From positions 1-34,735 of the IMG/VR virus record IMGVR_UViG_3300017605_000538: a stretch of 34,735 nt of DNA. One strand, given 5' to 3'. This document shows, piece by piece, positions 1-34,735 of this stretch; within the stretch, counting starts at the first letter, position 1; the number at the start of each line of letters is the position of its first letter. The notes beneath the pieces are model-generated. The model was given only the letters and a program-made list of their open reading frames with translations, was not told where the DNA came from and searched no databases. The position numbers were made by a program, and so were the translations under genes. This DNA is from a virus.

Positions 1-2778
1 CCCTTCACGCCCGACTTCTCCTACCTGGACACCGGGTCCTTCAAGCCCAACAAGAAGCTGAAGGCCCTGACCCTCGTCGACTACACGATCCTCCTGAACC
101 GGACCGTGGACGCCGAGATGTCCTCGGCCGTCTCGGACCCGGACCCGAGCCTGTCCACGGCCTTCCTGTTCATCCGGGGCGGCCAGTACAGCACGACATA
201 CAAGGCCTCGATCAAGCTGACGTCGGACACGTCCGCGACCGACTACTCGGTCACCACCTGGGACGGGACCAACCTGTCGGCGGGCGTCAAGGAAGTCTGG
301 GACATCACGATCGTGACGCCCGGCTCCAGCGGCCAGACGTGGTCCGTCACCCTCATGGGCCAGACGGCCTCGCACACGCTCATCGGGTCCGAGTCGGCCC
401 ACACGGTCGCCGTGGCCTGGGCGGCCCAGATCGCGGCCCTTACGGGCGTGACCGCGTCCGAGGTGAGCTCGGGCGTAATCCGGATCACCGCCGACACGGA
501 GGGCGTCCACTTCCTCCCGACCGTCACCCCGGCCGCGAGCGGGACCTACTCCCTTGAGGAGTTCCAGGCGGCCGCCCCGAACACGCAACTCTCGAGCGTC
601 GAGACGGTCGACATCGCCCAGGGCCTCGCGGACCAGATCGAGGCCTCCGGGAAGTTCACGGTCACCGTGAGCGGCTCCGTCATCAAGCTCGTGGTCGTCA
701 ACGCGAGCGTCACCACGGACGTCTACACGCTCAAGGTCACCCAGCCCGGCGCCGTCGGGGAGACCTGGACGGCCGACTTCGGGTCGCCCATCTCGGACTC
801 GGCCAGCTACGTCGTCCAGACGGGCGACGACGCCACGGACGTCGCCGAGGGCCTGCGGGCGGCCATCGCCGGCGGGGTCTCCGGGGTCACCGTCACGCGC
901 GCTGGGACCACCCTCACGATCAGCGACACGACCCCGTCCCAGACCTACGACCTCACGGTCACCGAGGCCACGGGTGGCAAGTTCAAGCTGACGCACGTCG
1001 CCACGGGCGGCTCGAGCGTCCGGTCCTTCGACTCGCTCAAGACCGACGACGGCCGGGGCGGGACGTTCATCGTCCCCCTGTTCCGGTCGGTCGATGCGAT
1101 CGACAAGCTCCCCCTGGTCTGCGACGACGGCTTCAAGCTGAAGATCGACGGTGGCACGAAGGCGACCGCGGACGACTACTACGTCGAGTTCCAGGCGGAC
1201 TCGACGGGCGACTTCGGTAAGGGCAAGTGGATCGAGTCGTACGGGTTCGGAGTCAAGACGGACCTCGACCCGACCACGATGCCGCACCAGCTGACGCGGC
1301 GCCAGGACGACGTCTCGGGCACGGTCACGGGGACCCCTAACGCGAAGTACTTCGAGTGGGACGTGGTCGACTGGGCCTCGCGCACGGTCGGCGACGAGGG
1401 CGTCGACTCGGCCCCGAACCCGGGGATCGCCGACGGGACGCCCATCAACGACCTCTTCTTCTTCCGCAACCGGCTCGGCGTCGTGAGCGGCCAGAAGGTC
1501 ACCATGTCCGAGGTGGGGGTCTACTTCAACTTCTGGCGCACGACCGTCCAGGACGTGATCGACTCGGACCCCATCGACATCAAGGTCCCGCACCACACGG
1601 CGATCAACCTGTACCACGCGGTCGCCTACAACCACACGCTCGTCCTGCTCTCGGACCGGGTCAACTTCGTCCTCGACGGGCAGCCCCTCCTGACGCCCTC
1701 CAGCGTCCAGGTCTCCCCGATCCTCGAGTACGAGTCGGACCCGGACCCGGACCCGATCACGGTCTCCGAGGGCATCTACTTCTCGACCCGCCGGGGGACC
1801 TTCAGCGGCCTCCGGGAGATGCTCGCGGACCCGCAGGTCGTGAACAAGTTCCAGGTCGAGGACGCCAGCATGGCCGTCCCACAGTACATTCCGGGCCAGG
1901 TCGTCCAGTTCTGCCAGAACTGCATCGAGGACCTCCTGCTGGTCCTCTCGGACGACGACCAGTCGAAAGTCTACTTCCTGAAGACGTTCGACGCGGGCGG
2001 CTCCCGCTACCAGATCGCGTGGGGCCGGTGGGTCCTCGGGGACAACGCGCGCGTCATGGGCTTCGGGTTCATCGGGACGACCCTCTACATGGTCGTCAAC
2101 CGGCCGGACGGGACCCACCTCGAGTCCTCCCGGATCGTCTCGAACCGCGTCGACGACGGGGCCTTCTACCTGACCCATCTCGACCGGCGCGTGGACACGC
2201 CCGAGAGCGCCTACGACCCGGACGCGGACCGCACGACCTGGAGCATCCCGTACGACCTGGACGGGGACGAGGAGTACGCCCTGGTCACGCAGTCCCCCAA
2301 CGGGAACGACGGCGGCGACCTGCTCGACTTCACGATCGACGGGGCGAACCTCATCTCAGTCGCGGGGGACCACACCCTGGACCTGGTCTGGTTCGGCCAG
2401 CTGTTCGAGTTCCGGTACCGGTTCTCGAAGCTCTACCTGCGCGCGGGAGACCCCTCCTCGGGCAAGCAGCACGTCCAGCCCAATGGGCGCCTCCAGGTCC
2501 TGCACGGGATCGTGCACGTCGCCAAGACGGCCGCCTTCACGGTCGAGGTCACCCCGTACCTGCGCTCGACGCTCACGGTGGACTACTCGAGCGCGAACGG
2601 CCGGCACGTCATCGCGGGCAACCTGCCCCTGATGACGGAGCAGGTCCGGTTCGGCGTCTACTCGCGGGACCCCCAGATCGACCTGGTTAGCTCGAGCCCC
2701 CTGCCGGTCCGGTTCGAGGCCGCGGACTTCGAGGTCAATTACGAGGTCGTGGCCTTCCAGCGGCCGTCGGGATCCTGA
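1..2778 (+). CDS. Tail tubular protein B (T7 gp12-like), 5' truncated by window edge
   Basis: Structural protein that in T7-like phages forms the lower part of the short tail. The reading frame is open from base 1; the stretch TLVDYTILLNRTV just inside the edge is typical of T7 gp12 N-termini, so the Met at 106 is internal and the true start lies upstream. At least 925 residues are visible, more than T7 gp12 (794). The excess is an insertion at about bases 250-1000 containing beta-alpha repeats, for example YVVQTGDDATDVAEGLRAAI followed by VTVTRAGTTLTI. The conserved body follows, including FFFRNRLGVVSGQKVTMSE and the C-terminal half. The stop overlaps the next ATG by one base (TGATG). The family call is from remembered motifs; the insertion's role (carbohydrate binding or decoration) is inference. 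Confidence 0.93.
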   Translation, partial: PFTPDFSYLDTGSFKPNKKLKALTLVDYTILLNRTVDAEMSSAVSDPDPSLSTAFLFIRGGQYSTTYKASIKLTSDTSATDYSVTTWDGTNLSAGVKEVWDITIVTPGSSGQTWSVTLMGQTASHTLIGSESAHTVAVAWAAQIAALTGVTASEVSSGVIRITADTEGVHFLPTVTPAASGTYSLEEFQAAAPNTQLSSVETVDIAQGLADQIEASGKFTVTVSGSVIKLVVVNASVTTDVYTLKVTQPGAVGETWTADFGSPISDSASYVVQTGDDATDVAEGLRAAIAGGVSGVTVTRAGTTLTISDTTPSQTYDLTVTEATGGKFKLTHVATGGSSVRSFDSLKTDDGRGGTFIVPLFRSVDAIDKLPLVCDDGFKLKIDGGTKATADDYYVEFQADSTGDFGKGKWIESYGFGVKTDLDPTTMPHQLTRRQDDVSGTVTGTPNAKYFEWDVVDWASRTVGDEGVDSAPNPGIADGTPINDLFFFRNRLGVVSGQKVTMSEVGVYFNFWRTTVQDVIDSDPIDIKVPHHTAINLYHAVAYNHTLVLLSDRVNFVLDGQPLLTPSSVQVSPILEYESDPDPDPITVSEGIYFSTRRGTFSGLREMLADPQVVNKFQVEDASMAVPQYIPGQVVQFCQNCIEDLLLVLSDDDQSKVYFLKTFDAGGSRYQIAWGRWVLGDNARVMGFGFIGTTLYMVVNRPDGTHLESSRIVSNRVDDGAFYLTHLDRRVDTPESAYDPDADRTTWSIPYDLDGDEEYALVTQSPNGNDGGDLLDFTIDGANLISVAGDHTLDLVWFGQLFEFRYRFSKLYLRAGDPSSGKQHVQPNGRLQVLHGIVHVAKTAAFTVEVTPYLRSTLTVDYSSANGRHVIAGNLPLMTEQVRFGVYSRDPQIDLVSSSPLPVRFEAADFEVNYEVVAFQRPSGS

Positions 2779-3290
2779 TGGACCTCTTCCACCCGACCCC
2801 CGAAGTGGAGGTCCGGCCGAGCTCGAGCGAGGACGTCCACTTCCTGGCGAACCGGTTGCGCGCCGAGGACCTTGCCGAGATCGTGGCCGCGTCGGGTGAA
2901 ACGCCGGTGGCCGCGCTCGGTAGGGGCTTCGTCGCGTCCCGGCCCTGCTGGACCGTCCTGTTCCGCGGGGAGCCCAGCGCCATGTTCGGGATCGTCCCCA
3001 CGGAGGACGTCGACTTCGCGCGCCTGGGGCGGGTCTGGTTCCTCGGCTCAGACCGGGTCCGCCTGTGGGGGAAGACGTTCACCAAGTTCACCGCCGAGTG
3101 GCTCGCCGCCATGGGCAAGGACTTCGACGTCCTCGGGTGCACGGTCGACCTCCGGCAGGTCGCGCACCTCAAGTGGCTCAAGGCGGTCGGCTTCCGGCCG
3201 GTCTGCCTGCACAACCAGTTCGGGGCCCTAGGGCTCCCCTTCGTCGAGATGGCCGTCTCGACGGACGACATCCACCCGGAAGGAGCCTAG
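2778..3290 (+). CDS. Internal virion protein, T7 gp13-like (GNAT-like fold)
   Basis: A 170-residue protein. The central and C-terminal parts resemble T7 gp13: VWFLGSDRVRLWGKTFTKFT, then HLKWLKAVGFRPV, matching the gp13 pattern of W-F/V-S-D-V-W-L-GK followed by HIRFLKTIGA. T7 gp13 is needed for virion morphogenesis, and its family has an acyltransferase-like shape without proven enzyme activity. Its position between gp12-like and gp14-like genes is the T7 order. The start ATG overlaps the previous stop by one base, which suggests translational coupling. The protein is somewhat longer than T7 gp13 (138 residues) because of an N-terminal extension. Confidence 0.85.
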   Translation: MDLFHPTPEVEVRPSSSEDVHFLANRLRAEDLAEIVAASGETPVAALGRGFVASRPCWTVLFRGEPSAMFGIVPTEDVDFARLGRVWFLGSDRVRLWGKTFTKFTAEWLAAMGKDFDVLGCTVDLRQVAHLKWLKAVGFRPVCLHNQFGALGLPFVEMAVSTDDIHPEGA

Positions 3291-3293
3291 ACC

Positions 3294-3887
3294 ATGTGCT
3301 TGCCCGCCGCCGCGGCCGGTGCCGCCCTGCCCTACTTCGCCGGGGCCTCCACGGGCCTGTCTATCCTCGGGGCTTCCCAGGGGTACAAGCAGCAGCTGGA
3401 GATCGCCGCGGACGCGGCCGCGCAGGCGAACCGGTCGGCGGTCATCCAGTACACCCAACTCCAGACCCGCCAGATGCAGGAGGCCGCCCAAGCGGCCCAG
3501 GCGATCCGCACGAACGCCGTCAAGGCTCGCGCGGCCGGCGGGTCCCTGCGGGTCTCCTTGAGCGAGTCGGGCATCGGCGGTAACACAGCCTCCGAGCTCG
3601 CCGCCGGGTTCGAGCGGTCCGCGATGGAGTACGAGGGGGCCGTCATCCGGAACAAGGCCTTCCTCGACCAGAACTTCCAGGACCAGGCGAAGGCCATCCA
3701 GAACGGCGCCCGCGCCGAGGCCGCGAACGCCTACTCGCACGTCCAAGCCCCGAACTACCTCGGCATCCTGATGCAGGGCGTCGGGAACTACCTCCAGCTG
3801 TCGACGGGCGCGAAGGCCCTGAACCCCATCCAGATCGATGCCCCCGGGACGAACCCGGCCGTGGTCATCGGAAATGAGGACGCGTAG
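3294..3887 (+). CDS. Internal virion protein B, T7 gp14-like
   Basis: A 197-residue protein of the internal core that is ejected into the cell envelope at infection in T7. It starts with a short Met-Cys-Leu N-terminus followed by an Ala/Gly-rich hydrophobic stretch. A long alanine- and glutamine-rich helical region follows (QLQTRQMQEAAQAAQAIRTN). The segment AGGSLRVSLSESGIGGNTAS matches the T7 gp14 pattern ending in AVAESMLEGNS. A strong ribosome-binding site (AAGGAG at about 3279-3285) precedes the ATG. The stop overlaps the GTG start of the gp15-like gene by one base. Size and order match T7 gene 14. Confidence 0.87.
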   Translation: MCLPAAAAGAALPYFAGASTGLSILGASQGYKQQLEIAADAAAQANRSAVIQYTQLQTRQMQEAAQAAQAIRTNAVKARAAGGSLRVSLSESGIGGNTASELAAGFERSAMEYEGAVIRNKAFLDQNFQDQAKAIQNGARAEAANAYSHVQAPNYLGILMQGVGNYLQLSTGAKALNPIQIDAPGTNPAVVIGNEDA

Positions 3888-6793
3888 TGCCGAAGGTCCC
3901 CGTCAACTACGACCCGGGCGAGCCCACGCTCACCCCGGCCCAACAGGTCCTGCCGACCCCGTACGCCCCCAAGCTCGCGCGGACCCTGTTCCCCTTCCAG
4001 GACCTGTCGGAGCTCTCGGGGACCGTCGCCAAGATCAACCTCCAGCAGGCCGAGCAGGACAACAAGGCCCAGCTGGCGATCGGGGAGAAGCTCGGGAACG
4101 ACGCCGGCGACGACACCATCGATGCCCTCGCGAAGGCGCACGCCCAGCTGGGGGACGCCGAGTACCAGAAGCAGCTGAACCAGCAGGCCTTCCTGGGGGC
4201 CGAGAAGGAAGGGTCGATCACGCCCGCCCAGAACGCGTGGCGGAAGGTCGGGTTCGTCCAGTCGGCCAGCCGGCGCATCATGGGCCATTACGAGTCGGAC
4301 CTGATCGCCGCCCAGACGCAGGCCACGGCCGTGCTCGACAAGAACGGCCAGCCGGTCCCGGCCAAGCCCGTCGATCAGGTCATCGCCGAGACCTGGGGCA
4401 AGTACAAGGACAACGCGTTCTTCCAGGACTACTACGGGATGCGGACCGCGAACGCCCTCAAGGCGTCCATCGACGACCGATACCGCACGGACGTCGCGAA
4501 CAAGCTCGCCGGGAACGAGGTCGAGCAGTACCAGGTCAACACGGAGAACGAGGTCGCCCGGTGGGCGACGACGAAGGCCCTCAACGGGGACCTGACCCCG
4601 GAGGACGGGGAGCACTTCGCGAGCGAAATGAACAACCACCGCCTCCAGGGGGTGGACGTCCCGAAGGCCGTCCTGCGCGGCTTCCAGACGGCGGCCGCCA
4701 ACGCCGACGCGGCCGACCACGGGGACGGCGCGGGTTCCGAGGCGGCGGCCATGCTACGGCGGCTGTCGATCACCCCGCTCGGGAACACGACCGTCGGCGA
4801 GGACGCCCGGACGGGCCCCGAGATCAAGAAGCTCATCGCCCAGTACGACGACCAGCACCTCGAGAAGCGCCAGCGCAAGCTGGCCCTGATGGTCACCGAG
4901 GACAACCTACGGAACCGCCAGGCCGAGAAGGACATGGACGCCGCCGTGGACGCGGACCGGAAGGCCGTCGGCTCGACCGGCTTCGACCAGCCGAGCATCG
5001 AGTCGTCCATGAACCGATTCATCAACCAGGCCCAGTCCGAGAACCGCTGGGGCCCCGACACCCGGAACACGGTCGAGTTCCTGCGCCAGAAGCAGGCGGC
5101 CACCCGGAACCAGGACAGCGAGGCCAAGGTCCAGGAGTTCTCGGAGATGCTCTCCAAGACGCAGGACGTGAGCCTCGTCGCCAAGCTCGCCGAGCAGGCC
5201 CTCCAGCGCGGGGAGCTCTCGGCCAACGACCGGCAGAAGGTCAACGAGCTCATCGACGCCCAGAGCTCGACGGCGCACCTCACCCAGGACGAGTCCTCCC
5301 GCCGGGCCGACGCGAACATCGCCCTCGCGGCGCACATCGAGGACGCCGCCCCCGGGGCCGACAGCGATATGCAGCAGACGGCCAAGGACGCCGCCGACCA
5401 GTTCGTCGCCGACCGGGCCGCCTACGCCCGCTCGCTCGCCGGAAAGCCCAAGGCCGAGCAGGCCCAACTGATGGAGACCTGGAACCGGGAGCACTCGAAG
5501 GACCTCGTCACCCAGAACCGGGCCATGGCCGCCGACTGGCGCGCGATGTCCCTCGACAAGCACAACCAGGCCGAGGCGGCCCTGGCGAAGCTCCAGACCC
5601 CGCCGGACTCGCTGCTCCAGCCGGGGAACGGGTTCTCCCTCCAGGAGATCCAGAACTACAGGCAGCGCGCGGACTCGGTCCGGAAGCAGCGCGAGAAGAT
5701 GTTCTCGCTGGACAACGAGTCCTACCGCCGGTTCGTGAACCAGCGCGTCCAGTCCGCGCTCGCCGCGGCGGACAAGAAGGGCCTCGAGCCGACCGACCAG
5801 GCGGGCCTCCAGACGGCCGTCGAGCTCGACATCCACGGGCGAGCCTCGGCCCTCCTGGACAAGGTCGCCTCCGAGTCGACGGACCCGGCCAAGCTCGAGA
5901 CGAACTTCAACGACGCCCTCCTCGAGATGGGCCTGAACTGGGAGAAGCAGTACGGGTCCACGAACATCGAACGGTGGACGAACCTCTTCCGGCCCAAGAA
6001 GGAAGGCGAGAAGGAGACGACCATCGCCGAGGCCGGCCAGCAGGCCAAGGACGACGACGCGAACTGGTCCACGGCCCAGCAGATGATGGCCGTCCCCGAG
6101 TCGAACCGGAAGGACTACGCGGCCACCCTGACCCTGGCCGTCCGGAACAACCCGAACATCCCCAAGGACGTCGGGTCCCTGCTCCAGTCCGTGCACGCGG
6201 GCGCCCGCACGGGCCTGTGGGGACTCTTCTCCCCGCACACCACCGACGACGCCCAGGTGCGCGTGTGGGACGAGTCGAACAAGATGCTCGCCCGGACGGA
6301 CCTCACGGACGAGGCCAAGCAGACCGCGGTCACCCAGATGTACGCCGCGACCGGGATACCGGCCGAGGACATGCTCAAGGGCTCGATCACCCTCACGCCC
6401 CCGCCGGCGACCATCGCGAGCCTCCAGAAGCTCCTGGACGATAACAAGAAGATCCCGACCGAGCCGACCGCCTGGGAGCGGCAGGCGACCGCGGACGGCG
6501 GCGGGAGCATCGACGAGCGGTTCCGGGCGAGCATCCGCCAGAAGCGGGTCCTGCTCCAGAAGTACCTCTCCGAACCGCCGGCCGAGTCGCCCCTCCAGTC
6601 GGGCGCGATCAACCCCTACTCGACGCGGATGTTCAAGGACGTCGCCGAGCTCAACAGCTGGTTCAAGAACCGCCGGGAGGACGTCATGAAGATCGCCACG
6701 AACCTCAAGGTCGCGCCGTCCCAGGAGGGACTCCAGCGCCTGTACGACGCCCAGAAGGACCTCATCATGAAGGGGAACACCCTTGGCCGATAA
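3887..6793 (+). CDS. Internal virion protein C, T7 gp15-like
   Basis: A 968-residue, charged, Gln/Ala-rich and probably mostly helical protein in the position of T7 gp15 (747 residues), between the gp14- and gp16-like genes. In T7, gp15 joins gp14 and gp16 in the inner core and in the DNA-ejection channel that crosses the envelope. The start is GTG, overlapping the previous TAG by one base, with AATGAGGA just upstream. No membrane segment or enzyme motif was recognised. The assignment relies mainly on order, size and composition, since this family diverges strongly in sequence. It is longer than the T7 protein. Confidence 0.8.
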   Translation: MPKVPVNYDPGEPTLTPAQQVLPTPYAPKLARTLFPFQDLSELSGTVAKINLQQAEQDNKAQLAIGEKLGNDAGDDTIDALAKAHAQLGDAEYQKQLNQQAFLGAEKEGSITPAQNAWRKVGFVQSASRRIMGHYESDLIAAQTQATAVLDKNGQPVPAKPVDQVIAETWGKYKDNAFFQDYYGMRTANALKASIDDRYRTDVANKLAGNEVEQYQVNTENEVARWATTKALNGDLTPEDGEHFASEMNNHRLQGVDVPKAVLRGFQTAAANADAADHGDGAGSEAAAMLRRLSITPLGNTTVGEDARTGPEIKKLIAQYDDQHLEKRQRKLALMVTEDNLRNRQAEKDMDAAVDADRKAVGSTGFDQPSIESSMNRFINQAQSENRWGPDTRNTVEFLRQKQAATRNQDSEAKVQEFSEMLSKTQDVSLVAKLAEQALQRGELSANDRQKVNELIDAQSSTAHLTQDESSRRADANIALAAHIEDAAPGADSDMQQTAKDAADQFVADRAAYARSLAGKPKAEQAQLMETWNREHSKDLVTQNRAMAADWRAMSLDKHNQAEAALAKLQTPPDSLLQPGNGFSLQEIQNYRQRADSVRKQREKMFSLDNESYRRFVNQRVQSALAAADKKGLEPTDQAGLQTAVELDIHGRASALLDKVASESTDPAKLETNFNDALLEMGLNWEKQYGSTNIERWTNLFRPKKEGEKETTIAEAGQQAKDDDANWSTAQQMMAVPESNRKDYAATLTLAVRNNPNIPKDVGSLLQSVHAGARTGLWGLFSPHTTDDAQVRVWDESNKMLARTDLTDEAKQTAVTQMYAATGIPAEDMLKGSITLTPPPATIASLQKLLDDNKKIPTEPTAWERQATADGGGSIDERFRASIRQKRVLLQKYLSEPPAESPLQSGAINPYSTRMFKDVAELNSWFKNRREDVMKIATNLKVAPSQEGLQRLYDAQKDLIMKGNTLGR

Positions 6794-9700
6794 CGATGAC
6801 ATCGACTACTCGGACGCCGGGTTCCACCAGCGGACCCAGAAGTACCGCGGGGCCATCGGGTCCGCGGCGGACGCGGCCGACACGGGGTCCTGGTTCGACC
6901 TCGGGGACATCGCCGCGGCCCCCTTCCGGGGCGTGGTCGACGCCGCGCACGGGGTCTACGGCCTGGCGAACACGCTGACCGGCGACGCCCTCCCGGACTG
7001 GGAGAACCCGCTCGGTCACTCGCACACGTTCATCGGCTCCTCGCTCGAGGGGATCGCCCAGTTCTCGGCCGGGTTCATCCCCTTCGGCGGGATCGGCGGG
7101 TTCGCCGGCCTCCTACCGGAGCTCGCCGAGGGCGCCGGCCTCGCGGCCACCGTCGGGCGCGCGGCGGCCGGGGCGGGCCTAACGGCCTTCACGGCCTTCG
7201 GCGGGCACGACAAGCGCCTGTCGGACCTGGTCGAGTCGGTGCCGGCCCTCCGGAACCCGGTCACGGCCTTCCTGAAGTCGGACGAGAACGACCCCGAGCT
7301 CTGGGGGCGCCTCAAGAACGGCCTCGAGCAGGCCGGCCTGGCCGCGGCCATCGAGCCCCTCTTCTACGCCCTGAAGGCCTTCAAGGCCAAGCGGGCCGCC
7401 GCCGGCGCCACGGACGCCACCCCCGAGGCCGTCGAGGCCGCCGGGAACGAGCACGTCCAGGGGATCCGGCAGGGCCTGGACAACATGGACGCCGGCCGGC
7501 CCCCGAAGGACCCGGCCGCCCAGGGGCCCACCTCGCCCGACGGGGTCACCCCGTCCGCCCAGAACGGGACGGCCATCGCGGACCTCCCCAAGCCCGACGC
7601 GGCCCAGCCGCCCGGCGTGGACCCCCTGGCGCCCGCAGAGCCCTCGACGTCACCTGAAGCTACGAAACCGTGGGAGATGAGTCCCGAGCAACTCCGGGCC
7701 ATGCGGTCGGCCGCCGAAGGGGACGACGCGGCGCTCCTGAAGGACCTGTTCGGGGAAGACGGGGCGAAGAAGTACCAGCAACTCTCGCGAGCGGAGAATT
7801 CCTCGAACGCTGATAAGGCCCGCGCCGCCTCCGCTGCTAAGAGCGACATGGAGGATGCGCTCTCCCAGGCGCAGCAGGACCGCCTGTTCGGCCGGGGTGA
7901 GTCGAAGCTGTCTCCGGAGGACTGGAACGAATACCAGACGGCGCTCGGGAACGTGGACACCGACAGCCCCGAGGCGATGGCGAAGTCGCTCCGAAAGCCG
8001 CTCACCGAGGTCGGGCAACTGACAGACCCGGATCCGAGCAAGATGACCCGGCAGCAGCAGGTCAGCTACGCGGCCGTCCGGTACGCTCTGGGGGTCGCCA
8101 AGGAGAACGGCTGGGACCCGAAGGAGATCCTGTCCGCCGGTCTGAAGAACGCGGTAACCCAGTTCCGCGACCCCGAGGACGCCGTGTTCATGTTCAAGGG
8201 CTTCCTCTCGGGATCCGAGGGGTCCCCGGACGCCGCGGCCGCGGGCGCCGTCAAGGAACCCGCCCTATTGACCGAGGGGTCCCAGGCCTCCCCGGCGGCG
8301 AACGTCGAACCTAGCGCATCCCAGGCGGCCCAGGAGGCCTCCAATCAGCCGCCCCCCATCGCCGAGCCGGACGCGAACGCCACCCCGGTGACCCCCAAGG
8401 CCAAGGCCGCCCGGGCCCTCGAGAAGCTCGGTAAGACCCCCGTCCAGATCGGGGAGCTCCTGGACACGATGGGCCGCAAGGAGGAGCTCGCCCCGCACCT
8501 GTTCAACCCGGAGGGGGCCGAGTTCGGTCCCAACCCCCGGGCGCTCTCCCGGACCGACCAGGCCCTGGCGGGCATCTTCTCGGGCGACACGCCCATGACG
8601 TCCTTCCGGAACGCGACCGGCGTCCCGGCCCTGATGTCCGCCACGAGCGAGGCCATCCTCCCGGCGGTAATGAAGGACCTCGAGGGCCTCCAGCCCCGGA
8701 CCATCGCCGAGATCCAGAAGGAGTCCCTGTCGGCCCTGGCGGACATCACCGGCTCCGACCCGGCCCGCCTGAAGGACCAGATCACCCGCGGTCTCTTCGG
8801 GGGCGACGGGCAACAGGGGGACCTAGAGGCGCTCGCGAAGCCCCTCGCCCGCGCGCGAGCCTACCGGACCCTCCTGGATGTCACGGGCCGGGAGAACGTC
8901 CAGCATCTCGACTTCGTCCAGAAGCTGTTCGACGGCGCGGACGGGGTCAAGGGGAACCTGGACCTCGAGCTCGTCAAGGCCGACTACAACATGCGGTACT
9001 TCTCGGCGCTCCAGCTGGGCGTCCAGGGGATGTACTCGATGATCGGCCGCGCCCTCCGCGGCGCGCAGGACCTGACCGAGGGCCTCTCGATGGGCGACTT
9101 CCTCGCCCGGGCGGCCGGCGAGGGCGGGATGGTCAACAAGCTCCCCGAGTTCGACGCGGCCCTGGCGTCCCAGCCGAAGGCCCTCGCGGCCCAAGTGAAC
9201 GCCCTGGGCGGCCGCGAGTTCCTGATGGACCAGCTGGGCAAGATGAGGGCCGCCTACGGGGAAGGGAACACGGCCGCCCTGGCGAAGATGGCCCGCATGT
9301 CGACCGGCGCGCGGATCGCGGCGATGACCAGGGAGTTCTGGTTGTCGGCCCTGCTCGGGTCCCCGAAGACGCTCCTCGTGAACGTCCTCTCGCAGACCGG
9401 GAACAGCGTGTATGGGCCGTACGAGAAAATGCTCGGCGCCCAACTCGTCAAGGGGTACAACGGCATCCGAGGGCGGGCCATCGAGGCGGCCGCGCAGGAC
9501 CCGGTCATCCGGGCCGCGCAGGACCAGGCCGGCCAGCTGATGCACGCCCTGCCGGACATGCTCCAGCTGGGCAAGGCGTCCGCCTCGGGCGAGAACATCG
9601 CCCTCCGAGGGGACGCGAACGCCGTCCTCGACCCGCACCTCCGGGCGCCCGCCCTGTCCTCCCAGAACCTCGGGATGGACCCGAACAGCGTCGGCGGGAA

Positions 9701-11405
9701 GATCGTCGACTTCATGGCGAACCTGGTCCGGATGCCCGTCAAGATCCTGGGCGAGTCGGACAAGGTCATCTCGCAGGTCAACGCCCGGACGTACGCCAAG
9801 TCCTGGCTCCGCGAGGAGGCCCTCTCGAAGGGCATCACCGAGCCGGCCGCCCAGTCCGAGTACATCGCCTCGGAGATGTCCCGCATCGTCGACGGGAACC
9901 AGTTCAAGACCCTCGCCGGCGTGACCGAGCAGATGTACTCGGAGGCCAAGGCGAGCGGCCTGACGAACCCGCAGGCCATCGACGACTACGCGGCCAAGCG
10001 GATCGCGGAGGTCTTCCCCGAGGACCGGCAGGACCTCGTCGAGCGGTCGATCGCGTACGCCCGGGACCGGAACTTCACGACCCCCGCTGAGCCCGGGACG
10101 CTCTCGTGGTCCCTCCAGCGGATGGTAGCCCAGCACCCGTACCTGTCGGCGATCATGCCCTTCATCAATACGCCGATCAACCTCCTGAAGTGGACCGGCC
10201 AGCGCCTGGACGCGTACGGCCTGGCGAGTTACATGGTCGGCCGGAAGCAGACGTTCTTCGAGAGTCCGGAGCTCGTCAAGGGCGAGCTCGTCGAGGCCAC
10301 CAAGAACCGGTTCCTCAAGGAGATGCTCTCGGGGGACCCCGAGCAGAAGGCGAACGCCGTCGGCCGCCTCGCGACCGGCGCGGGCCTCGCGACCCTCGCG
10401 ATGACCGCCGCGTACAACGGGATCATCACCGGCCGCGGGCCCCAGGACCCCAAGGAGCGCCAGGCATGGCTCGCGGCGGGGAACCTCCCGTACGCCGTCA
10501 AGACGTCCGCCGGGCACGTCCAGTTCTCCCGGCTCGACCCGGTCGCGACGATGTTCTCGACGGCCGCGGACATCATGGACACGATCCGACACGGGCAGCA
10601 GGAGGACCAGCCGGCCGTGACGAGCCTCGTGCACGCCCTCGGGATCGCCTTCGCGAACAACATCACCCAGAAGTCCTACCTGACCGGCATCCAGAAGATC
10701 ACCGAGGTGCTCACGGATCCGGACAAGAACATGGCGAAGTACCTCCAGTCGGCCGCCGGGTCGTTCGTGCCGAACACCCTGAACGCGGCCGTCGGGCCTG
10801 TGGGGGACGACTACACCCGCGAGATCGGCGGGATGGTCGACGCCGTCCAGGCGCGACTGCCGGGCCTCTCGCAGTCCCTGCCGCCCCAGCGGAACATCCT
10901 CGGTGAGCCGATCGAGCGCACGACCGCGGCCGGCTCGGGCCTGACCCGGTGGGCGGACTTCATCCTGCCGGTGGCCTTCAAGGCGACCTCGGACGACGTG
11001 GTCACCGGGGAGCTCGCGCGGTTGGCGTACCCCTTCTCGCCGCTCTCGAAGACCGTCAACGGGCAGGACCTGACCCAGGTCCCGCACGGGCAGACGAACG
11101 CCTTCGACCGGTGGGGCGAGCTCGTCGGGACCACGCGCATCCGCGGGCTCACGATCCGCGACTCGCTCCGCAAGCTCATCATGTCCAAGGAGTACCAGCG
11201 CCTCGAGCCGGACATCGTCGACAAGACCCTGTCCCCGCGCGCGGAGCTCATCAACCGGACCGTCCACGACTACCGAGCGCAGGCCTTCGAGCAAGTCCTC
11301 AAGGAGAACCCGAAGCTCCAGGCGTTCACCCGCACGTTCACCCAGAACCGGCAGGCGCTCCGGCACGGACTCCAGCCGAGCATCCTCCCGGTCGTCACGG
11401 AGTAA
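6783..11405 (+). CDS. Internal virion protein D, T7 gp16-like (ejectosome large subunit)
   Basis: A 1540-residue protein in the position of T7 gp16 (1318 residues). The TTG start at 6783 overlaps the upstream gene by 11 bases and has AAGGGG about 7 bases before it. The N-terminal third is Gly/Ala-rich. I do not see the soluble lytic transglycosylase domain found at the N-terminus of T7 gp16. The C-terminal half contains EFWLSALLGSPKTLLVNVLS, a pattern seen in large phage ejection or polyvalent proteins, then long helices to the end. Residues about 283-463 (bases 7630-8170) use noticeably more A/T-ending codons than the flanks, suggesting an acquired or recombined segment. The role in DNA ejection is inferred from order and size. 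Confidence 0.83.
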   Translation: MADNDDIDYSDAGFHQRTQKYRGAIGSAADAADTGSWFDLGDIAAAPFRGVVDAAHGVYGLANTLTGDALPDWENPLGHSHTFIGSSLEGIAQFSAGFIPFGGIGGFAGLLPELAEGAGLAATVGRAAAGAGLTAFTAFGGHDKRLSDLVESVPALRNPVTAFLKSDENDPELWGRLKNGLEQAGLAAAIEPLFYALKAFKAKRAAAGATDATPEAVEAAGNEHVQGIRQGLDNMDAGRPPKDPAAQGPTSPDGVTPSAQNGTAIADLPKPDAAQPPGVDPLAPAEPSTSPEATKPWEMSPEQLRAMRSAAEGDDAALLKDLFGEDGAKKYQQLSRAENSSNADKARAASAAKSDMEDALSQAQQDRLFGRGESKLSPEDWNEYQTALGNVDTDSPEAMAKSLRKPLTEVGQLTDPDPSKMTRQQQVSYAAVRYALGVAKENGWDPKEILSAGLKNAVTQFRDPEDAVFMFKGFLSGSEGSPDAAAAGAVKEPALLTEGSQASPAANVEPSASQAAQEASNQPPPIAEPDANATPVTPKAKAARALEKLGKTPVQIGELLDTMGRKEELAPHLFNPEGAEFGPNPRALSRTDQALAGIFSGDTPMTSFRNATGVPALMSATSEAILPAVMKDLEGLQPRTIAEIQKESLSALADITGSDPARLKDQITRGLFGGDGQQGDLEALAKPLARARAYRTLLDVTGRENVQHLDFVQKLFDGADGVKGNLDLELVKADYNMRYFSALQLGVQGMYSMIGRALRGAQDLTEGLSMGDFLARAAGEGGMVNKLPEFDAALASQPKALAAQVNALGGREFLMDQLGKMRAAYGEGNTAALAKMARMSTGARIAAMTREFWLSALLGSPKTLLVNVLSQTGNSVYGPYEKMLGAQLVKGYNGIRGRAIEAAAQDPVIRAAQDQAGQLMHALPDMLQLGKASASGENIALRGDANAVLDPHLRAPALSSQNLGMDPNSVGGKIVDFMANLVRMPVKILGESDKVISQVNARTYAKSWLREEALSKGITEPAAQSEYIASEMSRIVDGNQFKTLAGVTEQMYSEAKASGLTNPQAIDDYAAKRIAEVFPEDRQDLVERSIAYARDRNFTTPAEPGTLSWSLQRMVAQHPYLSAIMPFINTPINLLKWTGQRLDAYGLASYMVGRKQTFFESPELVKGELVEATKNRFLKEMLSGDPEQKANAVGRLATGAGLATLAMTAAYNGIITGRGPQDPKERQAWLAAGNLPYAVKTSAGHVQFSRLDPVATMFSTAADIMDTIRHGQQEDQPAVTSLVHALGIAFANNITQKSYLTGIQKITEVLTDPDKNMAKYLQSAAGSFVPNTLNAAVGPVGDDYTREIGGMVDAVQARLPGLSQSLPPQRNILGEPIERTTAAGSGLTRWADFILPVAFKATSDDVVTGELARLAYPFSPLSKTVNGQDLTQVPHGQTNAFDRWGELVGTTRIRGLTIRDSLRKLIMSKEYQRLEPDIVDKTLSPRAELINRTVHDYRAQAFEQVLKENPKLQAFTRTFTQNRQALRHGLQPSILPVVTE

Positions 11406-11407
11406 CC

Positions 11408-11674
11408 ATGGCAGACAACGTCTTCTCGCGCCTCCACGAACTGCTCGCCCAGGAGTTCGTCGACCGGCTCCAGGCGGGCAAGTGCACCAACTGCGGCCGC
11501 ACCCCGGCGACGGCCCAGGAGCTCGAGGCCATGCGCAAGTTCCTCGCCGACAACGGGATCGTCGGGGGCATGAATTCCCTCGCGCCCATCCGGTCCCTGA
11601 CGGACGACATGCCCTTCGAGGTCAAGGACCCCGAGGACCGCATCGACCGACCGGCCAGTAGGAAGACCGCGTAG
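11408..11674 (+). CDS. Small terminase subunit (DNA packaging protein A, T7 gp18-like)
   Basis: An 88-residue protein, close to T7 gp18 (89). The pattern of an N-terminal helix (LHELLAQEFVDRLQ), then ATAQELEAMRKFLADNGI, is typical of small terminases of Autographiviridae, where a stretch ending FLKDNxI is conserved. It carries a CTNC pair near residues 24-27, which could be incidental. The ATG at 11408 follows the gp16 stop by two bases and has GGAG in CACGGAGTAACC. It directly precedes, and overlaps by one base, the large terminase gene, as expected for a packaging pair. Confidence 0.83.
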   Translation: MADNVFSRLHELLAQEFVDRLQAGKCTNCGRTPATAQELEAMRKFLADNGIVGGMNSLAPIRSLTDDMPFEVKDPEDRIDRPASRKTA

Positions 11675-13434
11675 TGGTCTCGCAGACCCTCCGCTGGCCC
11701 GCAGTCACCGCGACGACGATCCCCCTCTTCCGGGACAACCCGTCCTTCCGGGACTTCCGGAACTTCCTGGCGTACGTCTGGAAGGCGCTCGGCTACCCCT
11801 CCCCGACGCCCATCCAGTTCGAGATGGCCTGGACGCTCCAGCACGGCCCGCAGGACCTCGTCATCCAGGGGTTCCGGGGGGTCGCCAAGACGTGGATCAC
11901 CGCCACCTACATCGGCTGGTGCCTCGGCTGGGACCAGGCCTGGAACATCCTGATCGTCTCGGCGTCCAAGGGCTTCGCGGACAACGTCTCGACCTTCATC
12001 CAGCAGCAGATCGAGACGGCCGTGCCGGGGATGCAGGCCCTCTCGAGCAAGGGGCGCGCGCGGCACTCGAAGACCCTGTTCGACACGCGGGACGCGCCGG
12101 CCAGCAAGGACGCGTCGGTGACGTCGGTCGGGATCACGTCCCAGCTGAACGGGTACCGGGCCAACCTGATCCTGGTCGACGACGTAGAGACGTCGAACAA
12201 CTCCCTGACCCAGGGCGGGCGTGAACTGATTGCCCTCCAGTGCCGCGAGTTCGGCGCGATCACGAAGCCGGGCGCGCGGGTGGTCTTCCTCGGGACCCCC
12301 CAGACCGAGCAGTCCGTCTACAACGACCTGGCCGAGCGCAAGTACGAGACGGTCAAGTTCCCGGTCATGTATCCCACCCCCGCCCAGCGGGAGGCCATGG
12401 GCGGCCAGCTGGCCCCCGGGCTCGCGCGGGCCCTCGACGAGGGCAAGGCCCAGCCGGGGGACCCGACAGACCCGGACCGGTTCAGCGCCCTCGTGATCGA
12501 GGAGAAGCGCGCCAAGTACGGCCCGTCCGGATTCGCGCTCCAGTACATGCTAGACACGTCCCTCGCGGACGTCGGCCGGTACCCGCTCCGGCTGTCCGAC
12601 CTGATCCTGCTCGAGTTCCCCGACGACGTGGGCCCCGATCGGGTCATCTACTCGCGGTCGCTCGAGCAGCGCGCGAACGAGGTCCCGTGTGTGGGCATGA
12701 ACGGCGACCGCTTCTACCGGGGCGTCCTGCCCGAGAAGACCCTCTGGTCCCCCTGGCAGGGGACGGCCATGTACATCGACCCGGCCGGCGGCGGCAGCGA
12801 CGAGACGGCGTACGCGATCGGGAAGCAGATGAACGGCCTGGTCTTCATCCCGGAGGCCACCGGGATCGCCGGCGGGTACTCCGACGCGGCGCTCTCCCTG
12901 CTCGCCGGCGCGGCCGGGCGGCACCACGTCAACCGGATCGTCGTCGAGGCCAACTTCGGGGACGGCATGTTCGAGCGCCTCCTCCTACCACACATCCAGA
13001 AGCTCGGCTACGCGGTCGGGATCGAGTCGGTCAAGGTCACGAAGCAGAAGGAGCTCCGGATCCTGGACGTCCTCGAGCCGGCCTTCGCCCAGCACCGGCT
13101 CGTGTTCGCCCCGGAGGTCTTCCTGCGCGACGGGCACCGGACGCCCTCTCTGGACCTCGAGACGGCCTACCAGTACCTGCTGGCCCACCAGATCACCCGG
13201 CTGACCCGGGAGCGCGGGTCCCTGCACCATGACGACCGCGTGGACGCCCTGGCGGGCCTCGTGGGCCTCTTCACGGACTCGATGGGCAAGGACGTCGAGA
13301 AGAACGCCAAGGCCGCCCGGGACCGCGCGTTCGACGAGGCCATCGAGGGCTTCCTGGAGCGCGCGACGGGCAAGCCAAAATCTCGGCCCGGGTGGGTCCT
13401 TCCGAGGGCCTCTGGGAGGCCGGCGTCTCGGTAA
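11674..13434 (+). CDS. Large terminase subunit (packaging ATPase/nuclease, T7 gp19-like)
   Basis: A 586-residue protein, the same length as T7 gp19. It translocates DNA into the prohead and cuts concatemers. The Walker A-like loop is QGFRGVAKTW with Lys at about residue 72 (T7-like phages have FRG(I/V)(A/G)K(S/T)). Walker B is LILVDDVE with Asp about 169-170. The C-terminal nuclease part has YIDPAGGGSDETAYAI and VVEANFGDGMFERLL, and ends with LHHDDRVDALAG, all family landmarks. The GTG start overlaps the TerS stop. The gene is the last of the tightly overlapping late block; a candidate promoter follows it. Confidence 0.96.
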   Translation: MVSQTLRWPAVTATTIPLFRDNPSFRDFRNFLAYVWKALGYPSPTPIQFEMAWTLQHGPQDLVIQGFRGVAKTWITATYIGWCLGWDQAWNILIVSASKGFADNVSTFIQQQIETAVPGMQALSSKGRARHSKTLFDTRDAPASKDASVTSVGITSQLNGYRANLILVDDVETSNNSLTQGGRELIALQCREFGAITKPGARVVFLGTPQTEQSVYNDLAERKYETVKFPVMYPTPAQREAMGGQLAPGLARALDEGKAQPGDPTDPDRFSALVIEEKRAKYGPSGFALQYMLDTSLADVGRYPLRLSDLILLEFPDDVGPDRVIYSRSLEQRANEVPCVGMNGDRFYRGVLPEKTLWSPWQGTAMYIDPAGGGSDETAYAIGKQMNGLVFIPEATGIAGGYSDAALSLLAGAAGRHHVNRIVVEANFGDGMFERLLLPHIQKLGYAVGIESVKVTKQKELRILDVLEPAFAQHRLVFAPEVFLRDGHRTPSLDLETAYQYLLAHQITRLTRERGSLHHDDRVDALAGLVGLFTDSMGKDVEKNAKAARDRAFDEAIEGFLERATGKPKSRPGWVLPRASGRPASR

Positions 13435-13469
13435 CTCGTTGACTTCCAAGTACTTGCGGAGGCCGCGAA

Positions 13470-13488
13470 GTTCGTGCCATCCTGAATC
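13470..13488 (+). promoter_or_regulatory. Candidate phage RNA polymerase promoter, copy 1
   Basis: The 19-mer gttcgtgccatcctgaatc occurs here and again, identically and on the same strand, at 23147-23165. Both copies are in non-coding gaps upstream of rightward genes. Single-subunit phage polymerases use promoters of about 20 bp that recur exactly across the genome, so this is the best candidate in the window. This copy would drive the tail fibre and downstream accessory genes after the terminase. The exact start site is unknown. Shared binding sites for another protein are an alternative. Confidence 0.6.
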
Positions 13489-13512
13489 CGATACCCCTAG
13501 GAGCCCGCCCCC

Positions 13513-13812
13513 ATGGCCGCCGAGACCGACCCCCCGTACGCCACCCCGACGGGGCCAGACTGCACGGTCAACGGCGGCGCGTCCACCCTGTCCACGCCTG
13601 CCGACGAGCCCAGCACGTCCCTCCCGGACGTCAACGGCTCCCCGGTCACCTGGGTCGCGCCGGCCCCGCGGGCCCAAGTGGGCCGCCTCGAGTCCTTCCC
13701 GTCCGACGGGAGCTCGGGGGCCGCGCCGCCCAAGCCGCTCCAGACGTACGCCAACGGCGTCCTCGTCGACTGGCTCGCTCCGGAGGCGGTCCCGGGCGGA
13801 CCGACGGACTAG
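13513..13812 (+). CDS. Hypothetical Pro/Ser/Thr-rich small protein upstream of tail fibre
   Basis: A 99-residue protein with no recognised family. It is rich in Pro, Ser, Thr, Ala and Gly, with no membrane segment or cysteine cluster. AGGAG at about 13499-13503 lies 9 bases before the ATG. Its stop (TAG) abuts the GTG of the tail fibre gene with no gap, so the two are probably translated together. A short motif near its end (NGVLVDWLAPE) resembles one near the start of the fibre ([12 protein letters not shown]), hinting at a shared attachment or assembly element; this is only an inference from about ten residues. Confidence 0.7.
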   Translation: MAAETDPPYATPTGPDCTVNGGASTLSTPADEPSTSLPDVNGSPVTWVAPAPRAQVGRLESFPSDGSSGAAPPKPLQTYANGVLVDWLAPEAVPGGPTD

Positions 13813-15879
13813 GTGACGTACCCCGTCGACTACCCGCACGGCTGTCCGTCGGGCGGTGACGGGGTCATCCGGAACGACCAGGGCGAGTTCCCGGTCGACT
13901 GGGCGGGGGACGACCCGAACTGTGGCATCGGCGGGGACGGCGACGTCACCGGGCCCGCGGGGGCCACCCCGAACGACCTGGTCGCCTTCGATGGGGCCAC
14001 CGGGAAGCTCATCAAGGACTCCGGGTACAAGCCGTCCGACTTCGACCCGGTGGGATCCGCGGACAGCGCCGTCGCCGCCCACGAGGCCGCCCCGGATCCG
14101 CACCCGCAGTACCTCGTCCAGGCCGAAGCCGACGCCCTCTACGACGCCCTCGGGGCCGCAGCAGCCGCCCAGGCGGCCGCGGAGGCCTACACGGACGCGG
14201 GGGTCGCGGACGCCGAGGACTACGCCGACGCCGCCGTCGCCGCCCACGAGGCCGCGAGCGACCCGCACCCCCAGTACGAGACCCAGGCCGAAGCCGATGC
14301 CCGGTACGTCCAGCTGACGGACCCCCGGCTGACGGACTCGCGGGCGCCCACGGGAGCAGCCGGCGGGGACCTCACCGGCACCTACCCGAACCCCGACATC
14401 GCCGCCGGGGTGATCGTCAACGCGGACGTCAACGCGTCCGCCGGGATCGTCGAGTCCAAGCTGGCCCTGAACTTCGCGACGCACTCGAACGCGAACGACC
14501 CCTCGAGCGGCGAGAAGGCCGCCCTGGCCGGCACGAGCGGCACGCCCGGGTCGGGCAACAAGTACGTCACGGACGCCGACGCCAGGAACACGAACAGCCG
14601 GGCCCCGAGCGGGTCCGCGGGCGGGGACCTTACCGGTACCTACCCGAACCCGACCCTGGCCGCCGCCGGCCCCGGGGCCACCGGGCCCATCGGGGACGCG
14701 ACGCACACGCCGACGGTCACGATCGACGCGAAGGGGCGCGTGACCGCGCTCTCGAGTACGCTCATCACCGGGGTCGTTCCCGCCGGCCACCACACGACGC
14801 ACGAGCCGGGCGGCTCCGACCCTATGGCCGTGGACGCCGGGGCCTCGACGGGCTCCCTGCGGACCCTCGGGACCGGTGGTGCCCAGGCGTGCGCCGGGAA
14901 CGACTCGAGACTGTCGGACTCGAGGGCGCCGACGGGCTCCGCTGGCGGTGACCTCACGGGGACCTACCCGAACCCCACGATCGACGTCAACAAGGTCACG
15001 TACGCGAAGATGCAGGACGTCTCCGCGACGTCCCGGATCATCGGCCGCAAGTCGGCGAGCTCAGGTGACCCCGAGGAGTGCACACTCTCGGAGGTCCTTG
15101 ACTTCATCGGGTCGGCGGCGCAGGGGGACATCCTCTACCGCGGGGCCTCGACGTGGGCGCGGCTGGGCGCCGGCACGGCCGGGCAGTTCCTGAAGACCGG
15201 CGGATCGGGCGCTAATCCGTCCTGGGACTCGCCCCTGAAGCTAAAGGGGGTCACGGTCCTGTCGGCGGCCTCGGGCACATACTCGGTCCCCTCGGGCGTC
15301 ACGGCCCTTCTGGTGGAGATCGTCGGCGCCGGCGGCGGAGGGGGCGGCGCGGCCAAGACGACCGGGCAGTCGGCGGCGGGATCCGGCGGGGGTTCGGGCG
15401 CCTACTGCCGGGCCTTCATCGCCAGCCCCGCCGCGAGCTACGCCTACGACATCAAGGCTGGCGGAAGCGGCGCGATTGCCGGGGCGAACAACGGCACCGC
15501 GGGCGCCACGAGCACCTTCGGGACGAGCTTCCTCTCGGTCCCCGGTGGGGGTGGCGGTCAGGGCATGACCTCGAGCGCCAGCCCTCAAGGGATCATCGGC
15601 GGCGCGGGGGCGACGGCGGCGACCGGCGGGGACGTGAACACGGCTGGTAACCCCGGGTCGCCCGGATTCACCACGAGCGCCTCGACTGGTTGCGGCGGCA
15701 CGGGCGGCAGTCCGCCCCTGTTCGGCGGTGCGGGGCGCGCTCCGGTCGCGGAGGGCATCGGCGCCACGGCCACGAACTACGGCGGTGGTGGTGGTGGTGG
15801 CCTCTGCCTCGGGACCACTGCCAAGGCAGGCGGGGGCGGCGCGGCTGGCGTGTGCATCATCTACGAACTCGGGTACTGA
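13813..15879 (+). CDS. Tail fibre protein with repeated [11 protein letters not shown] motifs and glycine-rich tip
   Basis: A 688-residue candidate receptor-binding protein. The N-terminal third carries two HEAAxDPHPQY(L/E)xQAEADA segments separated by an alanine-rich helix. The middle has three copies of (S/A)[11 protein letters not shown], a motif common in phage and prophage fibres. The last 200 residues are strongly glycine-rich ([29 protein letters not shown]), like the polyglycine-rich adhesin tips of some tail fibres, ending in [10 protein letters not shown] do not see the conserved T7 gp17 N-terminal attachment domain, so docking to the tail may use another protein, perhaps the 99-residue product just upstream. 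The start is GTG, immediately after the previous TAG. Confidence 0.88.
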
Positions 15880-16036
15880 CCGGGTTCGATCGCATTGGGC
15901 GTTACCTAACCCCGGGCGGGCAGTGGTCCCGGGCAGGATAAACCGCTGCAAGCCGAATAGCCCCAACGGGGGACCGTGGCGCCCAATATCCACAACGGTC
16001 CTGACAGGGACCATCACCTTGAGAGGACCTCGACCG
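15880..16036 (+). other. Intergenic gap after tail fibre with small inverted repeats
   Basis: 157 bases without a gene. It contains short dyads, for example ggtcc-tgacag-ggacc near 16003-16018, and G/C runs near 15912-15936. None has a clear T-run, so termination is only possible. A T-loop-like ggttcga near 15884 does not extend into a tRNA cloverleaf. Confidence 0.4.
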
Positions 16037-16282
16037 ATGCGTCTACTGTTCCGCCGACTTGCCAACGCCTACCGGGCCCTCCTCGGCCGTCCGCTGAACA
16101 ACAGGCCCATCGGGCGACCCGGGCCCGCGAGGGACCTGCCGCCCCCGCCGGACGAGCGGGCCAGCGGGGTCGTCGTGAGCACGAACCCGCTCGTGGTCCC
16201 GCCGGAGCCCAAGCACATCCCCAGGAAGAAGGAGACGCGGGCGTGGCAGCACCCGGGCGCCCCGAGGGTGCGGAAGTCATGA
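16037..16282 (+). CDS. Small basic, proline-rich protein of unknown function
   Basis: An 81-residue protein starting MRLLFRRLANAYRALLG, a possible amphipathic basic helix, followed by a Pro/Arg-rich tail (ARDLPPPPDER). The start ATG has GAGAGGA at 16021-16027. The end overlaps the start of the lipoprotein gene by four bases (ATGA), a classic coupling arrangement that supports it being real. I do not recognise the family. Its position upstream of a membrane-anchored protein might suggest an envelope role, but nothing in the sequence proves this. Confidence 0.6.
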   Translation: MRLLFRRLANAYRALLGRPLNNRPIGRPGPARDLPPPPDERASGVVVSTNPLVVPPEPKHIPRKKETRAWQHPGAPRVRKS

Positions 16283-16848
16283 GCAACGTAACCGCCTGGG
16301 CCGTCGTGACTTACAGCCGCGTGGCCCTTGGGGTCGCGCTGGTGCTCGGGGGGCTCATCGGGTGCGGCAGGCCCGCGATGGACCTCGTGGCGCCCAACGG
16401 GACCAACTGGGCCCCGCAGGCCCGGCAGGACCGGCCGAGCTCGACGGACGCACTGTACCTCGACTTCGCCCTCGGGCGCCTGCACAGGCACGTTCAGCCC
16501 AACGGGCCCGTCGGGGTCGTGTGGGGCTCGCCGGAGGAACTGGCCGAGGCGGCCGGTGGGGCCGTGTGGGCGTACACGGAACGCTGCGGCGCCGGCTGGT
16601 TGATTCACATGAGCACGGACCTCCATGGGGAGATGGTCCTGGCCGTGATCGAGCACGAGTGGGCGCACACGCTCAGCTGGGACGAGCCCCAGGACGCCGT
16701 CCAGCAGCACGGGCCCCAGTGGGGCATCGAGCTCAGCAGGGCCTTCGTGGCCGTCGTGTACAACGCGGACCTGCCCGACAGTCGGGCGGTCCCCATCCAG
16801 GCGCAACCCTCCCCAATCCCGGCTGACGAGCCGGGACAGCACCCCTAG
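16279..16848 (+). CDS. Predicted lipoprotein with HExxH metallopeptidase motif
   Basis: A 189-residue protein. The N-terminus is a lipoprotein signal: hydrophobic residues 15-28 followed by the lipobox LIGC with Cys29. The core contains VIEHEWAHTLSW, an HExxH zinc-binding motif (His126, Glu127, His130), and after 13 residues QQHGPQWGIELSRAF, whose His144 could be a third ligand. This layout resembles SprT-like or related small metallopeptidases found in phage genomes. The protein would be anchored in the envelope after infection. Possible roles include lysis, exclusion of other phages, or processing of envelope proteins; none is proven. It overlaps the upstream 81-residue gene by four bases. 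Confidence 0.75.
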   Translation: MSNVTAWAVVTYSRVALGVALVLGGLIGCGRPAMDLVAPNGTNWAPQARQDRPSSTDALYLDFALGRLHRHVQPNGPVGVVWGSPEELAEAAGGAVWAYTERCGAGWLIHMSTDLHGEMVLAVIEHEWAHTLSWDEPQDAVQQHGPQWGIELSRAFVAVVYNADLPDSRAVPIQAQPSPIPADEPGQHP

Positions 16849-16896
16849 ACCGGCGACGGCCGGAGCACGCCGGGCCCAAGAAGCCCAGGAAGAATC

Positions 16897-17547
16897 ATGA
16901 CATACAAGAGTCAGTCCCGCCGTTACCCCTCCGTCGCCGCCGCAGCGGTCGTCCATCACCGGTGGGATGCCACCTGCACAGCGGCCGGGTCCGCGGCCGA
17001 CGTGGCGACCTGCCTGATGCAGGGTGCCCGTACGTTCGTGGTCACGGCGGCGGGTGCCGCGGCGACCATCTGGACGTTCACCCACAAGGGCCGCTCGGTC
17101 AGCTACACGGTCCAGGGCGGTGACGACGCGGCCGCGGTCGCGCTGGCCGTCAAGAACCTCGTCGCGGCCGCGTGGCCGCACGAGATCAGCATGTCCCGCT
17201 CGAGCGCGACCCTGAAGATGGTCGTCCTCGACGGCTCGGACGAGACGCCGACGCTCTCCAACTCGGGCGCGGGTACCGCTACGTCCGTGGCGGGCGCCCA
17301 GTACACCGTCGTCAGCCTCGACACGCCGACCCTCGTGGCGGTCGGGCTCGCGGCGGCGATCGACGCGTTCCCGGAGCTCACGGCGACCAACTCGGGTGCC
17401 CAGGTCCAGGCGACGAGCGCCAGCGACATCACGAGCGCCCCCACGTTCTCCGGGACGGGCGGGGTCACGTTCGGGTCTGTGGCCGCGCACGCGGCCGAGG
17501 ACACGACCGGGTTCGGTATCCAGACCGTCCGGCAGATCACGGGCTAG
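16897..17547 (+). CDS. Possible accessory virion protein with beta-alpha repeats
   Basis: A 216-residue, Ala/Thr/Ser/Val-rich protein with no signal peptide or membrane segment. The stretch SYTVQGGDDAAAVALAVKNL, followed by a strand pair (ISMSRSSATLKMVV), matches the repeats inserted in the tail tubular protein at about 757-930 (SYVVQTGDDATDVAEGLRAAI...VTVTRAGTTLTI). A second, weaker unit follows (TPTLVAVGLAAAIDAFPELTATNSG). Similar repeats occur in phage structural proteins, so a virion or decoration role is likely but inferred. The ATG is preceded by AGGAAGA at 16887-16893. Confidence 0.75.
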   Translation: MTYKSQSRRYPSVAAAAVVHHRWDATCTAAGSAADVATCLMQGARTFVVTAAGAAATIWTFTHKGRSVSYTVQGGDDAAAVALAVKNLVAAAWPHEISMSRSSATLKMVVLDGSDETPTLSNSGAGTATSVAGAQYTVVSLDTPTLVAVGLAAAIDAFPELTATNSGAQVQATSASDITSAPTFSGTGGVTFGSVAAHAAEDTTGFGIQTVRQITG

Positions 17548-17607
17548 CCCCGACCCACCCACTCCGACCAGCGTCTCCACCGGGCCTCCTGCCCCCAGGA
17601 GGACCAG

Positions 17608-17727
17608 GTGCGACCGCTGGGGCGAGTGGACTTCGGCTGGCCGGACGAGGACGACTACGACGACGACGAGGAAGACCCCACCGGTCTCGGGCTCCTCGCC
17701 AACCTACCCGAGACCGACCAGGAATGA
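17608..17727 (+). CDS. Very small acidic protein (39 aa)
   Basis: A short frame starting with GTG and preceded by a perfect AGGAGG at 17597-17602 with five bases of spacing, the best ribosome site in this stretch. The product has an acidic run (PDEDDYDDDEEDP). It ends five bases before the next ATG. Function unknown. The small size makes it easy to miss; the ideal ribosome site and tight spacing are the evidence for it. Confidence 0.6.
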   Translation: MRPLGRVDFGWPDEDDYDDDEEDPTGLGLLANLPETDQE

Positions 17728-17731
17728 CCAG

Positions 17732-17896
17732 ATGCCCCTGAAGAAGTCGACCAGCCGGGCCGCGTTCCGCTCCAACGTCAAGGCCGAGATGGCCGCCGGC
17801 AAGCCCCAGAAGCAGGCCGTCGCCATCGCGTACTCCGTGAAGCGCGCCGCGGGCCGTAGGCATGGCGAGGCCATGAAGGGCCACAGGGGCAAGTAG
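17732..17896 (+). CDS. Small conserved phage protein (KPQKQAVAIAYSVKR family)
   Basis: A 54-residue basic protein: an N-terminal MPLKKSTSRAAFRSN, then AEMAAGKPQKQAVAIAYSVKR. This pattern of a short basic protein with (K/H)PQKQAVAIA is widespread in phage genomes as a conserved hypothetical; its function is not established to my knowledge. The ATG follows the upstream stop by four bases with AGGAA upstream. The basic charge would fit nucleic acid binding, but that is speculation. Confidence 0.75.
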   Translation: MPLKKSTSRAAFRSNVKAEMAAGKPQKQAVAIAYSVKRAAGRRHGEAMKGHRGK

Positions 17897-17914
17897 AGCC
17901 CAAGGAGGCCCAAG

Positions 17915-18274
17915 ATGCCCGAGAAGAACCAGAAGCCCGCAGGGGACGCCGTCCCCTTCAAGACCTACTCCGATCCGGCCGCGCACCGGCTGGCGAACGG
18001 GGAAACGGTCGCCCCGTCGTGCAAGGTGTACGAGCCGCACGACTACAATCGCCTCGTCCTCCAGCGCCAGCGCGCCAAGGGGGAGGCCGCGAACGTGCCG
18101 ATGGTCCCGGGACTCGGGAAGACGCACACGGTCTCCATCAAGAAGCCCGCCCAGCGGGACCTTATCAAGGAAGCCGAGAGGATCGTCGCCGCCAAGAGGG
18201 CGATGATCGACGCGGAGAGCGCGAACCAAGACGTCCTGCCGGGCGACGGCGTGGACTTCGACGCGCTGGGATAG
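17915..18274 (+). CDS. Hypothetical protein (119 aa)
   Basis: A charged, soluble-looking protein without a recognised domain. An excellent ribosome site, AAGGAGG (17902-17908), lies six bases before the ATG, supporting the start. The middle holds a Lys/Arg-rich helix (RDLIKEAERIVAAKRAMIDAE). It ends seven bases before the endonuclease VII gene, so both are probably on one transcript. No function can be assigned. Confidence 0.75.
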   Translation: MPEKNQKPAGDAVPFKTYSDPAAHRLANGETVAPSCKVYEPHDYNRLVLQRQRAKGEAANVPMVPGLGKTHTVSIKKPAQRDLIKEAERIVAAKRAMIDAESANQDVLPGDGVDFDALG

Positions 18275-18281
18275 TCGATCC

Positions 18282-18590
18282 ATGCGAACTCCCGAAGCGG
18301 CCCGCAAGGCCGCGCGGGAGTGGTATTCGAAGGCCGAAAACCGGCGGCGGCAGGAAGAACGGCGCCGTCGCCGGAAGTACGGCCTCACTCCCGAGGGATT
18401 CGCGTGGATGTTGGCGCAACAAGGCGGGGCCTGTGCCCTCTGTGACAACGACCCTGAGGTCATTGACCACGATCACGGAGACGGACATGTCCGCGCCTTG
18501 TTATGCACGAGGTGTAACATCGCCGTCGGCGTCATCGAGCAGGACCGCCACCGGATCCGGCGCTCTCACGAGTACGCGGACCGAGTTTGA
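18282..18590 (+). CDS. Endonuclease VII-like HNH nuclease, copy 1
   Basis: A 102-residue protein with the recombination endonuclease VII core: YGLTPEGFAWMLAQQGGACALC, then VIDHDHGDGHVRALLCTRCN. The two CxxC pairs bind zinc, and DHDH supplies catalytic residues, as in T4 gp49-type enzymes. These enzymes resolve branched DNA and trim structures before packaging. The N-terminus is a short basic helix. Codons are less G/C-biased than in the structural genes, suggesting later acquisition. A second member of the family sits at 30075-30398 in the replication block. The ribosome site is weak. Confidence 0.88.
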   Translation: MRTPEAARKAAREWYSKAENRRRQEERRRRRKYGLTPEGFAWMLAQQGGACALCDNDPEVIDHDHGDGHVRALLCTRCNIAVGVIEQDRHRIRRSHEYADRV

Positions 18591-18994
18591 AATGAAAAAT
18601 GTCAGCGGGTATACGCGAGGGTGGCGCCGCGCTGCTCCCCCCGTGGCCCCAACGGCGCTCGAGGGCCCTCCGACCACCCCACCCGACCGCGATTCCGCCC
18701 GTCCCATGACCATAATCGGCCTTCTCGGGGCCGCCAGGGCCTCTCGCGAGGGATAGACCATCCCGCGCGGAGTACCATCATAGGGGCCATGGGGGTCCGC
18801 GAGGTGGGACCAGGCGCAGTCCCTGTCATTATGGCAGGGTGGCCGGCAGGTTTGCGCCTTTTCCGTACCACCATCATCATGGTCCCGTGGTCAGGTCAGG
18901 ACAATCCGAGAATTCCCTGGACGCGCGTCGTTCGGTTCCTATACTTGTCCGGCTCCACGAGCCCGAACAGGGACCACAACGAAAAGGGGCCACA
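18591..18994. other. Gap of about 400 bases without a convincing gene
   Basis: Open frames here have compositions typical of random G/C-rich translation and no good ribosome sites. The region contains a weak dyad (ccctg...caggg near 18821-18839) and, near its right end, TATACT at 18940-18945, which could be a host-type -10 element for the small-gene cluster, but a matching -35 is not evident. The 19 bp phage promoter motif is absent. Confidence 0.4.
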
Positions 18995-19195
18995 ATGGAA
19001 CTGAAAGACATCTTCGCGAACATCGGACAGCCGGCCCTCCTCAAGTGCAACGACGGCTTCGAAGCCCTCGTCACTCTGCGGAACGGCAAGCAGTCCTATG
19101 GGATCACGCGCGCTCTCGTCGCTCAGGACGTGGCGCACGGGACCATCGAGAAGTGGGTGGACGCGAATCGGCTTCGGCTGGTCGTCGTCAAGTGA
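18995..19195 (+). CDS. Small hypothetical protein (66 aa), first of small-gene cluster
   Basis: The product begins MELKDIFANIGQPALLKCND and is soluble-looking, with mixed strands and helices. AAAAGGGG lies about five bases before the ATG. No family is recognised. It leads a rightward chain of five tiny genes ending at 19860, with gaps of 20 bases or less or with overlaps. The last four overlap in ATGA/GTGA style. Function unknown. Confidence 0.65.
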   Translation: MELKDIFANIGQPALLKCNDGFEALVTLRNGKQSYGITRALVAQDVAHGTIEKWVDANRLRLVVVK

Positions 19196-19215
19196 GGGTC
19201 ACAGGAGTGGTCACC

Positions 19216-19332
19216 ATGGAACGTCGCACAGTGGCATGGCTCGCGGCGGGTCTGACGGTCGCAACGGTCGCGGGGATGGTCCTCGCGCACATCTCGGTAA
19301 TCTTGCACGCCAACGGATGGGGGATCAAGTGA
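19216..19332 (+). CDS. Small single-pass membrane protein (38 aa)
   Basis: A 38-residue product with one predicted membrane helix covering most of it (VAWLAAGLTVATVAGMVLAH). CAGGAG at 19202-19207 lies eight bases before the ATG; a GTG three codons earlier is possible but worse placed. The end overlaps the GTG start of the next gene by four bases. Small membrane proteins of this kind can be holins, antiholins or exclusion factors; the sequence does not decide between these. Confidence 0.6.
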   Translation: MERRTVAWLAAGLTVATVAGMVLAHISVILHANGWGIK

Positions 19333-19631
19333 AGTACACGGTAAGGAAGTCGGTTGTGATGATCTTGGGGACCGCATGGATGCCGATGGTCCCGTGCGCG
19401 ATGGACATGGAGCTATCGCACTATGACGTAGAGAACGCGCGAGACGATGATGGAAAGATCACGCGCGAGAGCGTCGAGGCCTGGCTGTCCACCCACGCGG
19501 GAGACTTCTCAAACATCACGGACTTCTATGCCTCAATCGAGGACGGTTCCGACACGGTCGAAATTGCCTGGAATTCCGAGGAAAACCAGCTGACCTACCT
19601 GGGCTGTATGTATCCGTCGGAGGATGCCTAA
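19329..19631 (+). CDS. Hypothetical acidic protein (100 aa)
   Basis: The GTG start overlaps the preceding stop (GTGA). The N-terminus (KYTVRKSVVMILGTAWMPMV) is basic then hydrophobic and could be a weak membrane or signal segment. The rest is acidic with evenly spaced aromatic residues (ESVEAWLSTHAGDFSN, then DTVEIAWNSEE). No known domain. Its stop overlaps the next ATG by one base. Codon choice is noticeably less G/C-biased than in the structural genes. Confidence 0.65.
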   Translation: MKYTVRKSVVMILGTAWMPMVPCAMDMELSHYDVENARDDDGKITRESVEAWLSTHAGDFSNITDFYASIEDGSDTVEIAWNSEENQLTYLGCMYPSEDA

Positions 19632-19741
19632 TGACCCGCTACCGCACAATCATCGTCATCGCCATAGATGCTATCGTCTATTCCGCCCTGTCCACCGCTC
19701 TCCTCGCGGTCGGGCTGACGGTCCTGGAGGTGCTGTCATGA
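19631..19741 (+). CDS. Small single-pass membrane protein (36 aa)
   Basis: A 36-residue product beginning MTRYRTIIVIAIDAIVYSAL, with one predicted membrane helix and a basic N-terminus. The start overlaps the upstream TAA by one base and its TGA overlaps the next ATG by four bases, so it depends on translational coupling. Function unknown; see the neighbouring small membrane proteins. Confidence 0.55.
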   Translation: MTRYRTIIVIAIDAIVYSALSTALLAVGLTVLEVLS

Positions 19742-19860
19742 CCTACTCCGGCATGATCCTCTCCCTTTCCATCCTCGCTTCCGCGCTCATCCTCCGTCCC
19801 GTCCAGGACCTCCTCGGCGCAGTACACTACCTTCGGCGCGTCGCACGCGGGGACCTCTGA
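19738..19860 (+). CDS. Small membrane-associated protein (40 aa)
   Basis: A 40-residue product with a hydrophobic N-terminal half (SGMILSLSILASALIL) followed by a basic tail (HYLRRVARGDL), compatible with one membrane pass. It is the last of the coupled small genes; a hairpin terminator follows at 19885. Function unknown. Confidence 0.55.
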   Translation: MTYSGMILSLSILASALILRPVQDLLGAVHYLRRVARGDL

Positions 19861-19884
19861 ACTGCTGCGCCACGCGGGAACCAT

Positions 19885-19918
19885 GGGCCCGGCTGTCCTG
19901 GGAGGGAGCGCCGGGCCC
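19885..19918 (+). terminator. Hairpin terminator candidate after small-gene cluster
   Basis: Perfect 9 bp arms gggcccggc and gccgggccc with a 16-base loop, followed by a pyrimidine stretch tctcatttcccc. It lies 25 bases after the last small gene and before the xis-int pair. A similar stem sequence recurs at 29997-30057. The T-run is weak, so efficiency is uncertain. Confidence 0.6.
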
Positions 19919-19967
19919 TCTCATTTCCCCTCAAGCTTCCCGCCAGCCTACTCCGATCCGGAGGGCC

Positions 19968-20210
19968 ATGCTCCCCGCGCTCATCTCCCTGCGCGAGCTC
20001 TGCGCCTCCCTAGACGTCTCCGGGCGCACTATCCGGCGCTGGGTATCCCTGGGCTCCTTCCCGCCTCCGATGCGCCTGGGCGGGGCCCTGCGCTGGCGGG
20101 AGGACGCAGTTTCCCGCTGGCTCGAGTCCCAAGCCCATCGGGCAGGCCCTCGGAGAATTCCCGGATCCGGGCTTGACGGGCTGGACCCGCCGAGGCAGAT
20201 TCGCGCCTGA
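19968..20210 (+). CDS. AlpA/Xis-like helix-turn-helix protein (putative excisionase)
   Basis: An 80-residue protein. Residues about 6-52 form a MerR/AlpA-type winged helix: SLRELCASLDVSGRTIRRWV, then SFPPPMRLGGALRWREDAVS. Proteins of this type act as excisionases or regulators of integrase genes. The stop overlaps the integrase ATG by one base, the usual xis-int layout. GGAGGG sits only two bases from the ATG, so the exact start is not certain. It probably binds near the candidate attP downstream of int and sets the direction of recombination. Confidence 0.8.
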   Translation: MLPALISLRELCASLDVSGRTIRRWVSLGSFPPPMRLGGALRWREDAVSRWLESQAHRAGPRRIPGSGLDGLDPPRQIRA

Positions 20211-21361
20211 TGCGCGGGCGCGCTCTCGGCCGTGGATCGCTGAAGGCCTCGCCGGCTGGGTACGTGGCCGACTGGCGCGACGCCGACGGGAACCGGCACC
20301 GGCGCCTACTGTCCTCCGACCGCCGAGTGGCCGAGCGGGCCCTCGCGGCTATCATCCGGGAGCGCGACCTGCGCATCGCCGGCCTGCACCAGGAGGACGC
20401 TGACGCCCCGATGGGCCCGCTGGTCGCCGAGTACCTGGCCGACCTCCGGGACCGAGCGCGCCCCGCGTATCAGGCTGGAGTCCGCCAGCGTCTCCGGGAC
20501 GTCGTCGCCGCGCTTGGGCTAGAGCGGTCGGGCGATGTAAGTCCCGATGCCTGCCGGGCTTACCTCCATCGACGGGTGCAGAACGGGGCCTCCCACAGGA
20601 CCGCCAACCACGACCTGCTGGCCCTCCGCGCGCTCCTCCGTTGGGCCGTCCGGGCTGGGCGCCTCCCGCGGGACCCGCTCGCTGGCTTCCAGGCCCTCCC
20701 ACTGACCGCCAGGACGCGCCGCCGCCGTCGCCGCCCGCTGGCCGAGGCTGAGTGTGCGGCCCTCCTCGACGCCGCCCACAGGCTCGACAAGGCCCGCAAG
20801 GGCGTCCCACAGGCGCCCCTGTGGCTCGCTCTCCTCGAGACGGGCGCCCGCCGGGGGGAGCTCGCCCGCCTGACCTGGGCTGACGTCGACCTCGAGCGGG
20901 GCTATCTGCGCCTCCCCGACACGGCCACGAAGACCGGCCGGTCCAGGTCGGTGCCTCTAACATCCGCCTTACACCGGGCCCTGTTCGGCCTCCACGGGCT
21001 GCGCCCCGACGACGGGGCCGTATTCCGCGCCAACCGGGGCGGCCTCCTGACGGCCCGCCGCGTCAACCGGGAGCTCCACCGCCTCCTGAAGGACGCCGGC
21101 ATCCCCTGGAAGGACCCGGCAGGCCGGACGGTGGACGTGCATGCCCTCCGGCACACGGCCGCTACCCGGATGGCCCGGGCGGGGGTGCCCCTGGACCACG
21201 CCCGGCGCATCCTGGGGCACGCCACGGTCGCCATGACCGCCCAGGTTTACACCCACGCTACAGAGGGCGACCTCGAGGCTTCCATGGCCCGCCTGCCCCA
21301 TATACCGGCCGGATCAACGGCTCAACGGGTGGCCCAGACGGCTGCCAAGATAGCGCCCTGA
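20210..21361 (+). CDS. int: Tyrosine recombinase (phage integrase), int1
   Basis: A 383-residue integrase with N-terminal arm-binding and core-binding parts and a C-terminal catalytic domain. Catalytic residues visible: Arg about 214 in TGARRGELARLTW, HxxR in HALRHTAATRM (His311, Arg314), LGHATVAMT (His337) and the nucleophile Tyr347 in QVYTHAT. The arm-binding part begins with a short strand-rich segment (GYVADWRDADGNRHRR). It catalyses site-specific integration into the host chromosome. It is translated with the Xis-like gene upstream. The last codons (TAAKIAP) are imperfectly repeated about 200 bases downstream, marking a possible earlier gene end or attP core. Confidence 0.95.
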   Translation: MRGRALGRGSLKASPAGYVADWRDADGNRHRRLLSSDRRVAERALAAIIRERDLRIAGLHQEDADAPMGPLVAEYLADLRDRARPAYQAGVRQRLRDVVAALGLERSGDVSPDACRAYLHRRVQNGASHRTANHDLLALRALLRWAVRAGRLPRDPLAGFQALPLTARTRRRRRRPLAEAECAALLDAAHRLDKARKGVPQAPLWLALLETGARRGELARLTWADVDLERGYLRLPDTATKTGRSRSVPLTSALHRALFGLHGLRPDDGAVFRANRGGLLTARRVNRELHRLLKDAGIPWKDPAGRTVDVHALRHTAATRMARAGVPLDHARRILGHATVAMTAQVYTHATEGDLEASMARLPHIPAGSTAQRVAQTAAKIAP

Positions 21362-21781
21362 AGTCGGGCCCCGCCTGTCCGTTCCCGTCCGCGACTGGCC
21401 CCGACGGCCCTCTCCTGAGCCGTCCAGTGGGTTCCAGGGCTGTCCGGGGGTGTCCGGGCCGGCGGGGTCCGGCTTCTTCTGCTGGGGGTCCACTGTCGTA
21501 AGTCGGCCTAACGCAACGGGTTACGGCGACGCCGGCCGGTCGTCTGCCAAGATGGCGCCCGGAAGGCCGTCCGCGGCCTATGGTTTCTGCACACACTACC
21601 CCTAGTGGTGCCGTTGCAACCGGGCCCACCGAATCCACAAGCCCTAGTGGTTTCGCCCAGCCCGGGCCGGGCGTCTTTACAATCCAGACGCGCTAGGCGC
21701 GATCGACGGCTGGGAAGGGGCGACACCCCTCGGACGCCGCGATCGTCGATCCTGGCGCATCCTAGGCAGCCTAGCGGCCTC
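21362..21781. other. Non-coding region after integrase, candidate attP
   Basis: About 420 bases with no convincing gene. It holds an imperfect copy (20 of 22 bases) of the integrase 3' end: 21342-21363 versus 21544-21565, with caacgggt before both. It also has two exact copies of ccctagtggt at 21600-21609 and 21642-21651, 42 bases apart (about four helix turns, like arm-type sites), and a dyad gcgtct...agacgc near 21670-21690. attP sites usually lie next to int, so this is the best candidate, but no host sequence is available to confirm it. Confidence 0.5.
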
Positions 21782-22114
21782 CTACGGGGTCGACCCCGAC
21801 CGCGCCGGACAGGCCTCCTTGTCGCCCTGCGCCCGGACCATCCGCTCGAGCTCATTCCAGGCAAAGTCCATGAAGGCCTTGTCATTCACGCGTCCGTCCT
21901 CCACGAACGACCGGGCGTACGCCTCCCGCCCGCAGGAGCAACTGCCCCGCAGGACCAGCGTGTACCCGCGCCGCGTCGGGTCCCGATCGGATTGGCGGCG
22001 CCCACAGTGCATCACGTGCCCCGCCTGGATCGACGGCCCACCTGTGACCCGCCGCACCCCCTTGACCGCCTGACCCCGCCCGCCCGTGTACCGGTTGTAG
22101 TCCGCGACGCTCAT
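21782..22114 (-). CDS. Hypothetical protein with Cys/His residues (110 aa)
   Basis: A leftward gene. The product has GHVMHCGRRQ followed by LRGSCSCGREAYARSF, a spacing of cysteines and histidine that could bind a metal, then a helical acidic segment (KAFMDFAWNELERMV). No known family recognised. A modest ribosome site (AGGGGG) precedes the ATG at 22114. It lies just left of the 85 bp direct repeat copy A, which separates it from the two other leftward genes, so its original promoter context may have been changed. Confidence 0.6.
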   Translation of the reverse strand: MSVADYNRYTGGRGQAVKGVRRVTGGPSIQAGHVMHCGRRQSDRDPTRRGYTLVLRGSCSCGREAYARSFVEDGRVNDKAFMDFAWNELERMVRAQGDKEACPARSGSTP

Positions 22115-22122
22115 GCCCGCCC

Positions 22123-22207
22123 CCTGAACCGCGCCGCCCGCCGCCGGCTCAAGGCCAAGTCCCGCGGGCCGTCGATGAGGGCCGCCTGATGCCCGAGAAG
22201 TTCATCC
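22123..22207 (+). repeat. 85 bp perfect direct repeat, copy A
   Basis: Identical over 85 bases to 26374-26458; the flanks diverge immediately on both sides. Copy B spans the end of the 108-residue gene and the first codons of the 86-residue gene. Here the same bases read only as a gene remnant (a C-terminal tail ending [12 protein letters not shown], then MPEKFIR and a stop). The repeat also supplies the last 19 residues of the leftward 252-residue gene. The two copies bracket 4.17 kb containing the second tyrosine recombinase. Confidence 0.97.
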
Positions 22208-22907
22208 GCTGAGCCCGGTCCAGGAGATCTTTGACCCGATGCCAACACCCCGGGTCCGGCGAGCACGACGCGCACACGGGCAACCCCAGGATCCGGTGGC
22301 TGGCGTATGGGCGCAGGCACAGTACGCAGGCCTCGGTGGCCGTCGACGGGCCCATCGACCCCCGCGGGTCCAACGGGCTCGACAGGTCCAACGGGCTCGA
22401 CGGGTCCAGCGGGCTCGACGGGTCCAGCGGGTCCTTCAGGTCCCACGGCGCCCGCGGGCCCTGCTGGTCCAACAGGGGATAGCCGGTCCCCTTGGCCTTC
22501 AGGTCGCCCTCGGCCGCCTTCTCGGCCCGCCGCGCCTTCACCTTGTCCCCCAGGAACCCCTTCAGGGCCTCCTCGGTCTCCCTCCGCACCCGTCGACCCT
22601 CCTCGACCGCCCGGGCCTCTTCAGCAGCCCCGTCTTGGTCGACGCCGATCGACCCACTGACCCGCTCAAGGTCACCAGGCTCGACAGAGGCCATCGCCCC
22701 ACCGACCCTCACTCGGTACCACTGGCCCTTACAGGCACTCGTGGTACTAACGGGTCCCGGCAGACCCACAGGTCCCTGTAGGGCCTTCGCGACACCCTGG
22801 TCCCTCAGGGCCATCTTGAGACCCTCCTGGTCAGAGCCGGCCACGACGGACCCTACGTGGACACAGTTCCCTCGGGCGTCGTGAACGGAGACCTGGCGGC
22901 GGATCAT
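22149..22907 (-). CDS. Hypothetical protein with C-terminal zinc-ribbon-like motif (252 aa)
   Basis: A leftward gene. The N-terminal third is mixed ([18 protein letters not shown]); the middle is a charged helix ([20 protein letters not shown]); then comes a repeat-encoded Ser/Pro/Asp stretch ([13 protein letters not shown]). Near the C-terminus is [22 protein letters not shown], a CxxC...CxxC arrangement typical of small zinc ribbons. GAGGAGGGG stands a few bases before the ATG, and the start overlaps the upstream membrane-protein stop (ATGA). The last 19 residues come from repeat copy A, so the protein end may have changed when the repeat arose. Function unknown. Confidence 0.65.
22366..22437. 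repeat. Tandem 18 bp repeat, about four units
   Basis: Alternating 9-base units gggtccarc and gggctcgac, with small variations in the end units. On the minus strand the repeat encodes the Leu-Asp-Pro-Ser-Ser-Pro stretch of the 252-residue protein. Other frames also stay open, including a collagen-like Gly-X-Y frame on the plus strand, but only the minus-strand gene has a strong ribosome site. Copy number may vary by slippage. Confidence 0.85.
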
Positions 22908-23044
22908 CGGCCCCTCCTCGTCGGCCTTACTGGGCCCTTACCTGTAGACAACAGGACCGACAGGCCCAGGACGACCAGGAAGAAGAGCGCCCCCAGGGAG
23001 ACGACGACGACAACGGCCACACCCAGTAGATCGGCTACGGTCAT
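22904..23044 (-). CDS. Small single-pass membrane protein (46 aa)
   Basis: A leftward frame giving a 46-residue product: a short N-terminus, a strongly hydrophobic helix (GVAVVVVVSLGALFFLVVLG) and a basic tail (VRPTRRGR). Its TGA overlaps the ATG of the 252-residue gene by four bases, and that gene's ribosome site lies inside this frame, which supports both. The ribosome site of this gene itself is weak. Position at the left edge of the control region makes it the first gene of the leftward group. Function unknown. Confidence 0.6.
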   Translation of the reverse strand: MTVADLLGVAVVVVVSLGALFFLVVLGLSVLLSTGKGPVRPTRRGR

Positions 23045-23146
23045 GCCCGAAGTGTACTCGAGAACTAGGGGAAAGGCCGAGGAAGAGGACCGCGGAGACG
23101 TCGATCCCTGCCCTAGAAGGACCCTAACGGAACCCTACCAGACTAG

Positions 23147-23165
23147 GTTCGTGCCATCCTGAATC
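23147..23165 (+). promoter_or_regulatory. Candidate phage RNA polymerase promoter, copy 2
   Basis: Exact second copy of gttcgtgccatcctgaatc (see 13470-13488), on the plus strand in the gap between leftward and rightward genes. It points toward the alanine-repeat and recombinase genes and sits at the left edge of an A/T-richer, palindrome-dense stretch. Phage-polymerase promoters next to A/T-rich DNA serve as replication origins in T7, so this copy may have a dual role; that is inference. Confidence 0.6.
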
Positions 23166-23439
23166 TACTAGGGGGGTGTATACCCCCTTCCCCCCACACC
23201 CCCTATCCCCCTAGTACTAGAAGTACTAGTAGTACTAGTAGTACTTCTAGACTTATTCATTACAAGTCTATAGGACTGGGAGGATAGTACTATCCCTCCA
23301 GTCCTACCTGTACAGTAACCTCAGGATCCTTAGGTACCACTGGACCCACAGGTACCACAGGGGTATGATGGTCCTGTAGTGTCGACGCCGACGGCGGGCC
23401 CAGCAGGACCGCCGGGCCCGACCGAGCCCAGGGGGGACC
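23166..23439. promoter_or_regulatory. Palindrome-rich control region, candidate operator or origin
   Basis: Non-coding and much richer in A/T than the rest. From left to right: gggggt-gtat-accccc (23172-23187); an inverted repeat with perfect 11-base arms ctagaagtact and agtacttctag (23217-23250) around tandem agtactagt units; a 34-base near-perfect palindrome (23272-23305, two mismatched pairs) centred on gatagtactatc; ctgtacag (23308-23315); an imperfect 16-base palindrome (23319-23334); two direct copies of aggtaccac (23332-23340, 23350-23358) 18 bases apart; and a 7 bp hairpin just before the next gene. Such density between divergent genes suggests operators, an origin or recombination sites. 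Which one is not decided by sequence. Confidence 0.65.
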
Positions 23440-24258
23440 ATGAAGCACATCCACGACCTGACCATCTTGAAACGGATCCTCGAGCGCGGCCTCTGCCACG
23501 GAGTGGGGAACGGAACTGACACCTTCTGCGCAGAACAGGCGGTCGCCGCCGTCTGCGGAATCCCCATCACCGACAGACCCGACGAGTGCGTCACGCCGGC
23601 GGTGTCCTCGTTCGGTCGAACGCTGAACGACTCCTCGTGGTCGTCGGACTCCACGCGGGCAAGCGGGATGCGGGACTTCCTCATCGCGCAGATCGGCTCG
23701 AAGGACGTCGTCGACGGCGGTGAATTCTCCCGCCGATTGGCGCTTCGGACGATCCAGGAGGTGCTCCCGGTCGCGCTGAGAGCGGCGAAGCTGGATGCGA
23801 AGATCGTGGACGCGTGTGTTGGAGCGAAGACGCTCGAGGAGGGCAAGGACGCCGCCGCCGACGCCGCCTACGCCGCCTACGTCGCCCGCGCCGCCGACGC
23901 CGTCGACGCCGCCTACGCCGCCTACCCCGCCTACACCACCTACGCCGCCGACGCCGCCCGCGCCGCCCGCGCCGCCGACGCCGCCGCCCGCGCCGCCTAC
24001 GCCGCCCGCGGCGCCCGCGCCGCCGACGCCGCCGCCCGCGCCGCCTACGCCGCCCGCGCCGCCCGCGCCGCCGACGCCGCCGCCCGCGCCGCCTACGCCG
24101 CCGCCGGCGCCCGCGCCGCCGACGTCGCCGACGCCGCCGCCTACGCCGCCGACGCCGCCTACGCCGCCAAGCGCGACGAGGTGCTGGCGCTCTCCGCGCG
24201 GATCGCCACGGAGATCCTGAAGGACCTCAAGTCGCCGGGCGCGGAGTTGCTTCAGTGA
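23440..24258 (+). CDS. Conserved phage protein with alanine-rich repeat domain (272 aa)
   Basis: Residues 1-130 form a globular domain with conserved-looking motifs (ILERGLCHGVG, AAVCGIPITDRPDECVTPAV, LNDSSWSSDSTRASGMRDFL, RRLALRTIQEVLPVALRAA). I recall similar proteins in other phages, of unknown function. Residues about 138-243 are almost pure Ala with Tyr, Arg and Asp in a regular pattern (AARAAYAARAARAADAA), most likely a long helix or helical solenoid. A charged helix ends the protein (LSARIATEILKDLKSPG). GGGGGGA precedes the ATG. The stop overlaps the GTG of the recombinase gene by four bases (GTGA), which ties the two together. Confidence 0.8.
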   Translation: MKHIHDLTILKRILERGLCHGVGNGTDTFCAEQAVAAVCGIPITDRPDECVTPAVSSFGRTLNDSSWSSDSTRASGMRDFLIAQIGSKDVVDGGEFSRRLALRTIQEVLPVALRAAKLDAKIVDACVGAKTLEEGKDAAADAAYAAYVARAADAVDAAYAAYPAYTTYAADAARAARAADAAARAAYAARGARAADAAARAAYAARAARAADAAARAAYAAAGARAADVADAAAYAADAAYAAKRDEVLALSARIATEILKDLKSPGAELLQ

Positions 24259-25097
24259 AGTCCTCCGCGACCATCGAGGCCGTACTGGCCGTCGCGCCGC
24301 CCGAGTGGAAGGGGACCAAGCACGGACGGAGGTCCACTGAGGCCGTGAAGCAGTTCGCCTTGTGGACCGAGTACCGGGCGCTCCGAGAAGGGGCCCGAAT
24401 TGGACTAACGTTCAGCGAGCCCAACCTCGCCGTCTACCTGGACTCGATGGAAGTCGCTGGCAGTACCCGCAATAGAGCCCTCTCGGCCATCCTGACCATC
24501 TGGCGCCGCGCCCACCGCCGGGGCCTGCTGGACTGCCCGCCCCCGTCGGGCCTGTACGCCCGCGAGCCCAAGGGGCGCCGGCGGGTCCTGTCGCCCCAAG
24601 AGGAACCGCGGCTCCTCGCGGCCCTTGCGGAGCCCTACAGGTCCCTGGCGACGTTCCTGCTGGCGAGTGGGCTCCGGGTCGGGGAGGCGCTGGCCCTGAC
24701 CTGGGCCGACGTCTACGTCATCCCGGACGGCGTGTCGGTCGCCGTCAGGGACTCGAAGAACGGGGACGCGCGGGTCGTGCCGGTCCATTGGGTAGGCGAC
24801 CGCCGATTCTGGCCCGACATTGCAACGCGACTCCCCGTCGGGCCGTTCAAGAAGGTCTCCCACTCCGCCTTCGACCACGCCTTCCGGGCCGCGAAGGCGA
24901 CCCTGGGCCTCGCGGGCGACCGAGAGCTCGTCCCGCACTCCCTGCGGCACACCTACGCCACCCGCCTCGTCGTCGCCGGCGTCCCGCTCTCCGTCGTCGC
25001 CCGCCTCCTGGGCCACCGGACCGTGCGGACGACCATGCGGTACTCGCACGTCAGCGACCAGGACGCGGCCGAGTGGATCCGGAGGGTCTCCAAGTGA
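24255..25097 (+). CDS. Second tyrosine recombinase (XerC/D-like size), int2
   Basis: A 280-residue protein with a SAM-like core-binding N-terminus and a full catalytic domain: Arg141 in ASGLRVGEALALTW, Lys168 in DSKNGDARVVPV, HSLRH (His228, Arg231), LGHRTVRTTM (His254) and nucleophile Tyr263 in RYSHVSDQD. All catalytic residues are present, so it is likely active. It lacks the longer arm-binding N-terminus of int1, resembling Xer or transposon-type recombinases. It is translated through a GTGA overlap from the alanine-repeat gene and lies within the 85 bp direct repeats, which may be its product or its targets. A phage dimer resolvase is an alternative role. Confidence 0.93.
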   Translation: MKSSATIEAVLAVAPPEWKGTKHGRRSTEAVKQFALWTEYRALREGARIGLTFSEPNLAVYLDSMEVAGSTRNRALSAILTIWRRAHRRGLLDCPPPSGLYAREPKGRRRVLSPQEEPRLLAALAEPYRSLATFLLASGLRVGEALALTWADVYVIPDGVSVAVRDSKNGDARVVPVHWVGDRRFWPDIATRLPVGPFKKVSHSAFDHAFRAAKATLGLAGDRELVPHSLRHTYATRLVVAGVPLSVVARLLGHRTVRTTMRYSHVSDQDAAEWIRRVSK

Positions 25098-25183
25098 TCC
25101 CGTTCCTCCTCGGCCTCGCCCTGGGCCTGTCGATCCCGCTTGGGCTAGCGGGGTTCATCGTGTATCGCTGGAAGTACAAGTAG
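25094..25183 (+). CDS. Tiny single-pass membrane peptide (29 aa)
   Basis: The GTG start overlaps the recombinase stop (GTGA), with GGAGGG at 25081-25086 upstream. The peptide is one hydrophobic helix (PFLLGLALGLSIPLGLAGFI) and a basic tail (YRWKYK). A terminator hairpin follows 32 bases later. Its size makes it uncertain, but the coupling and composition favour a real small membrane protein. Confidence 0.5.
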   Translation: MIPFLLGLALGLSIPLGLAGFIVYRWKYK

Positions 25184-25215
25184 GCGCCCACCCATCCGAC
25201 TGAACCGCGCCCGCG

Positions 25216-25247
25216 GGGCCCGTCGATCCGAGAGGACCGGCGGGCCC
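25216..25247 (+). terminator. Hairpin terminator candidate after recombinase operon
   Basis: A 10 bp stem (25216-25225 with 25238-25247, one G-T wobble) around a 12-base loop, followed by ttgcgtttct. It ends the transcript of the alanine-repeat, recombinase and membrane-peptide genes. Confidence 0.65.
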
Positions 25248-25431
25248 TTGCGTTTCTGCGGTACCAGCGGCGGTCCCTGGGACGGTAAGTTCTTCTGGGG
25301 CGAAATAGTCCTTTGCAGTTTCCACATTCGGTATAGAAACTTGTCTCAGTAGTTTCCCTTAGGCGGCTCTAGGTAGTACTCTTCGTGGTCACGGTCGTGC
25401 CACTCACCGACCACCACCCGAAAGGACTGTC
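25248..25431 (+). promoter_or_regulatory. A/T-richer leader before early gene block, possible host-type promoter
   Basis: About 180 bases without a gene between a terminator and the rightward block that leads to RNA polymerase. TATAGA at 25332-25337 could be a -10 element, though no good -35 lies 17 bases upstream. Early genes, including the polymerase, need host transcription, so a host promoter is expected about here. A partial resemblance to the phage motif (tcgtgcca near 25395) is too short to count. Confidence 0.4.
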
Positions 25432-25665
25432 GTGCTGCTCGATTCTTCCGTCATCATCGGCCTTACCGGGGCCTTCTCTGGCCTCTTCCTCGCCATCGTT
25501 GGCGTCGCCTCCCGCCGTAACGCCAGCCGGGACCTCGAGTTCGCCCGAGGCCAGCGGTCCGCGGCCATCGCGCACCTCCGGGACGCCGAGATCGCCCTCG
25601 CGGAAGCCAAGACCTTCCACGCGCGCACCCAGCGCCTGGTCGAGCGGAGCCGCGTGGGCCTGTGA
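25432..25665 (+). CDS. Small protein with membrane segment and charged helix (77 aa)
   Basis: GTG start with AAAGGA five bases upstream. The N-terminal part is hydrophobic (SSVIIGLTGAFSGLFLAIVG); the remainder is a charged helix that could form a coiled coil (AAIAHLRDAEIALAEAKTFH). The stop overlaps the start of the DUF4406-like gene by four bases (GTGA). No family recognised. First gene of the rightward early block. Confidence 0.65.
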   Translation: MLLDSSVIIGLTGAFSGLFLAIVGVASRRNASRDLEFARGQRSAAIAHLRDAEIALAEAKTFHARTQRLVERSRVGL

Positions 25666-26114
25666 TCCTAGCCGCCGACACCGTTCGGGTCCCCAGGCCC
25701 CTCATGCCCGGCCGGCGGGTCTACGTCGCCGGCCCCATGCGGGGCTACCGGGACCACAACTTCCCGGCCTTCGACCGGGCCGAGCAGATCCTCCGGCGGG
25801 CCCTCGGGGTCGTTCCGATCAACCCGGCCGATATCGACCGGCGCGAGTTCGGGTACGACGGCTCCTACGCCCTCGACACGCGCACGGTCAACCAGCTGCT
25901 CCAGCGGGACCTGAAGGCCCTGCGGACCTGCGACGCGGTCGTCTTCCTGCCCGGCTGGCGTCGCTCGACCGGGGCGAACCTCGAGCGCGACATGGCCCGC
26001 CTGTGCGGGATCCCCTGCTGGGAGCTCGTCGGTGACCGCTATCTCGTCCCGGATCGCGGCTACTTCGCTCTGCCGCGGCTCGACATGCCGGTCCACCCGG
26101 AAGAGGGAATCTGA
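25662..26114 (+). CDS. DUF4406 / nucleoside 2-deoxyribosyltransferase-like protein
   Basis: A 150-residue protein. It begins with VYVAGPMRGYRDHNFPAFDR and continues INPADIDR, then DLKALRTCDAVVFLPGWRRS and STGANLERDMARLCGIP. These are the hallmarks of the DUF4406 branch of the nucleoside deoxyribosyltransferase-like fold, with a candidate catalytic Glu in ANLERDMA. Such enzymes cleave or exchange N-glycosidic bonds of nucleotides or related compounds; in phages a role in nucleotide metabolism or counter-defence is possible. The start GTG overlaps the preceding stop, and the stop overlaps the next ATG. Substrate unknown. Confidence 0.83.
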   Translation: MILAADTVRVPRPLMPGRRVYVAGPMRGYRDHNFPAFDRAEQILRRALGVVPINPADIDRREFGYDGSYALDTRTVNQLLQRDLKALRTCDAVVFLPGWRRSTGANLERDMARLCGIPCWELVGDRYLVPDRGYFALPRLDMPVHPEEGI

Positions 26115-26440
26115 TGGCCCACCTGCACTTGCCCGACACCGTCGACCCGACCACCCGGGCGTGGCTCAAGCTGGACCGCCGGGAACGCCGGGCGGCCATG
26201 CACGACGCCCGCGCGCACATGAAGTCCCGGGCCTTCATCGAGGAGTACGGCCAGCTGACGAAGGCCCAGCGCCGCGCCGCGACCCCCTGGCAGCCGATCC
26301 TGCTCAACCCTGCGGACGCACACGTCCTCTCCGGTCGTGGCCGCGCCGACCAGTCGGCCATGTGCAAGTCCGGCCTGAACCGCGCCGCCCGCCGCCGGCT
26401 CAAGGCCAAGTCCCGCGGGCCGTCGATGAGGGCCGCCTGA
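26114..26440 (+). CDS. Hypothetical basic protein (108 aa)
   Basis: A charged, mostly helical protein rich in Arg and Ala (RRERRAAMHDARAHMKSRAF). Its last 22 residues (ending [16 protein letters not shown]) are encoded inside the 85 bp repeat copy B. GGAAGAGGG precedes the ATG. It overlaps genes on both sides by one base. The basic tail might bind nucleic acid, but no family is recognised. Confidence 0.65.
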   Translation: MAHLHLPDTVDPTTRAWLKLDRRERRAAMHDARAHMKSRAFIEEYGQLTKAQRRAATPWQPILLNPADAHVLSGRGRADQSAMCKSGLNRAARRRLKAKSRGPSMRAA

Positions 26441-26458
26441 TGCCCGAGAAGTTCATCC
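26374..26458 (+). repeat. 85 bp perfect direct repeat, copy B
   Basis: Identical to 22123-22207. It covers the 3' end of the 108-residue gene and the first six codons of the 86-residue gene, both intact here, so this copy looks like the functional context. Sites at gene ends are favoured by tyrosine recombinases, which fits an attachment-site role for one of the two recombinases. Confidence 0.97.
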
Positions 26459-26700
26459 CTGGTATCCCCCTGGACGGCAAGGAGGACATGACCGCCCCGC
26501 CGATCCACTACAGCCTCGTCATCGGCCGGCAGGGTCGTAAGGGCGGGGTGGACATCCACCAGATCCGTGGCATTTCCGAGCTCGGCGGCGGCTTCGACTG
26601 TGAGGTCGAGCGCCTTGGCCGGAACCTACACGCGGCCGTCGACGACATCCTGGAAGGCCTCCGCGCGAACGGCTGGACCCCGCGGGATGCGGTCCGCTGA
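26440..26700 (+). CDS. Hypothetical protein upstream of RNA polymerase (86 aa)
   Basis: Starts MPEKFIPGIPLDGKEDMTAP; the first six codons lie in repeat copy B. The remainder has alternating strands and a helix (RNLHAAVDDILEGLRANGW). It overlaps the preceding stop and the RNA polymerase ATG by one base each, placing it in the early transcript. No family recognised. It could be an early regulator, but there is no direct evidence. Confidence 0.65.
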   Translation: MPEKFIPGIPLDGKEDMTAPPIHYSLVIGRQGRKGGVDIHQIRGISELGGGFDCEVERLGRNLHAAVDDILEGLRANGWTPRDAVR

Positions 26701-29204
26701 TGGCCCGACGGCTCGAGCGAGACCGGCAGGCCCCGACGGGCGTCGACGTGGCCCTGTCGGACCAGCTGGTCGAGGACCTGATCGTCGGGTCCACGGTCAC
26801 CCGGAACCGCGCGCGGGACGAGCGGGCCGCGAAGTTCGGCTACCGCCCCGAGGGCCCCGGCGGGCGCCGGCTGCTCGCGGAGGCCGTCAAGGCCCTCGAG
26901 CCGGCCGTCATCGAGTGGCTCGAGCGGGCCGCCCAGGGCCGCGCGCAGGGGGGCCGGAAGTCGGCGAACGCACACGAGCTCCTCGGGACGATCAAGCCGG
27001 CCGTGATCGCCACCGTGGCCTTCCGGACGTGCCTCGACTACCTGACCGGCCGGACGGGCATCCAGTCGATCGCGCACCGGATCGGGGTCGCCCTCGAGGA
27101 CGAGGCCCGGATGGTCCAGGTCCAGAAGATCAAGAAGAAGTCCCTCTGGCGGGACCTCTCGCGCCGCCTCCGGAAGACGCGCGCCCGATCGCACGCCCGC
27201 AAGATGGTCGAGTCCGCCCTGACGAACCTGGGCGGTTCCTTCTCGGGCTGGCCGGTCCCGGAACGCTTCCGGGTCGGCGTGGTCCTGCTCGAGCTCATCC
27301 GGATGCACACCGGGTTCATCGAGATCGCCAAGTTCGGCGACGCCCGCGGGCGCAAGCGGACCGTCGTCGCCCCGACCGCCAAGGCGATCGAGTGGCTCGA
27401 CAAGGCCGCGGCGGGGGACTCCCTCGCCCGCCCGCTATGGCTCCCGACCCGCTCGGCGCCCGCCGACTGGAAGGGCGCCTGGGGCGGCGGGTACCGTGTG
27501 ACTCGTCTCCGTGAACGGCCGTTGGTCAAGACGCACGACCGGGCTGTCCTCGAGTCCGTCGGCTCGGCCGACTGTGAGCTCCACCTGGGGGCCGCGAACG
27601 CCCTCCAGCGGGCCGCGTGGCGCGTCAACCGGCGCGTCCTCGAGGTCGCCCGGTGGGCCGCAGAACGCGGGGTGGACGTCGTCGGCTTCCGGCCGATCAC
27701 GGGCATCCCGGACAGCCTGCCCAAGGCCCAGCCCAGGAAGGACCAGCTGGCCGGCTGGACGGACGAGCAGAAGGCCGAGCGCGAGCGCGCCATCCGGGCC
27801 CGCTCGGACTACTTCACCGCCGACCGGGAGAACCGCGGGCGGGCCATGCTCAGGGCGCGGACCCTGTGGGTCGCCGGTGAGTACCTGGACGCCCCGGCGA
27901 TCCATTTCCCCGTCCAGGCGGACTTCCGGGGGCGCATCTACCCCCAGCCTCTGTTCCTCCAGCCGCAGGGGGACGACCTCTCGCGGGGCCTGCTCGAGTT
28001 CGCGGAGGGCCTCCCCGTCGCCGACCGCGAGGCCCAGGACGCCTACCTCTCGCGCGGGGCGAGCCTGTACGGGGCCGGTAAGGGCTCCGTCCGCTCGCGC
28101 ATCGAGACCGCCCGCTCCCGCCTGGCGCCCCTGTGGGTCGCGATCGGGAAGGACCCCCAGGGCCGACGGGAGTGGACGCAGCAGGAGGACCCCTGGCAGG
28201 CCCTCGCGTTCGCGATCGACTTCGCCGAGCACGCGGGCGCCCCGGGACACCACAAGTCCCACCTGCCGGTGACGGTCGACCACACCTCGAGCGGGCTCCA
28301 ACTCTACGCCCTCCTGACCCTCGACCGGCCGCTCGCGGAGGCGACCAACGTGGCCCCCTCGGAGGCACCGGTCGACCTGTACCAGATCATCGCGGACGAT
28401 CTGACCGCCCGCCTGGCCGCGGACGACCACCCGGACTCGGCTCGGTGGCTCGAGTTCCTGGATGGTCGGGTCCCCCGGGAGCTCACCAAGCGCCCGGTGA
28501 TGACGCAGGTCTACGGGGTCACGGTGCACTCGATGATCCACTACGTCCGAGAGGTCTATGAGGTCATCCGGGTGAAGCGGGGGTCGACGCCGTTCCCGAT
28601 CCTGGAGGGGGGCGGCTACCGGGCGTCGTCCTTCCTGGCGAAGCACCTGATCGCGACCATGAACGCTCGCATCGGCGCCTCCCGGGCGGCGATGGACTGG
28701 CTCACCTACTGCGCGGACACGATGACCGAGCATGGCCTGCCCCTGCGCTGGACGTCCCCGAGCGGGTGGCCCGTCATCCAGGACTACCGCCAGTTCGAGA
28801 GCCGCCGGATCCGCACGGCCGTCGGGAACGTCGTCCGGTTCGTCCGCTACCGGGAGGACAAGCCCGGGCTCTCGGCCGGCCGCCAGTCGAACGGGTTCCC
28901 GCCCAACTTCGTCCACTCGATCGACGCGGCCGTCATGGCCCGCGCGGTCTGCCGGATGCGCGAGCGGTCCGTGCGGTCCGTCGGGACCGTGCACGACAGC
29001 TACATGGCCCTCGCCGCCCAGGTGCCCGAGGTGGGCCGCGCGGTCCGTGGGGTCCTCGCGGAGGTCTTCCAGGACGACCTGCTCACCCGCTTGCGCGCGG
29101 AGCTCCAGCAGGACCTCGGGGACCTGTGCCTCCTGCCGGAGCCTCCGGATCGGGGGGACTTCGTGCCGAGCGAGGTCCTGAAGTCCCAACACCTTCTCTC
29201 GTGA
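26700..29204 (+). CDS. Single-subunit DNA-directed RNA polymerase (T7 gp1-like)
   Basis: An 834-residue protein (T7: 883). Landmarks align with T7: DFRGRIYPQPLF with Asp about 408; catalytic Asp about 527 in VTVDHTSSGLQLYALL (T7 Asp537); TKRPVMTQVYG with Lys597 and Tyr605 (T7 Lys631, Tyr639, same spacing); NFVHSIDAAVM; and GTVHDSYM with His765 and Asp766 (T7 His811, Asp812). All catalytic residues are present. It would transcribe middle and late genes from phage promoters such as those proposed at 13470 and 23147. Promoter-specificity residues cannot be judged by eye. The ATG overlaps the upstream stop by one base. Confidence 0.97.
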   Translation: MARRLERDRQAPTGVDVALSDQLVEDLIVGSTVTRNRARDERAAKFGYRPEGPGGRRLLAEAVKALEPAVIEWLERAAQGRAQGGRKSANAHELLGTIKPAVIATVAFRTCLDYLTGRTGIQSIAHRIGVALEDEARMVQVQKIKKKSLWRDLSRRLRKTRARSHARKMVESALTNLGGSFSGWPVPERFRVGVVLLELIRMHTGFIEIAKFGDARGRKRTVVAPTAKAIEWLDKAAAGDSLARPLWLPTRSAPADWKGAWGGGYRVTRLRERPLVKTHDRAVLESVGSADCELHLGAANALQRAAWRVNRRVLEVARWAAERGVDVVGFRPITGIPDSLPKAQPRKDQLAGWTDEQKAERERAIRARSDYFTADRENRGRAMLRARTLWVAGEYLDAPAIHFPVQADFRGRIYPQPLFLQPQGDDLSRGLLEFAEGLPVADREAQDAYLSRGASLYGAGKGSVRSRIETARSRLAPLWVAIGKDPQGRREWTQQEDPWQALAFAIDFAEHAGAPGHHKSHLPVTVDHTSSGLQLYALLTLDRPLAEATNVAPSEAPVDLYQIIADDLTARLAADDHPDSARWLEFLDGRVPRELTKRPVMTQVYGVTVHSMIHYVREVYEVIRVKRGSTPFPILEGGGYRASSFLAKHLIATMNARIGASRAAMDWLTYCADTMTEHGLPLRWTSPSGWPVIQDYRQFESRRIRTAVGNVVRFVRYREDKPGLSAGRQSNGFPPNFVHSIDAAVMARAVCRMRERSVRSVGTVHDSYMALAAQVPEVGRAVRGVLAEVFQDDLLTRLRAELQQDLGDLCLLPEPPDRGDFVPSEVLKSQHLLS

Positions 29205-29236
29205 ATTCTTGGGGAAATTGGTCCCTAAGGGTTTCC

Positions 29237-29260
29237 ACCTAGTACAATTCCTGAGTCCAA
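29237..29260 (+). promoter_or_regulatory. Weak candidate promoter before ssDNA-binding protein gene
   Basis: In the 77-base gap after the RNA polymerase gene, ctagtacaattcctgagtcc shares tcctga(a/g)tc with the 19 bp motif at 13470 and 23147 but needs a one-base gap to align further. The position is where T7 has a promoter for gene 2.5. Low confidence on sequence alone. Confidence 0.3.
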
Positions 29261-29281
29261 GACCGCCCCGGAGGGGCCAAC

Positions 29282-29989
29282 ATGCCGATCAAACAGAAGA
29301 AGCCGAAGCTGACCAAGTACCTGAGTCCCGAAGGGACTGCCGTCTTTCCCTACCTGAACCAGCCCGACCGCGGCGAGTACTGCAAGCAGCCTGAGTTCGG
29401 GGACTGGAAGACGGGCCTTCGCCTGGACCTCTCCAAGGCCGAGGTCAAGGCCTTCATCGAGAGCCTGGAGAAGGCCTACCAGAACGCCATCGGGATCGCC
29501 GAGGCCGAAGAGGACCCGCGGAGCCGCGCCCAGCGCGAGGCGGACGGGAAGACCCTCGGGGCCACGCGGTCCTGGAAGCCTGAGTTCGACGACGCGGGCA
29601 AGCCGACCGGGTTCGCCATCGTCAACTTCAAGCGAGCCGGCGGCGGCCGAGACAAGAACGACAACGATCGGGTCTGGCACAACAGTGTCGACCTCTTCGA
29701 CGCCAAGAACAACCGCATCGACCGGTCCAAGGTCCGCATCGGGGGCGGCTCGCGGATCATCGTGTGCTACGGGATCAAGCCATTCTCGACGAAGATCGGG
29801 ACGGGAATCTCCCTGGTCCTTCTGAGCGTCCAGGTGATCCAGCGCATGGATATGCCCGAGGTCGCGGCCGAGCAGTACGGGTTCGCCCCGCGCGAGGACG
29901 GCTTCTCGGTCGATACGACTGCGGATGACAGCGGGGATTCCGAAGGCCCGGCGAGCACGGACGGCGGGGACGAAGGCGACGACGTCTAG
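29282..29989 (+). CDS. Single-stranded DNA-binding protein (T7 gp2.5-like)
   Basis: A 235-residue protein (T7 gp2.5: 232). The N-terminal part reads KYLSPEGTAVFPYLNQPD, as in the gp2.5 family. Strand-rich OB-fold segments follow (AIVNFKRAG, RSKVRIGGGSRIIVCYGIKP, ISLVLLSVQVI). It ends in a strongly acidic tail (STDGGDEGDDV), which in T7 contacts DNA polymerase and helicase. The terminal Phe of T7 is not present. It coats ssDNA and helps annealing. GGAGGGG precedes the ATG. It sits between RNA polymerase and the nuclease-primase genes, close to the T7 order. Confidence 0.92.
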   Translation: MPIKQKKPKLTKYLSPEGTAVFPYLNQPDRGEYCKQPEFGDWKTGLRLDLSKAEVKAFIESLEKAYQNAIGIAEAEEDPRSRAQREADGKTLGATRSWKPEFDDAGKPTGFAIVNFKRAGGGRDKNDNDRVWHNSVDLFDAKNNRIDRSKVRIGGGSRIIVCYGIKPFSTKIGTGISLVLLSVQVIQRMDMPEVAAEQYGFAPREDGFSVDTTADDSGDSEGPASTDGGDEGDDV

Positions 29990-29996
29990 GACAACA

Positions 29997-30057
29997 GGGG
30001 CCCGGCGGCCCGCGTAACCTGCGCGATAGCAGTCACACGCGGCTGACGCCGGGCCCC
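29997..30057 (+). terminator. Strong GC-rich hairpin after SSB gene
   Basis: Perfect 11-base arms ggggcccggcg (29997-30007) and cgccgggcccc (30047-30057), with a further ccgcg/cgcgg pair inside. It starts eight bases after the SSB stop and ends 17 bases before the endonuclease VII ATG. It lacks a T-run, so it may be a terminator, an RNA-processing site or a structure affecting translation of the next gene. Its core stem matches the hairpin at 19885. Confidence 0.65.
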
Positions 30058-30074
30058 CGTTCTGCCCACACACC

Positions 30075-30398
30075 ATGGTCCGAAAGTCAACATGCTCCTG
30101 CGGCAAGCCCGCGACCTGCAAGAACGGCCAGTGCCGTGAGTGCCGGGCCGCGTCCGACCGCCGGTATAAGTACGGCCTGACACCCGAGGATTATACGGGC
30201 CTGTGGTCCCGTCAGCGCGGGAAGTGCGCCCTCTGCTACGCGCCCGCCACGGACGTCGACCACGACCACGCGACCGGGAAGGTCCGCGGCCTCCTGTGCC
30301 ACAGCTGCAATACGGCCCTCGGTCAGTTCGGCGACACGATTGCCGGCCTCGGCCGGGCCATCGGGTACCTCTTCCAGTCGACGCAGAACTATGAGTGA
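30075..30398 (+). CDS. Endonuclease VII-like HNH nuclease, copy 2
   Basis: A 107-residue protein. It begins with a Cys-rich segment (CSCGKPATCKNGQCRECRA), then the core YGLTPEDYTGLWSRQRGKCALC and VDHDHATGKVRGLLCHSCNTALG. It takes the place of T7 endonuclease I (gp3) between the SSB and primase genes, resolving branched replication intermediates. No Shine-Dalgarno sequence is visible before the ATG, and a strong hairpin lies upstream, so translation may be low or specially controlled. The end overlaps the primase-helicase start by eight bases. Confidence 0.9.
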   Translation: MVRKSTCSCGKPATCKNGQCRECRAASDRRYKYGLTPEDYTGLWSRQRGKCALCYAPATDVDHDHATGKVRGLLCHSCNTALGQFGDTIAGLGRAIGYLFQSTQNYE

Positions 30399-32025
30399 GA
30401 CCCCGGTAGCCACCCACCAGCCCTGCCCGGCCTGTGGGTCCTCGGACGCCGCGATCGTCTTCGCGAACGGCGGGACCTACTGCTACTCCTGCGCCCAAGG
30501 GACCAAGGGTGACAGCGCCCCCGCGGCGGACCCGGCGAGCCCCTTCCCGCGCCAGAAGTCCCCCGAGGACCTGATCCCCGTCGAGGTCCAGGCGATCCCG
30601 AAGCGCGCGATCCCCGAGGCGACGGCCCAGAAGTTCGGCTACGGCTACGGGGATTACTGCGGCAAGAAGGCCCAGGTGGCGACGTACTGCGACGCCCTCG
30701 GCCGGCCGGTGGCGCAGAAGATCCGGATGGCCGGCAAGCGGTTCGTCACCGTGGGGGACTTCTCCAAGGCGGGCCTATTCGGGGCCCACCTGTTCAAGGA
30801 GGGCGGCAAGTCGATCACGGTCACCGAGGGCGAGCTCGACGCCCTGTCGATGTCCGCGGCCTGGGACAACCGATGGCCGGTCGTGTCGATCCCGACCGGG
30901 GCGGCGGCGGCGGCCGGCGTCTTCAAGAAGCAGATCGAGTACCTCTCGAAGTTCGAGAAGGTCGTGATCGCGTTCGACTCGGACGAGCAGGGCCGGAAGG
31001 CCGCCGAGGAGTGCGCCGCAGTCCTTGAGCCTGGGAAGGCCTTCATCGTCAACTGGCCCGAGGGGATCAAGGACGCCAACGACCTCCTCATGGCCGGCCG
31101 GACCGAGGAGATCGTCCGGGCCTTCTGGGACGCCAAGCCCTGGCGTCCAGACGGCCTGGTTAGCTTTCAAGACGCGTGGCAGCGAGTCATCGCCGCCCCG
31201 AACGTCCCCGCGGTCCCGCTCCAGCACACGGGCCTCCAGGCCAAGCTGCGCGGCCTGCGCGCCGCCGAGATGACATTGTTCGTCGCGGGCACTGGCGCCG
31301 GCAAGTCGACCGCCGTCCGGGAGCTCGCGGCACACCTCGCCCAAGGGGAGAAGGTCGGGTACATCGGCCTCGAGGAGGGCATCGAGCGCACCGCCGTCGG
31401 CCTGGTCTCGGTCCTGGTGAGCCAGCCCCTGCACCTCCAGGAGAACCCGGACTTCAAGTCCCCGGCCGTCCGCGCGGCCCTGGACGTGCTCGAGAAGAAC
31501 GTCATCCTCTACGACGCCTACGGCTCCCTCGACCCCGAGAACCTGCTCTCCCGGATGCGCTTCATGGTCGTCGGCTGCGGGTGCAAGTTCGTCGTCCTGG
31601 ACCACCTGTCGATCGTCACCTCGGGCGGGGACCTGAAGGCGGACGAGCGGCGCGTCCTGGACAAGCTGGTCACGAACCTGACCTCGTTCGTGCAGGCCAC
31701 GAAGGTGCACCTGATCGCCGTCGCCCACCTCTCCCGGGACAAGGGCGAGGCGCACGAGGAGGGCGCCCGGATCACGCTGAAGAACATCCGCGGGTCCCAC
31801 GGGATCGCCCAGGCCTTCCACAACATCATCGCCATCGAGCGGGACCAGCAGGCCGTCGGGGCCCGGGACGTCGCCGATGTGCGCGTCCTCAAGTGCCGGC
31901 ACACGGGCCGGACGGGCCTCGCCGGGCACCTCAAGTACGACCAAGAGACGGGCCGGCAGGTCGAGTGCGACGCGGCCCCGGACGGGGACAGCCCGTTCGA
32001 CGACACGAGCGACGACGTAGGGTAA
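30391..32025 (+). CDS. DNA primase-helicase (T7 gp4-like)
   Basis: A 544-residue protein (T7: 566). Domains in order: a zinc ribbon CPACGSSDAAIVFANGGTYC plus YSC (residues about 11-33); a TOPRIM primase part (SITVTEGELDALSMS and VVIAFDSDEQGRKAA); a RecA-like helicase with Walker A FVAGTGAGKSTAVREL (Lys about 305); EEG near 370; and Walker B FVVLDHLSIV. C-terminal motifs follow (VAHLSRDKGEAHEEGARITL, IRGSHGIAQ). It primes the lagging strand and unwinds the fork together with the polymerase and SSB. The ATG at 30391 lies inside the end of the endonuclease gene. An earlier in-frame Met at 30340 would overlap that gene more deeply. Confidence 0.96.
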   Translation: MSETPVATHQPCPACGSSDAAIVFANGGTYCYSCAQGTKGDSAPAADPASPFPRQKSPEDLIPVEVQAIPKRAIPEATAQKFGYGYGDYCGKKAQVATYCDALGRPVAQKIRMAGKRFVTVGDFSKAGLFGAHLFKEGGKSITVTEGELDALSMSAAWDNRWPVVSIPTGAAAAAGVFKKQIEYLSKFEKVVIAFDSDEQGRKAAEECAAVLEPGKAFIVNWPEGIKDANDLLMAGRTEEIVRAFWDAKPWRPDGLVSFQDAWQRVIAAPNVPAVPLQHTGLQAKLRGLRAAEMTLFVAGTGAGKSTAVRELAAHLAQGEKVGYIGLEEGIERTAVGLVSVLVSQPLHLQENPDFKSPAVRAALDVLEKNVILYDAYGSLDPENLLSRMRFMVVGCGCKFVVLDHLSIVTSGGDLKADERRVLDKLVTNLTSFVQATKVHLIAVAHLSRDKGEAHEEGARITLKNIRGSHGIAQAFHNIIAIERDQQAVGARDVADVRVLKCRHTGRTGLAGHLKYDQETGRQVECDAAPDGDSPFDDTSDDVG

Positions 32026-32027
32026 CC

Positions 32028-32258
32028 ATGAAGCTGACCGTCACCGCCGACCGCTACCAGTACATCCTGATGGACGGGAGCGACGTCCTCGGCCACTACA
32101 CCACGCCCCTCACCCTGCTCGAGGGCGCGCGCCGGCACCTGCGCCGGTCGAAGACCAAGCATCGCCAGGACCTCCAGGACTGGATCGAGAAGGGGATCGC
32201 GCACGAGGCCAAGGTCATGAAGCAGCTGTCCGAACTGCCCATCCCGGAGCGCCAGTGA
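32028..32258 (+). CDS. Small hypothetical protein between primase and polymerase (76 aa)
   Basis: Starts MKLTVTADRYQYILMDGSDV, strand-rich, then a basic helix (ARRHLRRSKTKHRQDLQDW). The ATG follows the helicase stop by two bases, with AGGG upstream, and the stop overlaps the polymerase GTG by four bases. The position corresponds to the small genes 4.x of T7-like phages, whose functions vary. No family recognised. Confidence 0.7.
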   Translation: MKLTVTADRYQYILMDGSDVLGHYTTPLTLLEGARRHLRRSKTKHRQDLQDWIEKGIAHEAKVMKQLSELPIPERQ

Positions 32259-34273
32259 TCCGCTACGCCTACGACTTCGAGACGAACGGCCTGTTCGCGG
32301 ACTCGATCCGCCCGGGCACGAAGGACCCGTCGATCATCACGCGGGTCCACTGTCTGGTCATGCAGGACGTCGACACGGGCGCCGTCCTGACCTGTCACGA
32401 CTCGCCCGAGATGACCGCGAGCATGTCCCTCAAGGAGGGCGTGGCCCTGCTGCTGGCCGCCGACGCCCGCTACGCGCACAACGGCCTCCTCTACGACGAG
32501 AGGGTCATCCGGGAATTCTTCCCGGCCCAGTGGGCCTCGCGTGGCCCCGGCCGCTTCCTCGACACCCAGGTCGGCGCGGCCGTCGTCTGGCCTACGGAGC
32601 ACCTGCGGCGCATGGACGCGGCCCGGATCGCGAAGGCCAAGAACAAGAAGCAGGCCAGGTTCCCGCGCGAGCTCGCCGGCCGGCACTCGCTCGCCGCCTG
32701 GGGCGCCCGCCTCGGGAACCGCAAGGCTGAGTACGAGGGCGGGTGGAAGACGTTCACCCCGGAGATGCTCTCGTACTGTGTTCAGGACGTCTCGACCCTG
32801 ACGACGATCGTCCGGAAGCTCGAGCGCAAGATCACGGACGGGCACTTCACGGTCCGCGCGTGGGAGCTCGAGCAGGACTTCAAGCTGGAGATCGCCCGGC
32901 AGATGCAGAACGGGTTCCGGTTCGACCGGGAGGCCGCCGACCGCCTGACGGCCGAGCTCCAGATGCGCCGGGCGGCCATTGGGGCCGAGCTAGCGAAGGC
33001 GATCCCGCCGTTCACGAACCACACGATGACGGACCCGAAGGTGGTCGCGAACGCAGAGGCCCGGGTGAAGATGTGGGCGGACCGGCTCTCGGAGGCCGGC
33101 GGGGTCGGCACGCTCGTGAAGGCCCGCAAGGCCGGCGACTGCCTCGCGAAGGCCCGTGAGCGCCTCGCCGCCAAGCAGGCCCCCAAGGTCGAGGTCGTCG
33201 AGTTCAACCCCAACTCCCGCCACCACGTCGCCCGGCACCTCATGGAGCGCCACGGGTGGCAGCCGGACTTGATGGACGGCTACAACAAGGACGGCTCCGT
33301 AAAGACGGACGAGTCCGTCCTCGAGGAGCTCAAGGGCCGGTACCCGCTCGTCGACAAGATCGTCGAGCACAAGGTCGTGACGAAGGTCCTCGGGATGGTC
33401 GCCGAGAGCCTGAAGAAAGGCGCCGTCCCGTGGGTCAAGATGGTCGGACCGGACGGCGCGATCCACGGGTTCGTCGACCACAACGGGGCCGTCACGTCCC
33501 GGTGCACCCACTCGAAGCCGAACATGACGTGTGTGCCCAAGGTGGGCAGCCCGTACGGCCGGGAGTCGCGGGCCCTGTTCGTCCCCTCGCCGGGGAACGT
33601 GCTCGTCGGGATCGACGCGTCCGGCCTCGAGCTCCGGATGCTCGGGCACTACCTCGCCAAGTACGACGGCGGGGAGTACGCGAACGTCGTCGCCCACGGG
33701 GACCCGCACACGCGGAACCAGCAGGCCCTCGGGATCCCGGACGGCCCGATGGCCCGCGACACGGCCAAGCGGGCCATCTACGCCGAGCTCTACGGGGCCG
33801 GCGAGGTCAAGCTGGGCAAGACGATCGACCCGGGCGGGACGAAGCAGCAGCAGAAGGCCCGGGGGCGCAAGGCCAAGCAGAGCCTGCTCGCGAACGTCAA
33901 GGGCCTGCGGCCGCTCAAGGAGAGATGCGCGAACCTGCACAAGCGCCTCCGGTCGGTGAACCTGCCGGACGGCCGGCGGGCCTGGACCCGCGAGGACTAC
34001 TCGAGCCTGAATACGCTCCTCCAGGCGAGCGGCGCGGTCGTCATGAAGCTCGCCGTCGTGCTCATGCACCGACGGTTCCGCGAGGAAGGCCTCCAGGTCC
34101 GGCAGGTCCACCAGGCGCACGACGAGGTCCAGCTGGACGTCCGGCCGGAGATCGCGAAGCGGGTGGGGGAGATCGGCTGCTGGGCAATCACCCAGGCCGG
34201 GGTCGAGTTCGGGATGAAGTGCCCGCTCAAGGGCGAGTGGAAGACCGGGAAGAACTGGGCGGAAACGCACTAA
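32255..34273 (+). CDS. Family A DNA polymerase with 3'-5' exonuclease (T7 gp5-like)
   Basis: A 672-residue protein (T7: 704). Exonuclease motifs: Exo I YDFETNG (Asp7, Glu9), Exo II YAHNGLLYDE, Exo III SYCVQDVSTL. Polymerase motif A is VGIDASGLELRMLGHYL (Asp about 454), motif B RDTAKRAIYAELYGAGE and motif C VHQAHDEVQLDV (His622, Asp623). Proofreading and polymerase residues all look intact. It replicates the phage genome with the primase-helicase and SSB; T7 uses host thioredoxin as processivity factor, but that dependence cannot be read here. The GTG start overlaps the previous stop (GTGA). Confidence 0.97.
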   Translation: MIRYAYDFETNGLFADSIRPGTKDPSIITRVHCLVMQDVDTGAVLTCHDSPEMTASMSLKEGVALLLAADARYAHNGLLYDERVIREFFPAQWASRGPGRFLDTQVGAAVVWPTEHLRRMDAARIAKAKNKKQARFPRELAGRHSLAAWGARLGNRKAEYEGGWKTFTPEMLSYCVQDVSTLTTIVRKLERKITDGHFTVRAWELEQDFKLEIARQMQNGFRFDREAADRLTAELQMRRAAIGAELAKAIPPFTNHTMTDPKVVANAEARVKMWADRLSEAGGVGTLVKARKAGDCLAKARERLAAKQAPKVEVVEFNPNSRHHVARHLMERHGWQPDLMDGYNKDGSVKTDESVLEELKGRYPLVDKIVEHKVVTKVLGMVAESLKKGAVPWVKMVGPDGAIHGFVDHNGAVTSRCTHSKPNMTCVPKVGSPYGRESRALFVPSPGNVLVGIDASGLELRMLGHYLAKYDGGEYANVVAHGDPHTRNQQALGIPDGPMARDTAKRAIYAELYGAGEVKLGKTIDPGGTKQQQKARGRKAKQSLLANVKGLRPLKERCANLHKRLRSVNLPDGRRAWTREDYSSLNTLLQASGAVVMKLAVVLMHRRFREEGLQVRQVHQAHDEVQLDVRPEIAKRVGEIGCWAITQAGVEFGMKCPLKGEWKTGKNWAETH

Positions 34274-34275
34274 CC

Positions 34276-34735
34276 ATGAAGAACGTCATCATGCTCGACG
34301 GCGACATCCTGATCCACCGCGCGACGGCCGCCGTGCAGCGGGAGTACAAGTTCGCTGGGCCCCAGCCGGCCATCAGCGCCGACTTCGGCGAGGCCGTCTC
34401 GATCGTCGACCGGGAGATCCTGACCATGCGCCGGGCCCTCGACTCGGGCGAGGTCCTGATCGCCCTCTCGGACCCGGACTCGACGGCCAACTGGAGGAAG
34501 CAGGTCCTCCCGTCATACAAGTTCGAGCGGACGAAGCGGGCCAAGCCGCTCCTGTTCAAGCAGATGCGCGCCGAGATCGAGTCCCGCTTCGAGACCCGCT
34601 GGTACCCCGGGCTCGAGGGGGACGACGTCCTCGGTATATGGCTCACCCAGCCCGGGCACCCCGAGCGCGTGGCCGTGTCGATCGACAAGGACCTGCGGGG
34701 CCTGCCGGGCCGGCTGTTCAACCCGAACAAGCCCG
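34276..34735 (+). CDS. 5'-3' exonuclease (T7 gp6-like), 3' truncated by window edge
   Basis: About 153 residues are visible. The start MKNVIMLDGDILIHRA has the N-terminal LDGD metal ligand motif of the 5'-3' exonuclease/flap family. Further on are ALSDPDSTANWRKQVLPSYK, then KP, GLEGDDVLG and SIDKDLRGLPG, each typical of T7 gp6-like enzymes, with acidic metal-binding residues. It degrades host DNA and removes RNA primers. The ATG follows the polymerase stop by two bases. The rest lies outside the window. Confidence 0.93.
   Translation, partial: MKNVIMLDGDILIHRATAAVQREYKFAGPQPAISADFGEAVSIVDREILTMRRALDSGEVLIALSDPDSTANWRKQVLPSYKFERTKRAKPLLFKQMRAEIESRFETRWYPGLEGDDVLGIWLTQPGHPERVAVSIDKDLRGLPGRLFNPNKP

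Follow-up and report, generated by a model that had tools for sequence, protein, structure and literature searches.

Genes and relatives

The DNA considered here (the window) covers positions 1 to 34,735 of IMG/VR record IMGVR_UViG_3300017605_000538, a 34,735-nt contig from an uncultivated virus. It encodes a T7-like single-subunit RNA polymerase (26700–29204, plus strand), a Gp2.5-like protein, a T7-type primase-helicase and two tyrosine integrases, int1 (20210–21361) and int2 (24255–25097, plus strand). Only ∼30% identity links the polymerase to those of the best isolated phages, while four IMG/VR contigs encode polymerases 73–78% identical to it. The window is collinear with a complete 43-kb relative, G001 (IMGVR_UViG_3300007076_000003; 40-nt terminal repeat; coordinates are given on the reversed record), of which ∼9 kb is missing from the window. 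Two further relatives, L024 (IMGVR_UViG_3300046516_001400) and L028 (IMGVR_UViG_3300046780_001062), complete the set of four phages compared below. These are a new lineage of integrase-carrying T7-like phages with a real, well-delimited control region; from the integrase alone, the lineage is taken to be temperate. Across the control region and its surroundings there is no DNA similarity of substance to isolated phages. A search of bacterial genome contigs for prophages carrying a related polymerase found none, a search for a host through exact matches to the 3′ end of the G001 tRNA-Tyr gene likewise gave none, and an Rfam search returned no match.

The control region lies at 23147–23439. As the original prediction had it, the region separates leftward genes (22149–23044) from rightward genes, which begin at 23440; in all four phages it splits one or more leftward genes from int2, the RNA polymerase and the replication genes. 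The first leftward gene of the window (22904–23044, minus strand; read from the sequence) encodes a 46-aa predicted membrane peptide, and a membrane peptide of 38 aa occupies this position in L028. The first leftward gene of G001 and L024 (L005 4399–4863; L024 904–1365) specifies a uracil-DNA-glycosylase (UDG)-like protein. Next on the left is a protein with CxxC pairs (22149–22907, minus strand), homologous in G001 and L024, in whose low-confidence structure model a helix-turn-helix (HTH) was not recognised. The first rightward gene (23440–24258, plus strand) encodes an N-terminal domain followed by Ala-rich repeats; no family was found for this protein. Its C-terminal half consists of the repeats (ADAARAAYAA-type), which are encoded by a GC-rich 9-nt repeat. 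The gene after it is int2, which in L024 and L028 is the next gene after the control region.

Two other observations concern the neighborhood. The only detectable match to int1 in the compared regions of G001 and L024 is the int2-type integrase of G001, at 31%. An exact 85-nt direct repeat occupies 22123–22207 and 26374–26458; the leftward CxxC gene has its 3′ end within the first copy, and the second is the natural end of an ORF (26114–26440) and the start of the next gene. The repeat reflects either a genuine duplication or a chimeric join in the assembly.

A probable promoter for the phage polymerase

The region opens with the 19-mer GTTCGTGCCATCCTGAATC (23147–23165, plus strand), a predicted phage RNA polymerase promoter that recurs exactly at 13470–13488 (plus strand), with a rightward start codon ∼24 nt further on. 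The promoter core, GTGCCATCCT, is at 23151–23160, and transcription would start near G23161. The window has two copies of the core (13474, 23151) and reversed G001 three (6487, 27310, 35482); all point the same way as the rightward genes, and shared copies sit at matching gene positions, that at 13470 being collinear with the G001 copy at 27310. L024 carries the core at both positions, and L028 carries the control-region copy. Among G001 14-mers that occur at least three times, an unbiased search, the GTGCCATCCT motif was the only intergenic one, the gene placement of the others being judged by eye. When the four control regions were searched pairwise, the promoter core was common to them and other matches were near chance. 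An exact 19-mer in another contig (IMGVR_UViG_3300020044_006781, L026), which resembles neither the window nor G001 at the DNA level, was dismissed as a chance occurrence.

The original prediction had taken the repeated 19-mer for a phage promoter, and the co-oriented, same-position copies in three related phages (G001, L024 and L028) strongly support this. On this comparison, the T7-like RNA polymerase that the phage encodes very probably uses the 19-mer at 23147 as a promoter. It might be supposed instead that GTGCCATCCT is a stoperator-like binding site for a different phage regulator: the sites are asymmetric, co-oriented, intergenic and few per genome, as fits that idea. However, the polymerase that the phage encodes requires promoters, and GTGCCATCCT is the only such repeated motif; its location upstream of operons also counts against the regulator-site account, which we consider very unlikely.

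Predicted host-type promoters in both directions

A scan for sigma-70-type promoters, which yields predictions from sequence, gave one site per region in all four regions, versus ∼0.1 expected. The only match within 22900–23500 of the window (0.1 expected) is TGGACC-N17-TATGAT at 23341–23369 (plus strand), a predicted rightward host promoter that had escaped earlier notice. G001 has a predicted rightward promoter, TTGACT-N16-TACACT, in the equivalent place. The L024 and L028 matches belong to the leftward gene (TTGACA-N17-TAGACT and TTGACC-N17-TACACT, respectively); by eye, boxes can also be seen before int2 in these two phages, TTGACT-N17-TAAGCT-N6-ATG in L024 and TAGAGT-N6-ATG in L028.

In the leftward direction, a TAnACT box stands 6–8 nt ahead of the ATG in four of four cases, as TACACT in the window and L028 and as TAGACT in G001 and L024. 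The box of the window (23051–23056, minus strand; read from the sequence) is the −10 element of a predicted leaderless promoter; the ATG at 23044 follows 6 nt later, and the −35 is poor. In bacteria of high GC content, leaderless genes are recognisable by a TANNNT element ∼12 nt upstream of their start codon (PMC3160421); the spacing of TAnACT to ATG is this leaderless signature, and on that account the leftward promoters are predicted to be leaderless.

A stem at the predicted transcript start

Directly after the phage promoter, TACTAGGGGG (23166–23175) can pair with CCCCCTAGTA (23207–23216), giving a start-proximal stem at 23166–23216 (plus strand). All four control-region promoter copies are followed by a perfect stem whose 5′ arm begins at +1 to +7; the arms are TAGAACC/GGTTCTA in G001, GAACCC/GGGTTC in L024 (where the stem extends to 11 of 12 pairs) and TAGAAGC/GCTTCTA in L028. 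Stem lengths are 10, 7, 6 and 7 bp in the window, G001, L024 and L028, with P values against shuffles of 0.003, 0.065, 0.12 and 0.021, so that two of the four exceed 0.05. Five other promoter copies have no comparable start-proximal stem (3–4 bp, P 0.78–0.99). The test was framed after the sequences had been inspected; therefore, the conserved stem is best taken as a promising lead, short of proof. The leader RNA of the window folds with z = −4.4 relative to shuffles; the leaders of G001 and L024 overall fold no better than shuffles.

The stem could act as RNA or as DNA. The RNA model would be the 5′ hairpin of T7 gene 10 mRNA, which protects that mRNA (PMC2254391): both are stems at the start of a phage-polymerase transcript. 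Unlike the gene 10 case, the stem in this lineage is found only at the control-region promoter, not at the promoter copy before the late genes.

Palindromes and repeats

Tandem 9-bp AGTACTAGT units with TAGTACTA cores occupy 23212–23250 and form a 34-bp palindrome (23217–23250; 17-nt arms, 94% complementary, no spacer). A near-perfect 36-bp palindrome with TAGTACTA at its center lies at 23271–23306 (16 of 18 pairs matched). Units of the TAGTACTA type are at 23212, 23221, 23230, 23239 and 23285. Counting both strands, the window has nine TAGTACT heptamers, versus 0.17 expected, and eight of the nine are inside 23212–23292. The remaining one, at 25374, is within a second A/T-rich intergenic stretch (25250–25430) downstream of int2. 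Two copies of AGGTACCAC (23332–23358), with starts at 23332 and 23350, 18 bp apart, bracket the −35 element of the predicted rightward host promoter. In 300 dinucleotide shuffles of 23147–23439, the observed inverted-repeat score was never reached; in a scan of the whole window, the only higher-scoring 293-nt stretch was a simple-repeat coding region near 23.9 kb.

The 34-base palindrome, the tandem units and the paired AGGTACCAC described in the original prediction are all present, far above shuffled expectation. Its count of at least five inverted repeats was on the high side, with two very strong ones and, as a third, the 10-bp perfect stem at 23166–23175/23207–23216. The long palindromes and tandem units are the window's own, not conserved in sequence among the relatives. 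Dyad-rich repeats are significant in the window, weakly so in L028, where other repeated dyads led by CCCCTACC are found at 316, 360 and 412, and not significant in G001 or L024. The original prediction counted non-conservation of the dyads in close relatives against itself; their sequences are in fact not conserved, whereas the presence of a stem at the promoter start is.

A run of four G5–6 tracts, GGGGGATAGGGGGTGTGGGGGGAAGGGGG (23183–23211, minus strand, the template), had also been missed. It is a possible G-quadruplex motif; as a conserved feature it was rejected because G001 has none at the equivalent place, the check in L024 and L028 being by eye only.

Possible roles of the region

Several functions might be assigned to such a region, and the original prediction offered three. 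In one of these, operators lie between the divergent genes. Taken as an immunity operator region, the DNA would bind a phage repressor at its dyads, which in a lysogen would shut off the two host promoters together with the phage promoter. Predicted divergent host-type promoters are indeed present, the AGGTACCAC copies flank a −35 element, and the repeated dyads are phage-specific, being confined to the control region in the window and replaced by different ones in L028, as expected of heteroimmune phages. The missing part is the adjacent repressor gene that a lambda-like repressor/operator switch would have. None of the scanned neighboring genes, including those beside the integrase, was recognised as a MarR-like, HTH or repressor gene, and the genes adjoining on the left encode the membrane peptide or the UDG-like protein, plus the CxxC protein. 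This absence counts against an immunity operator, as do the lack of significant repeats in G001 and L024 and the fact that lysogeny is deduced only from the integrase; we regard the proposal as doubtful, although a real possibility. Far less can be said for the repeats as int2 arm sites in a region containing attP. The int2 gene is downstream of the region, immediately so in two of the relatives; but the repeats are not common to the relatives although int2 is 60–69% identical, and G001 has, downstream of int2, a tRNA-Tyr gene of the sort that usually serves as an attachment site. The option of int2 recombination sites is not supported, and we consider it highly improbable. The tRNA-Tyr gene of G001 is at L005 6680–6767, and a contig 99.98–100% identical to G001 (L006) begins inside the T arm of this tRNA; its start may possibly be attP, or else an arbitrary contig end.

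The other function to be weighed is that of a primary replication origin, in which RNA begun at 23147 by the phage polymerase would prime DNA synthesis in the neighboring A/T-rich stretch, as it does in T7. The primary origin of T7 consists of phi1.1A/B plus A/T-rich DNA. The A/T-rich cluster is at 3761–3821 in the numbering of PMC12839067. The window has T7-type replication genes, and nowhere in it or in G001 are 200 nt as rich in A/T as in the control region; in L024 and L028 the region is among the most A/T-rich parts of the pieces available. DNA after the control-region promoter has a GC content of 0.47 in the window and 0.54 in G001, as opposed to 0.72–0.74 after their other copies; thus in these two phages a phage promoter stands beside A/T-rich DNA, like the T7 origin. 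Unlike the T7 origin, there is a single promoter, and the A/T-rich follow-on is not conserved in the other two relatives, where the 120 nt after the promoter have GC contents of 0.69 (L024) and 0.67 (L028). No reversal of GC skew occurs at the control region, and the lack of conservation of the palindromes among relatives also counts against an origin. Skew as an origin signal was itself set aside as uninformative. An origin here is possible but, we think, unlikely; such a role could coexist with the control-region role.

A probable early control region

The account that we favor, on balance and from sequence comparison, is that early genes are controlled from this region in a temperate lineage of T7-like phages, with a structured leader and with dyads that are probably regulator sites. 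In this scenario, host RNA polymerase would start the leftward operon from the leaderless promoter at 23051–23056, and the rightward early operon, which runs through int2 to the phage RNA polymerase, from 23341–23369; the phage polymerase, once made, would start at 23147 and amplify the int2-polymerase operon via a strongly structured leader; the stem at the transcript start would probably protect or regulate the transcript, as the T7 gene 10 hairpin does; finally, the GTAC-centered dyads and the AGGTACCAC copies would probably be sites for a regulator that times the host and phage promoters. The repeated dyads are what suggests this putative regulator. Comparison of the phages speaks for the promoter and the divergent layout, both of which are well supported, and also for a start-proximal stem being present; we infer the functional steps and the switch mechanism.

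The features of T7-like early control are present: a phage single-subunit polymerase, co-oriented candidate promoters and predicted host-type promoters before the early genes. The left end of T7 has a leftward host promoter (A0), rightward host promoters (A1–A3) and a phage promoter (phi-OL). Like it, the region has host promoters, here predicted ones, in both directions and, ahead of the early genes and the RNA polymerase, a probable phage promoter; it differs in being internal and beside an integrase, in its large palindromes and in its promoter sequence. The second comparison is with Pseudomonas phage LUZ100 and Agrobacterium phage Pasto (PMC10134795), in which, as here, an integrase is beside a T7-like RNA polymerase, a phage promoter can feed its own polymerase and proposed binding sites flank that promoter. 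Such feeding has been reported for the temperate-like LUZ100, and the feedback proposed there has a MarR-like protein as its presumed blocker (PMC10134795). The integrase near the RNA polymerase with a phage promoter upstream, which typifies LUZ100 and Pasto, is thus found in the window. Unlike in those phages, a MarR-like gene was not found here, the promoter precedes int2 instead of standing immediately before the polymerase, and the position and organisation of the region differ.

The control region is therefore a variation on a known T7-like type, not categorically new. A bolder supposition is a lysogeny switch that dispenses with a MarR or lambda-type repressor, in which a hairpin or dyad at the start of the phage promoter, conserved in position but variable in sequence, would gate the positive feedback of the polymerase and perhaps make the transcript a replication primer; we judge this improbable. 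Switching between lysogeny and lytic growth in T7-like phages is poorly known, and the published models rest on a MarR regulator found in a few proteobacterial phages. The present lineage, in which no MarR gene is recognised, offers four comparable control regions together with a candidate polymerase-promoter pair.
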